Assembly: GCA_003945285.1 (NCBI GenBank) | Contig: AP019005.1 | Location: 1,688,001-1,752,000 of the forward strand | Direction of reading: 5' to 3' | Length of the DNA stretch: 64,000 nt | DNA from: Hydrogenimonas sp. | Lineage (GTDB): Bacteria > Campylobacterota > Campylobacteria > Campylobacterales > Hydrogenimonadaceae | Part shown: positions 1 through 64,000 of the stretch, piece by piece | How the letters are laid out: each line of letters starts with the position of its first letter | Numbering within the stretch: position 1 is the stretch's first letter | Made by a program: the position numbers and the translations under genes | Notes under the pieces: model-generated | What the model saw: only the letters and a program-made list of their open reading frames with translations | Databases searched by the model: none | Told to the model about the DNA's origin: nothing

Positions 1-801
1 GACCGCGGGCAGCTCTACTGGCTCAAGGTCTACAAGATTCCCGAAGGTTCCAGAACCGCGAAAGGGAAGGCTGTAGTGAACCTGATACAGCTTCAGCCGG
101 ATGAAAACATCATGGCGATCATCCCCACCACCGATTTCGACGAAAGCAAGTCGCTCGCCTTCTTCACCAAAAACGGAATAGTGAAGCGCACAAATCTGAG
201 CGAATTCAAAAATATCCGCTCCGTCGGGGTCAGAGCCATAACGCTAGATGAAGAGGATGACCTGGTGACGGCCAAGATAGTCCTCCCCGAAACCCAGTGG
301 CTCTTTGTTCTTACGAAGAAAGGGATGTGCATACGCTTCCCGGTAAGCGATGCGAGGGAGATCGGGCGGACAGCGCGCGGTGTGACTGCGATCCGCTTCA
401 AGATAGACGGTGACCATGTAGTGGGTGCCACGACGATCAGAGATGAGGAGCAGGAGTTGCTGACAGTCGCCGAGAAGGGTATCGGCAAGCGTACGGAAGC
501 TGGAGAGTACAGGCTTCAAAGCAGGGGCGGCAAAGGCGTTCTGGCTATGAAGCTGACACCCAAAACGGGGGATGCCGTAGGTGTTGTCATCGTAGATGAA
601 AACAAAGACCTTATGGTGCTTACACAGACCGGCAAGATGATACGTGTGGATATGCAGAGTATAAGAAAAGCCGGCAGAAACACCAGCGGGGTGAAAATAG
701 TCCGGCTCGACAGCGGTGACAGAGTGAACTCGATAGCGAGCTGCCCCAAGGAGGAGGTAGAGGAAGATACTTTCGAAAAGCGTGAGGGTGAAGGAGAATA
801 G
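1..801 (+). CDS. gyrA: DNA gyrase subunit A, C-terminal part (5' end outside window)
   Basis: This is the C-terminal beta-pinwheel of GyrA, the part of the type II topoisomerase that wraps DNA so that gyrase can introduce negative supercoils. The reading frame is open from base 1 and begins DRGQLYWLKVYKIPEG, so the true start lies upstream. Several repeats of the pinwheel blade pattern are visible, including FFTKNGIVKRTNLSEF, VLTKKGMCIRFP and VLTQTGKMIRV. The tail is short and acidic (EEVEEDTFEKREGEGE), as is common in this family. It is followed after 44 bases by flgP, the same neighbour order as in Campylobacter jejuni. Identification is secure. Confidence 0.97.
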   Translation, partial: DRGQLYWLKVYKIPEGSRTAKGKAVVNLIQLQPDENIMAIIPTTDFDESKSLAFFTKNGIVKRTNLSEFKNIRSVGVRAITLDEEDDLVTAKIVLPETQWLFVLTKKGMCIRFPVSDAREIGRTARGVTAIRFKIDGDHVVGATTIRDEEQELLTVAEKGIGKRTEAGEYRLQSRGGKGVLAMKLTPKTGDAVGVVIVDENKDLMVLTQTGKMIRVDMQSIRKAGRNTSGVKIVRLDSGDRVNSIASCPKEEVEEDTFEKREGEGE

Positions 802-815
802 GAACGGTTTTTGCT
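800..815 (+). promoter_or_regulatory. candidate sigma-54 (-24/-12) promoter for flgPQ(R)
   Basis: The bases AGGAACGGTTTTTGCT start inside the gyrA stop codon. They match the sigma-54 consensus TGGCACG-N4-TTGCW, with GG at 801-802, GC at 813-814 and the required ten bases between. Transcription would start near 826, leaving room for the CAGGAG ribosome site before the flgP ATG at 846. Sigma-54 control of flagellar genes through FlgR is established in epsilonproteobacteria, but use of this site is an inference. Confidence 0.6.
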
Positions 816-845
816 GGTTGCAAAAGAAAACATCAGGAGTTTTCT

Positions 846-1382
846 ATGAAAAAACGGTCACTGCTCGTACTGGGTCTGATTTCCACCGCTCTTATGGCCG
901 AAACCTGCCCCGCTCCGAAAGTGGAGTCAAGTCCCGGGAATACCGAAGTATCTGCTCAGAAGAGCGGCATCGTATCCCGGCAGGAGATAAGCAAGGTAGA
1001 ATCTCTGAATTCGTATGAAGCGGATAGAACGGGAGACAATACATGTACATTGTCCAAAAGCAATACCATACATTTTCAGGTTGTAGGTCAGGGAGTCGCT
1101 CCCTTAAACACCGTATCGCCGGCACAGGCAATGGCCCTGGCAAAGCGTGCCGCCATAGCTGATGCGTACCGTCAACTCGGAGAGAAGATATGCGGAGTCA
1201 GAGTCGAAGGGCGTGATCTCATCAGGAACATGATGATAAGCCGCTCCACTGTCAGAACAGAGATCGACGCGTTGATCAAAAATGCGAGGATTCTGGACAC
1301 GAAGTTCAAAGACGGCCTGTGCGAGGTGGAGATGGAAGTGACACTGAACGGCAAAGAGTGGTACGCCAGGCTCTCACGCTGA
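846..1382 (+). CDS. flgP: FlgP, LPP20-family flagellar basal disk protein
   Basis: The 178-residue secreted protein belongs to the LPP20 family. Residues 1-18 form a signal peptide (MKKRSLLVLGLISTALMA). The conserved LPP20 region follows, with QAMALAKRAAIADAYRQLGE near residues 98-117 and a mixed alpha/beta end. In C. jejuni FlgP builds the large basal disk under the outer membrane that supports high-torque motility, together with FlgQ. The assignment rests on family plus position: gyrA-flgP-flgQ-flgR-asd is the C. jejuni order. Oddly, no normal lipobox is visible; the first cysteine is preceded by AET, so cleavage by signal peptidase I may be more likely than lipidation. The end overlaps the next gene by 25 bases. 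Confidence 0.8.
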   Translation: MKKRSLLVLGLISTALMAETCPAPKVESSPGNTEVSAQKSGIVSRQEISKVESLNSYEADRTGDNTCTLSKSNTIHFQVVGQGVAPLNTVSPAQAMALAKRAAIADAYRQLGEKICGVRVEGRDLIRNMMISRSTVRTEIDALIKNARILDTKFKDGLCEVEMEVTLNGKEWYARLSR

Positions 1383-1741
1383 CACTGCTTCTGGCCGCAT
1401 ACGCAGCGGCAGAGGAGTATTACATCTCCTACTCACTGACCAGCCGTAATCTTCTGGCTGTCGGAGAGTCCCTGAAGATAAGCAGGGCCATGACTCCGCT
1501 GCATGGCGGAACCGTACCTCTATGCAGCTTTGAAACAGAGGAGAAGAGCTTCCTATCATGGGCACGGAAAAACAGAGCGGCGCTTACCGAGTGTCTCCTC
1601 TCACACGCCGCTTCTATCCGCTCCTACAACAGCTACGTCTCTTTGACCGCAAAGAGGAACCTGGACATTCTGACCACCCCGGTAATACCTGTACAAGTCG
1701 ATTTTAATGATGGATTGGTTACCATAAAAAAAATCCAATAA
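1358..1741 (+). CDS. flgQ: FlgQ-like secreted protein
   Basis: This is a small exported protein of 128 residues if read from the GTG at 1358. That start puts a hydrophobic signal sequence (VVRQALTLTLLLAAYAAA) at the N-terminus, whereas the longer reading frame would bury it. The remainder has no motif I recognise; two cysteines (in PLCSFE and TECLLS) may pair in the periplasm. It overlaps the end of flgP by 25 bases and is followed 15 bases later by flgR, so all three are probably co-transcribed. Position between flgP and flgR matches flgQ of C. jejuni, which is needed for FlgP stability and motility. The name is therefore inferred from synteny more than from sequence. Confidence 0.6.
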   Translation: MVRQALTLTLLLAAYAAAEEYYISYSLTSRNLLAVGESLKISRAMTPLHGGTVPLCSFETEEKSFLSWARKNRAALTECLLSHAASIRSYNSYVSLTAKRNLDILTTPVIPVQVDFNDGLVTIKKIQ

Positions 1742-1756
1742 TCGGGTAGCCGCCAT

Positions 1757-2902
1757 ATGAAAATCGCCATCGTCGAAGACGATATAAATATGCGAAAATC
1801 GCTTGAGATCGCACTCGGAGATTACGACGAGTTCGAAGTCAAGACATTCAGAAACGCCAAAGAGGCTTTAAAGAGACTCGACGAGAGCTACGACCTTGTA
1901 ATTTCCGATATAACGATGCCGGGCATGAACGGCATAGAGTTCGTCGAGGAGCTTCAGGGGCGCTATGAGGTCATAATAATTACAGGCAACGCAACACTGG
2001 GGCGCGCCATCGAGTCGATAAGGCTCGGAGTGAGCGATTTCCTGACAAAACCTTTCGAAGTCGAGACTCTCGTAGAGGCCATACGCAGAAGCCGGAAAGC
2101 TAAGATACGCGCCAAAAGTATCGAGAAGGTCTCCGTCAAAAACGACAACTCCATATTCTACGGCAAATCGGAAGCGCTCGAAAAGACACTCTCCCTCGCG
2201 ATAAAGGCGGCAAAAAGCGATGCGGCGGTTCTGCTGCTCGGAGAGAGCGGCGTCGGCAAAGAGCTCTTCGCGAAAACCATACACGACAACTCATCCAGAA
2301 GCGGCGGCCCCTTCGTTGCGGTAAATATGGCCGCAATTCCCGAGAATCTCATAGAGAGTGAGCTTTTCGGTTTCGAAAAGGGCGCCTTTACCGACGCGGT
2401 AGAGGCAAAAATAGGCAAGTTCGAAGCCGCGCACGGCGGAACCATCTTTCTGGACGAGATAGCGGAGATGCCCTACCACCTGCAGGCAAAACTGCTGCGT
2501 GTTCTGCAGGAGCGCGTCATTCACAGACTCGGCTCCACCTCCGGGACAGATATAGATGTACGCATCGTAGCGGCGACAAATGCCGACATAAAGAGGAAGA
2601 TGGAAAACCAAGAGTTCAGGGAAGACCTCTACTACAGAATAGCTACCATCCCCATCTATATTCCGCCGCTCAGAGAGCGGGGTGAGGAGATAATCCCCAT
2701 AGCCGAACGGACACTGGAAGATATCGTCGCAAGATACAGCCTGGGGCCCAAAGAGTTTTCCAAAGAGGCGAAGGAGAAGCTGGCCTCCTACCACTGGCCC
2801 GGAAACATTCGCGAGCTGATAGCCGTCGTCGAACGAGCCGCGATCTTGAGCGACAATACCGAAATAGATTGCGACGACCTCTTTCTCGATGCACGTTTTT
2901 AA
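1757..2902 (+). CDS. flgR: FlgR, sigma-54-dependent response regulator without DNA-binding domain
   Basis: FlgR is the response regulator that, with the kinase FlgS, activates sigma-54-dependent flagellar hook and rod genes. The receiver domain (about 1-115) has the acidic pocket E7-D8-D9, phosphoacceptor D51, T76 and K98. The AAA+ domain follows, with Walker A GESGVGKE at 162-169, Walker B GTIFLDE at about 228-234 and an arginine-finger region. The sigma-54 contact loop reads GAFTDA (209-214) where the common form is GAFTGA. The protein ends at residue 381, right after the AAA+ lid (HWPGNIREL...DDLFLDARF), with no Fis-type helix-turn-helix. That matches Helicobacter pylori FlgR, which works from solution, and not the longer C. 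jejuni form. Confidence 0.9.
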   Translation: MKIAIVEDDINMRKSLEIALGDYDEFEVKTFRNAKEALKRLDESYDLVISDITMPGMNGIEFVEELQGRYEVIIITGNATLGRAIESIRLGVSDFLTKPFEVETLVEAIRRSRKAKIRAKSIEKVSVKNDNSIFYGKSEALEKTLSLAIKAAKSDAAVLLLGESGVGKELFAKTIHDNSSRSGGPFVAVNMAAIPENLIESELFGFEKGAFTDAVEAKIGKFEAAHGGTIFLDEIAEMPYHLQAKLLRVLQERVIHRLGSTSGTDIDVRIVAATNADIKRKMENQEFREDLYYRIATIPIYIPPLRERGEEIIPIAERTLEDIVARYSLGPKEFSKEAKEKLASYHWPGNIRELIAVVERAAILSDNTEIDCDDLFLDARF

Positions 2903-2910
2903 ACGTTGAC

Positions 2911-2967
2911 CGACCTTACGCAAGAGCCGGGCGGATCGGTGAAACCTACCGGCATCACAATCTTTAC
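2911..2967. repeat. partial copy of dispersed palindromic element
   Basis: This intergenic stretch between flgR and asd begins GACCTTACGCAA (2912), which recurs exactly at 20993 and, inverted, at 35634. It continues with GGATCGGTGAAACCTACC, similar to segments at about 6848 and 54421. No matching right end is seen, so it appears to be a truncated copy of the repeat family described in the findings. Confidence 0.5.
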
Positions 2968-3014
2968 AAACTCGCTTCCGGGCACCGTTTATATAACATT
3001 TTCGATATTTTCGA

Positions 3015-3020
3015 TATAAT
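3015..3020 (+). promoter_or_regulatory. candidate -10 box for asd
   Basis: A perfect TATAAT lies 33 bases upstream of the asd start codon in an AT-rich stretch. No clear -35 is visible, which is usual for sigma-70 promoters in Campylobacterota. Confidence 0.45.
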
Positions 3021-3052
3021 CACGGAACTTTTTCTCAGCAAGGTGAATATCA

Positions 3053-4081
3053 ATGCGCAAATACAATGTTGCCGTAGTAGGCGCCACCGGGGCAGTGGGT
3101 GAAGAGATGCTCCGTGTGATGGAAGAGGTCGACTTTCCGGTTGCCAAACTGGTTCCGCTCGCCAGCGCAAGGAGTGCCGGCGGAACGGTCGGCTACAAAG
3201 ATGAAGATGTCAAAGTCAAGGAGCTTACGGAAACCGTATTCGAAGAGGAGGAGATAGATATCGCCCTCTTCAGCGCGGGCGGGTCAGTATCTGCCAAGTT
3301 CGCTCCTTTCGCCGTCGAAGCGGGTGCGGTCGTCATAGACAATACGAGTCACTTCAGGATGGACCCGGCGGTTCCGCTGGTCGTACCCGAAGTGAACCCG
3401 GAAGATATTGCCGGATGGCGCGAGAAAGGGATCATAGCCAACCCCAACTGCTCCACCATCCAGATGGTGCAGGCCCTCAAGCCGCTCCATGATGCCTACG
3501 GAATAGAGAGAATCGACGTCAGCACCTATCAGGCGACTTCAGGTGCCGGCAAGAGCGCGATGGATGAGTTGGTGCGCCAGATGCAGGAGTTTTTCGCGTT
3601 CAAACTCGACGAGAGTGAACACAGGAAGTTCCCGCACCAGATAGCGCTTAATGTGATTCCGCAGATAGACGTGTTTTTGGACAACGGGTTCACCAAGGAA
3701 GAGATGAAAATGGTCAACGAGACCAACAAGATAATGCACGACTCCATCGAGGTGGCCGCCACATGCGTAAGGGTTCCCACACTCCGCGGACACGCCGAAA
3801 GCATCACGGTGACCTGCAAAAAAGAGCTGGATGCCGACAGCGCACGAGAGACGATAGCGAAGGGTGAAAACATCGTCATTCTCGACGACCCGGCCAACAG
3901 CGTCTACCCCATGCCGACACTCTGTGTAGAGAAGAACGAGACATTCGTCGGCAGAATAAGAGGAGACATCTACCGCCCGAACGTCATACACATGTTCGTA
4001 GTAGCCGACAACCTCAGGGTAGGAGCGGCCACGAACGCCGTACGGATAGCCCAAAAATGGATAGAGATGGAGACAATATGA
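3053..4081 (+). CDS. asd: aspartate-semialdehyde dehydrogenase
   Basis: This enzyme reduces aspartyl-4-phosphate to aspartate 4-semialdehyde with NADPH, the branch point to lysine/diaminopimelate, threonine and methionine. The 342-residue length is normal. The N-terminal NADP-binding loop reads GATGAVGEEM (10-19), and the catalytic cysteine is C133 in NPNCSTIQ. The active-site RGHAES element is also present. A ribosome site (AAGG) precedes the ATG. The stop codon overlaps the start of the next gene in an ATGA, beginning a tightly packed run through hemE to a radical SAM gene. Position directly after flgR matches C. jejuni. Confidence 0.96.
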   Translation: MRKYNVAVVGATGAVGEEMLRVMEEVDFPVAKLVPLASARSAGGTVGYKDEDVKVKELTETVFEEEEIDIALFSAGGSVSAKFAPFAVEAGAVVIDNTSHFRMDPAVPLVVPEVNPEDIAGWREKGIIANPNCSTIQMVQALKPLHDAYGIERIDVSTYQATSGAGKSAMDELVRQMQEFFAFKLDESEHRKFPHQIALNVIPQIDVFLDNGFTKEEMKMVNETNKIMHDSIEVAATCVRVPTLRGHAESITVTCKKELDADSARETIAKGENIVILDDPANSVYPMPTLCVEKNETFVGRIRGDIYRPNVIHMFVVADNLRVGAATNAVRIAQKWIEMETI

Positions 4082-4593
4082 AACTTCTGGAAAAGTTGTT
4101 CGAACATACCCTCTGGAACGGACGCCTCTTTGTCCTCCTGGCTGTAGTATTCAGCCTTATCGCTTCGATAATTCTCTTTATAGTCGCGAGTGTGGATATA
4201 TGGGGCATAACCGTCGAAACCATAAAGATGTACATAGCCCACGAACACCCGCCGCACTTCCATGAAAAACTGGTAGGTGTCATAATCGGTGCCGTAGACC
4301 TCTACCTTATCGCGATAGTGATGCTTATTTTCAGCTTCGGTGTATACGAGCTCTTCATCTCCCAGATAGACCCGGCAAAAGAGTCCGGGGCCTCGAAAAT
4401 CCTGGAGATCCACTCTCTAGACCAGCTCAAGGACAAACTCGCTAAAGTTATCGTCATGGTGCTGGTGGTCACCTTCTTCAAGAAGGCGATGTACACACCG
4501 TACGATTCACCTCTGGATATGCTCTATTTCGCCATCGCGATTCTAGCACTCGGAGGAGCACTATATTTCCTAAGTAAAGGCACAAAAAAATGA
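4078..4593 (+). CDS. UPF0114 (YqhA family) membrane protein
   Basis: The 171-residue integral membrane protein resembles the YqhA/UPF0114 family, whose function is unknown. Hydrophobic segments are visible at about 15-38 ([20 protein letters not shown]), 68-88, 120-135 and 143-162. The start at 4078 forms an ATGA overlap with the asd stop; the longer in-frame start at 4057 would lie inside asd and has no ribosome site. It also overlaps hemE by ATGA at its end, so it is translationally coupled on both sides. There is no evidence that it acts in amino acid or haem synthesis; the coupling may only reflect genome compaction. Confidence 0.85.
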
Positions 4594-5612
4594 TATTCGT
4601 AGATGCATGTTTCAACAAACCTACCCCATACACACCGGTATGGATGATGCGCCAGGCAGGCAGATACCTTCCCGAATATATGGCTGTACGTGAAGAGGCG
4701 GGAGATTTCCTGAACCTCTGCAAAGATCCCGAAAAAGCGGCGGAAGTGACTCTTCAGCCGGTAGATATAGTAGGCGTAGACGCAGCGATTCTCTTCAGCG
4801 ACATCCTGGTGATCCCTCTTGAGATGGGAATGGATCTGAAATTCGAAAAGGGAGAGGGGCCGGTATTTTCCGATCCGATCAGGACAAAAGAGGATCTGAA
4901 GCGGCTTCAGCCCAATGCTCACGAGCGTCTTACATACGTCTACGACGCCATCAGGATCATCCGCGAAAGACTCGCCGACGATAAAGCCCTCATAGGCTTC
5001 ACAGGCGCGCCATGGACGCTGATAACCTACATGATCGAAGGGCGCGGCACAAAGACCTACAACATAGTCAAAAAGCTCATCTACACGGAGCCCGAGCTCG
5101 TCCATGCTCTCCTTCGCGAAGTTACCGAAGTGGTCAAACTCTATCTCGAAAAGCAGATCGAAGCGGGAGTTAATGTCGTTCAGATATTCGACAGCTGGGC
5201 CGCGGCACTCGAGAAGAGCAAATATTTCGAATTCAGCTGGAACTATATGAAAGAGGTGGCAAGCTACATCAAAGGCAAATACCCCCACATCCCGATCATC
5301 ATGTTCCCCAAAGGCATAGGTGCATACCTGGACGACATAGACGGAGAGTTCGACGTATTCGGTGTAGACTGGGGAACGCCTATGGCCCTAGCAAAAGAGA
5401 AGCTCGGCGACCGCTACGTTCTGCAGGGCAACATGGAGCCGTGCCGCCTCTACTCCAAAGAGGCTACGAAAGAGTGTGTGGAGTCTATCTATAAACTTAT
5501 GCAAAACAGGGGCCACATATTCAACCTCGGCCACGGAATACTCCCCGACGTTCCAGTCGAAAACGCAAAATATTTCGTAGACCTGGTACACGAGATAACG
5601 AAAGAGAAGTGA
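4590..5612 (+). CDS. hemE: uroporphyrinogen decarboxylase
   Basis: HemE removes the four acetate carboxyl groups of uroporphyrinogen III to give coproporphyrinogen III in haem synthesis. The 340-residue protein starts [20 protein letters not shown], with the family signature [15 protein letters not shown]. The second signature [16 protein letters not shown] and the active-site region QIFDSWA are intact. Start and stop both overlap neighbours (ATGA with the upstream gene, GTGA with the downstream one). Haem is needed here for, among others, the cytochrome b of the hydrogenase encoded later in the window. Confidence 0.97.
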
Positions 5613-6562
5613 CACCCTCCAGATACAGGACCATCTTCGGTCCTATCCCCTCCAGACGTTTCGGCATCTCCCTTGGCATAGACCTAAGCCCGGGGGAGAA
5701 GCAGTGTAACTACGACTGCCTCTACTGCGAACTCGCCGCATCGAAACCGGTAGAGATCATAAAGAACCCGCCGAGCGTGGACGAGGTGATAAACGAGCTG
5801 AAGCAGGCCCTCGAAGAGCACCCCGATATAGACGTCATAACGATAACGGCAAACGGAGAACCGACCCTCTACCCGTATCTCAACGAGCTCATAGAGCGCA
5901 TAAACGAGATAAAAAACGGCTACAAAACCCTCATACTGACAAATGCATCGACAATAGACGACCCCAAGATACAAAAAGCCCTCTCGAAGCTCGATATAGT
6001 AAAGCTCTCACTCGACTGCGCCACCGCGGAGTGCTTCAGAAAACTGGACAGACCCATATCCAGTGTCGATCTGAAGAGAGTTATCGAAGGGATAAGGAGC
6101 TTCAGAGAGAGGTTCAAAGGAAGTATGGTCATAGAGATCCTGATGGTACCAAAAATAAACACTACGGAGGTCGAGATAGAGGCACTCAACAAAACCCTGC
6201 TTTCGCTCAAACCGGACCGTATAGACCTCGGTACGGTAGACAGACCGCCCGCATATCCCATAGAACCTCTCGGCTTCAAAGAGCTTCATGAAATAGCAGA
6301 GAAGTTCGACCCGAAACTCCCCGTACACATAGCGAGCCGCCATAAAACGAAAGAGGCCAAAAGCGCCTTCAGCGACGAAGAGATACTCGAGACCCTGCAG
6401 AAACGCCCCCTGACGATGGACGATATAGAGGCACTGATGGACGAAGAGAGCCTCAAGCGCTTCAAACGCCTGCTCGAGAGCGGAAAAATAGAGACCCGAA
6501 AGCTCGGCGGCCTCCTCTTCTACGGCACCGGATTTTCAAAACAGAAACAAAAAACCTCTTGA
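5609..6562 (+). CDS. radical SAM protein (COG0731-like)
   Basis: The 317-residue protein carries the radical SAM iron-sulphur motif CNYDCLYC (C33, C37, C40), binding a [4Fe-4S] cluster and S-adenosylmethionine. The start region [19 protein letters not shown] is typical of the COG0731 group of stand-alone radical SAM proteins, related to but distinct from tRNA wybutosine enzyme TYW1. The glycine-rich SAM loop appears as [11 protein letters not shown]. The C-terminal part (about 240-317) looks like a winged-helix unit. The GTG start overlaps the hemE stop. Substrate is unknown; close Campylobacterota homologues are generally annotated only as radical SAM proteins. Confidence 0.88.
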
Positions 6563-6587
6563 CAAAGAGCCGCTTTTAGACTATAAT
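6559..6587 (+). promoter_or_regulatory. sigma-70 promoter for tRNA-Asn
   Basis: A consensus -35 TTGACA (6559-6564) and -10 TATAAT (6582-6587) are separated by exactly 17 bases. The -35 overlaps the stop region of the radical SAM gene, and the tRNA begins 37 bases beyond the -10. This is the clearest sigma-70 promoter in the window. Confidence 0.8.
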
Positions 6588-6624
6588 TTCCGCCGTGATT
6601 GACCCAATCGCAACCCTCTAATGT

Positions 6625-6699
6625 TCCGGATTAGCTCAGCGGTAGAGTAGGTGGCTGTTAACCACTTGGTCGCTGGTTCGAATCCAGCATCCGGAGCCA
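6625..6699 (+). tRNA. tRNA-Asn (GTT), CCA encoded
   Basis: The 75-base sequence folds as a complete tRNA. Acceptor strands TCCGGAT and ATCCGGA pair over seven bases, the D-loop reads AGCTCAGCGGTAGAG, and the anticodon loop CTGTTAA gives anticodon GTT. The T-arm GCTGGTTCGAATCCAGC is canonical, the discriminator is G and CCA is encoded. A run of seven T bases follows at once and could contribute to termination. The region downstream is accessory in character, consistent with tRNA genes being common integration points, although no integrase is present. Confidence 0.97.
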
Positions 6700-7262
6700 T
6701 TTTTTTCAATCTCTATTATTCAACTTCACACTCATAGATAGCAAAACTGCCTACCTTATAATCTACCATAAATAGCGGAAATCCTCAATTTTGTCGGTTG
6801 CAAATGGAATATAGCACGGTAATTCAAAACTCAAGAGATAAAGAGACGGGTCGGTGAAATCTGCTAGCATTGCGATTTGAGCGGCAGCGGGGCGTTAAGA
6901 AAACCGCTCCTGCCCGAAGGGTTCCGTAGGAATTTGCGGTTTTCAGCCCCGCTGCCGCGCCCCGAAGGGCAAATCGCACCTGCGTACAGGTTTTGCCGAC
7001 CCGTCTCGGTTTTTTCTTAATGCCCGGCTTTGAATTACCCTGGGAATATCGTAGAATCATCGATTTATGCCGTTTTTTAAAGTTATTCGACAGATACATC
7101 CCTGTCTTTCACGCTCCCGCAAATATTTTCAAATCGGCAAACACCCCGAATTTCACCTCCTTTACTAGCCCAAACAATACTTCTATTATTCAAAGTTTTT
7201 AAAGAGTAATTTAATCAACAAAATATTAAAATATTGTTGTTTAGAGTATACAAAGGTTTAGA
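6700..7262. other. 563-base non-coding region holding a palindromic repeat
   Basis: No convincing gene is seen between tRNA-Asn and the AAA ATPase gene. Most of the space is one long inverted-repeat element (6815-7041, listed separately). A 12-base direct repeat TCTATTATTCAA occurs at 6712-6723 and 7182-7193. Just before the ATPase gene there is a small AT-rich hairpin (around 7218-7241) and AT-rich leader sequence. One 91-codon frame on the minus strand lies wholly inside the palindrome and looks spurious. Confidence 0.7.
6815..7041. repeat. long imperfect palindromic element (type B, copy 1)
   Basis: The element is bounded by the inverted ends GGTAATTCAAA (6819-6829) and TTTGAATTACC (7029-7039). 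Inside, GAGACGGGTCGG (from 6841) is mirrored by CCGACCCGTCTC near 7000, and GCGGCAGCGGGGC by GCCCCGCTGCCGC, so most of the 227 bases could fold into one large stem. The first 18 bases are identical to those at 35324, and the left half resembles 54386-54450. It carries no gene; it looks like a non-autonomous mobile or structural repeat. Confidence 0.75.
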
Positions 7263-8456
7263 ATGATTGAGAAGCTTTTTAGAAAACAGGAGTATATTTA
7301 TAAAAAAATCGAAAATATCACCTACAAAAGGTATTTCTTCGATATTGTAGATTTTAGTGAAAGACTTATAGGTTTGATCGGGGCGAGGGGAATAGGAAAG
7401 ACCACTTTTCTTTTGCAGTATTTGAACTCTCTCGATCTGCCGGATACGAAAAAACTCTACTTCAGTGTCGACAGCATCGTAGCCAGCAATATGAAGCTTT
7501 TCGATGTGGCGGAAGATTTCTATAACCTTGGCGGTAAAGTATTGGTAATTGATGAGATACATAAATACAAAGATTTCGAGATAGAGCTAAAAGAGATATA
7601 TGACTTTTTGGATCTGCAAGTCATCTTCAGCGGTAGCAGCGCCATTGTCATAGAGCACAAAAAAGGAGATCTTAGCAGGAGGGCTGTCGTTTACAGGCTC
7701 AAGGGGCTCAGCTTTAGAGAGTTTTTAGAGTTGAAATTGGACAAAAAATTTGAACGGTGGAGTTTGGAAGAGATACTCTCAGACCATTTGGAGATTGCAA
7801 GAGACATTTGCAAAGAGATCAAGCTGTTAGAACACTTTAAAGAGTATCTGAAATTCGGCTATTATCCATTCTATTTCGAAAACAGAAACAGCTATTGCCT
7901 AAAAATAGAAGAGACCATCAATGCAGTCATAGAGAGCGACTTGCCGATAATCTTCAACATCGAACCGTCAAATATTCACAAACTAAAGCAACTGGTTGCG
8001 TATCTTTGCACTTCAAAGCCGTTCAAACTCAATTTGACGGCTCTTTCGCAAAAGATAGGGATCAACAGAAAAACGCTTTATCAGTATATCTATTACTTGA
8101 CTTTGGGAAACATTTTTACACGGCTGGAAGCCAAAAGCAAAGGTGACACAATTTTCAGCAAACCGGCAAAACTCTATCTGAACAATCCAAACTTGAACAA
8201 TTGCTACTGTCAAGAGAGTGAAACGGGAACGATTAGAGAAGAGTTCTTTTTAAATATGCTGAGCATAAATCATAAAATTTTGTATCCCAAAGAGGGTGAT
8301 TTTTTACTTGACGGCAAATATCTCTTTGAAATCGGCGGAAAAAACAAAAGCTTCAAACAGATAAAAGATATAGCAAACAGCTATATAGCAGCAGATGATA
8401 TCGAGACCGGCTTTGGCAATAAAATACCTCTTTGGCTATTTGGGTTTTTGTATTAA
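7263..8456 (+). CDS. AAA-family ATPase with DUF4143-like C-terminal domain
   Basis: The 397-residue protein has a P-loop GARGIGKTT (40-48), Walker B VLVIDEIHKY (93-102) and a sensor-like IFSGSSA. This is the layout of the AAA_14 plus DUF4143 ATPases, which often carry a winged-helix and a nuclease-like C-terminal part; here a helix-turn-helix-like segment (LNLTALSQKIGINRKTLYQYI) lies near 264-284. Codon use is clearly more AT-rich than in neighbours, and the gene sits downstream of a tRNA, both suggesting acquisition by transfer. The cellular role of this family is unknown; some members resemble archaeal ATPases linked to mobile elements. Confidence 0.85.
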   Translation: MIEKLFRKQEYIYKKIENITYKRYFFDIVDFSERLIGLIGARGIGKTTFLLQYLNSLDLPDTKKLYFSVDSIVASNMKLFDVAEDFYNLGGKVLVIDEIHKYKDFEIELKEIYDFLDLQVIFSGSSAIVIEHKKGDLSRRAVVYRLKGLSFREFLELKLDKKFERWSLEEILSDHLEIARDICKEIKLLEHFKEYLKFGYYPFYFENRNSYCLKIEETINAVIESDLPIIFNIEPSNIHKLKQLVAYLCTSKPFKLNLTALSQKIGINRKTLYQYIYYLTLGNIFTRLEAKSKGDTIFSKPAKLYLNNPNLNNCYCQESETGTIREEFFLNMLSINHKILYPKEGDFLLDGKYLFEIGGKNKSFKQIKDIANSYIAADDIETGFGNKIPLWLFGFLY

Positions 8457-8486
8457 AAGCTGCTTATGCCGGTCAGGCCCCGTATG

Positions 8487-8510
8487 GATTATTGTCACCA
8501 GACCCCTATG
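8487..8510. repeat. inverted repeat left of the phage fragment
   Basis: The sequence around TTGTCACCAGACCCCT is repeated in inverted orientation at 9574-9596 (AGGGGTCTGGTGATAATGAC). Together they flank the tape-measure fragment and the small ORF. A related core (CCTGGTGATAA) also occurs near 50960. Confidence 0.5.
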
Positions 8511-8598
8511 CCTTTTCATGAAAAGATGAAGGTCTCTTAGGCGGTTTTGGGTAGAATTTTTGAGAGGCGGGGTTGCACTTTGTTTGTAAATCTGGGCC

Positions 8599-9300
8599 CT
8601 ATACCTTGGCGAGGTACTGCATCCCCTCCGCCGCTTCGGATGCGCTGAATACCGTGGTGGCCCCCAGTTTTCTCGCGGTATCTGAGAGTGCTTTGAGCTG
8701 TTCGTCCGTCGCACCGCTTAGCGCCTTCACGCGCGCCATCGCGCTTTCGAAATCCACGGCGAATTTCAGCGGGGCGGCTACCGTGATGCCAAGGGCTATT
8801 TTGTCGCTTATGGTACTTTTGAGTTCGGCGCGCTTTCGAAGATTCGCGTCGATGGCAAGTTTATACCGATTGATGCTTTCGATCGTTTTGCCGATTTTCG
8901 CAATACTTCTATCGGTTCTTTCGGCTTCAAGCCGCGCTTGTTTGAGCCGGTCGGCCACTTTGATCTTGTGTGCGTTCAGCCCGCTGATTTTTCTGCCGGT
9001 TTCTGCGAGTTTGCGCTTGAGCGCGTCTATTTCATCCTGAGACTTCGCTGTGGAGAGTTTGATTTTGATAGCGGATCGTTTTTTGTAAAGCGCGTCGATG
9101 GTCTTTTGTAGCGTCGAGAGTCTGTCGGAGGCTTTCTTGACATCGATATTATCCTCAATCAGCTTCAAACGCCTATTCTTCAGCCTGGAAACGGTCGAGC
9201 CGATTTTATCGATACTTTTTATCGCACGCCCTGCCGCAAGCTCGACACCCGCGGCACTCATTCCCAAAACTATGGAAAGCCCCATCGTTTTTATCGACAT
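8599..9300 (-). pseudogene. truncated phage tail tape-measure protein fragment
   Basis: The 233 residues are the N-terminal part of a tail tape-measure protein. A helical coiled-coil stretch (about 20-165) is followed by the start of the TP901-type core, recognisable as FESAMARVKALSGATDEQLK and TVFSASEAAEGMQYLA. The frame stops immediately after AEGMQYLAKV, where intact proteins continue for hundreds of residues, so this is a 3'-truncated remnant. No other phage gene (head, tail, integrase) lies nearby. Inverted repeats at 8487-8510 and 9574-9596 flank the segment. It is most likely a scar of a lost prophage or of a transposition event. Confidence 0.75.
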
Positions 9301-9329
9301 CCACGACCCTTCTGTGCTATACTATTTTC

Positions 9330-9548
9330 ATGAAACCGTTGATCAGACGCACCATGTTTATGCTGAACACTTCAAAGCACGCGCTGTTTTGGCACTGGCT
9401 TTTGACGTTCGTCATTTTGGTTTCCGTTACAGGCATGCCGGTAGGATCGGCACTATTGGCAGTGCCTGCACTGATTTTGACTACCATAGCCACAAGCCTG
9501 CTCGATCTGATCCTGGAGCCCTTCGGCCTAAGCTCCTTCGACCTGTAA
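9330..9548 (+). CDS. small hypothetical membrane protein
   Basis: A 72-residue frame, MKPLIRRTMFMLNTSKHALF followed by two hydrophobic stretches (about 21-44 and 45-66), could encode a small two-pass inner-membrane protein. It lies divergently from the tape-measure fragment with 29 bases between start codons. No domain is recognised and no strong ribosome site is visible. It could be a phage-derived small membrane protein or a chance frame. Confidence 0.4.
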   Translation: MKPLIRRTMFMLNTSKHALFWHWLLTFVILVSVTGMPVGSALLAVPALILTTIATSLLDLILEPFGLSSFDL

Positions 9549-9573
9549 CCGTTCCGACTCCTTCGGGCAGGAG

Positions 9574-9596
9574 GGGTCTGGTGATAATGACCATGT
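9574..9596. repeat. inverted repeat right of the phage fragment
   Basis: Inverted partner of 8487-8510. Just before it, the sequence CCTTCGGGCAGGAG is the reverse complement of CTCCTGCCCGAAGG inside the palindromic element at 6815-7041, tying this spot to the same repeat family. Confidence 0.5.
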
Positions 9597-9697
9597 TGGC
9601 TTTTAAAGGAAATCTAGGTTTCAGGGCGGACAGTACTCGGCATGGACCAGTATAGTCGGCTTAAAACACTATCATTAGAAACATCAAACTACAAACC

Positions 9698-9720
9698 GGG
9701 GGCAAAATTCAAATGCCCCC
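9698..9720 (-). terminator. hairpin downstream of the P-type ATPase gene
   Basis: A seven-base perfect stem, GGGGGCA (9698-9704) with TGCCCCC (9714-9720), lies eight bases past the ATPase stop on the minus strand. It is followed on that strand by T-rich sequence, though not an unbroken T-run. Probably an intrinsic terminator. Confidence 0.5.
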
Positions 9721-9728
9721 TTCCCATC

Positions 9729-12416
9729 TTACCCCCTCCGCTCCATTTTTCTGACAACGAACTTCTCCAGCTCCACAAGAAAGAATACACTGGAGGCGAC
9801 GACGATTATTCGAAGCCACACTTCGGGCTCTATCGGTACGGTTCCGAACAGCGTATTCATCGGCGGCAGGTAGGTAAATGCCGTCTGAAGCAGCAGCAGG
9901 ACGGCTATCGCATAAAGAACGTAACGGTTTCCCGTTAGTCCCTGCAGGCTGAAAGATGAGGCGTTGATGTAGCGGGCGTTGAAGAGGTAGAATATCTCGA
10001 ACATCACGAGTGTGTTTACCGCGACGGTTCTGGCGTGCTCTATGGGTGCTCCGTTTTGCTGCTCCCATATGAAAAGGCCGAATGTTCCGGCCATCAGAAT
10101 GACTGAGACGAAGAGTATGCGCCAGAGCAGATAGGCGTCGATTATCGGGGCTTTGGCATCTCTCGGCGGGCGGCTCATAACATCCGGTTCGGGCGGTTCG
10201 AAGGCGAGTGAGAGGGCCAGTGTGACGGCGGTTACCATGTTTACCCAGAGTATCTGTACAGGCGTGAGCGGAAGCTGCTGGAAACCAAGGATTATGGCTC
10301 CCAGAATTATGAGCGCTTCGCCGCCGTTGGTGGGCAGGATGAAAAGAATCGCCTTTTTGAGGTTGTCATATACCGTACGCCCCTCTTCGACTGCGTGTTT
10401 GATGGATGCGAAGTTGTCGTCTGCCAGTACTATTTCCGCCGCCTCCTTGGCCGCTTCAGTGCCGTTTTGCCCCATCGCTATGCCTACGTCTGCGCGCTTT
10501 AGAGCCGGTGCGTCGTTCACCCCGTCCCCAGTCATCGCGACTATCCCGCCCTGCTCCTGAAGCAGCTCCACGAGAACCAGCTTGTGCTCCGGGCTTACGC
10601 GCGCATATACATCCACCCGTCCCACGACATCTCTTAGCTCATCTCTGCCCATCGAGTCGATATGCTCTCCCGTTATCGCCTCTTCGCTGTTTTTCAGCCC
10701 CAGTTTCGCGGCTATGGCGAGCGCGGTGGATGCGTGGTCTCCGGTTATCATCTTGACTCTTATGCCGGCGTTTCTGCACGCTTTTACCGCCTCTATCGCC
10801 TCGACTCTCGGAGGATCGATCATGCCGAACATTCCGACCATTATGAAGCCCTCTTTCACATCATCAAAAAGAAGTGCGGTTTTGGAAAAATCGGTATATT
10901 TCATAGCCAGCGCTATTATCCTCTGCCCATGCTGCGCGAGCTCCTCTATTTTGCCGTTCCAGTAGCCCTCGTCCAGCGTGGATGCGGAGCCGTCGTCTAG
11001 CATCTGCCGGTCACACATTCGAAGCAGGCTCTCCGGGGCCCCTTTTACCACTATGAAAGCCTCTTTCTCGTGGGAGTGGTGGAGAGAGGCCATAAACTTG
11101 TGCTCCGACTCGAACGGTATGAGGTCGACTCTTGGGTACTCTTTTCTAACTTCGTCTATATCGACTCCGAGCTTCATGGCCGAAACGAGAAGCGCACCCT
11201 CCATCGGGTCGCCGTGAACTCTCCACCCCTCCTCACCCTTCTCGAGCTCCGCATCGCTGCACAAAACCGCGTAGCGGGCCATCTTCTTCAAAACCTTGAA
11301 TTCGGAAGGGTCCGAGCTTCTTCCATCCACCAGAAGATCGCCGTGCGGATCATACCCTGTCCCTGTCAGCTCGAAGAGCCGCTCCGCGGCGGCTATGTTT
11401 CTGACCGTCATCTCGTTTTTGGTAAGAGTTCCGGTCTTGTCGGAGCAGATAACCGTTACCGCTCCAAGCGTCTCCACCGCCGGAAGCCTTCTTATGATGG
11501 CGTTTCTCTTCGCCATACGCTGCACCCCGATGGCCAGCGTTATCGTCATGATGGCCGGAAGCCCCTCCGGTATCGCCGCGACCGCGAGGCTGACAGACGC
11601 CATAAACATCTCGACCGCATCGTAGCCCCTTAGAAGGTAGCCGAACGCGAATGTCACTGCGGCGATGAGAAGTATAGCCAGGCTGAGCCAGCGCCCGAAC
11701 TGCGCCATCTGTCGAAGCAGCGGTGTCGTGACGCTCTCGACCTCCGAAACCATCGTGCTTATCTGCCCTATCTCGGTATCGGCCCCGGTAGCGACTACAA
11801 CCCCGGCACCCTGCCCGTGTGTCACTATGGTGCCAGAATAGGCCATGCAGAGCCTATCGCCCACTACACTCTCTTCGGGTACAGGTTCCGTCTCTTTCTC
11901 GACCGGCAGCGACTCTCCGGTAAGGGCCGCCTCCTGAATCTGCAGACCCTTGACCCTGAATAGCCTGAGGTCGGCCGGCACCCTGTCGCCAGACTGAAGA
12001 AGAACGACGTCGCCCGGCACGAGCTCTTCCGCCGGTATGGTTATATGGCGTCCGTCACGCACGACAAGGGCGTTTGCCGAGAGCATCTTTTTTATCGCCT
12101 CGAGAGCATCTTCGGCCTTCCCCTCCTGTATGAAGCCGATGATTGCGTTCAAAACCACCACACCGACTATTACAGCGGTGTCTACGATGTGGCCCAGCAT
12201 AGCGGTAACCGCTGCGGCCGCAAGCAGAACGTATATCAGAATATCGTGAAACTGCAGGAGAAATCTTACGAGAGGGCCGCGTTTTTTCGGCTCCGGAAGG
12301 CTGTTTGGACCGTACTTTTCGAGTCTGAGCCTTGCCTCTTCGCGGCTCAGGCCGTCACTTGAGGTTTCGAGCTCTTTGAAAACGGTATCTATATCTTTTG
12401 TATGCCATTTTTCCAT
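9729..12416 (-). CDS. P-type cation-transporting ATPase (type IIA, SERCA-like)
   Basis: An 895-residue inner-membrane pump that uses ATP to move cations. It has the actuator TGES (167-170), phosphorylation motif D326-KTGT, the M4 motif PEGLP (283-287) typical of the type II calcium/sodium pumps, and the hinge [11 protein letters not shown]. An N-terminal cation-ATPase domain and a six-helix C-terminal cation-ATPase domain are complete. The start at 12416 (MEKWHTKD) follows an AAAGGGGG ribosome site; a longer frame to 12560 would add 48 residues with no family resemblance. PEGLP plus overall pattern favour calcium export, but bacterial relatives include sodium or manganese pumps, so the ion is uncertain. 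It is probably monocistronic. Confidence 0.92.
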
Positions 12417-12540
12417 CTGCGCCCCCTTTGGAGTTGAACCCGAATCTCGAAATAGAGATAGAAGAGCATGAATAGCCGGACAAACGGCAACCGAAGATCT
12501 ATCGATAAAGATTATATCACATAAAGTGCGGGGATTTGAG

Positions 12541-14394
12541 TTAGAAGTAATAGGCCCCAAGAATGGCGAAGGTCTGTTCGTCGTACTCTCTTCCCCCCTC
12601 TTTCCGCTCTATATAGCTGTACCTGAAGTTGAGCGACAGGTTCTGTTTGAGTCTGAAGTTCTGTGAGAGAGTCACTATATTCTGACCGACTCCCCCTTCG
12701 TAGAGTTTGTATTTATACTCCACCCTCGTATTGGTGTTGCGGCTGTACCTGTCTACGACCGCACCCATCGCCAGATCGACGGCCGCTACGGCTCTGCTGT
12801 CGGCCGCATAGATCTGCGGGTCGACCATAGCGTACAGGTAGCCGTAGTCGTTTCCCGCTCCGTAGCCGGCACCCACGCTGAAGCCGAACCTGCTTTGCGA
12901 GTCGAGATACTCCCGGTCCCACCCGATATTTGTCCGCCACGATATCTCGGTGAAGAAACGGTCCGACTGTGTAATCGACTCTATGGAGAGGATTGTCGCC
13001 TTCTGCAGGCGGACCCTGCTCTTTTGGGCATACCCCTCGATATTCAGAAACTCTATCTGCGTACCTCTGAGGAAGCCGTAGAGAGGATCTGCAAGATCGT
13101 GATATGCGGTGCGGATACCGAAAAAGAGAGTACCCTCGGACTTCAGGGTGCCTGCACCCAGCAGCACTCTCCTTGCCCTGTGGCTCTTCAGCGGGTCCGG
13201 CGGCCTTGCCGGCTCCACTTTTTCTGCACTTCTGCCCAGTTTCGCCCTCGTAGAGGTCAGGTAGTGAAAGAGCTCAAGGTAGCGATCTTTTTCAAGCTCC
13301 CCTTTCTGATAGCGGTACTGGGTCAGCTCTATAGCCGCCTCGAGTATGTGCCTTCTCTTGTCGAGAGACCTTTTTGCAAAACTGGCCTCTTCACAATCAG
13401 TTTCCCCGACGGCCAACCTTTTTGAAATATCTATATCCTCCTCGTCCAGAACCATTTTGTATGCCTCTATTCTGCTCCTCTTAGAGGGTCTGTAGCCTGA
13501 GGATGTCACAAGCCCGCTATCGTTTGCGGCGTGTACGGTCTCAAGAGGTATCACCTCGAACAGAAACCTCTCTCTAAGGCTAACTTCCGGCCGTGCCGCT
13601 TCCAGGAGCCACAGCATCTCGTAGGAGCAGTTGTCGGTAAAGAAGTAGTACGACGACCTGACATCCTTCACCTCCCATATATGCTCGAACATCCTGAGTG
13701 TCTCGTTTCTGTCCAGGTCCAGGTCGTACTCCCAGATGTCCCTGTTTTCCGTGTCGCGGTACTCTTTGAGCTTATCGTAGTACGGGAGCAGCGAGTAGCG
13801 GCCGTAATAGCCGCCGAAAAGCCCCTTGATCGCGAAGATGACACCGTTCTCTTTCGAGGGGTCCGCATCGGCCGCGTAGTTTACGGCGTATGAAAGAAGC
13901 CTGGAGTTGTAGGATGAGTTTACTCTCAAAAAGGTGTGTCCGAACATCGATGCGGGGGAGTTTATATGGGCCGAAGGGAATACGAGGGTGGCCGAAACCG
14001 GATCGACTCTTTCCAAAATCTCCTCATACTCCCTGCACTCGACCTGCGGCAGCCCATTAAGGCCGAGACGCTCTTTCAGCCACCTCTTTCTTGCGGGGAA
14101 TCGGCAGGCCGTGGAGTTGTCATCGAAGCGTGTTTCGTTGTAGAGGGCTTCCAGTGTAGCCAGAAGCTCATCTTTTTTTGAAAACCTTCCGTTTGGGGAG
14201 ATGAAGAAGGCGGGGTCCTCTATTTCGCTCTTCTCTCCGTCGAAATGGAGCAGCAAAGACCAGTATCTCTCTTCATATACACCCTCTTCGACAGCTTTCA
14301 GGGCAGCCTTTTCGAGGTCGCCTGAAAAGAGGGCGGTAACAAAAAGCAGGAGTATAGGAAGCAGAGACTTTTTTATGGGACGATCCTGTTGCAT
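12541..14394 (-). CDS. DUF4105 domain-containing exported protein
   Basis: The 617-residue protein starts with a signal peptide (KKSLLPILLLFVTALFSG). The DUF4105 (Lnb N-terminal periplasmic) region spans about 110-330, with SATLVFPSAHINSPASMFGH and FFTDNCSYEMLWLLEAARP. The conserved H in MFGHTFLRV and C in TDNCSYE fit a papain-like (NlpC/P60-related) catalytic pair, which is an inference. The C-terminal 200 residues are rich in aromatic beta strands and end in YYF, suggesting an outer-membrane beta-barrel. It lies 36 bases downstream of the DUF3015 gene and the two are very probably co-transcribed. DUF4105 and DUF3015 proteins occur together in other proteobacteria, but their role is not established. 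Confidence 0.85.
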   Translation of the reverse strand: MQQDRPIKKSLLPILLLFVTALFSGDLEKAALKAVEEGVYEERYWSLLLHFDGEKSEIEDPAFFISPNGRFSKKDELLATLEALYNETRFDDNSTACRFPARKRWLKERLGLNGLPQVECREYEEILERVDPVSATLVFPSAHINSPASMFGHTFLRVNSSYNSRLLSYAVNYAADADPSKENGVIFAIKGLFGGYYGRYSLLPYYDKLKEYRDTENRDIWEYDLDLDRNETLRMFEHIWEVKDVRSSYYFFTDNCSYEMLWLLEAARPEVSLRERFLFEVIPLETVHAANDSGLVTSSGYRPSKRSRIEAYKMVLDEEDIDISKRLAVGETDCEEASFAKRSLDKRRHILEAAIELTQYRYQKGELEKDRYLELFHYLTSTRAKLGRSAEKVEPARPPDPLKSHRARRVLLGAGTLKSEGTLFFGIRTAYHDLADPLYGFLRGTQIEFLNIEGYAQKSRVRLQKATILSIESITQSDRFFTEISWRTNIGWDREYLDSQSRFGFSVGAGYGAGNDYGYLYAMVDPQIYAADSRAVAAVDLAMGAVVDRYSRNTNTRVEYKYKLYEGGVGQNIVTLSQNFRLKQNLSLNFRYSYIERKEGGREYDEQTFAILGAYYF

Positions 14395-14430
14395 GGAGTC
14401 GGACGGAGGCGAAAATACGCCTCCGCTAAA

Positions 14431-14874
14431 TCAGTTGATTGCGGTTATAGTGTCGAGAACGTCAGCCATCTCAACATTTTTGCTTGCATATATTCTGTTG
14501 TAGTTGGCCTGAAGCGTGGAAGCAAAAGACTCTTTGTCCTGTACTTCGAGAAGCTCCGCGAGAGTATCGAGTGTTTCACCCTCTCCCATAGCTATCTCTT
14601 TTGCAAGAGTGTCCATATTGGAAGCTACGAACTCCTGGGCTCTCTCATTCATGACCAGCTTGGTCTTTTTACATCCGAGAGTACCGCTTGTAATACCGAA
14701 AGTCTGGTTTCCGGAAGTTCCGTTGGTAGTCGCCTGGAGAGCCAGCATAACGGCTGAGCTGTCATCTTTTATTAGCATAGCGCCGAGTCCGCAGCCTGTC
14801 TGGCTGTTTACACCTGCGAATGCAGTCGATCCGATTACAGCGGCAGCTGTAAGAGAAACTAGGATTTTTTTCAT
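14431..14874 (-). CDS. DUF3015 family secreted protein
   Basis: A 147-residue exported protein with signal peptide MKKILVSLTAAAVIGSTAFA. The mature part shows the DUF3015 signature: an early TGCGLGAMLI, then GTSGNQTFGITSGTLGCKK. The two cysteines probably form a disulphide in the periplasm. An AAGGAG ribosome site precedes the ATG closely. It is the first gene of a two-gene unit with the DUF4105 gene and has a long leader with unusual paired segments (see 14925-15080). Function unknown. Confidence 0.88.
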   Translation of the reverse strand: MKKILVSLTAAAVIGSTAFAGVNSQTGCGLGAMLIKDDSSAVMLALQATTNGTSGNQTFGITSGTLGCKKTKLVMNERAQEFVASNMDTLAKEIAMGEGETLDTLAELLEVQDKESFASTLQANYNRIYASKNVEMADVLDTITAIN

Positions 14875-14924
14875 TTTTACTCCTTCTTTTCGGTTTTAAT
14901 ATCAAAACCTTACTGTTGGACTTT

Positions 14925-15080
14925 CACCGCACTCCGAATGCACATCGGCAAGCCTTTGAAGAGGCCCGGGGAGTCGAAGAGTCGTCTGAAATGTTCTTAT
15001 CAAGGGAGTAAGAGTCCATATATGACGATTCTCATATACCGGCACCGACAAGACCTCTTTAAAGTCCTTGGAGTGCGACT
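14925..15080 (-). ncRNA. candidate structured leader of the DUF3015 gene
   Basis: On the plus strand, GGACTTT and GCACTCC near 14925-14936 are complementary to AAAGTCC and GGAGTGC near 15062-15078. The order A-B-A'-B' means both pairings together would form a pseudoknot-like fold in the leader RNA. The stretch GGTGAAAGTCC looks superficially like part of a cobalamin riboswitch, but the rest of that motif is absent. This is a weak but specific prediction. Confidence 0.3.
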
Positions 15081-15177
15081 GCCGTCACCTACAATCAACC
15101 CCCAATAGATTTAACCCATATCGGTTCAAAACCGACAAATAATTTTATTACCTGCTTTATTAAAAGAGGTTAATAGC

Positions 15178-15202
15178 TGTATGATTGCGGTGCAATCATA
15201 CA
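15178..15202 (-). terminator. perfect 11-bp hairpin downstream of hypA
   Basis: TGTATGATTGC and GCAATCATACA pair without mismatch around a three-base loop. It lies 56 bases past the hypA stop on the minus strand. There is no T-run after it, so it may be a transcript-stabilising hairpin or a binding site as easily as a terminator. Confidence 0.45.
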
Positions 15203-15257
15203 ACTCAGTATCATTTCGTAACACAGTAGATCACCGTATATGCCGCTCGCCATCCTC

Positions 15258-15599
15258 TCACTCCATCTCCAGGCGCATCAGGAACATATCTTCACCGTCG
15301 ATTATGCGCACAAGAGCGCTTCCGCATCTTGGGCAGGAGTAGTCGTGTTCGCTCAAAACGGACTCTTTCGAACATTCGCTGCAGAAGATAACGACAGGCT
15401 GTATCTGTATGACGAACTCTGCCGAGTCGCAGATAGTCCTCTCTTTGAATGTGTTGAAGGCTGTTTCCAGAAGATGCGGCTCTACACCGCTCAACACACC
15501 TATTTTAACCTCTATCCGGGTGATTTTTTCGGCCTCGTTGGTCCTTGCGTGCTCCTCGCACTGATCCAGCAGGGCCTGCACTATGGAGTATTCGTGCAT
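15258..15599 (-). CDS. hypA: hydrogenase nickel incorporation protein HypA
   Basis: HypA delivers nickel to the hydrogenase large subunit with HypB. The 113-residue length is typical. The N-terminal Ni site MHEYSIV (H2) is intact, and the zinc site is formed by CSEC and CPRC, about 80-100. It is the last gene of a leftward hyp operon, 70 bases after hypE. In Helicobacter HypA also serves urease; no urease genes are in this window. Confidence 0.96.
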
Positions 15600-15669
15600 A
15601 CGACTCCTTTCATAACGCTGCCTGAAGCGTGGTTCACGGAGCGCGTAGTTGATGTTTCACTACTCCCTT

Positions 15670-16674
15670 TCAACAGATTCTCGGCAGCAGTTCGCCTTTC
15701 GGAAGCTCCAGATACCTGCTGCTTCCCCACGGACTCCGGAGTATCACCTTTCCCCTCTTCTCCCGGCTGACACTCCCTATGATCGATGCGTCGGCGCAGA
15801 AGGGGTATTCGCTCAGAGACTCCAGCGCCAGGGTCGCATCATCGGGATGGACGGAGATGATGAAAGTCCCCTCGTTCGCCAGATCGTACGGTTCGAAGCC
15901 GAGCATTTCGCAGATTCCGCGCACCTCTTCGCATACCGGCAGCTGCTCCTCCTCTATCTCGATGCAGAGCCCGCTCGCTTCGGCCCATTCGTTCAAAACC
16001 GCGGCCAGCCCCCCTCTGGTGGCGTCGCGCATGGCCCTGATGCGTACACCGGAGTCTATCATCGCCTCTACGGCTGGCCAGAGCGTTTCGCAGTCGCTCT
16101 TCAGATCGCTCTGAAGGTCTATCCCCTCTCGTGCCATCATAATCGCGGCGCCGTGCCTGCCTATGTCGCGTGATACTATGATAACGTCGTCCACCCGGAG
16201 GTTGTGGGCGCTTATCCCCTCACTCCGCAGCTCGCCTATGCCCGATGTGTTTATGAAGATTCCGTCCGCCGATCCTCTCGGAACCACTTTCGTGTCGCCG
16301 CAGACAATCTTTGCGCCGCTCTTTTCGAGCTCCTTCGCCATACTCTCCACTATCTTTTCCAGATCGCCGAAAGCGAACCCCTCCTCTATGATGAATCCGG
16401 CACTAAGCCATAGAGGTTTCGCCCCCATCATCGCCAGGTCGTTCACCGTACCGGCCACGGCCAGTTTCCCTATATCCCCGCCTCCGAAAAAGATGGGACT
16501 TACGGTAAACGAGTCGGTTGTGAAGGCGATCTTCCCCTCAGGTTTCAAAACTGCCGCATCTTCGGCAGCGGTCAGAATATCGTTCGAAAAGTGCTTGTAG
16601 AAGAGGCCGTGGATCAGGCTGTTCATCTCCTCTCCGCCTCCGCCCTGGCTGAGCTGTATCTCTTTTCCGCTCAT
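15670..16674 (-). CDS. hypE: carbamoyl-dehydratase HypE
   Basis: HypE accepts the carbamoyl group from HypF on its C-terminal cysteine and dehydrates it with ATP to a thiocyanate that becomes the cyanide ligand of the NiFe(CN)2CO site. The 334-residue protein ends PRIC, the exact family C-terminus, and carries the N-terminal ATP-binding region with FTTDSF and the PurM/AIR-synthase fold. Its start overlaps the hypD stop by four bases, so translation is coupled. Confidence 0.97.
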   Translation of the reverse strand: MSGKEIQLSQGGGGEEMNSLIHGLFYKHFSNDILTAAEDAAVLKPEGKIAFTTDSFTVSPIFFGGGDIGKLAVAGTVNDLAMMGAKPLWLSAGFIIEEGFAFGDLEKIVESMAKELEKSGAKIVCGDTKVVPRGSADGIFINTSGIGELRSEGISAHNLRVDDVIIVSRDIGRHGAAIMMAREGIDLQSDLKSDCETLWPAVEAMIDSGVRIRAMRDATRGGLAAVLNEWAEASGLCIEIEEEQLPVCEEVRGICEMLGFEPYDLANEGTFIISVHPDDATLALESLSEYPFCADASIIGSVSREKRGKVILRSPWGSSRYLELPKGELLPRIC

Positions 16675-17801
16675 GAGACTCCTCCGAAACGGTAATATGC
16701 GTTACACGCTCCCTCGCTGCTCACCATGCAGCTTCCAAGCGGTGTGTTCGGCGTACACGCTTTGCCGAACACCCTGCACTCGTACGGTTTGGCCAACCCT
16801 TTGAGGATAGTGCCGCATATACAGAGTTTGTGGTCGTCTATCGGCTCATGGGAGAGATAGTCGGCAAAGACAGCTTCCGCATCGAAATCTCTGTACTCGT
16901 CGCGCAGCCTGAGTGCACTCTTTTCAATATCTCCTATTCCGCGCCACCTGAAGCTCTCTCTCACCTCCATGGTCTCTTCGATCATCCGTTGTGCCGCAAC
17001 GTTTCCTTCGCGGCTTACGGAACGGCTGTACTGCACCTCCACTTCGGCGCGCCCCTCTATCTTCTGCTTCACTATCATGGCTATGGAGTGCATGACGTCG
17101 ACCGGCTCAAATCCGCTTACGACCACCGGTGTGCTGTACTTTTCGGGAAAGGGTTCGTAGATTTTGGAGCCGGTTATGACGCTGACGTGTGCAGGTCCTA
17201 TGAAGGCGTCTATTTTCGCCTCCTCATCGGCCATGAGTATATGCATGGGCGGCGGTACCAGCACATGGTTTATATGGAAAAAGAGATTTTTGACCCCCTC
17301 TTTCACCGCCCTCTTTATCACGGCGGCGGTCATGGGTGTGGTGGTCTCGAAACCTATGGCGAAATAGACAACCCTTTTTTCGGGATTGCTTTTCGCTATC
17401 TCTATGAGATCCAGCGGACTGTAGAGCGAGCGGATGTCACGCCCCTTCGCCCGCTCGTTCGCCAGCGAGCTCCCGCTTCCCGGAACACGTATCATATCTC
17501 CCAGTGTACAGAGTATGACACCATCGATATTGGCAAGCTCCACAGCATTGTCGATCCGCTCTTTGGGCATTATGCAGACTGGACAGCCTGGACCGTGCAC
17601 GAACTCTATGTTTTCGGGAAGAAGCTGGTTCAATCCGTACTTCATAATGGTATGGGTATGCCCGCCGCAAACCTCCATAATATGCAGAGGCTCCCTGAGT
17701 CTCTTCGCATCTTCGGCAATGAGCGCGGCAAGCCCCTTTATCGTTGCCGGGTCGCGGAAGCGGTCATAGAGATCTCTCAACTGCAGGGTTTTCATACTCA
17801 T
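16671..17801 (-). CDS. hypD: hydrogenase formation protein HypD
   Basis: HypD is the iron-sulphur scaffold on which, with HypC, the Fe(CN)2CO unit is assembled. Conserved motifs are MEVCGGHTHTI (about 43-53), GPGCPVC (about 70-76) and the C-terminal cluster of cysteines (CICGTILKG, CRVFGKACTP, LGSCMVSSEGAC) that binds the [4Fe-4S] cluster. The 376-residue length is normal. It overlaps both hypC (start) and hypE (stop) by four bases. Confidence 0.97.
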   Translation of the reverse strand: MSMKTLQLRDLYDRFRDPATIKGLAALIAEDAKRLREPLHIMEVCGGHTHTIMKYGLNQLLPENIEFVHGPGCPVCIMPKERIDNAVELANIDGVILCTLGDMIRVPGSGSSLANERAKGRDIRSLYSPLDLIEIAKSNPEKRVVYFAIGFETTTPMTAAVIKRAVKEGVKNLFFHINHVLVPPPMHILMADEEAKIDAFIGPAHVSVITGSKIYEPFPEKYSTPVVVSGFEPVDVMHSIAMIVKQKIEGRAEVEVQYSRSVSREGNVAAQRMIEETMEVRESFRWRGIGDIEKSALRLRDEYRDFDAEAVFADYLSHEPIDDHKLCICGTILKGLAKPYECRVFGKACTPNTPLGSCMVSSEGACNAYYRFGGVS

Positions 17802-18082
17802 GTAACCGCCGAGCAGTTGTCATCTTCTTCTATCACCCGCCTCTTCTGCTCCTCGTCCATCAGGGCGAGAATCTCTTTGTAGGTCTCGATGGATGCAAGA
17901 GCATCCTCCTCGTCGATTATGTTCATCGCATAACCTATATGGATAAGAACATAATCGCCCTCTTTAACCTCATCGGCGATAAAATCGATACCCACTTTTC
18001 TCTTGACACCCATGGTATCGACCACGGCAGTCACCTCGTCCCTGTCGATCTTTACAACTTTACTGGGAATAGAAAGACACAC
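17798..18082 (-). CDS. hypC: hydrogenase maturation chaperone HypC
   Basis: HypC carries the iron unit between HypD and the large-subunit precursor. It begins MCLSIPSKVV, in which the exposed Cys2 after methionine removal is the functional residue, and is 94 residues long with an acidic C-terminal extension. It overlaps hypD by four bases and lies 47 bases after hypB. Confidence 0.97.
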   Translation of the reverse strand: MCLSIPSKVVKIDRDEVTAVVDTMGVKRKVGIDFIADEVKEGDYVLIHIGYAMNIIDEEDALASIETYKEILALMDEEQKRRVIEEDDNCSAVT

Positions 18083-18129
18083 AACTCACCCCCTCCAAAA
18101 ATTTCACTTCTCACTTCTCACTAAAAAAC

Positions 18130-18894
18130 CTACCTCATCCCTCTCTTGAACTCTATCCACTCCGAAACCCTTTTGACCGTATCAAGATCTTTGGTATTCA
18201 CCTCAAGCAGGTCGACGCCCGGCTTCAGCTTACGGGCCGCTCTTTTCGCCTCATCCATGTCAAAATCGAAATGGGGCAGAAGATCGGTCTTGGTAACAAG
18301 CACGAGATCCGCCTGCCGGAACATGACCGGATACTTCTCTATCTTGTCGTCACCCTCGGGGACACTGACCAGAACGATATTGAGATGCGCCCCGACATCG
18401 TAACTGGCGGGACAGACCAGATTTCCTACATTCTCTATGAAACAGACGTCTATATCGTCCAGCGGCATGTCGTGCAGCCCCTTGTGAACCATGAAAGCGT
18501 CCAGATGACACGCGCTTCCGGTCTGTATCTGGTACGCCGGAATCCCCTTCGCCTTTATCCTGTCGGCATCACGGTTCGTCTCGAGATCCCCTTCGATAAC
18601 GCCGAACCTGAAAGCGGCGATATCGGCCAGATGCTCGAGAAGCGTGGTCTTTCCGCTTCCGGGCGAGCTCATGAGATTCACCGCAAGCACCCCGTGAGAG
18701 TCGAAATGCGCCCTGTTGTGAGCGGCCTCACGGTCGTTTTTATCCAGAATCTTGCTTATGACTTCTATAGTTTTTTTGTCGTTCAGCTGTGGATTGTGGT
18801 GAAGCGTCTCATTAGCCGCCTGATGTGCATGGCTGTGGCTATGCTCATCTTCATGACTATGCTCCGTCAAAGAACATCCGCAATCTTTACACAC
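18130..18894 (-). CDS. hypB: hydrogenase nickel incorporation GTPase HypB
   Basis: HypB is the GTPase that loads nickel. The N-terminus MCKDCGCSLTE has the high-affinity CxxCGC nickel site, followed by a histidine-rich stretch (HSHEDEHSHSHAHQ) that may store or buffer nickel. The G domain includes the P-loop SSPGSGKTTL, the metal-binding ACHLDAF and VTKTDLLP. The 254-residue protein is complete. It is separated from the upstream four-helix-bundle gene by an array of AT-rich heptamers. Confidence 0.97.
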   Translation of the reverse strand: MCKDCGCSLTEHSHEDEHSHSHAHQAANETLHHNPQLNDKKTIEVISKILDKNDREAAHNRAHFDSHGVLAVNLMSSPGSGKTTLLEHLADIAAFRFGVIEGDLETNRDADRIKAKGIPAYQIQTGSACHLDAFMVHKGLHDMPLDDIDVCFIENVGNLVCPASYDVGAHLNIVLVSVPEGDDKIEKYPVMFRQADLVLVTKTDLLPHFDFDMDEAKRAARKLKPGVDLLEVNTKDLDTVKRVSEWIEFKRGMR

Positions 18895-18912
18895 TGTAAA
18901 CCCCTTTCTGTG

Positions 18913-18945
18913 GAATTAAAAATTAAGAATTAAAAATTAAAAATT
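18913..18945. repeat. AATTAAA-type heptamer array, left side of four-helix-bundle ORF
   Basis: A tract of 7-base units (TTAAAAA/TTAAGAA type) that is the inverted counterpart of 19328-19360. Both tracts are 33 bases long and consist of the same units in slightly different order, bracketing the ORF at 18953-19315. Confidence 0.7.
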
Positions 18946-18952
18946 ATAAACT

Positions 18953-19315
18953 TCATTTCATATCCTTCTTCTCCGTTTTGCACGATTTGATTATTGCAAC
19001 AAGCAAACTGACCAGTTCATCGATCTCCGGCTTGATGCTGTTATACATACTCAGAGTAATATACTCTGAATCTTTCAATAAAGATATCCAGTATGAGGTT
19101 TCATTTGCCTCTTTCAAAGCTATATGGAGCTTATTTATGAAATCGGCACGAGATTGTGCAAATTCCGACTCCCGAATCAGTGCACCGACCGCCGTTCCAC
19201 TCCTCAAAATCTGCCTGCTTATCACAAACTCCTTCTGTTCGTTAAGATAGCGGTTAAGTTTGATAATCCGCAAAGCAAACTGATAACTTTTATCTTTCAC
19301 CACATTCTCTTTCAA
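18953..19315 (-). CDS. four helix bundle protein (S23/IVS-type)
   Basis: The 120-residue protein resembles the four-helix-bundle proteins first found inside intervening sequences of 23S rRNA genes. Recognisable features are the AxxIIKLxxxL first helix, the central RQILRSGTAVGALIRESEFAQS and NETSYWISLLKDSEYI. The start is a TTG (19315) or possibly one of the following GTG codons. It sits within the hyp operon between the nickel transporter and hypB, flanked by inverted AT-rich heptamer arrays, which indicates insertion of a small mobile unit. Its function is unknown and it probably has no role in hydrogenase maturation. Confidence 0.85.
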   Translation of the reverse strand: MKENVVKDKSYQFALRIIKLNRYLNEQKEFVISRQILRSGTAVGALIRESEFAQSRADFINKLHIALKEANETSYWISLLKDSEYITLSMYNSIKPEIDELVSLLVAIIKSCKTEKKDMK

Positions 19316-19327
19316 ATCAAACCCCGC

Positions 19328-19360
19328 AATTTTTAATTCTTAATTTTTAATTTTTAATTC
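19328..19360. repeat. AATTTTT heptamer array, right side of four-helix-bundle ORF
   Basis: Four AATTTTT-like heptamers plus AATTC. Reverse-complement partner of 18913-18945. Confidence 0.7.
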
Positions 19361-19363
19361 CCC

Positions 19364-20011
19364 TCAAACCATCATTCCTGTTCCCACAACAAGCGAAAGC
19401 GCCCCCGCCGTCGCAAATGCGGCTCTTACATTTCGTCTGCTTGTGAGCAGGTTGTCGTTTATAAGCGAAACGATATAGCCGAATCCCATGAAGACGACCA
19501 TCACCCCGAGAGTGAAGGAGACGACCATCATAGGTCCCACTTCGTTGTGGGCTATGGCACTCAGCGTCACGAGCATCCCGCGCACGCCTCCTATACCCAT
19601 CAGAGCGCCGACGGTCAGGGCAGATGCAGTGCGTCTGTTGAAATCGGCATCGCTGTGATCGTGCGATTTTCCGAACCAGATGTGGATGTGCTCTTTCCCT
19701 TCATGCATATGGCGGCCTATGTTTATTCTGTCGGTTGCCGCCATGAAGAGGAGGTATGCGCCTATGGCGAATATCACTCCGGATGAAACGGTATCGGCAT
19801 AGGCTGTATATTCCGCCGGTATATTCGTCATCTGCAGCAGCTTCGCGAAAAGAAAGAGTGATACTCCGTGCCCCACCGCAAACGCCAGGGTTATGAAGAG
19901 GGTCTTCCTGCGCCCCTTTCCTATCGAAAAGTCTGCAATAGCCGTAAGATGGTCAGGGCCGAAAGCGTGCAGAATACCGTACCAGAAGAGCAGAAAAAGA
20001 CCCGATTCCAT
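19364..20011 (-). CDS. putative nickel/cobalt transporter
   Basis: A 215-residue membrane protein with about six hydrophobic segments. The first helix contains HAFGPDH, the HX4DH metal-binding signature of NiCoT permeases and of the related UreH/HupE-type group. A histidine-rich loop (HMHEGKEHIHIWFGKSHDHSD) lies between helices three and four. As first gene before hypB-C-D-E-A it very likely supplies nickel to the hydrogenase. The ATG follows an AAAAAGG ribosome site. Length is shorter than classical eight-helix NiCoT proteins, so a UreH-like permease is the better description. Confidence 0.85.
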   Translation of the reverse strand: MESGLFLLFWYGILHAFGPDHLTAIADFSIGKGRRKTLFITLAFAVGHGVSLFLFAKLLQMTNIPAEYTAYADTVSSGVIFAIGAYLLFMAATDRINIGRHMHEGKEHIHIWFGKSHDHSDADFNRRTASALTVGALMGIGGVRGMLVTLSAIAHNEVGPMMVVSFTLGVMVVFMGFGYIVSLINDNLLTSRRNVRAAFATAGALSLVVGTGMMV

Positions 20012-20043
20012 ATTAGTACCTTTTTACCATCCGATGTTACGAG

Positions 20044-20066
20044 GTTTCCGGGCCTAGCCCGGAAAC
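20044..20066 (-). promoter_or_regulatory. perfect hairpin in the nickel transporter leader
   Basis: GTTTCCGGGC and GCCCGGAAAC form a 10-base perfect stem with a three-base loop. It lies between a candidate -10 (TATAAT on the minus strand at about 20097-20102) and the transporter start codon. It could be an operator, an attenuator or a stability hairpin. Confidence 0.45.
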
Positions 20067-20140
20067 GGGCAGGTTGAAACGATCCCTATTACTCCCGATT
20101 ATACGCCTACAATCGGAAATCAATCTTTAAAATGGTAGAA

Positions 20141-20163
20141 TCTTATATATTTTCAGTACCGGA
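20141..20163. promoter_or_regulatory. 23-bp sequence shared with the hydA promoter region (copy 1)
   Basis: The 23 bases from 20141 (core TATATATTTTCAGTACCGG) are identical to 31070-31092. Both copies lie in gaps between divergent genes: here between the nickel transporter/hyp operon and a transposase-like gene, there between hydA and a Cache-like gene. The shared site could be a regulator-binding site for both operons or a promoter for the rightward genes. Confidence 0.55.
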
Positions 20164-20169
20164 GAGAGT

Positions 20170-20865
20170 ATGGAAGAGTTCAAAAACTCATGTATCTACT
20201 GCGGCAAGAGGGTCTACATTCTCGGCGACGGGATGCTGAAGTGCTCCTCCTGCGCAAAACGGTACAGTCCCGCAAAAATCAAACGCCGATTCGACCTCAT
20301 AGAGGCTTTCTGCGGCGACCTCACCGCGAGAGAGGCGGCGAAGAGGCTTCGGATAAACTACGTAACGGCAAAAAAATTCTACGATGAAGTGCGCTCGCTC
20401 CTTCTTGCCTATCTTGAAAAGAGCTACTCCGAACATACGCAGGAGATACTGGAGTACGACGAATACCTCTATCTCGACCACTCCAAACGCAAAGATAAAA
20501 GATATATTTTCGATGCCCACAACTTTTTGACATTCGACTACGGAGGAAGGGTCTACAATATCCTGATGCCATCTTTGAACCGTTACAAAAAGAGGTTTCT
20601 CGCCGACGGACTGGACGAACTCTACTACAACGAGTTCTCCAAATTCCTGAAAATCCACCGTATCGCCAAACTGCGCTCGATAGACAACACGATCGTCAGA
20701 TTCTGGAAATATTTCGACCGGTTCATGAAAAAGTACAAAGGGGTCAAACGCGACAACTTCATCTACTATCTGAAAGAGGCCGAGTTCAAGTTCAACTATG
20801 AACCGGGTGAAAGAGAAGAGATTCTGAAAAGATTGTGGCTTGAAACCAAAACTCAGAACAGATAG
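20170..20865 (+). CDS. IS1595-like transposase homologue, possibly domesticated
   Basis: The 231-residue protein opens with a zinc ribbon (CIYC...CSSC, residues 8-35), then a helix-turn-helix-like segment (LTAREAAKRLRINYVTAKKFY, about 50-70). The rest follows the ISXO2/IS1595 pattern: EYDEYLYLDHSKRK at the first acidic position, ADGLDELYY, and the ending TIVRFWKYFDRFMKKYKG...YYLKEAEFKFNY. No inverted repeats flank the gene. Several catalytic-site features look altered (no clear third N/E), so loss of transposition is possible. An AGAGAG ribosome site and the shared 23-bp sequence lie just upstream. It may be a resident regulatory or DNA-binding protein instead of an active element. Confidence 0.65.
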   Translation: MEEFKNSCIYCGKRVYILGDGMLKCSSCAKRYSPAKIKRRFDLIEAFCGDLTAREAAKRLRINYVTAKKFYDEVRSLLLAYLEKSYSEHTQEILEYDEYLYLDHSKRKDKRYIFDAHNFLTFDYGGRVYNILMPSLNRYKKRFLADGLDELYYNEFSKFLKIHRIAKLRSIDNTIVRFWKYFDRFMKKYKGVKRDNFIYYLKEAEFKFNYEPGEREEILKRLWLETKTQNR

Positions 20866-21254
20866 CCTGCACAGGATCTTTTACCGACAGCGGACCAGAA
20901 TATATTATTATGCAAAACCGGTACACCACAGCTTTAGAATAGTGTACAATACCAGTAAGTACGCCGAGCTGCCATACGATCTATATTTTAACTGACCTTA
21001 CGCAAAATCCGCACGCCGAGCGGGATTTGCCCTGCGGGACGCCGCAAAATATCTATAGGGCACCTCTAAAGGCCTCTGGCGCCCTGAGGGCAGGCGCGGT
21101 TATTGAACGATATTTTTCAGCTCAAATCCCGGGGCTGACAAATTTAGCGTAATGTCAGTTTTAACGGTTTGTATTTTATGGATATATAAGCTTTCAAAAG
21201 AGATAATTAGACATCTTTTTGATACTTATTATCATTTTCATAAAGGCTTTTCAA
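20866..21254. other. 389-base gap holding a palindromic element
   Basis: Apart from the palindromic element at 20990-21160 no gene is visible. The stretch 21160-21254 is the AT-rich leader of the porin gene, with TATTTTATGGATATATAAG as possible promoter sequence. Confidence 0.6.
20990..21160. repeat. palindromic element with AACTGACCTTACGC ends (type D, copy 1)
   Basis: The 171-base element has inverted ends: AACTGACCTTACGCAAAAT at 20990 and ATTTAGCGTAATGTCAGTT ending at 21160, matching at about 17 of 20 positions. Inside, GGGATTTG and AAATATC are also mirrored. The right end resembles 50907-50944, and the 12-mer GACCTTACGCAA recurs at 2912 and (inverted) 35634. It has no coding capacity. 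Confidence 0.75.
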
Positions 21255-22508
21255 GTGAATAAAACTTTTGCGGCAACTCTTGCCGCACTCGCAATCTCCA
21301 ACGTCGCCGCCGACGATCTCAACAAAGAGGTGGGGATAACGACCGTCCGTGAAGGAATAGGCGAAGTTCTGATGCTCGAACATACCATAGCCCAGATTCG
21401 AGCAGGGTATATATCCGTAGAGAGCAGCGCGGATTCGGTGCGTGACAGAAGCGCCGTGGCCGCCGGGGGCCATATTCACCTCCAAACGAAGCGCTTCTAC
21501 GGGCTCTATGCAGCCGCGGAGCTCTATACGGTACAGGATATGGGGTTGCAAAGGAGTGATCCCGACAGCGTGGAGGGAACCTTTTTCGATGCGAAAAGTT
21601 CCGGTTTCTCCACTCTTTCACAGTCCTATGTCGATGCCGCGTGGGGGAAAACCGAAATAAGGGCGGGCCGCCAGATGATCGATACCCCCCATGCCGACTC
21701 CGACGATATACGTATGATGCCCAACTACTTCACAGCCTATACGGTAACGAACAGAGATATCGAAGATGTCACCCTGACGGCAGGAAAGATAGAGCAGATG
21801 GCGGGATGGGAAAACGGTGTCGACGCATCGAAATTCGTAAATGTCGGCAGATCTTTCGGCTCCGCCGAGGATACGGACGGTATATTTTTCCTTTCCGCCC
21901 TATATGCGGGATTGGAAGATAGCGTGCTGCAGGCATGGTACTACGACATTTCAGATATCGCCCGTGTGCTCTATATCGAAGCTGCTCATGAGTTTTATAC
22001 CGGGCCGGCCCATACGGTTGTCGGGCTTCAGCTTGACAGGGCGAAGGGTGAAGGGAGAGAGCTTCTCGGCGAAACAGACTCTTTGACATGGGGTTTGAGC
22101 ATACAGGTAAATTTCAAAAAGAGCGGTCTCGGCCTCATAGGAGCCTACAACCGTGAAAACGGGGAGGGAGCCTTCGGCAGCCTCGGAGGAGGTCCATTCT
22201 TCACGTCGCTGGAAGATCAGACCCTGGATGCGGTAGGCGCCAAAGGGAGAGCCTGGATAGCGGGCATCTCGTACGATTTTTCGAACATCGGTATAGAGGG
22301 GCTGTACGCCGAGACGGTCTACGGCAGCTTCAGAGCCGACGATGCCGCTCTTTACGAAACCGGCGAAACTGATCTTTCCGTATCATACAACCTCTCCGAC
22401 AGACTCAGCGTAACAGCCGCCTACGCTTTCATCGACGACAAAACCGCCTCGAACGAAGACTACTCCCAGTTCAGGCTCATAGCAAACTACAACTTCAGGA
22501 GCCCGTAG
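21255..22508 (+). CDS. OprD-like outer-membrane porin
   Basis: A 418-residue outer-membrane channel when read from the GTG at 21255. That start gives a clean signal peptide (VNKTFAATLAALAISNVAA), while an upstream ATG would prepend hydrophobic residues unlike a signal. The mature part shows repeating amphipathic strands and the family's early RAGYISVESSAD and GRQMIDTPHADSDDIRMMPN segments. It ends in a strand closing on NYNFRSP. OprD-family porins import small nutrients in a substrate-specific way; the substrate here is unknown. It is convergent with hypF (13 bases apart) and splits the hydrogenase cluster. Confidence 0.85.
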   Translation: MNKTFAATLAALAISNVAADDLNKEVGITTVREGIGEVLMLEHTIAQIRAGYISVESSADSVRDRSAVAAGGHIHLQTKRFYGLYAAAELYTVQDMGLQRSDPDSVEGTFFDAKSSGFSTLSQSYVDAAWGKTEIRAGRQMIDTPHADSDDIRMMPNYFTAYTVTNRDIEDVTLTAGKIEQMAGWENGVDASKFVNVGRSFGSAEDTDGIFFLSALYAGLEDSVLQAWYYDISDIARVLYIEAAHEFYTGPAHTVVGLQLDRAKGEGRELLGETDSLTWGLSIQVNFKKSGLGLIGAYNRENGEGAFGSLGGGPFFTSLEDQTLDAVGAKGRAWIAGISYDFSNIGIEGLYAETVYGSFRADDAALYETGETDLSVSYNLSDRLSVTAAYAFIDDKTASNEDYSQFRLIANYNFRSP

Positions 22509-22520
22509 AGAGCGCTACTC

Positions 22521-24776
22521 TTACCCCGAGTGAAGTGCATACCACGCCTGGCCGAGGGCTATGGAGCCGTCGTTGGGCGGAGTGTTGACCGGATGCAGTA
22601 CGGTTCTGTTCATCCTCTTCAGTGCACTCTCGGCGGCTCCGTAGAGCGTTCTGTTCTGAAAGACTCCTCCAGCCATGACGACCGGCAGGTGCGGATACTC
22701 TTTGGCGATTTCCGCTATGACCCCGGCAAGAGAGGCTATGAACCTCTCCGCTACCCTCTCCGGCTTCGCTTCGACGATACTCCTGACTGCCGGCCCCCAA
22801 TCTACTACCCCCTCTTCTATTGACAGCGGAAGCGGATGAGAGAACTCCCCTTTTACGGCCGCCTCTATCTTCAATCCACTCTCACCCTCGTAGCTCACAT
22901 GCTGGCATATGCCCGAAAGTGACGCAACGGCATCGAAGAGGCGGCCCATAGATGTGGTTACGGGGGAGTTGACCCCTCTAAGCCACGCCCGATGGAGCAG
23001 GTCGATTTCAGCCGGTTTGAAGGCTGCAACGGCTGGTGAGTCCAGCTCCATCACCTCCTCTTTCGTATAACATTCGAAAAGAAGAGATAGAGCGCACCGC
23101 CGCGGTTCACGCACAGCTCTCTCTCCCCCAAGAAGCCTGAAAGGCCTAAGATGTGCGACTCTTTCGAAACCCTTCACATCGCACAAAAGCACCTCTGAGC
23201 CCCAGACGGTTCCATCCTCCCCGTAGCCGGTCCCGTCCCAGACGAAGGCGAGAACCCTCTCCGTCACACCGTGTTCGGCCATTACGGCCAGGGCGTGGGC
23301 GTAGTGGTGCTGTACGGCTTTGGTTCGCAGCCTGGGGTCGGCGGTGAGCAGATTTTCGGTCCATTTCGTCGTTTCGTAGTTTGGGTGTCTGTCGTGCACG
23401 ACGATATCGGGCTCGAAATCGTAAAAACGCCTGAAGGTCTCCACCGTCCGCTCGAAGTAGTCCATAGCCTCTACAGTGCCGAGATCCCCGATATGCGGCG
23501 AGAGGACTATTTTGCCGTCGAATGCGAGAGCGATACTGTTTTTCTGGTTGGCGCCTGTCGCCAGAATCTTCCTGTCGCAGAGTGCCCCCGTAGGAAGCGT
23601 AAGGGGAGCGATACCGCGTGCCGCTCTGATCCACTGGGCGCGTGAGCCCGCGACCTGCACCACAGAGTCGTCACAGGCATTCACGATCTCTCTGCCGTGG
23701 TCCAGCACCGCATCAACTACACCGCCCAGCTTTTTGACGAGCTCGTCCGAATCTCTTATTATAGGCTCGTCGCTCAGATTCGCACTCGTCGCTACCAGCG
23801 GTATATCCAGCCGGTCGAAGAGCAGAAGATGGAGCGGTGTATAGGGGAGCATGAGACCTATGCGGTCTATGCCCGGCGCCACCGCATCGCTGACATACGG
23901 TGCAGAGTCGGCCGTGGACTTTTTCATCAGCACTATCGGCCTCACCCCGGAGGTCAGCAGCTCCTTTTCCGCTTCACAGATCTGTGCGATCCGCGCCGCC
24001 GTATGCAGATCTTTCACCATAAGTGCGAACGGCTTCGACGGGCGCCTCTTTCTCTCTCTCAGCATCTTCACAGCAGCGTCGTTGGAGGCATCGCACATCA
24101 GATGAAACCCGCCAAGCCCCTTGACAGCCACAATTCTCCCCTCTTCGAGCAGCTTCGCCGTCTCTTTGATTATCTCATCTTTTTCTATATCTTGTATCTC
24201 TTCACCTATCCGCAGGCTCAGCTCAGGACCGCACTCATAACAGCTTATAGGCTGGGCATGGTATCTGCGGTTCATGGGGTCTTCATACTCTTCGCGGCAC
24301 TTCGGGCACATCTTGAACTTTGCCATCGACGTATTCGGCCTGTCGTAGGGTACCGTGACGGTTATGGTATAGCGCGGCCCGCAGTCGGTGCAGTTTATGA
24401 AGGGGTAGAGGTACCTGCGGTCGGAGGGGTCTCTCATCTCCTCCGTGCATCTGTCGCAGATCGTCATGTCAGGGCTTACGGCCGTCGCCTTTGAACTGTC
24501 CCTGTTTGAGGCGATAATGCGAAAGCTTCGCTCCCCGAGCGGAGAGGTCTCACTCTTTTGCAGGTAGTCTACCCTGGCAAGAGGCGGAAGCTCCTCGCGG
24601 AACCTCCTGAAAAAGAGCTCCAGCGCTTCGCTCCGCCCCTCCAGCTCCAGAGTAACCCCGCTGCCGTCGTTCAGAACATATCCGCCAAGCCCGATCTCTT
24701 CGGCAAGGCGGTAGACGAAGGGTCTGAAGCCGACACCCTGCACGATACCGCCAACCTGCAGCCGGAACCTTTTCAT
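22521..24776 (-). CDS. hypF: carbamoyltransferase HypF
   Basis: HypF makes the carbamoyl group destined to become the cyanide ligands of the NiFe site and passes it to HypE. The 751-residue protein has all domains: acylphosphatase-like (VQGVGFRPFVYRLA, residues 11-24), two zinc fingers (CDRCTEEMRDP...NCTDCG and CPKCREEYEDP...SCYECG), the YrdC-like domain (GRIVAVKGLGGFHLMCDA), and the Kae1-like domain with VQHHYAHAL and VMAGGVFQN. The start at 24776 lies one base after the upstream gene's stop; the longer frame would add unrelated residues. It is last in the hyd operon. Confidence 0.96.
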   Translation of the reverse strand: MKRFRLQVGGIVQGVGFRPFVYRLAEEIGLGGYVLNDGSGVTLELEGRSEALELFFRRFREELPPLARVDYLQKSETSPLGERSFRIIASNRDSSKATAVSPDMTICDRCTEEMRDPSDRRYLYPFINCTDCGPRYTITVTVPYDRPNTSMAKFKMCPKCREEYEDPMNRRYHAQPISCYECGPELSLRIGEEIQDIEKDEIIKETAKLLEEGRIVAVKGLGGFHLMCDASNDAAVKMLRERKRRPSKPFALMVKDLHTAARIAQICEAEKELLTSGVRPIVLMKKSTADSAPYVSDAVAPGIDRIGLMLPYTPLHLLLFDRLDIPLVATSANLSDEPIIRDSDELVKKLGGVVDAVLDHGREIVNACDDSVVQVAGSRAQWIRAARGIAPLTLPTGALCDRKILATGANQKNSIALAFDGKIVLSPHIGDLGTVEAMDYFERTVETFRRFYDFEPDIVVHDRHPNYETTKWTENLLTADPRLRTKAVQHHYAHALAVMAEHGVTERVLAFVWDGTGYGEDGTVWGSEVLLCDVKGFERVAHLRPFRLLGGERAVREPRRCALSLLFECYTKEEVMELDSPAVAAFKPAEIDLLHRAWLRGVNSPVTTSMGRLFDAVASLSGICQHVSYEGESGLKIEAAVKGEFSHPLPLSIEEGVVDWGPAVRSIVEAKPERVAERFIASLAGVIAEIAKEYPHLPVVMAGGVFQNRTLYGAAESALKRMNRTVLHPVNTPPNDGSIALGQAWYALHSG

Positions 24777-24777
24777 A

Positions 24778-26700
24778 TCAGAGTGCGAGCGCCCCGATGA
24801 TTGCATTCTCCCTGTCAATCGGCAGTGCAATATTCATCAAAAAGCGATCCTTCTCCAGACTCTTCCTGACTCTGCTGAAGAGCGACTGGCTGCCGAACGC
24901 CCTGCCGCAAAGAACCGTATGTTCCGCCTTCGAGCGTACCTTCAGCTCCCCGAGCGTTTCGCTGATATAGTCGGCCAAAGATTCGAAGGCAGAATAGGCG
25001 AGAAGTTCACTCTCCGCGCCACCCAGCCTGTAGCTGATGAGGCTAGACAGAAACGTGTATGGGTCGAAGCGGCTGTTTTTCAGCCTCGTATCTATCTTCA
25101 GCCCCCCTTTGCCTCCGAATTTCAGCGCCTCTTCGCTGAGTGTGTCAAAACCGGGATCGGGCAGCCCCGCTATTATGGAGGCAGCCTCGAAAATATCCGC
25201 CGCACCGCCGAAGAGTCTTTCCGAAATCCCGGGGAATTTTTCACTGAAATTTTCGACAAGCCTCCGCGACTCTTCGCGAAGAGACTCTATGTTGCGTCTA
25301 AGATTCTTCGAATCGAACTCTATCGCGGGCACCGCAACTATCGGCTTTTTCCCATTGTGGTAGATGAATGTGGGCTCTTTGCGGAAGTATACGCCCACCG
25401 CACTCTCTTTTTCCAGGCCGTGCTCGCGAAGTACGGAGAGTACCGAGCCGATCTCCCGGGAAAAGCGTATCGTGTTGGAGTGGTGCAGCGATACCTCTTC
25501 GCCTTCGAGCAGATAGAGAGAGGATGCTTCCGCGCTCCCGAACTTCTCCATCCTGTCGACAACCACCCTGTCCGCTTCCGGTACGGCCGCCATATCGTAT
25601 GCGACGACTATCCTGTCGCTGCGCTCTTTAAGAGAGATGGGAAACAAAGAGCGCTCGCCTTCGACGAAAAATCTGACCGATCTGTTTATAAAGAGAGTGC
25701 AATCTTTCTGCGGCTGTGTCGGCAGGTCGAACTCTATCACCATATCGGCATCGGCCATATCACCGCCGGTTTCATAGGCGACATGCGCGCGTCCTAGGGC
25801 CAGCAGCTCTTTCGCCAGAATGGTGGTGAAGCCCTCATCGGGATATTTTAGCCGCGTAAACCTGCCGTATGCGCCGAAGAGAGTCTCATCGGCTACCGCC
25901 GCTTCTATAAGCGGCCTCTCTATGCTCAAGAGGGCGTGTATCTCCTCATCTATAAGGGAGCAGAGCGAACCGAGCTTCGACGCATCCGTCACCATCATCA
26001 CCTTCCTGCGCCCGGTATCGGCCGACTCCGCATCGTAGAAGAGGCGGTATCCGAAGAGTGTCTTTACGGCGACTCTTTTTCCGTCGCATATCGCCCCCGC
26101 CGCTGCTTCGAAGAGCTTTTTGAAACTTGCGGGGTCGTTGGCGAAACGTTCTCTCCGCCCCTCCCGGACCCTTACCGGTATGCCGCACCGGTGGCAGCTT
26201 ATGAGAGGATAGTCGAGTCTGAAGGGGTTGCTCCGGCTCTCGTTTGCGCACTCTTCGCACGGTTCGAAAAAGCTCATCAGGCTGTTTTGACGTATGAAAG
26301 GGTATTTTTCGAAGAAGGGGTATTGAGCTCCGCAGCAGTTGCACCCCGTAAAAGGGTAGTAGTAGCGTCTCGAAGAGGGGTCGAAGATCTCTTTCATACA
26401 CTTTGGGCATGGGGCTATGGAGTGTGGAAGCCTCCGTTTCACCTCCTCTTTGAGCCTGACGGGAGGGCCGTCGGTCAAGCGGTGTGATGAGCTTCCCATG
26501 AAGCAGGAGGCGGGAAGCAGTTCGGCCAGTTTTTCGAGATACCCGGCAAGATTCGGATCGGCTTCGTCCGCTATCAGCGTGATGACTCCGGCGTTTTGGA
26601 GCAGGGAGACCTTCGCACCCTCCTCTTTCGCCAGCGCTTCGGCGAACTCCGCGATATAGCCGTTAGGCGAACTGTACTCTATCTCAAAAACGAATGCCAT
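24778..26700 (-). CDS. hydE: HypF-like accessory protein, probable HydE
   Basis: This 640-residue protein is a degenerate HypF relative along its whole length. It keeps both zinc fingers (CPKCMKEIFDPSSRRYYYPF...CNCCGAQYP and CEECANESRSNPFRLDYPLI...CHRCGIP) and a YrdC-like segment (GKRVAVKTLFGYRLFYDA). It lacks the acylphosphatase VQGVGFR motif and the Kae1 nucleotide/metal motifs VxHHxAH and GGVFQN, so carbamoyl transfer chemistry seems lost. Position directly after hydD matches hydE of the hydABCDE clusters of Wolinella and Helicobacter, hence the name, which I have not been able to verify by alignment. A role as a hydrogenase maturation helper, perhaps acting with HypF encoded just downstream, is an inference. 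Confidence 0.7.
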   Translation of the reverse strand: MAFVFEIEYSSPNGYIAEFAEALAKEEGAKVSLLQNAGVITLIADEADPNLAGYLEKLAELLPASCFMGSSSHRLTDGPPVRLKEEVKRRLPHSIAPCPKCMKEIFDPSSRRYYYPFTGCNCCGAQYPFFEKYPFIRQNSLMSFFEPCEECANESRSNPFRLDYPLISCHRCGIPVRVREGRRERFANDPASFKKLFEAAAGAICDGKRVAVKTLFGYRLFYDAESADTGRRKVMMVTDASKLGSLCSLIDEEIHALLSIERPLIEAAVADETLFGAYGRFTRLKYPDEGFTTILAKELLALGRAHVAYETGGDMADADMVIEFDLPTQPQKDCTLFINRSVRFFVEGERSLFPISLKERSDRIVVAYDMAAVPEADRVVVDRMEKFGSAEASSLYLLEGEEVSLHHSNTIRFSREIGSVLSVLREHGLEKESAVGVYFRKEPTFIYHNGKKPIVAVPAIEFDSKNLRRNIESLREESRRLVENFSEKFPGISERLFGGAADIFEAASIIAGLPDPGFDTLSEEALKFGGKGGLKIDTRLKNSRFDPYTFLSSLISYRLGGAESELLAYSAFESLADYISETLGELKVRSKAEHTVLCGRAFGSQSLFSRVRKSLEKDRFLMNIALPIDRENAIIGALAL

Positions 26701-26711
26701 CCATCTCCTTC

Positions 26712-27260
26712 TTACAGACTCTTCATTGTAGGGGAGTTGTAGAACTCTATGATCTCTTCTAGCGAAGCCCCGTTTTTGGGAGTGGCGCTGATGCCGTATC
26801 GCTCCAGTTGCCTTACCGTCTCATCGACAAGTGCGCCGAAGCTCTCGCGCATTTTCGGCGTAAGAGATATATCTACACTCTCTATATCGTCGGGGACGAC
26901 CCCGATGACGCAGACCTCCGCCATACTTTCGAGAAGAGAGCAGATTTCGAGCATCTCGACCACTTCGACTTCGTGCGCCGTCTGCCGGTAGCTTCCCAGC
27001 CCCATGAGCACATCCGAAGGAAGATTGTAGACAGATCCCGGTTCATCTTTTACGGAGAGGGTGTCGAGTATTATGACATATTCGTAGCTCTGGTAGTAGT
27101 TCATCAGCTTGAAACCTAGCGTGCCCCCGTCGATAATTTCGAGTTCGGGAGTGAAGTCGAAATTCTCCTGAAGGTATCGGGCGGCGTAGATGCCCACACC
27201 CTCATCTTTGAAGAGGATGTTTCCTACGCCTATTACTACAGCACCGCCCTCTTCACTCAA
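26712..27260 (-). CDS. hydD: hydrogenase maturation protease HydD
   Basis: HydD (HyaD/HybD family) is the nickel-dependent check-point protease that removes the C-terminal peptide of the large subunit. The 182-residue protein begins with the family motif VIGVGNILFKDEGVGI, in which the glutamate binds nickel, followed by IIDGGTLGF and ILDTLS, another ligand region. It lies 9 bases after hydC and 11 before hydE. Its substrate is the HydB C-terminal extension described there. Confidence 0.95.
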   Translation of the reverse strand: MSEEGGAVVIGVGNILFKDEGVGIYAARYLQENFDFTPELEIIDGGTLGFKLMNYYQSYEYVIILDTLSVKDEPGSVYNLPSDVLMGLGSYRQTAHEVEVVEMLEICSLLESMAEVCVIGVVPDDIESVDISLTPKMRESFGALVDETVRQLERYGISATPKNGASLEEIIEFYNSPTMKSL

Positions 27261-27269
27261 GAGTCAGCC

Positions 27270-27968
27270 TCACTTTTTGACAAACTTGTTTCCGCCGAAT
27301 ACGATCGCCATATCCCCCTCCTGCCAGTAGATTGTCCGCCATATCTGGTAGTATACATGAAAAACCACCCATGAGACTATGATCCACATCGTGATGTGGT
27401 GGGAGATGCGAACATCCATCAATGTTCCGCCGGTCGCCGCAACGGTCCAGTCGGTTGCGAAGTGCAGAAGTGCTGGCCACCACTTTCCGATGGAGCTCAG
27501 TCCCGACTCGAGCCCGTGAACGTATAGCTGCAGGCCGGTGAGGAGCATCCATACAAGCAGAAGATGGAGTATCGCGAAATAGACGGCGTTGAAGCTGTCG
27601 TTGTGGGTCGAATCGAACTTTTTCCTGCGGTTGAAAGTGAGAAGGTTGAGTATCACCTCGAAGAACTCTTTCACATTCTTCCCGGTAGGGATCAGTTTCT
27701 TGTAAGCCTTCTCGAAACGGCTGAAGAAGTAGAGATACGCTATCGCTATGGATGTGACATCGAGCAGTATCGCTCCCATGAAGTGGACCCATCTGTTCCA
27801 CGCCATCACATATTTGTCCACCGCCGGATCGGCTATCAGCGTCTGGTAGTAGGGGTGTGCGATATAGAGACCGGTTATGACGGCCGCAAGAACGGATATG
27901 GCGTTTATCCAGTGTATGATCCGTCCGGTCGCGGTCATCCGCTTCACATTTTTATACAACGGTTTCAT
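27270..27968 (-). CDS. hydC: hydrogenase cytochrome b subunit HydC
   Basis: A 232-residue dihaem cytochrome b that anchors the hydrogenase in the membrane and passes electrons to the quinone pool. Four hydrophobic segments are visible: about 18-36, 67-85, 127-150 and 190-210. Histidines in positions fitting haem ligands include those in RIIHWINAIS, AILHLLLVW and SHHITMWIIVSWVVFHVYYQIWR. It follows hydB by nine bases. Length and pattern match HydC of Wolinella succinogenes and HyaC. Confidence 0.94.
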   Translation of the reverse strand: MKPLYKNVKRMTATGRIIHWINAISVLAAVITGLYIAHPYYQTLIADPAVDKYVMAWNRWVHFMGAILLDVTSIAIAYLYFFSRFEKAYKKLIPTGKNVKEFFEVILNLLTFNRRKKFDSTHNDSFNAVYFAILHLLLVWMLLTGLQLYVHGLESGLSSIGKWWPALLHFATDWTVAATGGTLMDVRISHHITMWIIVSWVVFHVYYQIWRTIYWQEGDMAIVFGGNKFVKK

Positions 27969-27977
27969 GCTACCTCC

Positions 27978-29708
27978 TTATATAGAGCAGCTTGTATCGA
28001 CCTTGTAGACGCCGAGCTCTTTTCCTTTTGTATCGACAATGTGAACCGCACATGCGATACACGGGTCGAAACTGTGTATTGTGCGCAGTATCTCGAGCGG
28101 CTGGTTGACATCGGCCACTTTCGTACCGATGAGGCTCGCCTCATACGCTCCCATTCTCTCTTCACGGTCACGCGGAGAAGCGTTCCATGTCGACGGAACT
28201 ACGGCCTGGTAGTTGGCTACAAGCCCGTTTTCTATACGGACCCAGTGGCCGAGTGCGCCTCTGGGGGCTTCCGCCAGCCCATACCCTTTCGCGTCTCTGC
28301 TAACCTTGTCAAAGTCGAACTCCGTCCATGTGGAGAGATCTCCCGCCGCCGCATTCGCGGCAAGCTCGTCGACCCACTCGACCATTACATCGGCCATCAT
28401 CTCCGTCTCTATGGCACGTGCCGCGGTACGTCCGACCGTTGAGAAGAGAACTTTTAGAGGGAGCTTTCCGTTTTTGAGAAATCTCGTCACATACTCAGTG
28501 ATGCGTTTGTCGTTACGGGAGACGCCTACGATCATACGGGCAAGCGGCCCTACCTCTACCCTCTTGTCGTCGTAGATCGGTGCTTTTATCCAGCTGTATT
28601 TGTTCTTCGTATCGAGATACGCCACCCCGTTCTCTTTTCGGCCGAAGCCGGTATACTCCGGCTCTGTTTCGCCCTCGAAAGGATGCAGCGGTTTGTCGCC
28701 TCTGTACCACGAATGGGTTACATCCTCAGTTATCTTTTCAGGATCGAAATCGATCGGATTTTTAAGATCTCCGTTCAGAACTATTCCGCTCGGGAAGAGG
28801 AGGTCGGCATTGTAGAACCCGGTATCGTCGAGCCTGAAGTCTCCGTAAGCCATATAGCTTTTCAGACCGGCTCCGGTTCCGTCGAGAGCCTCGTCGGCAT
28901 ACATCGTCCCTGCCATGTAGACATCGGGAAGATAGGCCTGCTTTATAAAGTTTCTGAACTTCATCAGGAGAGTTTTGAAGAGGGCTATTCTTGAAGGGTT
29001 CTGTATATCCTGCACACAGGTCACTCCGCCCACCACTATACTCTGCGGATGGGGGTTCTTCCCGCCGAAGATCGCCATCATCTTGGCGGCATCTCTTTGA
29101 AGGTCGAGCGCCTGCAGATAGTGCGTGACACCTACCAGATTCTGTTCGGGAGTCAGCTTGTAGTGCTTGTTGCCCCAGTATCCGTTTCCGAAAATTCCAA
29201 GGCGCCCCTGCTTGACAAACTTCTCGAGACGCTCTTTTACCTCTCTGAAAGCGCTCTCCGCATCGGTCCATGGCTCCACACCTGCGACTTTCGCCCACTT
29301 CTTCGCCTCGGCAGCCGCCTTTTTCGGGTCAGCTTTGAGTGCGGAGACCACATCGACCCAGTCGAGCGCATGCAGATGGTAGAAGTGGACTACATGGTCA
29401 TGTACATAGAGCGCACCTTGAATCAGATTCCGCACGATTCGCGCATTCTTCGGAATGGTGATGTCGAAAGCGTTCTCCACCGCTTCGATACTCCTTTGGT
29501 AGTGCGTTCCGGTGCAGACCCCGCATATGCGCATCGCAAGGAGCCCGCAGTCGCGCGGGTCGCGCCCTTTCAGTATCGTCTCTATCCCGCGGAACATTGT
29601 GGAGGAGCTGTAGGCGTCCATTATGGTATTGTTGTCGTCGATGACGGCTTCGATCCGCAGGTGCCCTTCGATCCTCGTAATCGGATCGACCACTATATGT
29701 CTGCTCAT
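27978..29708 (-). CDS. hydB: [NiFe] uptake hydrogenase large subunit HydB
   Basis: HydB holds the NiFe active site that splits hydrogen. The four nickel-ligand cysteines are present: C62 and C65 in RICGVCTGTHYQ and C550 and C553 in DPCIACAVH. Twenty residues follow H556, beginning IVDTKGKELG, and form the extension cut off by HydD after that histidine. The 576-residue length is normal for the membrane-bound periplasmic type (group 1, 1b-like). It overlaps hydA by four bases. The protein is exported as a folded complex using the Tat signal of HydA. Confidence 0.97.
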   Translation of the reverse strand: MSRHIVVDPITRIEGHLRIEAVIDDNNTIMDAYSSSTMFRGIETILKGRDPRDCGLLAMRICGVCTGTHYQRSIEAVENAFDITIPKNARIVRNLIQGALYVHDHVVHFYHLHALDWVDVVSALKADPKKAAAEAKKWAKVAGVEPWTDAESAFREVKERLEKFVKQGRLGIFGNGYWGNKHYKLTPEQNLVGVTHYLQALDLQRDAAKMMAIFGGKNPHPQSIVVGGVTCVQDIQNPSRIALFKTLLMKFRNFIKQAYLPDVYMAGTMYADEALDGTGAGLKSYMAYGDFRLDDTGFYNADLLFPSGIVLNGDLKNPIDFDPEKITEDVTHSWYRGDKPLHPFEGETEPEYTGFGRKENGVAYLDTKNKYSWIKAPIYDDKRVEVGPLARMIVGVSRNDKRITEYVTRFLKNGKLPLKVLFSTVGRTAARAIETEMMADVMVEWVDELAANAAAGDLSTWTEFDFDKVSRDAKGYGLAEAPRGALGHWVRIENGLVANYQAVVPSTWNASPRDREERMGAYEASLIGTKVADVNQPLEILRTIHSFDPCIACAVHIVDTKGKELGVYKVDTSCSI

Positions 29709-30943
29709 GATCTCTCTCCTTCGTCAGATTTCCTGCCGGCAACCAGACTTACCGCGGCATGAATCGCTATTCCGACGCCTGTAGCCGTCAATACCGCCAG
29801 ACCGAATTCATCGACACTCTTCTCGACACCTCCGGTAGGAGCCTTTATCTTCGCATCGGACATGGGGCGCTCATAGGCGTACTTGTCCCAGAAGTCCGGT
29901 TCTGAACACCCTATGCAGCCGTGCCCGACACCTACGGGCCAGCTGACCGATTCGTTGTAGCGTATTATCGAGCAGTTGTTGAACGTCATCGGCCCTTTGC
30001 ACCCCATCTTGTAGAGGCAGAAGTTGTTTTTCGCACCTTCGTCGCCCCACTCTTCCACAAACTCACCGGCATCGAAGTGCGCACGGCGTTCGCAGTTGTC
30101 GTGGATTCTGTAGCCGAATGCGAATTTGGGTCTCAGCAGAGAGTCCAGCTCCGGAATCTGTCCCGTAAGAGCGTAGTGGAGAATTACGCCGACCATATTT
30201 GCGGGGTTCGCCGGACATGCCGGAATGTTGACGATAGGTTTGCCGTTGACAACATCCATTACTCCCTTCGCGCCGGTCGGATTTGGAGAGGCGGCCGGAA
30301 CTCCTCCGAAAGTTGCACAGCTTCCCACCGCAACGATTGCCGCCGCATCTTCGGCAAGATGTGCCAACTGCTCTGCGAATGTCTCACCGGCAGGCCCCGT
30401 GGTACCGTATACTCCGTTTTCCGCCATAGGTATTGACCCCTCGACAAAGAGAAGATATTTCCCTTTGAATGTCTCTTTCGCGTCCCACAACTGCTTTTCG
30501 GCCTGGAACCCGGACGGCGCCATCAGCGTCTCTTGAAACTCGAGGCTGATGATATCCAGAATGATATCGTCGATCTTCGGTCCGTCGCTTCTGATGAACG
30601 CTTCCGTATTACCGGCACAATCCTGGTACTCGACCCATATTACGGGAATCCTGTCCATAACTTCGGCAGCTTCCGCCACCAGCGGTTCGAAGAAACTGGG
30701 CAGCATGAGCATCGCGGTCGTCGCACTCACCCACTTCATGAAGTCCCGCCTCTCTATCCCCTCATCGGAAAGTATCTCCCTCAGCCCGACCTTCGAGCCG
30801 GAAGGCTCCATCTTTTTAAGCTCGTCGATCCGCCTTCTGCATCTGTTATATAGCTCTTTGTAGTAGAGTTCGCCTCTGTTTGTCTCAACCTGTGAACTTT
30901 TCGCGGTAAAGAGTCTCTTCACCGCCTCTCTCCTGTCGGTCAT
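29705..30943 (-). CDS. hydA: [NiFe] uptake hydrogenase small subunit HydA
   Basis: HydA carries the three iron-sulphur clusters and the Tat signal for the complex. The twin-arginine motif is ERRDFMKW (R65, R66), followed by a hydrophobic stretch ending near EPLVAEAAE. Cluster ligands are visible in EYQDCAGNTEAF, VGSCATFGG, NIPACPANP, HDNCERR, YKMGCKGP and HGCIGCSEPDFWD. A C-terminal hydrophobic helix (GLAVLTATGVGIAIHAAVSL) anchors it in the membrane. The start at 30943 is fixed by an excellent ribosome site (GGAGGTGATTC before ATG), so the roughly 64-residue stretch ahead of the twin arginines appears genuine, which is unusually long. It is the first gene of hydABCDE-hypF. Confidence 0.96.
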   Translation of the reverse strand: MTDRREAVKRLFTAKSSQVETNRGELYYKELYNRCRRRIDELKKMEPSGSKVGLREILSDEGIERRDFMKWVSATTAMLMLPSFFEPLVAEAAEVMDRIPVIWVEYQDCAGNTEAFIRSDGPKIDDIILDIISLEFQETLMAPSGFQAEKQLWDAKETFKGKYLLFVEGSIPMAENGVYGTTGPAGETFAEQLAHLAEDAAAIVAVGSCATFGGVPAASPNPTGAKGVMDVVNGKPIVNIPACPANPANMVGVILHYALTGQIPELDSLLRPKFAFGYRIHDNCERRAHFDAGEFVEEWGDEGAKNNFCLYKMGCKGPMTFNNCSIIRYNESVSWPVGVGHGCIGCSEPDFWDKYAYERPMSDAKIKAPTGGVEKSVDEFGLAVLTATGVGIAIHAAVSLVAGRKSDEGERS

Positions 30944-30995
30944 GAATCACCTCCATGCTATAACCGGGCCTTATCGAAAAGGCGACATTGAATCC

Positions 30996-31046
30996 ATACT
31001 TAAATCATATTATTCATACGATACTTAAGTGTGAATAAATTCATAC
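30996..31046. promoter_or_regulatory. tandem ATACTTAA...ATTCATAC repeats, candidate operator
   Basis: Two imperfect copies, 30996-31019 and 31021-31046, each begin ATACTTAA and end ATTCATAC. Across them runs a palindrome, ATTATTCATAC (31009-31019) against GTGTGAATAAAT (31029-31040), with nine bases between. It lies about 50-105 bases upstream of the hydA start. The half-site resembles nickel regulator sites only loosely, so the binding protein is unknown. Confidence 0.5.
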
Positions 31047-31069
31047 AGATTCTGCCGAAAAAACTGATT

Positions 31070-31092
31070 TCTTATATATTTTCAGTACCGGA
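31070..31092. promoter_or_regulatory. 23-bp sequence shared with the hyp control region (copy 2)
   Basis: Identical over 23 bases to 20141-20163 and likewise placed between divergent genes of the hydrogenase region. Here it lies 127-149 bases from the hydA start codon and 133-155 from the rightward gene. Confidence 0.55.
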
Positions 31093-31224
31093 AGGGCTTT
31101 TTCAAGAGAGAAAAGGGTGATCGGGAAGTTCGATGCCGTATATAACCCAAATCATATCGGCTTAAAAACATCATGGTATAATACCAGAATCCCTAAAATC
31201 AAGATATTATTCCGAAGGAACCGA

Positions 31225-31650
31225 ATGACTGAAGAGATGGAAAAGATAGAGGAGATATACTGCCTCAACAGGGACAGTATCAGAAAGTATCTTATCGGGC
31301 TGCTGAACAAATATAAAGAGAATGACTTCTCCGTAGAGGGGCTGAAGAAGATAGTCCGTGATACACCTTATCTTATGGTCGCGTATATCGTGAACGACGA
31401 CTGTATCCAGGAGTCTCCGAATATATACAAAGACCATATCAACGATGCCAAACAGGGGATGAACCGCCGGCCGTTTCTACGCTATATCAGAGCCAGGCGG
31501 GACCGCTTCTTTCTGAGTGATCCATACTACAACGAAACATCCGGAAAAATCTACGTTCTTCTCTACGAAGAGCATGAAGAGAAAATGCTCTTTTTCAACT
31601 TCGACATAAAAGCGGTCATACAGCACCTGGGCCTTTGGAACACTATTTAG
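31225..31650 (+). CDS. small Cache/PDC-sensor-like protein
   Basis: A soluble 141-residue protein without signal peptide or membrane helix when started at 31225, where an AAGGAA ribosome site precedes the ATG. Its order of an N-terminal helix, then VEGLKKIVRDTPYLMVAYIV, RRPFLRYIRARRDRFFLSDPY and GKIYVLLYEEHEEKMLFFNFDI, resembles the extracellular Cache/PDC fold of chemoreceptors and kinases, but no signalling domain follows. I infer a ligand-sensing or adaptor role; the family is uncharacterised. It is divergent from the hydrogenase operon. Confidence 0.6.
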   Translation: MTEEMEKIEEIYCLNRDSIRKYLIGLLNKYKENDFSVEGLKKIVRDTPYLMVAYIVNDDCIQESPNIYKDHINDAKQGMNRRPFLRYIRARRDRFFLSDPYYNETSGKIYVLLYEEHEEKMLFFNFDIKAVIQHLGLWNTI

Positions 31651-31663
31651 AGGTATCCTGGAG

Positions 31664-32485
31664 CTATTCTACCCTTTTCAAAAGGGCATCCATCGCCCTC
31701 TCTGGGAGTATCTTTTTGAACCAGAAAAAGAGGTGTGTAGGGAGTGTCACACGATACCTGATGCGCGGCTTTGGACTCTTAAGAGCGTGAAGCAGCACTT
31801 CGCTTACCGCTTCGGGCCCCAGTGTAAACGGGGCATCGGCGTCGCTCTCCAGCTGTTCGAGCTTCTTTTCGTACCTCTTTGAGAGGCGGCTTCTTTTCAT
31901 ATCTATATTTTCCAGAAACTTTTTCAGCGCGTTCTTCCTGAAATCGCTTCTTATCGGCCCGGGCTCAATGATGCTCAGATACACCCCGGTTCCTTCAAGC
32001 TCCATACGCATAGTGTCGCTAAGCGCTTCGAGTGCGGCTTTGCTCGCGTTGTAGGCACCCCTGTACCTGAGTGCGACGAATCCCAGAACCGACGAGTTCT
32101 GTACTATCCTCCCCTCGCCCGCGGCTATCATCATCGGAAGAAGTTTCACCGTCAGTTCGTGAGTACCGAAGAGATTGGTTTCGAACTGCGCACGCAGGGC
32201 ATCTCTGCCAAGATCCTCTACCGCTCCGGGCTGACCGTAGGCACCGTTGTTGAAAAGAGCGTAGAGCCGGCCTTCCGTAAGAGCCTCTATCTTTCCGACC
32301 GCCCTCTCTATCGAGTCGCTGTCGTCGAGGTCTATAAGAAGTGTCTCAAACCCTTCAGCCCTCAGCCGTTTCATATCTTCGGCTCTCCGAACTGAAGCCA
32401 GCACCCTGTAGCCGCTCTCCCTGAGTACATGGATAGAGTGGTATCCTATGCCGCTCGATGCACCGGTTACGAGAACTGTTTTCAT
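31664..32485 (-). CDS. SDR-family oxidoreductase
   Basis: A short-chain dehydrogenase with the NAD(P)-binding TGASSGIG motif near residue 7, the NNGAYG loop, and catalytic S...Y-x3-K as NSSVLGFVALRYRGAYNASKAAL. The 273-residue protein has a C-terminal extension typical of the group annotated as SDR family NAD(P)-dependent oxidoreductases acting on lipids or retinol-like substrates. The ATG at 32485 is preferred over an in-frame GTG nine bases upstream. It is convergent with the Cache-like gene and lies downstream of pckA on the same strand. Substrate unknown. Confidence 0.88.
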   Translation of the reverse strand: MKTVLVTGASSGIGYHSIHVLRESGYRVLASVRRAEDMKRLRAEGFETLLIDLDDSDSIERAVGKIEALTEGRLYALFNNGAYGQPGAVEDLGRDALRAQFETNLFGTHELTVKLLPMMIAAGEGRIVQNSSVLGFVALRYRGAYNASKAALEALSDTMRMELEGTGVYLSIIEPGPIRSDFRKNALKKFLENIDMKRSRLSKRYEKKLEQLESDADAPFTLGPEAVSEVLLHALKSPKPRIRYRVTLPTHLFFWFKKILPERAMDALLKRVE

Positions 32486-32542
32486 GCTATTCACAGATTC
32501 AAAATAGAAGAAGAGTCCGCCCCGAAAGGGCGGAGAGAGGTG

Positions 32543-34123
32543 TCACAGCTGCGGGCCCGCGGCGGAGAAGTCGAATTCGTCGCTTGCGTCATCGTAGCGG
32601 TGGAAGTTCTCTTTGAACATTGAGCCGAGCTTTTTGAGGCTCTCCATATAAGCCTCTTTGTCGCTCCATGTATTCATCGGATTGAGTACATCCGTATTCA
32701 CACCCTCGAGAGTTTTGGGTATCTGGAGGTTGAAGATGGGGAGTGTCTCGAACTCGCTCTCGTTGATTGCACCGCTCAATATGGCGTTGATACAGCCGCG
32801 CGTATCCTTGATGCTCATTCGGTGGCCCACTCCGTAGGGGCCTCCGGTCCAGCCGGTGTTCACCAGATAAACATTCACTTCATGTTCATCTATCTTTTCA
32901 CCAAGAAGCTTTGCGTATACCGTCGGGTGCAGAGGCAGAAACGCCTCTCCGAAGCAGGCGCTGAACGTGGCGACCGGCTCCGTTATTCCCCGCTCGGTAC
33001 CGGCCACTTTGGCAGTGTAGCCGCTCAGGAAGTAGTACATAGCCTGCTCTTTTGTCAGTTTGCTTACAGGAGGCAGGACGCCGAAGGCATCGGCAGAGAG
33101 GAAGATGATGTTTTTGGGGTGGCCGCCCATCAGCGTACACTCATGGTTCTCTATATGCTCGATCGGATAGCTGACACGTGTATTTTCGGTCTTGCTTCCG
33201 TTACTGTAGTCTACGTTGCCCTCTTCGTCGACCACGACGTTTTCAAGAAGAGCACCCTTTCTGATCGCTCTGTATATCTCCGGTTCGCTGGAGGCGTCGA
33301 GGTTTATCACTTTCGCGTAGCATCCACCCTCGAAGTTGAAGACTCCGTTCTCGTCCCACCCGTGCTCGTCGTCGCCTATGAGGCGGCGGTTCGGATCGGT
33401 AGAGAGAGTGGTCTTGCCGGTACCGCTGAGGCCGAAAAAGAGGGCCACGTCGTCATCTTTGCCGATATTGGCCGAGCAGTGCATGGGAAGCTTGTTCTCC
33501 AGCGGGAGCCAGTAGTTCATCATCGTGAAGATCCCCTTCTTCATCTCTCCGCCGTACCATGTGCCGCCTATGATAGCGGTATTCTCCTCTATGTTGAACA
33601 CGACGAAAACCTCAGAGTTGAGGCCGTGCTCTTTCCACTTTTTGTTGGTAACCTGACAAGCGTTGTAGAGAACGAAATCGGGGGTGAAGTTTTCAAGATC
33701 CTCTTTGGAGGGACGGATGAACATGTTTTTTACGAAGTGCGCCTGCCATGCAATCTCGCTGACGAAGCGGATGGACCTGCGGCTGGTCGGGCTCGCCCCG
33801 ACAAATACATCAGTAACGTAGATATCTTTTCCGGAGAGCTCCTCTTTCGTTATCTCGAAAAGCTCATCGTATATCTCTTTGGAGATAGGCTGGTTTATAT
33901 CGCCCCAAGCTATATATTTTTCGCTGGGAGGCTGTTTTACAAAATATTTGTCTTTCGGGCTGCGACCTGTAAATATTCCGGTATCAACCGTAGTGGCACC
34001 GCTTTTTGTCAGTTTCGCCTCACCTCGCTCCAGGGTGTGTCGAATCACCTCGTCATAATCCAGGTTGTAAAAAACCTTACCTATATTCTCAAGTCCAAGC
34101 TGGTCGAGTCCCTTAGGTGTCAT
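32543..34123 (-). CDS. pckA: phosphoenolpyruvate carboxykinase (ATP)
   Basis: PckA converts oxaloacetate and ATP to phosphoenolpyruvate, CO2 and ADP, linking the C4 pool made by the reductive TCA cycle to gluconeogenesis. The P-loop [13 protein letters not shown], the FEGGCYAK kinase-2 region and the substrate-binding [10 protein letters not shown] are all present. I start it at 34123 because AAAAGGTACA directly precedes that ATG; an ATG five codons upstream has no ribosome site. Length of 526 residues is normal. Its leader contains a strong hairpin (34153-34209). Confidence 0.95.
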
Positions 34124-34152
34124 TGTACCTTTTCCCATTAATTGAATCTTTG

Positions 34153-34209
34153 AGGCACCTCGGAAGAACCTGTCGGGGCTCCAACGGATCAGACTCGTCG
34201 GAGGTGCCT
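34153..34209 (-). promoter_or_regulatory. strong hairpin in the pckA leader
   Basis: AGGCACCTC (34153-34161) and GAGGTGCCT (34201-34209) form a nine-base perfect stem closing a 39-base GC-rich loop that can pair further inside. It lies 30 bases upstream of the pckA start and could be a leader structure for pckA or a small RNA. No T-run follows on either strand. Confidence 0.4.
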
Positions 34210-34339
34210 TTCAATAGTGTAATTTTACTCTTCTATTCTTTGACGAAACAAAAATTACAGGAGTATTACGAAAAAAATTCTCTTTTTCTCACTTTCAGAG
34301 TGATATAGTAAACTTCTATCGGAAAAAGGAGTGAATCGG

Positions 34340-34738
34340 ATGAAAAAGATTTCAAAGAGCGAAGAAGAGTGGAGAGAGCAGCTGACGCCGCTGCAGTTCG
34401 AAGTATGTCGGCTGAAAGGTACCGAAAGGGCTTTTACCGGGGAGTACTACGACTTCAAAGGAGACGGCATCTACCGCTGCGTATGCTGCGGCGCACCGCT
34501 CTTTGACAGCAGGGAGAAGTACGACTCCGGCACCGGGTGGCCAAGCTTCAGCAGCCCGGTTTCAGACGAGGCTATCGAAGAGCATGAGGACAGAAGCTAC
34601 GCAATGGTTCGGACTGAGGTTACATGCGCAACTTGCGGCGCGCACCTGGGCCACGTGTTTCCTGACGGACCCGCACCTACGGGCCTGCGCTACTGCATAA
34701 ATTCGGTCTGCCTCACTTTCGAACCGCGCGGGAGATGA
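34340..34738 (+). CDS. msrB: peptide-methionine (R)-S-oxide reductase MsrB
   Basis: MsrB repairs methionine-R-sulphoxide in proteins. The 132-residue single-domain enzyme has the two zinc-binding pairs CVCCG and CATCG, the GTGWPSF motif and the catalytic cysteine in RYCINSVCL. An AAAGGAG ribosome site lies ten bases before the ATG at 34340, favouring it over the GTG at 34331. The last 26 bases overlap the end of the convergent dedA-like gene. Confidence 0.95.
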
Positions 34739-35270
34739 CAAAAGCAAGGGACGATATTATCAGAACTCCTATCAGAGGCATGATCCACGGATTCTCTTTC
34801 GCACCCTCCAGGAGAGAGAGTACCGTCTTGCCGCCGAGGTAGCTCAACCCTCCTACGACTACGGCCCACAGAGCCGAAGCGAAGAGGTTCAATACGGCGA
34901 ATTTCGTTGTATCGTACCTGGTGAGCCCGATGGCTATGGGTACCAGGGTCTTGACTCCGTATATATACTTCTGAAGAAATATGACCAGGGCCCCGTACTT
35001 TTTCATTAGAAGGTGGGAGTAGGCGAGCTTGCGTCTATGCTTTTTGAGATACTCCATCATAGTGTGTTTGTTGAATCTGGTAAAAAGGAGCAGCCCCATA
35101 TCGCCTATGAAGTTGGAGGCGAAGCCTACGGCAATACTCGTAGCGAGGTCCATCTTCCCCATCGAAGAGAGAACCCCCGCAGCCGCAAGGGCGAAAAAAC
35201 CGCCTCCCAGTGAATAGAAAAAGAGTATTATGTATCCGTATGTGATCAGATTGTCGAGTAACTCGTGCAA
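34713..35270 (-). CDS. DedA-family membrane protein
   Basis: The 185-residue polytopic protein belongs to the DedA/SNARE-associated family, some of whose members flip undecaprenyl phosphate or phosphatidylethanolamine. Recognisable features are the early glycine-rich [15 protein letters not shown], the [31 protein letters not shown] loop, and [21 protein letters not shown]. Helices lie at about 10-35, 40-62, 95-110, 125-145 and 155-178. The stop region overlaps msrB. Substrate not known. Confidence 0.88.
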
Positions 35271-35711
35271 ACTCCGCTCCCGTTTTTGTAAAATTGTTCA
35301 AATCAGAATATAAGGGACATAGACACGGTAATTCAAAACTCGGTGTAAAGAAAATTTAGATGCCGGCAAAACCGGCGCACAGGGCAAACTCGCTCCACAC
35401 GTGAATCCGCACGTATTCAGCCAAAGAGCTGAATTACCGAGGCAATAAGCGTGATTGTACCCGATTTTGATAAAATATTGCATAATCTCCGAAGCGTACG
35501 CGGATTTGGAATTTTTTTAAAAGATATGCAACGTTAAGAAAAAAGCGTAATACCGTTTCGAAATCCAGACTCGGCGGCGTTATGGCGGGTGGCGGAGAAT
35601 CAGCTCCAGCCGTACCTGGGCTCCGCTCGAGATTTGCGTAAGGTCTGATCAGAATATAGACGAACTTCGCTCCTGCGGGAACGGGTTGGCGAAAAAACGG
35701 AGGCAGAACCA
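35271..35711. other. 441-base intergenic region with two repeat fragments
   Basis: Between the divergent dedA-like gene and ovoA lie a palindromic element (35324-35442) and the inverted end GATTTGCGTAAGGTC (35631-35645) of the other repeat type. The intervening part contains TTTTGATAAAATATTGCATAAT, a possible promoter. No gene is seen. The ovoA start is preceded by GGAGGCAGAACCA. Confidence 0.6.
35324..35442. repeat. palindromic element (type B, copy 2)
   Basis: The first 18 bases, CACGGTAATTCAAAACTC, are identical to 6815-6832, and the right end CTGAATTACCG (35429-35439) is their imperfect inverted match. At 119 bases it is about half the length of the copy at 6815, with a different interior (GCCGGCAAAACCGGC hairpin). 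Confidence 0.65.
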
Positions 35712-37811
35712 ATGATAAAGATAGAACGTATACCGTCACTGTACGGCAAAGACCCGGAAGCGAAACGCGAAGAGATACGCCGCTACTTCCACAACACCTA
35801 TGACGTTTACGAGTCGCTTTTCGACCATCTGGCGACAGATGATGTATTCTACAACCGGCCGGAGCCGCTGAGGCACCCTCATATATTCTACTTCGGCCAT
35901 ACCGCCGTCTTCTATATAAACAAGCTGATTCTCGCGAAAGTGATCGAAAAGAGGATCGATCCGAAACTGGAGTCGATCTTCGCGGTAGGGGTGGACGAGA
36001 TGAGCTGGGACGACCTCGACGAGGCGCACTACGACTGGCCCTCCGTAGAGAAGACACGCAGCTACAGGAGGAGTGTACGGGAACTCGTGGACGGCCTGAT
36101 ATCGACTCTGCCGCTCGAGCTTCCGATAACGTGGGAGTCACCCTGGTGGGTCATATTGATGGGTATAGAGCACGAGCGGATACATATAGAGACCTCTTCG
36201 GTTCTGATACGCCAGACGGATATCTCTCTTGTAAAGCCTCTGGCGGAGTGGCCCGTCTGCACCATATCCGGAGAGACTCCCGAAAATGCCCTGGTACCGG
36301 TTGCGGGCGGCAGAGTGGTCATCGGCAAGTCGAAAAGCGACGACTTCTACGGCTGGGACAACGAGTACGGCCGCCACGAAGCGGAGATACCGGACTTCAA
36401 AGCCTCCAGGTATCTTGTAACCAACGGTGAATTCATGGAGTTCGTCGAAGCGGGAGGCTACAGGGAAGATCGCTGGTGGGAAGAGGAGGGGCTGGCCTGG
36501 CGGAAATTCAAAAAAGCGGAACATCCGCACTTCTGGGTAGCCGACGGCGAAGGGTTCAGGTACAGGGCGCTGGCCGAAATCATAGATATGCCTATGGACT
36601 GGCCGGTAGATGTCAACTACCATGAGGCGAAAGCGTACTGCAACTGGCTCAGCGAAAAAACGGGCGAGGCTCTGCGGCTTCCTACTGAAGACGAATGGTA
36701 CCTGCTCCACGAGCGGTGCGGTATCGCGGATCAGCCCGAGTGGGACGAAAAGGCACCGGCCAACATCGGCCTGGAGCACTACGCCTCCTCATCTCCCGTA
36801 ACAATGTTCCGCCACGGCGACTTCTACGACATCATAGGCAACGTTTGGCAGTGGACGCAGACCCCGATATACCCTTTCGAAGGGTTCGAGGTGCACCCGA
36901 TATACGACGACTTCACAACGCCCACATACGACGGCCGCCACAACCTCATAAAGGGGGGCTCTTTCATAAGTACGGGAGACGAAGCGCTCAAAAGCGCCCG
37001 CTTCGCATTCAGACGCCACTTCTTTCAACATGCCGGGTTCAGGTATGTACGTAGCGATTACGAAGAGAGGGTCGGTTCCGCAACTTACGAGTCGGATGAG
37101 CAGGTGAGCCAATATTGCGAATTCGGATGGGGAGATAGCTACTTCGGCATGGAGAACTATCCGCAAAGATGCGCCCGTGCGGCTCTGGAGTTCATGCAGA
37201 ACCGCAAAATGGGCCGAGCCCTCGATGTAGGATGCGCAACGGGCCGCAGTACGCTGGAGCTGGCCGCGATGTTCGAGTCGGTTACCGGGCTCGACTTCTC
37301 CGCCCGCTTCATAGGTGTAGCAGAGAAGATGCGCAGCGAAAAGTCGATACGCTACACCATCCCCACGGAGGGGGAGCTTGTCGAGTACAGAGAGGCGAGG
37401 CTGCCCGAAGAGCTCGAAAAGGGTTGCGCAAGAGTAGAGTTCTGGCAGGCTGACGCCTGCAACCTCAAGCCTATCTTTACCGGCTACGATCTCGTGACGG
37501 CTTTCAATCTCATAGACCGCCTCTACGACCCTGCCAAATTCCTGCAGGATATTACGGAGCGCATAAACGACGGCGGACTGCTCGTGCTCAGCTCTCCGTA
37601 TACATGGCTCGAGGAGTATACCCCGAAAGATAGGTGGCTCGGGGGATTCAAAAGAGACGGCGAACCGGTTACGACTCTCGATGGCCTCAAAGAGCATCTT
37701 CTGCCGCGCTTCAGGCTTCTGGAGGTGAGAGATATGGAGTTCGTAATAAGAGAGACTTCAAGAAAGTTCCAACACTCCGTTGCGCAGATTAGCGTATGGG
37801 AGAAGATATGA
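35712..37811 (+). CDS. ovoA: 5-histidylcysteine sulfoxide synthase / ovothiol methyltransferase OvoA
   Basis: OvoA joins cysteine to the imidazole of histidine with oxygen, the first step to the antioxidant ovothiol, and methylates the later intermediate. The 699-residue protein has a DinB-like domain with iron ligands likely H63 (FGHTAVFY) and H154/H158 (HERIHIE), a formylglycine-generating-enzyme-like sulphatase-modifying domain (about 195-460, with GNVWQWT and FRRHFFQHAGFR), and a C-terminal SAM methyltransferase (DVGCATGRSTLELA). This three-domain layout distinguishes OvoA from EgtB. The PLP enzyme that follows overlaps it by four bases, as expected for an ovothiol operon. Confidence 0.9.
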   Translation: MIKIERIPSLYGKDPEAKREEIRRYFHNTYDVYESLFDHLATDDVFYNRPEPLRHPHIFYFGHTAVFYINKLILAKVIEKRIDPKLESIFAVGVDEMSWDDLDEAHYDWPSVEKTRSYRRSVRELVDGLISTLPLELPITWESPWWVILMGIEHERIHIETSSVLIRQTDISLVKPLAEWPVCTISGETPENALVPVAGGRVVIGKSKSDDFYGWDNEYGRHEAEIPDFKASRYLVTNGEFMEFVEAGGYREDRWWEEEGLAWRKFKKAEHPHFWVADGEGFRYRALAEIIDMPMDWPVDVNYHEAKAYCNWLSEKTGEALRLPTEDEWYLLHERCGIADQPEWDEKAPANIGLEHYASSSPVTMFRHGDFYDIIGNVWQWTQTPIYPFEGFEVHPIYDDFTTPTYDGRHNLIKGGSFISTGDEALKSARFAFRRHFFQHAGFRYVRSDYEERVGSATYESDEQVSQYCEFGWGDSYFGMENYPQRCARAALEFMQNRKMGRALDVGCATGRSTLELAAMFESVTGLDFSARFIGVAEKMRSEKSIRYTIPTEGELVEYREARLPEELEKGCARVEFWQADACNLKPIFTGYDLVTAFNLIDRLYDPAKFLQDITERINDGGLLVLSSPYTWLEEYTPKDRWLGGFKRDGEPVTTLDGLKEHLLPRFRLLEVRDMEFVIRETSRKFQHSVAQISVWEKI

Positions 37812-38971
37812 GCGGCTTCGATACGCCTGTCGACAGAAGCGGCACATGCAGCGTCAAGTACGAGGAGCGCCTCGCTAAGTTCGGAGATGCGGAGGTGCTG
37901 CCTCTCTGGGTAGCCGACATGGATCTCCCCTCACCCGGGTGTGTGACCAAAGCCCTCGAAAAACGTGCGAAGCACCCTCTATACGGCTATACAATCTACC
38001 CCGAAAGATTCTTTGCCGCCATTTCCGGATGGATGGAAGAGCGGCACGGATGGAGCGTAGAGAGGGACTCCATAGTTCCCGTACCCGGCGTGGTTCCCGC
38101 GCTCAATCTCCTTGTGAGAGCCCTTACGAAAAAAGGTGAAGGGATTCTGATACAGCCGCCCGTATACCACCCCTTTTTCAGGCTCGGAAGAAACCACGGG
38201 AGAAGACTGCTCGAAAATCCCCTGGTTCTCAAGGATGGTCGGTACGAAATAGATTTCGACGACTTCCGCAGGAGGGCGAATGAGGCGAAGCTCTTCATAC
38301 TCTGCTCTCCGCACAATCCGGCCGGAAGGGTCTGGAGCGAAGAGGAGCTGGAGAAGATCGGCCGTATATGCATCGAAGAGGAGGTCGTCATCATCAGCGA
38401 CGAGGTGCATGCGGATATCGTATACCGCCCGCACACCCACACCCCCGTCGCGAAAATCTCCAAAGAGATCTCCGATATTACGATCACGCTCAACGCCCCG
38501 TCGAAAACGTTCAACATAGCGGGCCTGAACACCGCCTACGCAATCGTGCAGAACGACTCTCTGAGGCGGCGTCTCGAGGCCGAACTGAAACGTTTCGATC
38601 TTACGATGGGAAACGTTTTCGGAATCGAAGCGCTGACAGCCGCATACGAAGGGGGCGCAGAGTGGCTCGAAGAGCTTCTCTCATATCTTGAAAAAAACAT
38701 CGGATTCGTGAGGAGGTTTTTGGAGGAGAAGATCCCCTCCATCGAGGCGATAGAGACGGAGGCTACCTACCTGATGTGGTTAGATTGCAGAAAGCTTGGA
38801 ATGGGCGATGATGAGTTGGAGAGGTTCTTCATACACGGTGCGAAACTCGGATTGAACAGCGGAGTCAGCTTCGGCGAAGGCGGTAGCGGATTCATGAGGC
38901 TGAACGTCGCCTGCCCCAAAGCGGTGCTGGAAGAGGCGATGGAGAGACTCGAAAGTGCCTTTCACCCCTGA
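37808..38971 (+). CDS. ovoB: PLP-dependent C-S lyase (MalY/PatB family), probable OvoB
   Basis: A 387-residue fold-type I PLP enzyme of the PatB/MalY cystathionine beta-lyase group. Motifs are PLWVADMDLPSP near the N-terminus, SPHNPAGRVW, ISDEVHADIVY, and the PLP lysine in APSKTFNIAG. Overlapping ovoA in an ATGA, it is the obvious candidate for OvoB, which cleaves the histidylcysteine sulphoxide to release 5-thiohistidine. The alternative is a general cystathionine beta-lyase; the ovoA overlap makes OvoB more likely. Its end is convergent with the following transporter by 10 bases. Confidence 0.75.
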   Translation: MSGFDTPVDRSGTCSVKYEERLAKFGDAEVLPLWVADMDLPSPGCVTKALEKRAKHPLYGYTIYPERFFAAISGWMEERHGWSVERDSIVPVPGVVPALNLLVRALTKKGEGILIQPPVYHPFFRLGRNHGRRLLENPLVLKDGRYEIDFDDFRRRANEAKLFILCSPHNPAGRVWSEEELEKIGRICIEEEVVIISDEVHADIVYRPHTHTPVAKISKEISDITITLNAPSKTFNIAGLNTAYAIVQNDSLRRRLEAELKRFDLTMGNVFGIEALTAAYEGGAEWLEELLSYLEKNIGFVRRFLEEKIPSIEAIETEATYLMWLDCRKLGMGDDELERFFIHGAKLGLNSGVSFGEGGSGFMRLNVACPKAVLEEAMERLESAFHP

Positions 38972-40212
38972 GCCGGTATTCCGAAAACCACCACCGAAAG
39001 TGCAGCGGATGCTACAAGGGAGAAGCCGAAAAATTTCGCGTAGCGGTGCGGAATATCTTCATGTTTCAAAGCGGTGAGGGCCGCCACCGAGGCCTGGAGT
39101 GTATAGTAGACGGCAAAAGATTTGGAAGCGTAGACGATCACTTCGAAAACGTTCGAACTCCAGACGATAATCAACCCTCCCGCCGCTATCACTATGTAAC
39201 CCAGCCCCGTAGATACCCTCTTTCTGCTCAGCTCGCTCAGAAGTCCGCTTCCCCCCTGCGCATCGGCCACCGCGGCATCGAACTGCGCTATCAGCGCCAG
39301 CGCCACCAGCATCACGGGCAGAATCGTGGCTATATGCTTCGAGAGTGTGATTATGGCGGTATCCTGCCCCTCGGGCGGAAGCGGGTATTTGAAGTAGTAG
39401 AGCATAAGGGCTATGTAGGCCACATAGATGCCGCCAGATATCCACTGCGCGTAGCGCATGGAGCGGATTCTAAGCTGCGGCGGGAACCTCTCTCCCAGGT
39501 ACCTGGAGGTTTCGAAGCCCTGCACCACTATGAGCATTCCCAGCACCATCTGCATCTCATGCCAGCCCGGCTTTACATGCTCGGCGGGAAGCTGCCAGAC
39601 CCCGTGCAAAAAGGCCTCCGTATTGCCAAAAACCAGACCTGCCAACAGCCCCGCTATGATACCCAGCTTCACCGCTTCGAAACGACCCAGAAAGTTGAAT
39701 CCCCTGTGCTGACCGTAGAAGGCGATAAAGAGAATCACGGCGGAAGTGACGCTTTTTGAGAGCATCGGGTCCACCATACCGGCACCTCTGAGCAGAAAGT
39801 CCCCAAAAAGGGTAAGATAGTATGTGACGGAGACGATATAGGCGAAAGCGAGCGCCCACTGTGAGAGAATCTCCAGCGTATAGGGCGCCCTGTGAAGAGT
39901 ACCGCCGGCGAGCTTGGGCTCCACGTACCTTATGTTGAACCGGATCGCGGCTCCTATCATATAGGCGAGCGTCACCAGCAGAAGCATCGCGGCTACGGCC
40001 ATACGCCCCGTGCTCATCTGCAGTATCGGTGCCACCACGAGAAAGCCGCTTCCTATGATCGAGGCGAGGGGAACGGCCGTAGCGGCCCACCAGCCGCTCT
40101 TCTCTATCGGCTTGGAAAAGAGCAGCGCGGTTACGAGAAGGGTGGCGACTATTACGACAATGTTCGGCATAAGCTCCGGGCCGTTGCCCAGAATATCCGA
40201 AACGGCTATCAT
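38962..40212 (-). CDS. APC-superfamily-like transporter
   Basis: A 416-residue membrane protein with about 11-12 hydrophobic segments and few charged residues within them. The early LLFSKPIEKSGWWAATAVPLASIIGSGFLVVAPIL with its GSG break resembles the first helix of amino acid/polyamine (APC) or related LeuT-fold transporters. No specific family is recognised. The start at 40212 makes an ATGA overlap with the panE stop, so it probably belongs to a carbonic anhydrase-panE-transporter transcript. Substrate unknown. Confidence 0.7.
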   Translation of the reverse strand: MIAVSDILGNGPELMPNIVVIVATLLVTALLFSKPIEKSGWWAATAVPLASIIGSGFLVVAPILQMSTGRMAVAAMLLLVTLAYMIGAAIRFNIRYVEPKLAGGTLHRAPYTLEILSQWALAFAYIVSVTYYLTLFGDFLLRGAGMVDPMLSKSVTSAVILFIAFYGQHRGFNFLGRFEAVKLGIIAGLLAGLVFGNTEAFLHGVWQLPAEHVKPGWHEMQMVLGMLIVVQGFETSRYLGERFPPQLRIRSMRYAQWISGGIYVAYIALMLYYFKYPLPPEGQDTAIITLSKHIATILPVMLVALALIAQFDAAVADAQGGSGLLSELSRKRVSTGLGYIVIAAGGLIIVWSSNVFEVIVYASKSFAVYYTLQASVAALTALKHEDIPHRYAKFFGFSLVASAALSVVVFGIPAQG

Positions 40213-41108
40213 CTTCTCTTCAGCTCCCCGTAGCACTTTTTCATCAGCGGCACTTCGATGGAGTGCTCTGCCGCTTTTTTGACGACATAGCCGCTCAGCT
40301 GTTCAAGCTCACTCTCTCTTCCGGCCTTGAAATCGAGCCACATGGATGTGGGCGAGTCGTAGGGCACCTTTTTGAGCTGCTCTTTTACCGAGTCGATATC
40401 TTCTTCACTCAGTTTCGCACCCTCCTTCCTGCCGACCTCCAATATCTCGCGGAGTATTCTGTCGAACTCTTCGGGGTGCTCCGCCATAACGGCTCCCATA
40501 GGCTCGTCGTAGCAGGTAGTGAGTGTAGCCATCGCCGATATGAGCAGAAACTTTCTCCAGAGATCCGTCTTTATACGGTCGCTCACCTTCGTTTTGATTC
40601 CGGCTTTTCCGAGAGCGTCGGCCAGCTCATTCAGGGCCGGATGGGAAGCGCCCTCCATACCCATGACAATAAATGCGCCTCTTCCCTTCACCTCTATGAA
40701 GCCCGGTTTGACTATACGGGAGACTATGTAGACCGCTCCGTTCGCTACCGGGTTTTCTGGGTATATCCGCTTCAGTACCTCATCGTTCCCGACACCGTTT
40801 CCCAGCGGCAGAAGCAGCGTATTCTTCCCTATCGCCTCTCTCATGGAGAGTGCGGCACTTTCGAGATCGTACCCCTTTACACAAAAGAGTACGACATCGA
40901 ACTTTTCGGAGAGTTTCGCCGGGTCGTCCGTAACTGAAACCAGAACCGGAGGCAGAGTCTCCCCGCCCACTCGTACCGTAACTCCTTCCCTCTCTATCGC
41001 CTCCTTGTGAGTGCCGCGGGCGACTACGCAGATATCTTCTCCGGCGCGCGCAAGCATAGCGGCGATGTAACCACCTACGCCGCCCGCGCCTACAACGGCT
41101 ACCTTCAC
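40209..41108 (-). CDS. panE: 2-dehydropantoate 2-reductase
   Basis: PanE reduces ketopantoate to pantoate with NADPH in pantothenate/CoA synthesis. The 299-residue protein has the dinucleotide loop GAGGVGGYIAAMLA (7-20), the FCVKGYD segment, PLGNGVGN and the C-terminal domain with the catalytic lysine region LWRKFLLISAM. It overlaps carbonic anhydrase upstream and the transporter downstream by four bases each. A paralogous ketopantoate-reductase-like enzyme is the only alternative. Confidence 0.88.
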   Translation of the reverse strand: MKVAVVGAGGVGGYIAAMLARAGEDICVVARGTHKEAIEREGVTVRVGGETLPPVLVSVTDDPAKLSEKFDVVLFCVKGYDLESAALSMREAIGKNTLLLPLGNGVGNDEVLKRIYPENPVANGAVYIVSRIVKPGFIEVKGRGAFIVMGMEGASHPALNELADALGKAGIKTKVSDRIKTDLWRKFLLISAMATLTTCYDEPMGAVMAEHPEEFDRILREILEVGRKEGAKLSEEDIDSVKEQLKKVPYDSPTSMWLDFKAGRESELEQLSGYVVKKAAEHSIEVPLMKKCYGELKRR

Positions 41109-41755
41109 CCTTTTTGCTCCTTCTCAAGAGGGAAAAAGGCGTGTTCGTCCGGATCGTAATACTCCACCTCCCCGCTCTCTATGCGGTAATACCATCCGTG
41201 CAGAAAGAGCTCTCCGGCCTCCACCTTCTGCCGAATATTCGGATATGTAAACAGATTCTGCAGCTGGAAAATCACCGAAAACTTCTCCGTCGCCTCCTGA
41301 AGCTCGGCCCGGTTTCCGTCGACTACACTCTTTAGAGCCAGCTCTTTAGCGGGAAGGCCAAGCTCCAGCCACTTTATAGTGTGTATCATATCCTCTTCAC
41401 GGCCGCTGTGATCTTCGTATAGAGCCTTGCATGCCCCGCAGTCGCTGTGGCCGCAGACAATGATCTCACCCACATTCAGATGGTTCACCGCGTACTCTAT
41501 ACCCGCAGCAGTGGCGTGGAAGTCGTTGTCGGGCTTGAAAGGGGGAACGAGATTCCCGACATTTCTCACTACGAAAAGGTCTCCGGGGCCAGTCGAGGTA
41601 ATAAGATTCGGCAGCACCCTGGAGTCGCTGCATCCTATAAAGAGAGCTTTGGGGTTCTGCCCCTTCTCCACAAGCTCCAGAAAATCCTTCTCATGCTTTT
41701 TGAAATGTATGGAGCGGAAAGCCTCCACCCCTTTAAGCCAGTTCTCCCTCTTCAT
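41105..41755 (-). CDS. beta-class carbonic anhydrase
   Basis: The 216-residue enzyme interconverts CO2 and bicarbonate, useful for CO2 fixation in an autotroph. Zinc ligands are C42 (CSDSR motif, with D44 and R46 as the dyad), H103 and C106 (GHSDCGACK). There is no signal peptide, so it should be cytoplasmic. It is preceded 11 bases upstream by a small conserved protein gene and overlaps panE. Confidence 0.95.
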   Translation of the reverse strand: MKRENWLKGVEAFRSIHFKKHEKDFLELVEKGQNPKALFIGCSDSRVLPNLITSTGPGDLFVVRNVGNLVPPFKPDNDFHATAAGIEYAVNHLNVGEIIVCGHSDCGACKALYEDHSGREEDMIHTIKWLELGLPAKELALKSVVDGNRAELQEATEKFSVIFQLQNLFTYPNIRQKVEAGELFLHGWYYRIESGEVEYYDPDEHAFFPLEKEQKG

Positions 41756-41766
41756 CTTACCCCCCC

Positions 41767-41976
41767 CTAGTAGTTGTCGTACTTGCCGGCTTCTATCTCA
41801 TCCTTGAGACGGCTTATCGCCTCCTCCATAGCCCTGATTATCAGTCTCGCCGATTTCCTCTCGTCGTTTTCGGGAATATCCCAGTCGAAAATCTTCATGT
41901 TCGCCTTGAAAATGGCCCTTATCTCGGTCTCTATCTCACCCTTCATCTTCTCATACTCTTTTTGCTGGGTATCCAT
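41767..41976 (-). CDS. small conserved hypothetical protein
   Basis: A 69-residue charged, mostly helical cytoplasmic protein (MDTQQKEYEKMKGEIETEI...KSARLIIRAMEEAISRLKDEI) with a short DWDIPENDERKSA linker. It starts with ATG at 41976 after an AAGGGGAG ribosome site and lies 11 bases before the carbonic anhydrase gene, so it is likely the first gene of that operon. No family recognised. Confidence 0.7.
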   Translation of the reverse strand: MDTQQKEYEKMKGEIETEIRAIFKANMKIFDWDIPENDERKSARLIIRAMEEAISRLKDEIEAGKYDNY

Positions 41977-42066
41977 ATTTCTACACTCTCCCCTTCTTTT
42001 TTCACTATTGTATAGCCTTTCGGCAAAAATGGCAATATGGATCTGTTTAGCTGGTATGATACAGAT

Positions 42067-42981
42067 ATGAAAAGAGAAGTTCTGATACTTTCAACGATAT
42101 TTGCACTATCTCTGAAAGCGGCCGTAATCACCCCGTGGCACATAGAGCCGGACCGATATGCCGAAATCCCCCGATTCAAGATTCTGGATGCGAAAGAGAT
42201 AGAGTCGAAAGATGATGAGAAAGGCGACTTTTCCGGAGTTTCCGGTATCGCATACGACAGAGCCGAAAAGAGACTCTATGCGGTGAGCGACTTCGGGGTT
42301 CTCTACAGTGTGAAAATGAAGATCTCCGGCGGCAAAATAGTGAAGTTTGACATTAAAAACAAAGTGAGACTCAAAGATGCAAAAGGCAGACCCTTCAAAG
42401 ATAAAAAGAGGAGCGATGCCGAGGGGCTGGATATCTCAGGCGGCAATCTGCTCATCTCTTTTGAGAGAGGGCCCGGTATAGCTCTCTTCGATAGAGACGG
42501 CAGAATGATAAAAGAGCTGAAACTCCCGAAACCTCTCAGGAAAAAGTCGAACTACCGCGGAAGAAACAGGATGCTCGAAGCCGTCGTTTTCCACCCCCGT
42601 CTCGGTATTTTGACCGCGCCGGAGATTCCTTTGAAAAAAGAGGATCGAAACCGCCACACGATATACGGCAAAAAAGTGCGGTTTCATATGCCTGCCACAG
42701 GCTCCCTGACGGCGATGGCGGTTACAAAAAAGGGCAACATCCTGGTTCTGGAGCGTGACTTCGACCCCCTCTTTCGCCGAAGGGTGATAACCCTCTCGCT
42801 TCTGAATCCCGAAAACGGTGAAATCCGGCTGCTCGCCTCGTTAAAAAGCAGGGACGGCTGGAGGCTCGATAATTTCGAAGGGCTGGCACACCTGGGAGGA
42901 GACCGTTTTCTGATGATAAGCGATGACAACGCAAACCCTCTTCAGCGCAAAATCGCAGTTCTTTTTGAGATAATGGAGTAG
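42067..42981 (+). CDS. esterase-like phytase-family exported protein
   Basis: Read from the ATG at 42067 the 304-residue protein has a signal peptide (MKREVLILSTIFALSLKAA). The mature part shows the esterase-like activity of phytase family pattern: GDFSGVSGIAYD...LYAVSDFG, RSDAEGLDISGGNLLISFERGP, and near the end NFEGLAHLGGDRFLMISDDN. This suggests a periplasmic six-bladed propeller, perhaps a phosphodiesterase; catalytic activity is not established for the family. Its stop codon is part of the left end of the palindromic element that follows. Confidence 0.82.
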   Translation: MKREVLILSTIFALSLKAAVITPWHIEPDRYAEIPRFKILDAKEIESKDDEKGDFSGVSGIAYDRAEKRLYAVSDFGVLYSVKMKISGGKIVKFDIKNKVRLKDAKGRPFKDKKRSDAEGLDISGGNLLISFERGPGIALFDRDGRMIKELKLPKPLRKKSNYRGRNRMLEAVVFHPRLGILTAPEIPLKKEDRNRHTIYGKKVRFHMPATGSLTAMAVTKKGNILVLERDFDPLFRRRVITLSLLNPENGEIRLLASLKSRDGWRLDNFEGLAHLGGDRFLMISDDNANPLQRKIAVLFEIME

Positions 42982-43250
42982 ACTTCTTGCAAAACTATAC
43001 GCAGATATGAGAGGTATAAAAAGGGGTAAGATCGTGAAAAACAGATTTTTCAGCGTAGCCAAAGCTACGGTGAAAACATTTTTTTGTGCGAGATTGCCCC
43101 TTTTTATGCCTCCCGAAGGGCAAAAAGATAAACCGATTGACTCTGCGTTAGATAACCCCAAACGTAGCTTTGGCTACGCTTGGGAACATCTGCCTTGATT
43201 GAATCGTTTCTCTTTTTGCTCATACTGTGTATAGTTTTGCAAGAAGTCTA
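42979..43250. mobile_element. 272-bp element with 22-bp perfect terminal inverted repeats
   Basis: The ends 42979-43000 (TAGACTTCTTGCAAAACTAT...) and 43229-43250 are perfect reverse complements over 22 bases. Inside are further mirrored pairs: ATAAAAAGGGG around 43016 against CCCCTTTTTAT around 43096, and GTAGCCAAAGCTAC against GTAGCTTTGGCTAC. No protein is encoded. It resembles a non-autonomous miniature transposable element. Its left end supplies the stop codon of the phytase-like gene. No target-site duplication is obvious. Confidence 0.75.
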
Positions 43251-43258
43251 ATAGAACT

Positions 43259-43747
43259 TCAGAACCCTTTTTTGGCCTTTCTTTCACGATTTACGGAGCG
43301 GACCCAGAGCCAGTTGACAAGAGCGTAAACTGCCACGGAGACAGTAACGGAGTAGAAAAAGGTACCAACGTAAAGGGGTATGAATATATCGTCCAGATGC
43401 GACTGGAACCACTCCATAGTCATCTGAACATCGTGAAGGGGTTCCATGCCCAGAAGCCATGTACCGGTCAGATACTCCATATAGTACATCGGCGGCATGG
43501 TAATAGGGTTGGATAGCCAGACCATCGAGATGGCTATGGGGATGTTAAACCTGATGAAAGGGGAGACCGCAAGGACCGCCAGCATCTGAAAAGGCATAGG
43601 TATGAAGGCTATGAAAATGCCTACCAGCAGAGCTTTCGTAACCGACTTCCTGTTTACGGAGAGAAACTCCCGCGGGATTTTATACTTCTCTACGAACGCA
43701 TCGATCTTGCTGTTTGTACGCTTTTTCTTGAAAACTTTTCTAACCAT
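43259..43747 (-). CDS. DUF2062 domain-containing membrane protein
   Basis: A 162-residue protein with two to three hydrophobic helices. The DUF2062 signature is clear in FIAFIPMPFQMLAVLAVSPF, then IAISMVWLSNPITMPPMYYMEYLTG, and the terminal YSVTVSVAVYALVNWLWV. The N-terminus is basic (KVFKKKRTNSKID). The family is of unknown function. It lies just beside the palindromic element. Confidence 0.9.
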   Translation of the reverse strand: MVRKVFKKKRTNSKIDAFVEKYKIPREFLSVNRKSVTKALLVGIFIAFIPMPFQMLAVLAVSPFIRFNIPIAISMVWLSNPITMPPMYYMEYLTGTWLLGMEPLHDVQMTMEWFQSHLDDIFIPLYVGTFFYSVTVSVAVYALVNWLWVRSVNRERKAKKGF

Positions 43748-43869
43748 CTATACTGCTTGTCAGTCCGAAAACTCTCTCGGGTTTTGTTGTTTTTCTCTTC
43801 TCATTTTCATATAGATTCTTTTGTATCTGTCAGGATTATATGCCTTTGCAACCCCAAAGTCAACCCAAA

Positions 43870-45138
43870 TCAAAGAACAAGCCGTTCGGAGACAAAAAGT
43901 CCGACAAGCATGATGCCCAGGGTGAGAGTGAAAAACTGCGCAAGTCTCCACCCCAGCTTCAATCCTCCGAGCCAGAAGACTATGCCCAGCTTCACGATGG
44001 AGTTGGTGACAGAAGCCGCTACTATGCCTTTCATAGCGGCGACTTCGGCCAACTTACCGTCTGCCGAGAGCTGACTCAGCGATAGGGTGATCGCATCGAC
44101 ATCGGTTAAGCCGGAGAAGAACGAAACTATGTAGACGCCTATATCTCCGTACCTTGTCTGAACGAAAGCGACGGCTCCGTATATAATTCCGAAGAGTATA
44201 CCGAATTTTATCGCTTCACTCAGCTGAAGCGGGTTTTTGGTTATTGCGGAGCTCTCTATGCTGATCTGCACGCTTTTTGAGTGTGTGTAGAGGTAGTAGC
44301 TGAAAGCGAGCCCCGAAAGAGCCGCCCCAAGGTATGCGGGAGCCAGCCTCCCGGCGAGCTCTGGATGTATGACAAATGCTTCGAAGAGGACCCTCAGATA
44401 CATGAACGTACAGGCTATCGCGATACCCCCTGCATAGTTGTTTAACAGCTCCTCCCTTTTTTGAAACATTTTCGAGAGTGATACGGTGACGGCGGTGGAT
44501 GAGATCAGCCCTCCGGCAGCACCGGTCAGAAAGACACCGTGCTTCTGACCGAATACTTTTATGGAGACATAACCGACAAAAGAGATACCGGCTATGACGA
44601 CGGCCATGAGCCAGGTTTTGTAGGGGTTGAAAATATTGTACGGCCCTATCATCCTGTCCGGAAGAACCGGAAGAACCACGAAACTCATCACAAGCAGCAG
44701 GACAACCGCTTTTATATCCGTAGAGGAGATGTGTGCCTCTACCTTTCTGAGTCTCGGTTTTATCTCGAGAAGAATGATGGTGACGACACCTATGAATGCG
44801 GCGTAATTCTCAAATCCGAACCGAACCATGAGCCCCAGCATGAACGTTACTATCGCCGCCGCCTGCGTAGTCATTCCCCACCTCTGGGATGTACGCACCT
44901 TCATGACGTAAGATGTTCCCACCAGAAAACCGAAAACCGCCATGGATACGAGTATGAAACCGGGTATATAGTGCTCGAGCCATCCGGAGATATAACCGGC
45001 CAGTGCTATGAGTGCGAATGTCCTCGAGCCTGCAAAACTCTGTTCGCCTTTGTAGATATATGTCATGGAGCGCTGCATACCGATCGTAAAACCGAGCAAA
45101 ATCGTGATAACGAGCGATTTTACAACATCATACTCCAC
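43870..45138 (-). CDS. MgtC/SapB-type membrane protein with DUF4010 domain
   Basis: A 422-residue integral membrane protein with about 11 helices. The N-terminal third is MgtC/SapB-like (LLGFTIGMQRSMTY...GSRTFALIALAGYISG), and the rest fits DUF4010 (LPDRMIGPYNIFNPYKTWLMAVVIAGISFVGYV, GGLISSTAVTVSLSKM, FSGLTDVDAITLSLSQL). Related proteins are linked to magnesium homeostasis or are uncharacterised. No specific operon partner is evident. Confidence 0.85.
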   Translation of the reverse strand: MEYDVVKSLVITILLGFTIGMQRSMTYIYKGEQSFAGSRTFALIALAGYISGWLEHYIPGFILVSMAVFGFLVGTSYVMKVRTSQRWGMTTQAAAIVTFMLGLMVRFGFENYAAFIGVVTIILLEIKPRLRKVEAHISSTDIKAVVLLLVMSFVVLPVLPDRMIGPYNIFNPYKTWLMAVVIAGISFVGYVSIKVFGQKHGVFLTGAAGGLISSTAVTVSLSKMFQKREELLNNYAGGIAIACTFMYLRVLFEAFVIHPELAGRLAPAYLGAALSGLAFSYYLYTHSKSVQISIESSAITKNPLQLSEAIKFGILFGIIYGAVAFVQTRYGDIGVYIVSFFSGLTDVDAITLSLSQLSADGKLAEVAAMKGIVAASVTNSIVKLGIVFWLGGLKLGWRLAQFFTLTLGIMLVGLFVSERLVL

Positions 45139-45560
45139 TCTTATCTCCTTAACTGTCTTGATAACCTAAGAACCGATATTCACAAACCAATGTATATCAG
45201 GGAATAATACACTTTGATTTTATCACATCGCACCTTCTATCTTATACGACACCGAAGGGTAGATATAGTGTGCAATGTCAGTCCATAATCAAACCGCTTC
45301 AGGAGCGGCAAATTATGCTTTCTTGATTCTTAAAGAGTTTGTTAATAAAAATTTTTTATACTAATTCAACCGGAAATGCTTTAATCTTATTTCACGGATT
45401 TACCTCATGCAACGTTACGCAGAGTCTGTGAACCAAACCCGGGGCCAACTTCGCGGACAGTCCTGGTCTGAACTATTCGAGTTTCATGCTCGAGCCGTTT
45501 AGCTAGACTATGCGAAATCCGTTTAGATTGAGGCTAAACTACAAAAAACAAGGAGAAAAT
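45139..45560. other. 422-base intergenic region before the lipoprotein gene
   Basis: This gap separates divergent genes. It includes a small hairpin CCGCTTCAGGAGCGG (about 45295-45309), an AT-rich promoter-like part (AATAAAAATTTTTTATACTAATT), a segment CAACGTTACGCAGAG near 45411 loosely like the repeat ends, and the mirrored pair GTTTAG...CTAAAC just before the ribosome site. No gene is seen. Confidence 0.5.
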
Positions 45561-47096
45561 ATGAGAAATATGCTGTTAGGCAGTGCCGTATTGGCTTCGT
45601 TACTCTATTTTACCGGATGCGGTAGCGTAGATAATAACACATCCACCATAGGTGCCGCCAGCACCGGAGTTTTGGTAGATGCACCGGTTGCCGGAGTAGA
45701 TTACGAGTGCTCCGGCGGTAAAAACGGGGTTACAGGAACAAACGGTGAGTTCCAGTTCAACGAAGGAGATACCTGTAAGTTCAGCATAGGCTCCCTGCCG
45801 CTGGGAGATGTTCTTGCAAAAACCATCGTTACGCCCAAGGATCTGCTTGGAACCCAGGACTTCAACGATACGAAAGTGCTGAACCTTGCAAAACTGCTAT
45901 GGGCTCTTGATTCAGACGGTAACGTAACCAACGGTATACAGATAGACAGCAATATAACCGAAAGTCTCTCCGCGTTGAGCCTTGCGACGGATGATCCCGA
46001 TGATATCTTCGACGCCTTCGAAGACTATATCGAAGATATCGCGGAGGCTTTAGGGAATGACATCGATGCCGAAATCTCCATGTACAACGACGATGACATA
46101 CTGAAGCACCTGGAGAAGAGCGAAATGGAGGCCGAGTACGCCTACACCGATCTCCCTCTCGTAGCACTGAGCAGAGACCACTTCACCGGCAAAACGTTCT
46201 ACATGGATGACGATATAACTCTTACGTTCAATTCGAATGGATCCTTCACGGAAGTCTATACCGACGATGGGGTAACGACTACCTTCACCGGGGGCTGGAC
46301 CATAGCCGGAGACAGACTTGTACTGATAAAAAACAGCGGCAGCGGTATATCTTCTGAGTTCATCGTATTTACAGAAATAACCGATACATATGCCAGATTC
46401 ATAGCTTTCCTGAGTGACGACGTAGAGGGCGGTACGGCAATGATTGTTTCAAGCGCAACCGCAACAGACGGCACCGCTTTCAACCTGAAGTCAGATATCA
46501 AGTTTTCCGACTTTGCAAATAAACAGTTCACAACCGCCGATGGAGTAGTAAGTCTCTATCCGGACGGAAGCTATACCGATATAGGCAGTGAATGGTCTAT
46601 AGCAGGTTCCTGGACAATTGTAGACAACTACCTGGTGCTAAACGGAAAAGATACCACATTCAACTCCATAAGCTTTGCCGGGGTGGATGCGAACAACACC
46701 TCCAAAGTCTATATTTTCAGTGAAAACGGAGCGAGTGAAAAGAACGTAACTATATCCGATCTGAACTCCACCCTGCCTGAGCGCGATGTCACAAACAGAG
46801 TCGCGTTAAGCAAGGATCTGTTCAGCGATAAAAAAATAGTTATAAACGACACCATACTGGAGTTGGAAGCGGATGGAGAGTATAAAGAGAAGGGGTCAAA
46901 CTATGAAGCCGAAGGCTCATGGACCATTCTGGACAACTATCTTGTATTGACCGGTCGCGAAAATTACGGAAGCCCGATTTTCGCCATTATCGCATTCTCC
47001 GACATAAACGCCGCCTCTGCGACCTTTACGATATACTCTGCAGACGGGGTTGAAAGCATCACCTCCGCCCCGGTTTCAGTTCTGGAAGATGACTGA
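45561..47096 (+). CDS. surface or periplasmic lipoprotein with three internal repeats
   Basis: A 511-residue lipoprotein if started at 45561 after an AAGGAG ribosome site; lipobox YFTGC puts the lipidated cysteine at residue 20. A first domain (ASTGVLVDAPVAGVDYECSG...FSIGSLPLGDVLAKT) resembles N-terminal modules of other epsilonproteobacterial surface lipoproteins. Three similar beta-rich units follow, at about 46153-46440, 46495-46760 and 46797-47070. Each has the pattern of a charged start (ALSRDHF/KFSDFA/ALSKDLF), then G-W-T-I and YLVL-G. The units look like small beta-barrel or lipocalin-like folds, but I recognise no family. Function unknown. Confidence 0.75.
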   Translation: MRNMLLGSAVLASLLYFTGCGSVDNNTSTIGAASTGVLVDAPVAGVDYECSGGKNGVTGTNGEFQFNEGDTCKFSIGSLPLGDVLAKTIVTPKDLLGTQDFNDTKVLNLAKLLWALDSDGNVTNGIQIDSNITESLSALSLATDDPDDIFDAFEDYIEDIAEALGNDIDAEISMYNDDDILKHLEKSEMEAEYAYTDLPLVALSRDHFTGKTFYMDDDITLTFNSNGSFTEVYTDDGVTTTFTGGWTIAGDRLVLIKNSGSGISSEFIVFTEITDTYARFIAFLSDDVEGGTAMIVSSATATDGTAFNLKSDIKFSDFANKQFTTADGVVSLYPDGSYTDIGSEWSIAGSWTIVDNYLVLNGKDTTFNSISFAGVDANNTSKVYIFSENGASEKNVTISDLNSTLPERDVTNRVALSKDLFSDKKIVINDTILELEADGEYKEKGSNYEAEGSWTILDNYLVLTGRENYGSPIFAIIAFSDINAASATFTIYSADGVESITSAPVSVLEDD

Positions 47097-47467
47097 CGGC
47101 AGGTAAAGGGCACCACTCTTCACGGTAGCCGATAACGGCCCGCTTTCCAAAAACGGAAAGGCGGGTCGGCCTAAAGGCCGCTCTTACCACACTCCCGGCT
47201 CATGTCGAAACCGATGACAGAATCGGCATAAAGCGTGGGGGATCTTTATTGCACCTTGCTCTTTCTAAAGAAACCACATATAATCTGTATACCAATTCTG
47301 TAATAATCCGGCATAAACACTGTTTCCTATTGTCAAGTCTTATATTTCATTAAGAAACATAAGACTAAAATTTCGCCGATATTACTATATAGAGCGGTTG
47401 TTTTAAAACCGGGTATAGTGTATTTTTCTCTCACTTAACGAGATAAACATAATTTCGGATCATAATG
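47097..47467. other. 371-base region between lipoprotein and R-M genes
   Basis: The gap starts with a GC-rich stretch holding two hairpins (CCCGCTTTCC...GGAAAGGCGGG at about 47139-47166 and GGCCTAAAGGCC), plausible terminators for the lipoprotein gene, and then becomes AT-rich towards the restriction-modification island. No gene is seen. Confidence 0.55.
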
Positions 47468-47893
47468 TTATTTACTATTTCTCAAATCTGCAATAGTTTC
47501 TTTTATTTTATTAGCTATGCTCGATGCATCTTGATAAATGTCTTTTTCCCAAAAACGCAAAACTGTCCATCCATCCTTCCTCAGCTTTTCATTTACATCT
47601 TTATCTCTTTTGATATTGCGTTCCAGCTTCGCATTCCAATACTCTTGATTGCTTTTTGGAATGGCTTTTCCCTTTTTATACAATCTTCCATGCCAAAAAT
47701 CGCTATCAACAAATATTGCAAGCTTATATTTTTTTATATAAATGTCAGGCTTTCCAAATATGTTTTTTGCATGAATTCTATATCGAACACCCAGCTTGAA
47801 CAGGGCTTTTCTCAGCACAACTTCAGGCTTTGTATTTTTAGAACGAATGCGTTGCATATTTTTTTTTCGTTGCTGAGGAGTCAAGTTGTCCAT
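47468..47893 (-). CDS. vsr: very short patch repair (Vsr) endonuclease
   Basis: Vsr nicks DNA next to T:G mismatches that arise when 5-methylcytosine deaminates, protecting sites of a C5 methyltransferase. The 141-residue protein has the family pattern MQRIRSKNTKPEVVLRKAL, GKPDIYIKKYKLAIFVDSDFWHG and TVLRFWEKDI. The usual GCFWH stretch reads SDFWHG here. It is the last gene of the methyltransferase-nuclease-Vsr set, 9 bases after the nuclease gene. AT-rich, as its neighbours. Confidence 0.92.
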   Translation of the reverse strand: MDNLTPQQRKKNMQRIRSKNTKPEVVLRKALFKLGVRYRIHAKNIFGKPDIYIKKYKLAIFVDSDFWHGRLYKKGKAIPKSNQEYWNAKLERNIKRDKDVNEKLRKDGWTVLRFWEKDIYQDASSIANKIKETIADLRNSK

Positions 47894-47902
47894 GCTTTAT
47901 TT

Positions 47903-48859
47903 CTAAACTGAAAAATCCAAAAAATAATTTTCATCGTCTATTTTACAAACCCTAACATCTCTACGACCATATTCATCCAGATTGTTCAATGTGACCATTT
48001 CACCTTCTGGAACTCCTAACCTTCTTCTAAAATATAAGCCTAAAGTACTATTGTTCATATATGTATGAAGTGCTTTGCCATTATCTTGTGCGCGCACACA
48101 ATCAAGAATATAACCATCATCTGTATAAACTATAAAAGGAATTCCCCTTTCAGGGAAAAAATTTGATCTTTGAACATCAGCAGGAATTGGGATGTATGCT
48201 TGATTGGGTTCTCTTCCTGCTTCGGGCCTTTGTCCCCAGTTTAGTCCAGAACGTTCCGGGACCCGTAGCGGACCTTTTCTATCAGTTACAAGAGAAAGGG
48301 TGATACAGTCATTAAAATTATGATCAATATTACCAATGCCGGCAGAATCGTTTCTAATGCACTGTAACGTGGTTACATTTTGCAATGGAAAAATATCAGT
48401 TACTTCTGGGTCCCGGCAACTGATTGCTGATTCTAAAATTTCGTTGTAGTAATTATATGCGTTTATCGGATCTGTTTCTTCAAGCGCTTCATTCTGCCTC
48501 CATGAAAATGCTTTGAGACTGTAATTCGCAGAACCAATGAACCCAATTATTCCCCTGTTTTCATCATTCATCCAAACATATGTTTTTGAATGGACAGGAA
48601 AATCCATATTGACATATCCACAAAAAAATCTGTCGGGATATTCTTCCACAATTTGCTTGAATGCATTATGCATTTGAAGACTCAATCCACCACTTTTCAC
48701 CATTCCAATCAAAAGATGTATAGTGATGTCTGGATACTCATATAGTTGTCGAAGTGCCATTGATGGTGAAGCATAACCTGAAACAACGTATAAATGTTTT
48801 GCCCCATTCTCAATATGAGGTCTTATTAAAACCTCTTCATATAAATTTTCAGTAAGCAC
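47903..48859 (-). CDS. PLD-family restriction endonuclease (NgoFVII-like)
   Basis: The 318-residue protein carries one phospholipase D-type HKD motif: H90-x-K92 in VHSKTYVWMND, followed by GFIGSANYS (GSxN at 109-112). This is the layout of NgoFVII/BfiI-like restriction enzymes, which act as dimers and need no metal ion. The C-terminal part, with SLVTDRKGPLRVPERSGLNWGQR, probably recognises DNA. It lies between the C5 methyltransferase and Vsr genes and so forms a type II system with them. The target sequence cannot be read from the protein; NgoFVII itself recognises GCSGC. Confidence 0.85.
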   Translation of the reverse strand: MLTENLYEEVLIRPHIENGAKHLYVVSGYASPSMALRQLYEYPDITIHLLIGMVKSGGLSLQMHNAFKQIVEEYPDRFFCGYVNMDFPVHSKTYVWMNDENRGIIGFIGSANYSLKAFSWRQNEALEETDPINAYNYYNEILESAISCRDPEVTDIFPLQNVTTLQCIRNDSAGIGNIDHNFNDCITLSLVTDRKGPLRVPERSGLNWGQRPEAGREPNQAYIPIPADVQRSNFFPERGIPFIVYTDDGYILDCVRAQDNGKALHTYMNNSTLGLYFRRRLGVPEGEMVTLNNLDEYGRRDVRVCKIDDENYFLDFSV

Positions 48860-48907
48860 AATATTCCTTTCAAAACAAGGTATTGTGCAAATATATAATA
48901 TACTGTA

Positions 48908-50005
48908 TTAAATTTTATTAAATTGCAAATTTGGTTCAACACTTTCGTAATCTATACAGGCAAACGTCTTTAAAATAGATTCAAACAAAATTTGCGCCAT
49001 GAGCGGCGAAACCGCCATCCCAATTTGTCTTCTCACGCTTTCTTTTTTCCCAACAAATACAAAATCATCAGGAAACGTTTGAATTCTGGCCCGCTCGCGA
49101 TTCGTAAGTGCTCTGAGTTCTTTATAATGATACCCATGGGTGCCGCCGCCCCCGCTTCCTGTAATTGTGTAAGAAGGCTGATTTGGATGAAGTCTTCTGT
49201 ATATCTGACTCATTTTTGCACCTTTTACGTTGAGCTGAAGGTGTTCTGGGAGCTCGGTCTGCCAAATATTTTCTCCAGGTTTTATATATTTCAAACGTTC
49301 AACAACAATTGCTGATTGTTTAGTTATCTCATGATTTGGAGCATCAGATGGAATGGGATTGTCTTCCAAAACCTCCTTAACTGAAATATGCTTATTTTTG
49401 GTAGTAGGTGCAGGAACTTTAAATTTAAGGCCAATTTTCTTGTCAATCCCTACAATTATTATTCTATGTCTTTTTTGCGGGACTCCGTATTCTTCAAAAC
49501 GATATTTATGTACTGTAAGTTCATACCCATTGCCTGCATTTTTTAGGTCATTCAATATTTGATGAAAAGCCTTACCCTCATTTGCACTTGTAAGTCCGCC
49601 CACATTTTCTGCCAAAAAAAATTTGGGCTTGAACGTACTTAAAATTTTTACTCCATACTTATACAAGCCTCCAAATTCTCCACCCATTCCTTTGGATTCA
49701 CCCACTATGCTAAAATCATTGCATGGAAAACCGTAAGCAAAAGCATCTATTTCATCCAAGACTGATATAAACTTTTCATCTTTCATCAAGTTTCTTACAT
49801 CAGAACAGATTATTTTTGCACCTTTGATGTTTTGCGCATATGTCTGGCAACTTTCCTGATGATAATCAGTCGCCCACACATGCTTAATTCTATATGTAGT
49901 TTTGTTTTCTAAACTACGGACAATTGCTTTTTTTGCTCCCAAAGCCAAACCACCGGGACCACAAAACAGTTCACCCAATTTAAAAACAACTTCTTTTTCG
50001 TGCAT
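48908..50005 (-). CDS. DNA (cytosine-5) methyltransferase
   Basis: A C5-cytosine methyltransferase of 365 residues. Motif I is LFCGPGGLALGAKKA (13-27), the catalytic cysteine is C95 in GFPCNDFS (motif IV), ENVGG is motif VI, and motifs IX-X (YRRLHPNQPSYTITGSGGG and NRERARIQTFPDDFVF...QIGMAVSP) are present. It protects the host from the PLD-type nuclease encoded next. The gene is markedly AT-rich against the rest of the window, indicating horizontal gain of the whole island. A DCM-like orphan role is unlikely given the nuclease partner. Confidence 0.95.
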   Translation of the reverse strand: MHEKEVVFKLGELFCGPGGLALGAKKAIVRSLENKTTYRIKHVWATDYHQESCQTYAQNIKGAKIICSDVRNLMKDEKFISVLDEIDAFAYGFPCNDFSIVGESKGMGGEFGGLYKYGVKILSTFKPKFFLAENVGGLTSANEGKAFHQILNDLKNAGNGYELTVHKYRFEEYGVPQKRHRIIIVGIDKKIGLKFKVPAPTTKNKHISVKEVLEDNPIPSDAPNHEITKQSAIVVERLKYIKPGENIWQTELPEHLQLNVKGAKMSQIYRRLHPNQPSYTITGSGGGGTHGYHYKELRALTNRERARIQTFPDDFVFVGKKESVRRQIGMAVSPLMAQILFESILKTFACIDYESVEPNLQFNKI

Positions 50006-50683
50006 TTAACTCTCCAACTATAGTATTTTCAATCAGCAATATTGCAGCATATATTTTTTGATTATAACATATTTGCAGCTTAATTTCAACAAAAACGATT
50101 TTGGCATAACGAAAAGATGAACATATTTTACTTCCGAACATAAATGACTCTATACAAATGTTTGCAATAAAAATATCAAGACTGATTTGCAAAGGAAGCC
50201 ATTTTGGACTTTCAAGACAAACAGCTCAAAACCTTTATCGGAATAAATTTCTGTTCGCTATAGCCGTATTTATACCATACCTCAATTAGATCTGTTAGAG
50301 ATAAGTGATAAGCGAAAAAGTGAATCCTATTCGCAATTCCTGATTCCAAAAAATCGCATCCTCATACATATTTCGCAATGCCCATGTTTTGTTGGGGTTT
50401 TTTGGGGAAAAATATTGGTATTAAAGTGATGAGTTCAATTTTGAAGTTTTTACATAGTCTGTTTTCACAATTTTTTTCTGACTCTCACAAAAAACTAGAC
50501 AGTAATACAAGCTGTCTTACTAGATATACTTTTACATGACATGTATAAGTTGACTTTGGAATTGTCTTTTTCAAGGAAACTACTTAAAAGCAAAGAAGAG
50601 TGTATTAAAACATTTAATGATGCTTGTGTTATAATAAAATGTATGTATAATATTTTTGTTATATAAATGCATTTGGATTGCGT
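50006..50683. other. 678-base AT-rich region without a supported gene
   Basis: This gap lies upstream of the restriction-modification genes. Short frames here have no ribosome site or family resemblance. It holds small inverted repeats (GACAGTAATACAAGCTGTC at about 50499-50517, ACATGACATGT at 50533-50543) and a TTATAATAAAATG promoter-like box before the DUF6471 gene. It may be decayed island DNA. Confidence 0.5.
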
Positions 50684-50908
50684 ATGGATAAAAAAGAACT
50701 CTCAATACAAGCAAAAAAACTGATCAAGAAATTGATGATAGAAGAAGATATTTCTTATGTCGAATTACAAAAAAAACTCGAAGAAAAAGGTTATATCTAT
50801 TCTGTAGAAGCACTACGGAGCAAAGTTTCTCGCGGTAGGTATGATATTAGATTTTTGCTCGAAATAGCAGAAGCCTTGAAGAAAAAAGTCGAAATTTCCA
50901 GTAATTAA
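50684..50908 (+). CDS. small DUF6471-like helix-turn-helix protein
   Basis: The 74-residue protein (MDKKELSIQAKKLIKKLMIE...) resembles the DUF6471 family: a helical unit in which DISYVELQKKLEEKGYIYSVEALRSKVSRGRYDIRFLLEIAEAL reads like a small XRE-type DNA-binding domain. The ATG at 50684 is preferred over a TTG two codons upstream. It is AT-rich and sits at the edge of the R-M island, divergent from the methyltransferase gene, where a controller protein would be expected. Control of the R-M genes is a possibility only. Confidence 0.65.
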   Translation: MDKKELSIQAKKLIKKLMIEEDISYVELQKKLEEKGYIYSVEALRSKVSRGRYDIRFLLEIAEALKKKVEISSN

Positions 50909-50962
50909 CTGAGCTGACGTAAAATTTGTCAGCCTCTAGATTTGGGCCTTCAGGGCCTGGTG
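50907..50962. repeat. type D repeat end (copy 2)
   Basis: AACTGAGCTGACGTAAAATTTGTCAGCC resembles, on the same strand, the reverse complement of the right end of 20990-21160 (AACTGACATTACGCTAAATTTGTCAGCC). The following GATTTGGGCC...GGCCTGGTGATAA links it to the repeats near 8487 and 9574. The stop codon of the DUF6471-like gene lies in the repeat end. Confidence 0.6.
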
Positions 50963-51123
50963 ATAAGAAAAATTTCCCATATAGATCCCGGTTTTAAATC
51001 TAAAGTGCAATTTCACCTCTGAAAACTCTATTCAAAATTGCCTAAGAACTCTCATTTTTCATGAAAGAGATAAAGTTCATGGGCAGTTTCGCAGTTAAAA
51101 ACCGCCCCTATCGCATATACCGA

Positions 51124-51870
51124 TCAAGCAGATTCGGTATTGCTCAAAACGAGAATCAGCGAGCCGGTCACGACAGTGGCGATGATGGTGTATCCGGTCG
51201 GGAGGTCGAAGCGGTATGAGAGAAAGAGTGCCAGGGTGACAGAGAGGCCTCCGAAGAGCCATGCAAACGGTAAAGAGGGCCACCTCTTCTGTATCAGGGC
51301 GGCGTAGGCCGGTGCTATGAGCAGTGCGAAGACCACGAGCACTCCGGCGATCTGTACAGAAGAGGTAACCGTTATGGCCAATGCGGTGAAGAATATGATC
51401 TCTTTCAACATTCCCGATGTTCGGGGGTAGATCAGGAACATGACCGCGGCAACGGCCCCATAGAGCAGAAAAGCCTTCAGAACATCGGCCGGTGCGGCAA
51501 AAAGGATATCCGCCGCGCTCAGCTTGTTAAAGAGCTCCATTCCCTGACCGCTCTGGGCCAGTATCAGCATGATGGAGGAGATACCGAGTGCGTAAAGAAG
51601 CCCTATGAACGCTTCGACATGCCGTAAACGCCGGCTTGCATATGCTATCACCAGGGCCGCCGTGAAGGCGAAAAAGAGTGTCAGCGGCGTCTGGTATCTC
51701 CCCTCCAGAAAAGCGCTGCTGACAGCAACGCCTATTGCGGCGACCTGCCCGATTGCCAGGTCGGTGAAGATGACGCCGCGTTTTATAATCTCCAGCCCGA
51801 AGACGGCATGTATAAAAACGAGCAAAAGGCCCAGCACAAAAGCGGGCCACAGAATCTCCACTATCGGCAT
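51124..51870 (-). CDS. znuB: metal ABC transporter permease (ZnuB-like)
   Basis: A 248-residue inner-membrane permease of the ABC-3 family that imports zinc or manganese. About eight hydrophobic helices are visible, and the family's DLAIGQVAAIGVA, VSSAFL and ALLIAPAYAALI segments are present. It overlaps the substrate-binding gene by ten bases and is last in the operon. No ATPase (ZnuC) gene lies in the operon or anywhere in this window. Zinc is favoured over manganese from the binding protein and the His-rich small protein upstream. Confidence 0.85.
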   Translation of the reverse strand: MPIVEILWPAFVLGLLLVFIHAVFGLEIIKRGVIFTDLAIGQVAAIGVAVSSAFLEGRYQTPLTLFFAFTAALVIAYASRRLRHVEAFIGLLYALGISSIMLILAQSGQGMELFNKLSAADILFAAPADVLKAFLLYGAVAAVMFLIYPRTSGMLKEIIFFTALAITVTSSVQIAGVLVVFALLIAPAYAALIQKRWPSLPFAWLFGGLSVTLALFLSYRFDLPTGYTIIATVVTGSLILVLSNTESA

Positions 51871-52742
51871 AGGCGCTCGGCATAGGTCTCATAGAACGAC
51901 TCTAGCGTCCCTGAACCCTCTACGGCTCCAAGATCATGAGGCAGCACCACGACCCGCGCACCAGTTTTTGCCGCTATGAACCTTGCCGTCCTCTTTTCAT
52001 GGTAGGGGTCTTGCAAAATCGTTTTGACACCCTTCTCTTTCATCGAGGCGATCAGCTCCAGTGTATGTTTCGAGCCGGGGGCGATGCCGGGCAGCGGTTC
52101 TATAGTGCCGACAGAAACTATGCCGTAGCGTTTGAGAAAGTAGTTGTAGAGCTCATGGTACTGAACCACTTTCATGCCCCGGCACTTCTCCATCCGGGCG
52201 TCGAATCTTTTCAAAAACTTCTGCCAGCGGTCCAGAAATCTTTTCAGGTTGGCCGCATAGTCGTTTTTATGGAGCGGGTCTACGATTTCGAGTTTATGCT
52301 CTATCAGCGTCGCAATCGGGACAATATTGTGCGGATCGATGTAGAAGTGGGGGTTGCCCTCGGGGTGAACATCCCCGTATGCGCGTGAAACGGCTTCTGA
52401 TTTCTCTATCGTATCTACCACCCTGCTCACATCTACAAACCCGGCTCTTCCCGGGTTGATCTTCGGGTTGTTGGCACGCTCGAGCAGCGGAGGGAGCCAG
52501 CCTATCTCCAGTCCGCCGCCGTTGATGACCAGCATATCGGCACGGCTCAAACGGCTTATCAGTGACGGTTTGGGGACGACGAAATGTGGGTCTTGCTTCG
52601 GACTGCTCAGCACCGTGACTTTTACATGTTCTCCGCCGATACTCTCGGTTACGGCTGCAAGATAGCTGTATGTGACAGCCACATCGACACGTGCCAGCAG
52701 TGCAGAAAATGTCAAAACCAGCACTATAAACACTTTTTTCAT
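51861..52742 (-). CDS. znuA: metal ABC transporter substrate-binding protein (ZnuA-like)
   Basis: The 293-residue periplasmic protein captures the metal for the ABC permease. A signal peptide (MKKVFIVLVLTFSALLA) leads a cluster A-I fold. Likely metal ligands are H52 (SPKQDPHFVVPKPS), H133 region (NPHFYIDPHN), H200 region (QYHELYNYF) and a final Asp/Glu (QDPYHEK). Unlike many ZnuA proteins it lacks a long histidine-rich loop, so iron or manganese cannot be ruled out. It starts 21 bases after the porin-like gene. Confidence 0.87.
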   Translation of the reverse strand: MKKVFIVLVLTFSALLARVDVAVTYSYLAAVTESIGGEHVKVTVLSSPKQDPHFVVPKPSLISRLSRADMLVINGGGLEIGWLPPLLERANNPKINPGRAGFVDVSRVVDTIEKSEAVSRAYGDVHPEGNPHFYIDPHNIVPIATLIEHKLEIVDPLHKNDYAANLKRFLDRWQKFLKRFDARMEKCRGMKVVQYHELYNYFLKRYGIVSVGTIEPLPGIAPGSKHTLELIASMKEKGVKTILQDPYHEKRTARFIAAKTGARVVVLPHDLGAVEGSGTLESFYETYAERLCR

Positions 52743-52763
52743 TGTTGATTCTCCCTGAAACTT

Positions 52764-53999
52764 TTAAAAGGCATGGGCGCCGTGGGCGCCGATCGCGACG
52801 TTGAGACTGAAAATGATCTCGTCGATATCTCTTCTCTCACCGTCGATCACTTTCGACCTATCACGGTTGTACTGCAGCCTCAGGCGCGACATCGGGAAGG
52901 GTTTGTACTCCGCCATAACACTGTATCGGTCAAGGTCGTCGGGGAGGGAACCGCTGTTTTTGAAGAGTATTCCGTACCGAAAGCCGCAACTGTAGTTTTT
53001 GTCGATCTGGTAGATCAGTTCACTGTAAAGCCCCGCCTGATCCTCAGTAGCTGTGCCGTTGTCGTAGGTGCGGTAGAGCAGCTCGCTCTGCCATGTCAAA
53101 GCGCTGTAGGCATTCAGGTAGGTTCGTGTAGTGAAATCTGCTCCGTAGAGATCGGTTTCATTGCCTGTCGTGTTTTTCCCGTGGGCGATACTGACACCTC
53201 CGAGCAGCGTCGTATCCCCGACATCCGTACTTGATTTAAGATATCCGACATAGAGATTATTCTTTTCGATATCACCGAAACTACGGATATTACTCCCCTG
53301 GAGCGCTTCTATACCTGCCATGATGTAGGTATCGGTCGGTGCTACCCACTGCAGTTGGATACCAGGGTCGCTGATGCCGTCCGGGCCCAGCATAGCCTTA
53401 TAGACAAGCGGCTGTGTATCGAAATGCCAGCTGTGGTGATGCTTGGCATTGATACGCCCGAAATCGCTTTTGAATTTTCCGGCTTTTATACGAAGGCTGT
53501 AAGGCAGGCTTCTCGTTGTCACATAGGCCTCTCCTATCTCGAACTCGTTCGGGCGAAGATGAAAATAGGCGGACGCATCGAAATAGGGGTCGACGGCCGA
53601 ACGGAGAGAGAGCTCCGCATAATTGAGGTTGAAACCTCTGTTCTTGTTGAAAGGCAGATCCCCGTCGCCTGCCGGGATAAACCCGGGAATGGCGAAATTT
53701 TCGTATGAACTATTGTCGACATTGCGGCTTACGGCCGAACTGTTTAGAACAAGGGCGATATCTGGCAGAAAAGCGCCCTGGTTGAATGATGCCGAGTAGG
53801 TATCGGCCCGGGCCATTTTGGCTTTCAGTTCGTTTGACTGCCTCTTCTTATCCCGGTTTTCAAGCTCTTCAACACGCTGTTTCAGCGCTTCGATTAGCTG
53901 CAGCTGATTTTTCATCTGCAGCTTCAACTGCTCCATGTCACTGCCGCCGGCATAGAGTGCAGCGGCGGCAATCATGGAGATGATAAATGTTTTTTTCAT
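52764..53999 (-). CDS. outer-membrane porin-like protein with coiled-coil N-terminus
   Basis: A 411-residue outer-membrane protein: signal peptide (MKKTFIISMIAAAALYAGG), a coiled-coil (QLKLQMKNQLQLIEALKQRVEELENRDKKR, about 24-53), then a beta-barrel with alternating strands ending AIGAHGAHAF. A histidine cluster AKHHHSWHF may bind metal. It heads the znuA-znuB genes, so I infer that it helps zinc cross the outer membrane; similar barrel proteins accompany zinc ABC genes in other bacteria. It shows some likeness to phosphate-selective (OprO/P) porins in its general pattern only. Confidence 0.78.
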   Translation of the reverse strand: MKKTFIISMIAAAALYAGGSDMEQLKLQMKNQLQLIEALKQRVEELENRDKKRQSNELKAKMARADTYSASFNQGAFLPDIALVLNSSAVSRNVDNSSYENFAIPGFIPAGDGDLPFNKNRGFNLNYAELSLRSAVDPYFDASAYFHLRPNEFEIGEAYVTTRSLPYSLRIKAGKFKSDFGRINAKHHHSWHFDTQPLVYKAMLGPDGISDPGIQLQWVAPTDTYIMAGIEALQGSNIRSFGDIEKNNLYVGYLKSSTDVGDTTLLGGVSIAHGKNTTGNETDLYGADFTTRTYLNAYSALTWQSELLYRTYDNGTATEDQAGLYSELIYQIDKNYSCGFRYGILFKNSGSLPDDLDRYSVMAEYKPFPMSRLRLQYNRDRSKVIDGERRDIDEIIFSLNVAIGAHGAHAF

Positions 54000-54051
54000 A
54001 GATTGCTCCTGATTTTCTCATGTTATGGTCGGTTGTGATTGTCGGAAAAAA

Positions 54052-54324
54052 TCAGGAGAGAGGAGGAGCGCGTGCGAAAACACTTTCGGGCCTTGAAGAG
54101 AGCCTCAATGTGACAAAGCGGGTTACGACCGGATCGGAGTGCGCATCGATCTCCTGCAGAGACAGGGTGGCGGGGGTATCAGCCACTGAGAGGTTCGACT
54201 GTAAAACGCAGACAGGGCAGTCGTTATGGGTTTTGAGGTCATTGTGGTGGTGCAGCGCGGAAAACAGCGTCACCGCCAGCAGCACTGTACTGAGAAGTTT
54301 TCTGAAAAGCCCGCTATCTATCAT
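54052..54324 (-). CDS. small secreted His/Cys protein at head of zinc operon
   Basis: A 90-residue protein starting with a hydrophobic signal (FRKLLSTVLLAVTLFSAL). A short metal-binding-looking cluster follows at once: HHHNDLKTHNDCPVCVLQ, with histidines and a CxxC pair. The rest is low complexity. The layout is that of small DUF2946-type periplasmic proteins found beside metal genes. It precedes the porin-like gene by 52 bases on the same strand and is likely the first gene of the zinc operon. Confidence 0.65.
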   Translation of the reverse strand: MIDSGLFRKLLSTVLLAVTLFSALHHHNDLKTHNDCPVCVLQSNLSVADTPATLSLQEIDAHSDPVVTRFVTLRLSSRPESVFARAPPLS

Positions 54325-54385
54325 GGCTGGAATTATACCACGGAAGAGATCGGCAGGTTAACTATGTAACAACCTGGAAACCGGA

Positions 54386-54450
54386 CACTATAATTCAAAA
54401 CCTGAAATAGATGGAGAGTTGATCGGCGAGATCTGCCGGAATTTCGATTT
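54386..54450. repeat. partial palindromic element (type B, copy 3)
   Basis: The stretch CACTATAATTCAAAACCTG, followed by GATCGGCGAGATCTGCCGGAA and TTTCGATTT, parallels the left half of the element at 6815-7041 (GGTAATTCAAAACTC...GGTCGGTGAAATCTGC). No right end is found before the next gene. Confidence 0.55.
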
Positions 54451-54509
54451 CCATATGGCAAAGTGTGCCAGTAAAACCTCTCCTGTAAGAGGAGAACGAA
54501 CCATCTTTT

Positions 54510-55202
54510 TTAGACTCTCCTTACCTCTCTCGCCAATTTAACTTCTCTTGCAAAAGAGTGGAATATTCTGCGGCTGTGCCACTGGTAGGGCATGAACTCA
54601 GGGTGCCACTGAAGTCCCGTAATACGCGGCTCTTCGAGCGACTCTATCGCCTGGATTATACCGTTTAGGTCGTGCGCCGCTCTGCGAAGCCCCTCTCCCA
54701 CACGTTCAACAGCCTGATGGTGCAGGGCGTTGACCCGGATGGTCGACTGGTTCAGCAGCTCGTAGAGGGCCGTTTCAGGCTCCAGTGTAACCGTTTTCAG
54801 GGGGAAAGGGGTGTGCGGGTGGGGGACCTCCAGCGTAAAGTCGTATATATGGGGGTAGAGCGTTCCCCCGAAAAAGTGGTTGATGAGCTGCATACCGCGG
54901 CATATCCCCATAACGGGAAGCCCCTCCTCTACGGCTCTTTGGAGCAGCCTGAGCTCCATCGCGTCCCTTTTCGGGTCCGTTTTGGTAACACTGCGGTGGC
55001 GCGAACCGCCGTAGGTTTTGGGGTCTATATCGACACCGCCCAGAATGAGAAGCGCATCCATCCGAATACTCTTGCGCCACGAAGCGGGATGGACGAAGTG
55101 GGGTTTGACCCCGAAAAGCTGAAGCAGAAACCTTGAAAAGAGCCATGCACTCCTGCTCCCGTGCTCCGACCCCGTAACTACCACTACCGGTTTTTCAGCC
55201 AA
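54510..55202 (-). CDS. class I glutamine amidotransferase (peptidase C26 / PuuD-like)
   Basis: A 231-residue hydrolase of the gamma-glutamyl-gamma-aminobutyrate hydrolase family. The catalytic nucleophile is the cysteine in MGICRGMQLIN, with His/Glu in GLQWHPE. The start is uncertain: a TTG at 55202 after AGAGGGTGG puts KPVVVVTG at the N-terminus as usual for the family, while a GTG at 55223 would give seven more residues. It overlaps the amidoligase gene by 19 bases, and together they form the amidoligase-amidotransferase pair described by comparative genomics. It would split or transfer gamma-glutamyl amide bonds made by the partner. Confidence 0.85.
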   Translation of the reverse strand: MAEKPVVVVTGSEHGSRSAWLFSRFLLQLFGVKPHFVHPASWRKSIRMDALLILGGVDIDPKTYGGSRHRSVTKTDPKRDAMELRLLQRAVEEGLPVMGICRGMQLINHFFGGTLYPHIYDFTLEVPHPHTPFPLKTVTLEPETALYELLNQSTIRVNALHHQAVERVGEGLRRAAHDLNGIIQAIESLEEPRITGLQWHPEFMPYQWHSRRIFHSFAREVKLAREVRRV

Positions 55203-56194
55203 GAGTCCACCCTCTTCTTCCACTCATCTTTCATAAAGAAAGAGAACGGGGAGTCGAGAATATCGAGATACTCTCCGCAAAGAGCGCAGAGCGCCGCCTC
55301 ATCCGCCGCCAGGCTCTCCACCAGCACCCAGCTGTTCCATGCCTCCCATGTGTGCCACTGAGGCTCGTCGACCCGGGAGTTGGGAAGCCTGTAGTGGTAA
55401 GTGGGACGTGCCGAAATCTTCTCTCCCTCCATCTTTCGCATCACCCTGTCCATATCTATATGTGCGAAGAGCGGAAGCAGGTCCAGGGCACGGTTTCTCG
55501 TAGGGTTGTACTCCAGGTAGTCGTCTATGAGCTGCGGCATCGTTGGATCGTACCCATCATCGAGCAGCAGCCGCATGTAGGCTTCGTCGAAGGGGTCGAT
55601 GTAAGGGGTCAGTCTTCTCGTCATATCTGGCTTTATCATCTCCACAAGCTTCTCGTAGAGGATGAAGAATGCGCGAAGTATGTTCAATATGCCGTCTACC
55701 GATATTATGGCCGCCTCCGGGTTGATGTGGAAACCGAAGGCGTAGAGCGGGTCGGCACTGGTTCCCATCGCCCCATGCCTCCTGAACTCCTCCTTCACCT
55801 CCTCTATGACCTCCAGCCCATCGAGAGGCAGCGGCGGGGTGGAGAGTTCGTAGGGAACCACGGTCTCCGAGATCTCAGCGATAAAGCGCTCTATTCCCTC
55901 TATGACGTGCGGCTCGAGAGCTTGGTCCAGCCCGATAGTATGCAGCCATCTGGCAAGACCAGATTCGACAAGAAACTGGAAGTCGAGGATAAGGGTGAAG
56001 GTTCCGTAGGGGGTGTCGTGGATTTTGTAGTGGTAGGGGTTTACGACATCGAGGCGTCCGCCCACTCTCTTGAGCAGAACCGCGGCACTCTTTTTTAGAG
56101 TCATGCCGCTGTACTCCAGCTCGAATCCGACCGATCTGAGCTCCCCCGCCGCATTTTTAGGCTGCGGTGGAATCCGGAATTTTTCAGATTTCAT
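55184..56194 (-). CDS. putative amidoligase enzyme
   Basis: The 336-residue protein shows the amidoligase family pattern (glutamine-synthetase/GCS-like fold): SVGFELEYSGM near residue 24, an LILDFQFLVESG strand, VPYELSTPPLPLDGLE, AFGFHINPEA, and RNRALDLLPLF. Such enzymes join an amino group to a carboxyl with ATP; natural substrates are unknown. The start at 56194 is preferred; the longer frame adds 17 residues that reach into the upstream gene. It lies eight bases after the flavoprotein gene and overlaps the amidotransferase. Annotation is by pattern; only the pairing supports the role. Confidence 0.8.
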   Translation of the reverse strand: MKSEKFRIPPQPKNAAGELRSVGFELEYSGMTLKKSAAVLLKRVGGRLDVVNPYHYKIHDTPYGTFTLILDFQFLVESGLARWLHTIGLDQALEPHVIEGIERFIAEISETVVPYELSTPPLPLDGLEVIEEVKEEFRRHGAMGTSADPLYAFGFHINPEAAIISVDGILNILRAFFILYEKLVEMIKPDMTRRLTPYIDPFDEAYMRLLLDDGYDPTMPQLIDDYLEYNPTRNRALDLLPLFAHIDMDRVMRKMEGEKISARPTYHYRLPNSRVDEPQWHTWEAWNSWVLVESLAADEAALCALCGEYLDILDSPFSFFMKDEWKKRVDSWLKNR

Positions 56195-56202
56195 ACTACC
56201 GT

Positions 56203-57339
56203 TTATACACTTTTTGCTACAACTGTGGCTGAAGAGAAGGCCCACTGGAAGTTGTAGCCTCCAACCTCTCCGGTAACATCCACCACCTCTCCCGCGAAAT
56301 AGAGCCCTTCGACCAGCCGGCTCTGCATCGTCCGGGGGTCCATCTCGTCGGTGGAGACTCCCCCTTTGGTGACTTCCGCTTTGGTGTAGCCGAAAGTTCC
56401 GGCAGGTGCGAAGGAGTATGACTTCAAAAGAGAGAGGCGCTGCTTTTGCTCTTCACTCATCGCGCCGTAGGGAGTATCGGGAAGATTCATCACTTCGAAG
56501 AAGGCCTTTACAAAACGCCTCGGAAGCGGTATCTGCGACATTGCGCTCTTTTTCTGGTTTTTAAAAAGTCTCTTGAGCCTATGTGAGGGAAGGAAGTCTA
56601 CGGTTATGCTTCCCCTGTTCCAGTATAGCGAGGTGTTCAAAATTGCCGGTCCGCTTATGCCGCGGTGTGCGAAGAGCATATCTGCGGCAATTTCTCTTCT
56701 TCCGACACGCACAGAAACAGGCAGCGACAGACCGCTCAGCTCTTTCATCCAGAACTGTTCGGGCTGAAGCGTGAGGCCTACAAGTGCGGGACGGGGAGGA
56801 ACTACGGTATGACCGAACGATTCGGCTATCTCGAAACCCGCGGCGCTCGCACCCAACGACGGGTAGCTGAGCCCTCCCGTGGAGACGAGTACTTTTTCGG
56901 AGTGAAACTCCCCGGCGGAACTTTTTACGCAGAAGCCGCCGGGCTCTCTTTTCACTTCGTAGACTTCAGCTCCGTAACGGATGGGAACTCCGCTTGTGGA
57001 AGTGATGAAAAGATCGATCAGCTCACGGCTGCTCTCTTTGCAGAAGTAGTGCCCCTCTTTTCTCAAAACCGGCTCCAGCCCCCTTTTTAGAAGAAAGCGC
57101 AGCAGCTCCTCATTGTCGAAAAATCTGAAAACCTCTTCAATGAAACCGGGGTCGCCCAGGTAGCGGGAGGGCGACAGCGAGGTGTTGGTTATGTTGCAGC
57201 GTCCGCCGCCGGAGATCTTTATCTTTGCGGCAGGACCGGGGTTGTGTTCGAGTATGAGCAGATCTCTGTTTCGCAAGAGGGAGGCGGCCATCAGGCCGGC
57301 TGCACCCGCTCCTAGAATAATCAGCTCGTGCCTGTGCAC
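56203..57339 (-). CDS. NAD(P)/FAD-dependent oxidoreductase (HI0933/BaiN family)
   Basis: A 378-residue flavoprotein beginning LIILGAGAAGLMAASLL (FAD-binding GxGxxG), with NPGPAAKIKISGGGRCNITN, the family hallmark, and the C-terminal FAGEVVDVTGEVGGYNFQWAFSSA. HI0933 relatives have unknown or varied function; BaiN acts on bile acids in clostridia, but most bacterial members are unassigned. It lies three bases downstream of the helicase gene in a four-gene run. Confidence 0.92.
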   Translation of the reverse strand: MHRHELIILGAGAAGLMAASLLRNRDLLILEHNPGPAAKIKISGGGRCNITNTSLSPSRYLGDPGFIEEVFRFFDNEELLRFLLKRGLEPVLRKEGHYFCKESSRELIDLFITSTSGVPIRYGAEVYEVKREPGGFCVKSSAGEFHSEKVLVSTGGLSYPSLGASAAGFEIAESFGHTVVPPRPALVGLTLQPEQFWMKELSGLSLPVSVRVGRREIAADMLFAHRGISGPAILNTSLYWNRGSITVDFLPSHRLKRLFKNQKKSAMSQIPLPRRFVKAFFEVMNLPDTPYGAMSEEQKQRLSLLKSYSFAPAGTFGYTKAEVTKGGVSTDEMDPRTMQSRLVEGLYFAGEVVDVTGEVGGYNFQWAFSSATVVAKSV

Positions 57340-57342
57340 AAT

Positions 57343-58800
57343 CTATCGGCGGCCGGAGCTTCTGTTTCGGCTTCCGCCGCTTCTGCGCCTTCGGCCGCCG
57401 CTCTTCTTCGGCTTCTCTTTTACGCCGCTTACGGCCATCATGCGCTCCACCTCTTCCTGGCTGAGCCCGATACCGCTCCCCTTCGGCTTCAAGACTCCGC
57501 TTTCGAGTATGATCGATATTAGCTTGTAGGCGATCTTCTGCTGTGCCATCTCCTCCGAAAGAGCTTCATAGATTTTGACGGCGGTATCGTCAATACCGGC
57601 GGCCCTGACGAGATCGGAGAATCTCTCGACTATATCTTCGTTGCCCTCTCCCGCTTCATCGACGAAACCGTACTCCATCTTGGTACCGACCTTCTGGCGG
57701 ATTCGCTCGAGCTCCTTGAACTCCAGAGGGGTTACCAGGGTTATTGCGGTACCCTTCTTGCCGGCCCTTCCCGTACGGCCTATGCGGTGAACGTAGCTCT
57801 CCGGATCGAACGGAATGTGGTAGTTGAAGACGTGGCTTACATTCTCTATATTAAGGCCGCGCGCCGCTACGTCCGTAGCCACCAGGATATCTATATCTCT
57901 GCCGCGGAAACCCTTTATAACCTCCATGCGGTCACGCATCTCCATATCGCCGTGAAGGCCCCTGGCGTTTATCCCCTGTGCCTGCAGAAGTTCGGCGACA
58001 CGGTCGACCTCCCGCTTCATACGGCAAAACACTATCGCCTTTTCCGGCTCCTCTTTATCCAGAAGGCGTACTATGGCGTCATCCCTGTCCTTCTCCTCAA
58101 TCACATAGTAGAGCTGGCGAATATCTTTGTTTGTAGTCTCTTTTTTGGTAACGGAGACAAATTTGGGCTCGTAGAGAATGTGGCGTGCCAGGTCCTTTAT
58201 GGGCTCAGGCATCGTAGCCGAAAAGAGCAGCGTCTGGCGCTGCTGCGGAAGGTAGCTGAATATCTCTTTTATATCGTCCAGAAAGCCCATATCGAGCATC
58301 TCGTCGGCTTCGTCGAGAACGACGATGGAGGGGTTGAAATCCTCCAGCTTCCCGGAACTGAGCATATCGAGAAGACGCCCGGGAGTTGCGACGACGACCT
58401 GCGCCCCGCGGCTGATGAGGTCGAGCTGCCGCCTGTAGCTCTGCCCGCCGTAGACGCTGACGGTACGTATACCGGCAAAGCGGCCGAGGCTGAAGAGTTC
58501 GTCACTGACCTGCGTGGCAAGCTCGCGCGTCGGGGTTATCACCAAAAGGTCGACACCGTTTCTCCACTCTATGTTGTTCAGGGCCGGAAGGCCGAACGCC
58601 GCGGTCTTTCCGGTACCGGTATGGGCCTGCCCCACTACGTCGTGCCCCTCCAGAATAAGGGGAATCACCTTCTCCTGAATGGGGCTCGGAACCTGAAATC
58701 CCATACGCTGAATGGCGCGCATGATCGGCTGCTTGAATCCGAAATCGGAAAAACTCATTTTTGACTCTTGTTCGCTCTGTTGAATGGTCTCTTGTTCCAT
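57343..58800 (-). CDS. DEAD-box ATP-dependent RNA helicase
   Basis: A 485-residue RNA helicase. The N-terminal core has the Q-motif (FGFKQPIMRAIQRMGFQVPSPIQ), Walker A AHTGTGKTAAF, PTRELATQ, DEAD in VLDEADEMLD, and SAT; the second core has HRIGRTGRAGKKG. The C-terminal tail is basic and glycine/serine rich (KKSGGRRRRSGGSRNRSSG), a non-specific RNA-binding extension. It resembles DeaD/CsdA, which acts in ribosome assembly, especially in the cold. A leader of about 230 bases fits post-transcriptional control (see 58801-59043). Confidence 0.95.
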   Translation of the reverse strand: MEQETIQQSEQESKMSFSDFGFKQPIMRAIQRMGFQVPSPIQEKVIPLILEGHDVVGQAHTGTGKTAAFGLPALNNIEWRNGVDLLVITPTRELATQVSDELFSLGRFAGIRTVSVYGGQSYRRQLDLISRGAQVVVATPGRLLDMLSSGKLEDFNPSIVVLDEADEMLDMGFLDDIKEIFSYLPQQRQTLLFSATMPEPIKDLARHILYEPKFVSVTKKETTNKDIRQLYYVIEEKDRDDAIVRLLDKEEPEKAIVFCRMKREVDRVAELLQAQGINARGLHGDMEMRDRMEVIKGFRGRDIDILVATDVAARGLNIENVSHVFNYHIPFDPESYVHRIGRTGRAGKKGTAITLVTPLEFKELERIRQKVGTKMEYGFVDEAGEGNEDIVERFSDLVRAAGIDDTAVKIYEALSEEMAQQKIAYKLISIILESGVLKPKGSGIGLSQEEVERMMAVSGVKEKPKKSGGRRRRSGGSRNRSSGRR

Positions 58801-59043
58801 GTAAATATCGACTCTTTATGTTGAAGTATAGCTTCGAACGACGCTCTATCCGCCGCTTCACGCCGGGAAACCGGAGTGTAGATAGTTTTACAGGGTCGGT
58901 CGAAGACTCTTTACCGACGGCACGCATATAATGCTCCCAAGCGCTGCGCCTGTCGGTGCCCATCCGGTAAATATACGGAAGTATATTCTCTGTAGACGGG
59001 AGGAACCGGCCTCTTCGGCCGGGTGTCAGGATGCCGAATTATA
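58801..59043 (-). promoter_or_regulatory. long leader and promoter of the DEAD-box helicase gene
   Basis: A TATAAT -10 box on the minus strand (59038-59043) would start a transcript with a leader of about 230 bases. The leader contains a GC-rich hairpin CCGGCCTCTTCGGCCGG near 59008-59024 and further paired stretches. Long structured leaders are known for cold-shock RNA helicase genes such as csdA/deaD. Confidence 0.5.
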
Positions 59044-59192
59044 GCACAATGAAGGGGTGCTGGAGCATGAGACTTCAAACAAGATCGGATTTTTATGAAA
59101 AATTTAACCTTGATTTTACAATATCCGCCAAACGCTTGTGCCGTGGGTGCTTGCGGAGAAGATGAGGTGCAACCGTAGATTGTTACAAAACA
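59044..59192. other. 149-base gap after the DUF1501 gene
   Basis: Non-coding, between the stop of the DUF1501 gene and the DEAD-box promoter. A weak hairpin may act as terminator for the DUF1800/DUF1501 transcript; I see no clear stem with T-run. Confidence 0.3.
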
Positions 59193-60596
59193 TCATCCTT
59201 TAAACAAAGGAGTGCCGATCTTCTCACTGGGGTCAATAACGCCGTAGCCGCCTGTCAGCACTTCGGGGTTGGTAATGCCGTATAGGCGGTATATAGTGGC
59301 CGCTATACTGTAAGGCTGGAACTGGAAAGAGTCGGCTGTCGGCCTGTTGTAGAGCCTCGCCTCTTTGAGCCAAACATGAAGCTCCGTCTCTCCGACGATT
59401 CCGAGACTGTTGAAAAACCTTCTCCCCCCGAACCAGTAGACGTTCTGGTTGTTGCCGTGGTCCCAGCCGTATGAAGAGTTCAGGTTGATGTTTCTTCCGA
59501 AATCCCCGAAGAGGACTATATTGATATTGTCCATCTGAAGGCTGTTCGCATGATCCATAGCGGCATCTATCGCGGCAAAGAGTTCACTCGCTCTGGACTT
59601 GTGGTTTACGATAGCGTCAGAGTGGTCGTCCCATCCGCTGTGTCCGCCGCTTATCGTCACCACTTTCGTATCGGGGTTGTTGGTCAGTATCCGCATAGCC
59701 GTCTCGAACTTTCTTCCGTCTGTCGTATTGGGATACTCTACCGGAAGCTCCACCGTTCTCACCTCTTCTATGAAGTCGCTTATCTCTTTTTTGAAGTTGA
59801 ATACGTCGCTAAGGGCGTCGTAGTGGTTGTTCTTCTGCATCAGTGCGTTTAGTCTCGCATCGTAGTCGGCGGCGTTGAAAATTTCGTTTGAGGAGTAGTC
59901 TCCCAGATCTACCCTGCCGTACTCATCAATTTTGTAGTTGTAGGGGTTATCAAATGCCCTGTTGAACGATATGGGCTTCAGGTACCCGGGCAGAGCCTGC
60001 GGTGCGGCGTTATCCTGCAGAAGTTTGTAGAAGCCGGCGTCTATCGAGACGTTGGTGAGTTTGGCGTTTTCGGGTATGGCGCCGTTTCTGTAGAGAACAT
60101 GCATTAGTGTGGCAACGATTCCGGACTCGTAGCCTTTGTCGTTGCCGTGGGCGTAGCGCTTCTGGTTTATGCCGTGGGCTACGCTGGCGTTTTTGCTATA
60201 ACATGTTCTAAACAGATTCATATCTCTGTTTGTGAGCATCTTCTCGAGATACTCCCCTCCCGCCTCTCTCCAGAAACTGTTCTGTGTAGAGGAGTTGGCC
60301 GTATTGGAGTCTATATCGAACTCCCCCGTACCGTAAGGTATATACGAAAGATCCTCATCTCTTATCTGCTTTATATGCTGCGTATTCCCTACGACATCGC
60401 TCATTCCGCCGCTAAGAAACACTATGATCGTCTTCGCGTCGTTGCGGGCGAAGATGTCTGCATCGAAATTCACTTCATCCAGCGGGAGAGGAACCGTGCC
60501 GTCATCGGGAACCACATCCGCACTAAGTTTTGATGGGAGTATCGCAGCGGCCGCGGCGAGCCCCATTGCCCCTTTTATGAACTCTCTTCGTCTCAC
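59193..60596 (-). CDS. DUF1501 domain-containing Tat-exported protein
   Basis: A 467-residue protein with a twin-arginine signal (MRRREFIKGAMGLAAAAAIL). The DUF1501 region carries an alkaline-phosphatase-like pattern: IIVFLSGGMSDVVGN, VTISGGHSGWDDHSDAIVNHKS, and VLFGDFGRNINLNSSYGWDHGNNQNVYWFGG. Members resemble sulphatases but lack proven activity. Start overlaps the DUF1800 stop by four bases. DUF1501 and DUF1800 genes form pairs in many bacteria and are thought to act at the cell envelope. Confidence 0.9.
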   Translation of the reverse strand: MRRREFIKGAMGLAAAAAILPSKLSADVVPDDGTVPLPLDEVNFDADIFARNDAKTIIVFLSGGMSDVVGNTQHIKQIRDEDLSYIPYGTGEFDIDSNTANSSTQNSFWREAGGEYLEKMLTNRDMNLFRTCYSKNASVAHGINQKRYAHGNDKGYESGIVATLMHVLYRNGAIPENAKLTNVSIDAGFYKLLQDNAAPQALPGYLKPISFNRAFDNPYNYKIDEYGRVDLGDYSSNEIFNAADYDARLNALMQKNNHYDALSDVFNFKKEISDFIEEVRTVELPVEYPNTTDGRKFETAMRILTNNPDTKVVTISGGHSGWDDHSDAIVNHKSRASELFAAIDAAMDHANSLQMDNINIVLFGDFGRNINLNSSYGWDHGNNQNVYWFGGRRFFNSLGIVGETELHVWLKEARLYNRPTADSFQFQPYSIAATIYRLYGITNPEVLTGGYGVIDPSEKIGTPLFKG

Positions 60597-62197
60597 GACT
60601 CGCCTCCTATCTCTATCTTTCTGTATGTGTATATTTCGCTAAGCCTCGAGAAGTAGTCGAATGTCATCAATGTTACGGCAAAGCGGCTCCATGAGCTGCC
60701 GACAGCGGTAATTCCGGCATCGGCCGCTATGGAAACAAGCTCCTCACTCTCACTTTCGGACATCTTCCTTCCCACTATATCTTCGAACATCATATCCAGA
60801 TACTCTTTTACGGTGGAGGCATCTTTGTAGCGGTTTATTATTTCTGTCGAATCCCAGCCGTTACCTCCCCTGTTGAGGAATATGGCGGTACGGATATACT
60901 GGTGGAGCCTTATTACACTGTCTGTATCGGAGACACCCTCATCGGGCCTTCCCAGTTTGTAGGTGAAGGCGTACTGGTTGCTTCCTCCCATACCGTCTGT
61001 GAACATATAGCGGAAAGATGTTCCGCCCGGCTCCATTCCCAGGGTCTGGTTGAGCCCCATGTATATCTCCTCTATCGGCTTGATCCTGTCCGATTCGAAG
61101 AGGTACTTTTTTGAAAAGAGTATCTGTGTGAATATCTGCGCGAATGTGGTCGGCTCACTCTTCTCTATTTCGTAAGCTATACTCTTCTTCTCTTCGGCCG
61201 ACATTGTAGGGAAGAAGAGGGCTACCAGCCTGTCTATAACCGTCGGTATCAGATCGGGGTGGTTCGCTACCGCCCTGTAGAAATCATCTCCCGTGGTTAT
61301 CTCGGTTCCGAAAAGCTCTACAGGCTCACTGTTTTTCTCATCGGGGTTGTTCTCATCGTTGTAGAACTTGTAGACATAGCCGTATATTCCGTCGCTGTTT
61401 TGCTCTCTGGCCACAACCCATCTCCAGCTCTTAAGAGCCTTTGCCGCCAGGGGAACATGCAGGTCGTTATAGTCGTAGAGCCAGATCTCGAGCATCTCCC
61501 GTCCGTTATCTTCGGGGCTTCTGAATCTTGCCCAGTTCTCTTTGGAGACCATATGGCGGTATACAAGATCTCTTATGGGAAGCCCTTTGTCAAGATCTCC
61601 TTTTATTCTTTCGTGGTTGCTTGCGATCAGCTCCGGAAACCTGTATACGCTTTCGACTTCGTATGCCGGTGAAAAGAGTATTGTCTGCCCCAGGGTGTAT
61701 GCCATCCACTCGTTGAAATAGTCACGGCTAAGCTTCGTGTAGTAGAGTGTCGTGGCGATATGGCTGAATATTCTCCATCTCTTCTCGAAGAGTCTGTCAC
61801 CCTGCCTGCCGTCGTAACCTATAACATAGTCGTCTACGAATATCTTGTCCAGATCTGGCTGGGATACGTTTCTATCGGAGAGCTTCGCAAGGAAATCCGA
61901 GATGAATGTTCCGCTTGTAATCTCTTTTTTCAGGGTGTTGATATCCCTGCCCTTGAAGAGGGTCGAGTAGAGTTTTCTGGCAACGTAGAGTCTATCCTCT
62001 TCACTCAAAGAGTTGAAGCTCTCATCGTCTATAGCCTCGAAAGAGAAAGATGCGGCTACGACGGGAGCGGAGTCTTCATCGGAAGAGAATGACACTTCAT
62101 CGCCCGTAGCCGCATCTGTAGCCGCCCCTCCGCAGCCTGTCAAGAGGATGAGGGTAAATGTCGTTGCGACAAAAATCGAAATAATGTGCCTGAGCAT
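60593..62197 (-). CDS. DUF1800-like lipoprotein
   Basis: A 534-residue lipoprotein: signal MLRHIISIFVATTFTLILLTGC with lipobox LLTGC (C22), followed by an acidic serine-rich linker. Resemblance to DUF1800 is seen in NGREMLEIWLYDYN, FGTEITTGDDFYRAVANHPDLIPTVIDRLVALFFP and the C-terminal FLNRGGNGWDSTEIINRYKD, but it is divergent from typical members. A strong AGGAGGT ribosome site precedes the ATG. It is the first gene of the pair with the DUF1501 gene and has a long leader with a GEMM riboswitch-like aptamer. Confidence 0.72.
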   Translation of the reverse strand: MLRHIISIFVATTFTLILLTGCGGAATDAATGDEVSFSSDEDSAPVVAASFSFEAIDDESFNSLSEEDRLYVARKLYSTLFKGRDINTLKKEITSGTFISDFLAKLSDRNVSQPDLDKIFVDDYVIGYDGRQGDRLFEKRWRIFSHIATTLYYTKLSRDYFNEWMAYTLGQTILFSPAYEVESVYRFPELIASNHERIKGDLDKGLPIRDLVYRHMVSKENWARFRSPEDNGREMLEIWLYDYNDLHVPLAAKALKSWRWVVAREQNSDGIYGYVYKFYNDENNPDEKNSEPVELFGTEITTGDDFYRAVANHPDLIPTVIDRLVALFFPTMSAEEKKSIAYEIEKSEPTTFAQIFTQILFSKKYLFESDRIKPIEEIYMGLNQTLGMEPGGTSFRYMFTDGMGGSNQYAFTYKLGRPDEGVSDTDSVIRLHQYIRTAIFLNRGGNGWDSTEIINRYKDASTVKEYLDMMFEDIVGRKMSESESEELVSIAADAGITAVGSSWSRFAVTLMTFDYFSRLSEIYTYRKIEIGGES

Positions 62198-62356
62198 GGG
62201 ATGACCTCCTGCAACTGGTTTCCGGAGAGGATGCTACTGTAGTCGGTATCGATTTTTTTAGCTTCCAGTCTGCTTTTGTTTACTTGATGTTATACAAAGC
62301 TTGAGTAAAGAGCTGTACCGGCGCAAATACCCGTAACTGCGCATTCCAAAATTGTG

Positions 62357-62377
62357 AAAAACAGCTTATAAAGCTGT
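62357..62377 (-). terminator. intrinsic terminator between riboswitch and DUF1800 gene
   Basis: On the minus strand ACAGCTTTATAAGCTGT forms a seven-base stem with a three-base loop, running straight into TTTTT. It lies about 110 bases after the aptamer and 160 before the start codon, as expected for an expression platform, although further from the aptamer than usual. Confidence 0.65.
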
Positions 62378-62489
62378 ACCTTAAACCCTCTTTCGTTACA
62401 TGTGCAAAAGCAAAAAGGCATTTATAGCAAATATGCGGGAGGAAAACTGTACTGCAGGTCCGATACTGAAAGAAATCACTCTTTCGCAA

Positions 62490-62570
62490 AGAGAAGCAAC
62501 CTGGCGATCTTTGCAACCAAAGACCCATGGCTTTCCGTCCCTGCTTCACAACAGGTTTGGCCATAAACTG
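62490..62570 (-). ncRNA. GEMM (cyclic-di-GMP-I class) riboswitch-like aptamer
   Basis: Read on the minus strand, the sequence follows the GEMM consensus step by step. GGCCAAACC is followed by a six-base stem capped by a GNRA loop (CCTGTTGTGAAGCAGG), the hallmark GGGACGGAAAGCC, then a second hairpin CTTTGGTTGCAAAG, and the closing ATCGCCAGGTTGC. In the consensus the corresponding blocks are GGCAAACC, GAAA-looped stem, GGGACGCAAAGCC and GCxGGGUUGCC. GEMM aptamers bind cyclic-di-GMP, and a subgroup binds cGAMP. The downstream hairpin-T-run suggests control by transcription termination of the DUF1800/DUF1501 genes. Identification is from memory of the motif, without a covariance search. Confidence 0.75.
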
Positions 62571-62693
62571 TCTATATCTTATCATTGATACTATTAAATC
62601 AATATTAACTGATACTATGCAATTTGAGACTCTTTTCAGTATGAAGCTGCTCATCATTCACTGCTATGCTTTTATGGATGGGAGATATTATCA

Positions 62694-63257
62694 TCAACGG
62701 TCCACATCTGCGAGAACGAATGCGCAAATCACCGTAACATCATTGTTCTGCAGCACCGCATGGGCCTCCTGCAGAGTAAGTCCCGTGGTGACGATATCGT
62801 CCACGAGAACCGCTTCTATCCCTTTAGGGCCGTTATATCTGAACTCTCTGGAGTTTTGAAGTCTGAATGAGAGCGGCTGCCCGGAGTATGATAGACGGTT
62901 TCTGGCCCTCAGCCCTCCCCAGAGGGGTCTGTAGCCCTTCCGCTTCAGAGATTTCGCCAAAACGGCGGTGTGGCTATAACCGCCGGAGGAGTCGTCATCT
63001 ACGGGAATCACGAAACTGTTACCTTCGGCTTTCTCTATAATGGCGAAAGTATCTTCGGCCAGGATTTTATAGACAAGCCAGCCTTGCGGATGATGCTTGG
63101 TCAGCAAAAAGGGCTCCAGTTCGTCGTAGGAGTAGAAGCTTATAACATCGAGCCCGCTGCCGAGGCGGCGCACTTTCGGTTTTGGAGCCAGACAGAGGTT
63201 CCTGCACTCCCTGCAGATCGGCAAGAGCGCAAACCTCCTGCAGCTGTGGCAGCGCAA
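62694..63257 (-). CDS. ComF-family phosphoribosyltransferase-like protein
   Basis: A 187-residue protein of the ComF/PRTase family: an N-terminal zinc finger (CHSCRRFALLPICRECRN) and a C-terminal phosphoribosyltransferase-like motif VLVDDIVTTGLTLQEA. ComF proteins take part in natural transformation, and may handle single-stranded DNA with PriA; some serve other roles. The start is TTG at 63257, 5 bases after an AAAGGAGAG ribosome site. It lies downstream of lepA and upstream of the riboswitch leader. Confidence 0.9.
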   Translation of the reverse strand: MRCHSCRRFALLPICRECRNLCLAPKPKVRRLGSGLDVISFYSYDELEPFLLTKHHPQGWLVYKILAEDTFAIIEKAEGNSFVIPVDDDSSGGYSHTAVLAKSLKRKGYRPLWGGLRARNRLSYSGQPLSFRLQNSREFRYNGPKGIEAVLVDDIVTTGLTLQEAHAVLQNNDVTVICAFVLADVDR

Positions 63258-63307
63258 CTACTCTCCTTTAACTAGGATTATCAATCGACCTTCTCAACCG
63301 CTGAAGA

Positions 63308-64000
63308 TCAATCTATCTTCAGCACGGCAAGGAAAGCATCCTGCGGCAGCTGGACCTTGCCAATCGCCTTCATCCGCTTCTTCCCCTCTTTCTGCTTCTC
63401 GAGGAGCTTTCGCTTTCTGGTTATGTCTCCCCCGTAACACTTGGCGGTAACATTTTTTCCCATCGACTTCACCGTCTCTCTCGCAATGATCTTGTTGCCG
63501 ACGGATGCCTGCACCGCGACTTCGAAAAGCTGCCGGGGAATCAGCTCTTTCATCGTCTTTACAAGCTCCCTGCCACGCTGCTGCGCCTTATCGCGAGGAA
63601 CTATGATACTCAGCGCGTCAACCACCTCTCCGGCCACACGTACATCGAGCTTCACGAGATCCCCCTCGCGGTACCCTATCGGCTCATAGTCGAAACTGGC
63701 GTATCCTTTGGTGGCACTTTTCAGTTTGTCGTAGAAGTCTACGACAATCTCATTCATCGGCACGGCGTAGACAAGCATCACCCTCTCTTCGTTGAGATAC
63801 TCCATCTTCTCCTGCACGCCGCGTCTGTCGGCCATCATCGTAATGATATTCCCCAGGAACTCCTTGGGGGTAATGATCGTGGCGCGCACATAGGGTTCAT
63901 ATATCTTCTCTATCTTCCCGGTATCGGGCATCTCGCTCGGGTTCTGCACATCGACGACACTGCCGTCGGTAAGCTCCACCCTGTATACGACCGTCGGGGC
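63308..64000 (-). CDS. lepA: elongation factor 4 (LepA), C-terminal part (5' end outside window)
   Basis: The 231 residues cover domain IV-V and the special C-terminal domain of LepA, a ribosome-associated GTPase that aids translation under stress. Recognisable segments include [57 protein letters not shown] and the characteristic C-terminal [29 protein letters not shown]. The frame is open to the window edge. Confidence 0.97.

What the first reader, a model, noticed from the sequence alone, without database searches (positions are those of the whole stretch)
51124..54324. Zinc uptake operon with dedicated outer-membrane porin and His/Cys protein but no ATPase gene
The unit holds a small His/CxxC secreted protein, a coiled-coil porin with AKHHHSWHF, ZnuA-like and ZnuB-like proteins. 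No znuC is present where one is expected. Either the ATPase is encoded elsewhere and shared, or was lost from the end where the AT-rich island and a repeat (50907) now sit.
Basis: partly seen in the sequence, partly recalled or inferred. Interest (0 to 1): 0.55.

Follow-up and report, generated by a model that had tools for sequence, protein, structure and literature searches.

The report
Zinc import unit without an ATPase
A conserved bacterial zinc-import unit has an outer-membrane channel, a zinc-catching protein and a membrane pump part that has lost the piece where the usual ATP-burning engine docks, so it may bring zinc in without ATP.

Summary
In detail: small His/CxxC protein, porin, ZnuA-like (A2) and ZnuB-like (B2) genes form one tight unit (54324-51124, minus strand) with no ATPase gene. 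A B2 relative is in 50 of 397 genomes of the phylum; porin-A2-B2 stand together in 47 of these 50 loci, and no ABC ATPase hit lies within 1.1 kb of B2 in the 49 relatives (one is cut just downstream). All 50 genomes have a ZnuC-ZnuB pair elsewhere, with ZnuA beside it in 48. AlphaFold (pLDDT 91) shows a PsaC/BtuC-type fold with a two-residue turn there. A V. campbellii relative, of the published zinc-starvation omr-znuAII-znuBII type, also lacks helix and ATPase. B2 is under purifying selection (median dN/dS 0.063). Best reading: a porin- and binding-protein-fed zinc importer descended from an ABC transporter that no longer uses an ABC ATPase; the driving force is inferred. Sharing ZnuC, or pairing with ZnuB1, is not excluded.

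The parts
54052..54324 (-). small His/CxxC protein (DUF2946-like; HHH.D...H..C..C...APP), first gene of the unit
   Evidence: upstream of the porin in 43 of 47 loci (40 by C-terminal pattern; L039, L040, L053 by BLAST)
52764..53999 (-). outer-membrane porin: N-terminal helix (coiled coil) and 16-strand barrel, ends GAHGAHAF
   Evidence: (pLDDT 81.8)
53421..53450 (-). NAKHHHSWHF motif of the porin
   Evidence: N184, H187, H189, F193 invariant in 30 of 30
51861..52742 (-). ZnuA-like periplasmic binding protein (A2); H53, H132, H196 expected zinc ligands
   Evidence: PF01297 165.9 bits; the three His in 47 of 47
51124..51870 (-). ZnuB-like permease (B2)
   Evidence: PF00950 42.8 bits; PsaC/BtuC-type fold
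51397..51429 (-). TM6-TM7 turn of B2 (YPRTSGMLKEI): place of the missing coupling helix
   Evidence: 11 residues in 50 of 50 B2, 23 in 57 of 57 canonical ZnuB; helices 127-150 and 153-175 joined by a two-residue turn

Best explanation
A dedicated zinc-scavenging unit. The porin admits zinc through the outer membrane, with His residues as likely waypoints; the small His/CxxC protein is an accessory of unknown step; the ZnuA-like protein captures zinc in the periplasm and hands it to the ZnuB-like permease. That permease descends from an ABC permease but has lost the ATPase-docking helix and has no ATPase gene of its own, so it most likely works without an ABC ATPase, as a binding-protein-fed zinc carrier or uniporter driven by the inside-negative membrane potential or by ion coupling. 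Shown by computation: gene order, homology, predicted fold, ligand conservation, missing helix, missing ATPase gene, purifying selection. Inferred: zinc as substrate here (by homology with Vibrio), direction of transport, ATP independence, driving force.
For: Coupling-helix segment 11 aa in 50 of 50 B2 and 23 aa in 57 of 57 canonical ZnuBs; 81 of 81 further loci (80 plus one plasmid, overlapping in species) align there without insertion to the window B2. The AlphaFold model has no helix between TM6 and TM7, while the fold matches PsaC over 244 residues, Z 23.8, rmsd 3.8. The B2 profile aligned to solved ZnuB (9oko) and PsaC (7kyo) leaves insertions in them at that place. In 49 relatives the nearest ABC ATPase hits are at 1.1 kb or more; 7 of 49 have one within about 6 kb, and the 5 typed match MlaF-, tungstate/molybdate- or LolD-type profiles best. 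The canonical His of TM2 (57 of 57) is Gln in 48 of 48 B2 longer than 215 aa, and H21 (47 of 48), D37, E112, E157 and a TM7 T/S cluster are newly conserved. V. campbellii porin-ZnuA-ZnuB (L223) shows the same lack of helix and of an adjoining ATPase gene. B2 median dN/dS 0.063, 99 pairs with finite dS of 153. Zinc: V. parahaemolyticus ZnuAII (vpa1307) is induced by zinc starvation and supports growth with TPEN (PMC3794297, passages); omr, znuAII and znuBII rise about 1030-, 540- and 280-fold under zinc limitation in a table headed Zur regulon (PMC9817125, passages).
Against: No transport data for B2 of any kind. All 50 genomes also have a ZnuC that could in principle be used. An 11-residue cytoplasmic turn with invariant E157 remains and could dock something. 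No zinc-responsive promoter motif was found in the Campylobacterota loci. In the Vibrio passages read, the binding protein was tested by deletion; nothing was seen on the permease's energy source.
Confidence: 0.55

Rival explanations
1. B2 borrows the ZnuC ATPase of the canonical znu operon, as some sugar permeases share one ATPase (recalled).
For: A ZnuC gene beside a canonical ZnuB is in all 50 genomes with the unit.
Against: The docking helix is missing in 50 of 50 B2; ZnuA-family proteins are in 363 of 394 genomes anyway, so co-occurrence is expected.
Confidence: 0.2
2. B2 forms a mixed permease pair with canonical ZnuB1, so that one coupling helix serves a ZnuC-driven hybrid fed by A2.
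For: ABC importers have two permease subunits (recalled); both ZnuBs are present in all 50 genomes.
Against: B2 and B1 form separate, distant clades (with long-branch warnings); the dimer surface was not tested.
Confidence: 0.12
3. B2 is not a transporter but a membrane partner of A2 (sensor or zinc reservoir).
For: Loss of ATPase docking; invariant TM2 His replaced by Gln.
Against: Full permease fold, purifying selection, conserved pairing with a binding protein and a porin, growth role of the Vibrio binding protein.
Confidence: 0.08
4. znuC was lost from this locus when the AT-rich island arrived.
For: AT-rich stretch directly downstream.
Against: The ATPase gene is missing from the unit in the relatives too.
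Confidence: 0.01

Closest known systems
ZnuABC / ABC-3 (cluster A-I) zinc and manganese importers, e.g. E. coli ZnuABC, PsaBCA
   Same: ZnuA-family binding protein with three ligand His; permease with PsaC/ZnuB fold
   Different: no ATPase gene in the unit; permease lacks the coupling helix; a porin and a small His/CxxC protein are added
Vibrio omr-znuAII-znuBII (V. parahaemolyticus VP_RS21430-21420; znuAII = vpa1307)
   Same: porin ending GAHGAHAF, ZnuA, ZnuB without coupling helix and without adjoining ATPase gene, checked in V. campbellii L223
   Different: no small CxxC ORF of 40 aa or more found in about 1.1 kb upstream of the L223 porin; about 26-30% identity for porin and ZnuA; the passages read do not discuss a missing ATPase
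AztABCD zinc importer
   Same: AztB and AztC are the best NCBIfam profiles for B2 and A2
   Different: scores far below the curated cut-offs (38 of 280 and 109 of 350 bits); no AztA-like ATPase next to the unit
TRAP/TTT binding-protein-dependent secondary transporters (recalled, not tested)
   Same: would share the principle: binding protein plus an ion- or potential-driven carrier
   Different: unrelated permease folds (recalled)

Membership tests
ABC importer of the ZnuABC / ABC-3 type | ZnuA-family substrate-binding protein | tested here: met
   165.9 bits against cut-off 29; three ligand His in 47 of 47
ABC importer of the ZnuABC / ABC-3 type | permease with ABC-3 (type II) fold | tested here: met
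   over cut-off; PsaC Z 23.8, rmsd 3.8, 244 aligned
ABC importer of the ZnuABC / ABC-3 type | coupling helix between TM6 and TM7 that docks the ATPase | tested here: not met
ABC importer of the ZnuABC / ABC-3 type | cognate ATPase gene in the operon | tested here: not met
ABC importer of the ZnuABC / ABC-3 type | transport driven by ATP hydrolysis | not testable with these tools
   needs uptake assays
omr-znuAII-znuBII type zinc unit (Vibrio) | homologous porin, binding protein and coupling-helix-less permease in one unit without ATPase | tested here: met
   on V. campbellii; the V. parahaemolyticus sequences themselves were not fetched
omr-znuAII-znuBII type zinc unit (Vibrio) | Zur / zinc regulation | tested here: inconclusive
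   two Fur-family genes in the genome; no motif found in the Campylobacterota loci
TonB-dependent receptor (label of the Vibrio omr) | 22-strand barrel with plug (recalled) | tested here: not met
   16 strands and an N-terminal helix in the window porin (pLDDT 81.8); porin matches; the Vibrio protein was not modelled
DUF2946 | score over the Pfam cut-off | tested here: met
   26.4 against 23.7; but only 6 of 21 aligned members match at E 0.01

The most novel reading that the evidence does not exclude
An ABC permease that has shed its ATPase and its docking helix and become a binding-protein-fed secondary zinc transporter or uniporter: a further design of binding-protein-dependent uptake beside ABC and TRAP/TTT, partnered with its own zinc porin, in Campylobacterota and Vibrio.
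Probability: 0.5. Interest if true: 0.82.

Novelty: new variant of a known kind. Interest (0 to 1): 0.62.

Why it matters
If right, some genes now named 'metal ABC transporter permease' (as in the Sulfurovum plasmid record) belong to an ATP-free branch, and the question of how an ABC permease can work without its engine becomes testable in a small, self-contained system. It would also bear on the zinc-starvation operon of Vibrio, whose energy source is not discussed in the passages read. Counts made here: 50 of 397 genomes of the phylum and 232 matching stretches in one scan.

Tried and rejected
Loss of znuC at the island edge: rejected. A hidden ATPase near the unit: seven of 49 relatives have an ABC ATPase hit within about 6 kb, 1.1 to 4.3 kb from B2; 5 of the 7 were typed, all below the curated cut-offs, so their names are best matches. 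Co-occurrence of ZnuC as support for sharing: set aside, because the ZnuA-family baseline is 363 of 394. A complete canonical operon in all 50: not borne out, since no ZnuA was found in the stretches of G392 and G364 (L092, L111), though both genomes have two ZnuA-family matches. Pseudogene: rejected, but G203/L064 (one stop inside, no porin or A2 near) and G388/L084 (two stops, contig edge) look decayed or cut. Upstream zinc box in Campylobacterota: none found; the signals were not accepted as a promoter motif, one of them being the coding end (RAPP) of the small gene, which led. In V. campbellii two TGTTAT..ATAACA-like palindromes precede the porin, read by eye against a recalled Zur consensus. 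Distribution outside the phylum could not be measured: the one genome-contig scan kept its best 80 of 232 loci, all titled as Campylobacterota taxa except one 'bacterium' (L173). Tblastn of B2 in plasmids found one record and of the Vibrio ZnuB only itself. Literature: no listing or passage seen describes a znuB without znuC or without the coupling helix; only open-licence full texts are searched. Papers: passages of PMC9817125, PMC3794297, PMC2770081, PMC6103462, PMC7731109 (and its abstract), PMC11466899 and PMC8248653; the others only as search listings. One search used a wrongly guessed family accession and says nothing here. The tree joining the Vibrio ZnuB to B2 has 100/100 support, but the tool warns of long branches and odd composition. 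The role of the coupling helix in type II importers is recalled, not taken from a call.

Full report
What is there. The window lies in a one-contig genome of 2,193,435 bases. On the minus strand four genes follow closely: a 90-aa protein with HHH and CxxC motifs, a 411-aa porin, a 293-aa ZnuA-like binding protein (A2) and a 248-aa ZnuB-like permease (B2). No ATPase gene is beside them. The nearest named relatives of B2 include Hydrogenimonas MAGs at 71-77% identity (L142, L143, L197), so the host is probably near Hydrogenimonas; this is inference.

A second, ordinary zinc transporter exists. The same genome has znuA-znuC-znuB at about 13.8-16.2 kb. In the phylum sample 50 of 397 genomes have a B2 relative. 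All 50 also have a strong ABC-3 permease elsewhere with a ZnuC gene directly beside it; a ZnuA relative was found in the same stretch in 48 of 50, not in L092 (G392) and L111 (G364). ZnuA-family proteins occur in 363 of 394 genomes, so this co-occurrence is expected and proves no sharing.

The unit is conserved without an ATPase. Porin, A2 and B2 lie together in 47 of 50 loci, the window included; of the other three, L082 and L084 sit at contig ends and L064 is decayed. The small gene is upstream of the porin in 43 of 47: 40 by its APP ending, and L039, L040 and L053 by BLAST. A ZnuC query finds ABC ATPases within about 6 kb of B2 in 7 of 49 relatives, the nearest at 1,134 bases; 48 of the 49 have at least 1 kb downstream held and L067 is cut 15 bases after B2; five relatives have less than 4.5 kb upstream held. 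Five of the seven ATPases were typed and match MlaF-type (three), tungstate/molybdate-type or LolD-type profiles best. In 81 further loci (80 named plus a plasmid, overlapping in species) 75 hold at least 1 kb downstream and none of the 75 has a ZnuC-like hit there; A2 is seen in 80 and the porin in 72 of 81, many of these loci being cut short by contig ends.

The permease lost its docking helix. In an alignment of 50 B2 with 57 canonical ZnuBs (54 from the genomes with the unit, four of them extra copies, and three from same-genus genomes without it), the segment between TM6 and TM7 has 11 residues in every B2 and 23 in every canonical protein. The canonical stretch, such as YDEEVAKTSG, is the coupling helix of type II importers (recalled). 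AlphaFold gives B2 pLDDT 91.2 and joins helix 127-150 to helix 153-175 by a two-residue turn. The model matches PsaC (7kyp, Z 23.8, rmsd 3.8, 244 aligned) and then BtuC-type permeases. The profile search against solved structures finds ZnuB 9oko (E 1.7e-6) and PsaC, with insertions in them at this place. No control model of a canonical ZnuB was made; the control is the sequence alignment.

B2 is functional but altered. Nei-Gojobori dN/dS has a median of 0.063 and a maximum of 0.258 over 99 pairs with finite dS among 153 pairs over 75% identity; dS is large in many pairs, so the value is rough. 43 columns are invariant in 47 sequences. The canonical invariant His of TM2 (57 of 57) is Gln in 48 of 48 B2 longer than 215 aa, the invariant Asp is Glu, and H21 (47 of 48), D37, E112, D121, E157 and D222 (48 of 48 each) are conserved in B2 but not in the canonical set. 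These are candidates for a changed pathway; no role is shown.

Partners. A2 has the three zinc-ligand His of ZnuA (H53, H132, H196) in 47 of 47, and H126 besides. The porin model has a long N-terminal helix and 16 strands (pLDDT 81.8) and matches chitoporin, MOMP, OmpT, OprP/OprO and DcaP, not TonB-type barrels among the 50 rows shown. H187, H189 and the terminal H406 and H409 are invariant in 30 of 30; 13 of 30 carry a further His-rich stretch by a simple pattern. The small protein passes the DUF2946 cut-off narrowly; 6 of 21 aligned members match that model.

The Vibrio link. Tblastn of A2 and of the porin in plasmid records finds V. campbellii NZ_CP050465 (E 1e-38 and 4e-22). There a porin ending GAHGAHAF, a ZnuA and a ZnuB follow each other; the ZnuB also lacks the coupling helix and no ATPase gene adjoins. 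In V. parahaemolyticus the corresponding genes are omr-znuAII-znuBII: the binding protein vpa1307 is induced by zinc starvation and supports growth with TPEN (PMC3794297, passages), and the three genes rise about 1030-, 540- and 280-fold under zinc limitation in the Zur-regulon table (PMC9817125, passages). A primer printed in PMC3794297 that covers the end of the upstream gene reads GAHAF-stop by my own translation, so omr is probably the same porin family and its 'TonB-dependent' label is doubtful; the V. parahaemolyticus sequences were not fetched. The word 'permease' has no occurrence in the main text of PMC3794297.

How it most likely works. The porin brings zinc into the periplasm, A2 binds it and hands it to B2, and B2 lets it in without an ABC ATPase. 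Thermodynamics allow this: a divalent ion at about -150 mV inside is drawn in some 10^5-fold, and free cytoplasmic zinc is kept very low (own knowledge). The binding protein would supply affinity and direction. ATP independence, driving force and oligomeric state are inferences. Sharing ZnuC with a poor docking surface, or a B1/B2 mixed pair, remain possible.

Verdict. It works like an ABC-type zinc importer up to the membrane, but it fails two tested defining features of an ABC transporter (docking helix, cognate ATPase gene), so I do not file it as one.

Noticed in passing
window 47000-51000: AT-rich island (GC 0.31-0.38) with a C5-cytosine DNA methyltransferase (48908-50005) and a neighbouring 318-aa ORF (47903-48859, not typed), possibly a restriction-modification insertion beside the zinc unit.
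   Followed up: partly
   Followed up: no
L222 (Sulfurovum mangrovi plasmid NZ_CP087125.1, 395 kb) 3842-7148: The unit lies on a plasmid, right behind a gene annotated as site-specific recombinase, so it may move.
   Followed up: no
same-genus genomes G074, G125, G198; loci L142, L143, L197: Patchy near the host: no B2 match in the 3 other same-genus genomes sampled, present in three MAGs named Hydrogenimonas.
   Followed up: no
L052 10732-10964 (turned so that B2 is on +): Fragments of a second, apparently broken B2 copy about 3 kb downstream of the intact one.
   Followed up: no
L223 about 7140-7190: Two TGTTAT..ATAACA-like palindromes before the Vibrio porin gene, like a Zur box (consensus recalled).
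   Followed up: partly
V. parahaemolyticus VP_RS21430 (omr), PMC9817125 Table 1: Named a TonB-dependent receptor, but its family looks like a 16-strand porin, probably a misannotation.
   Followed up: partly
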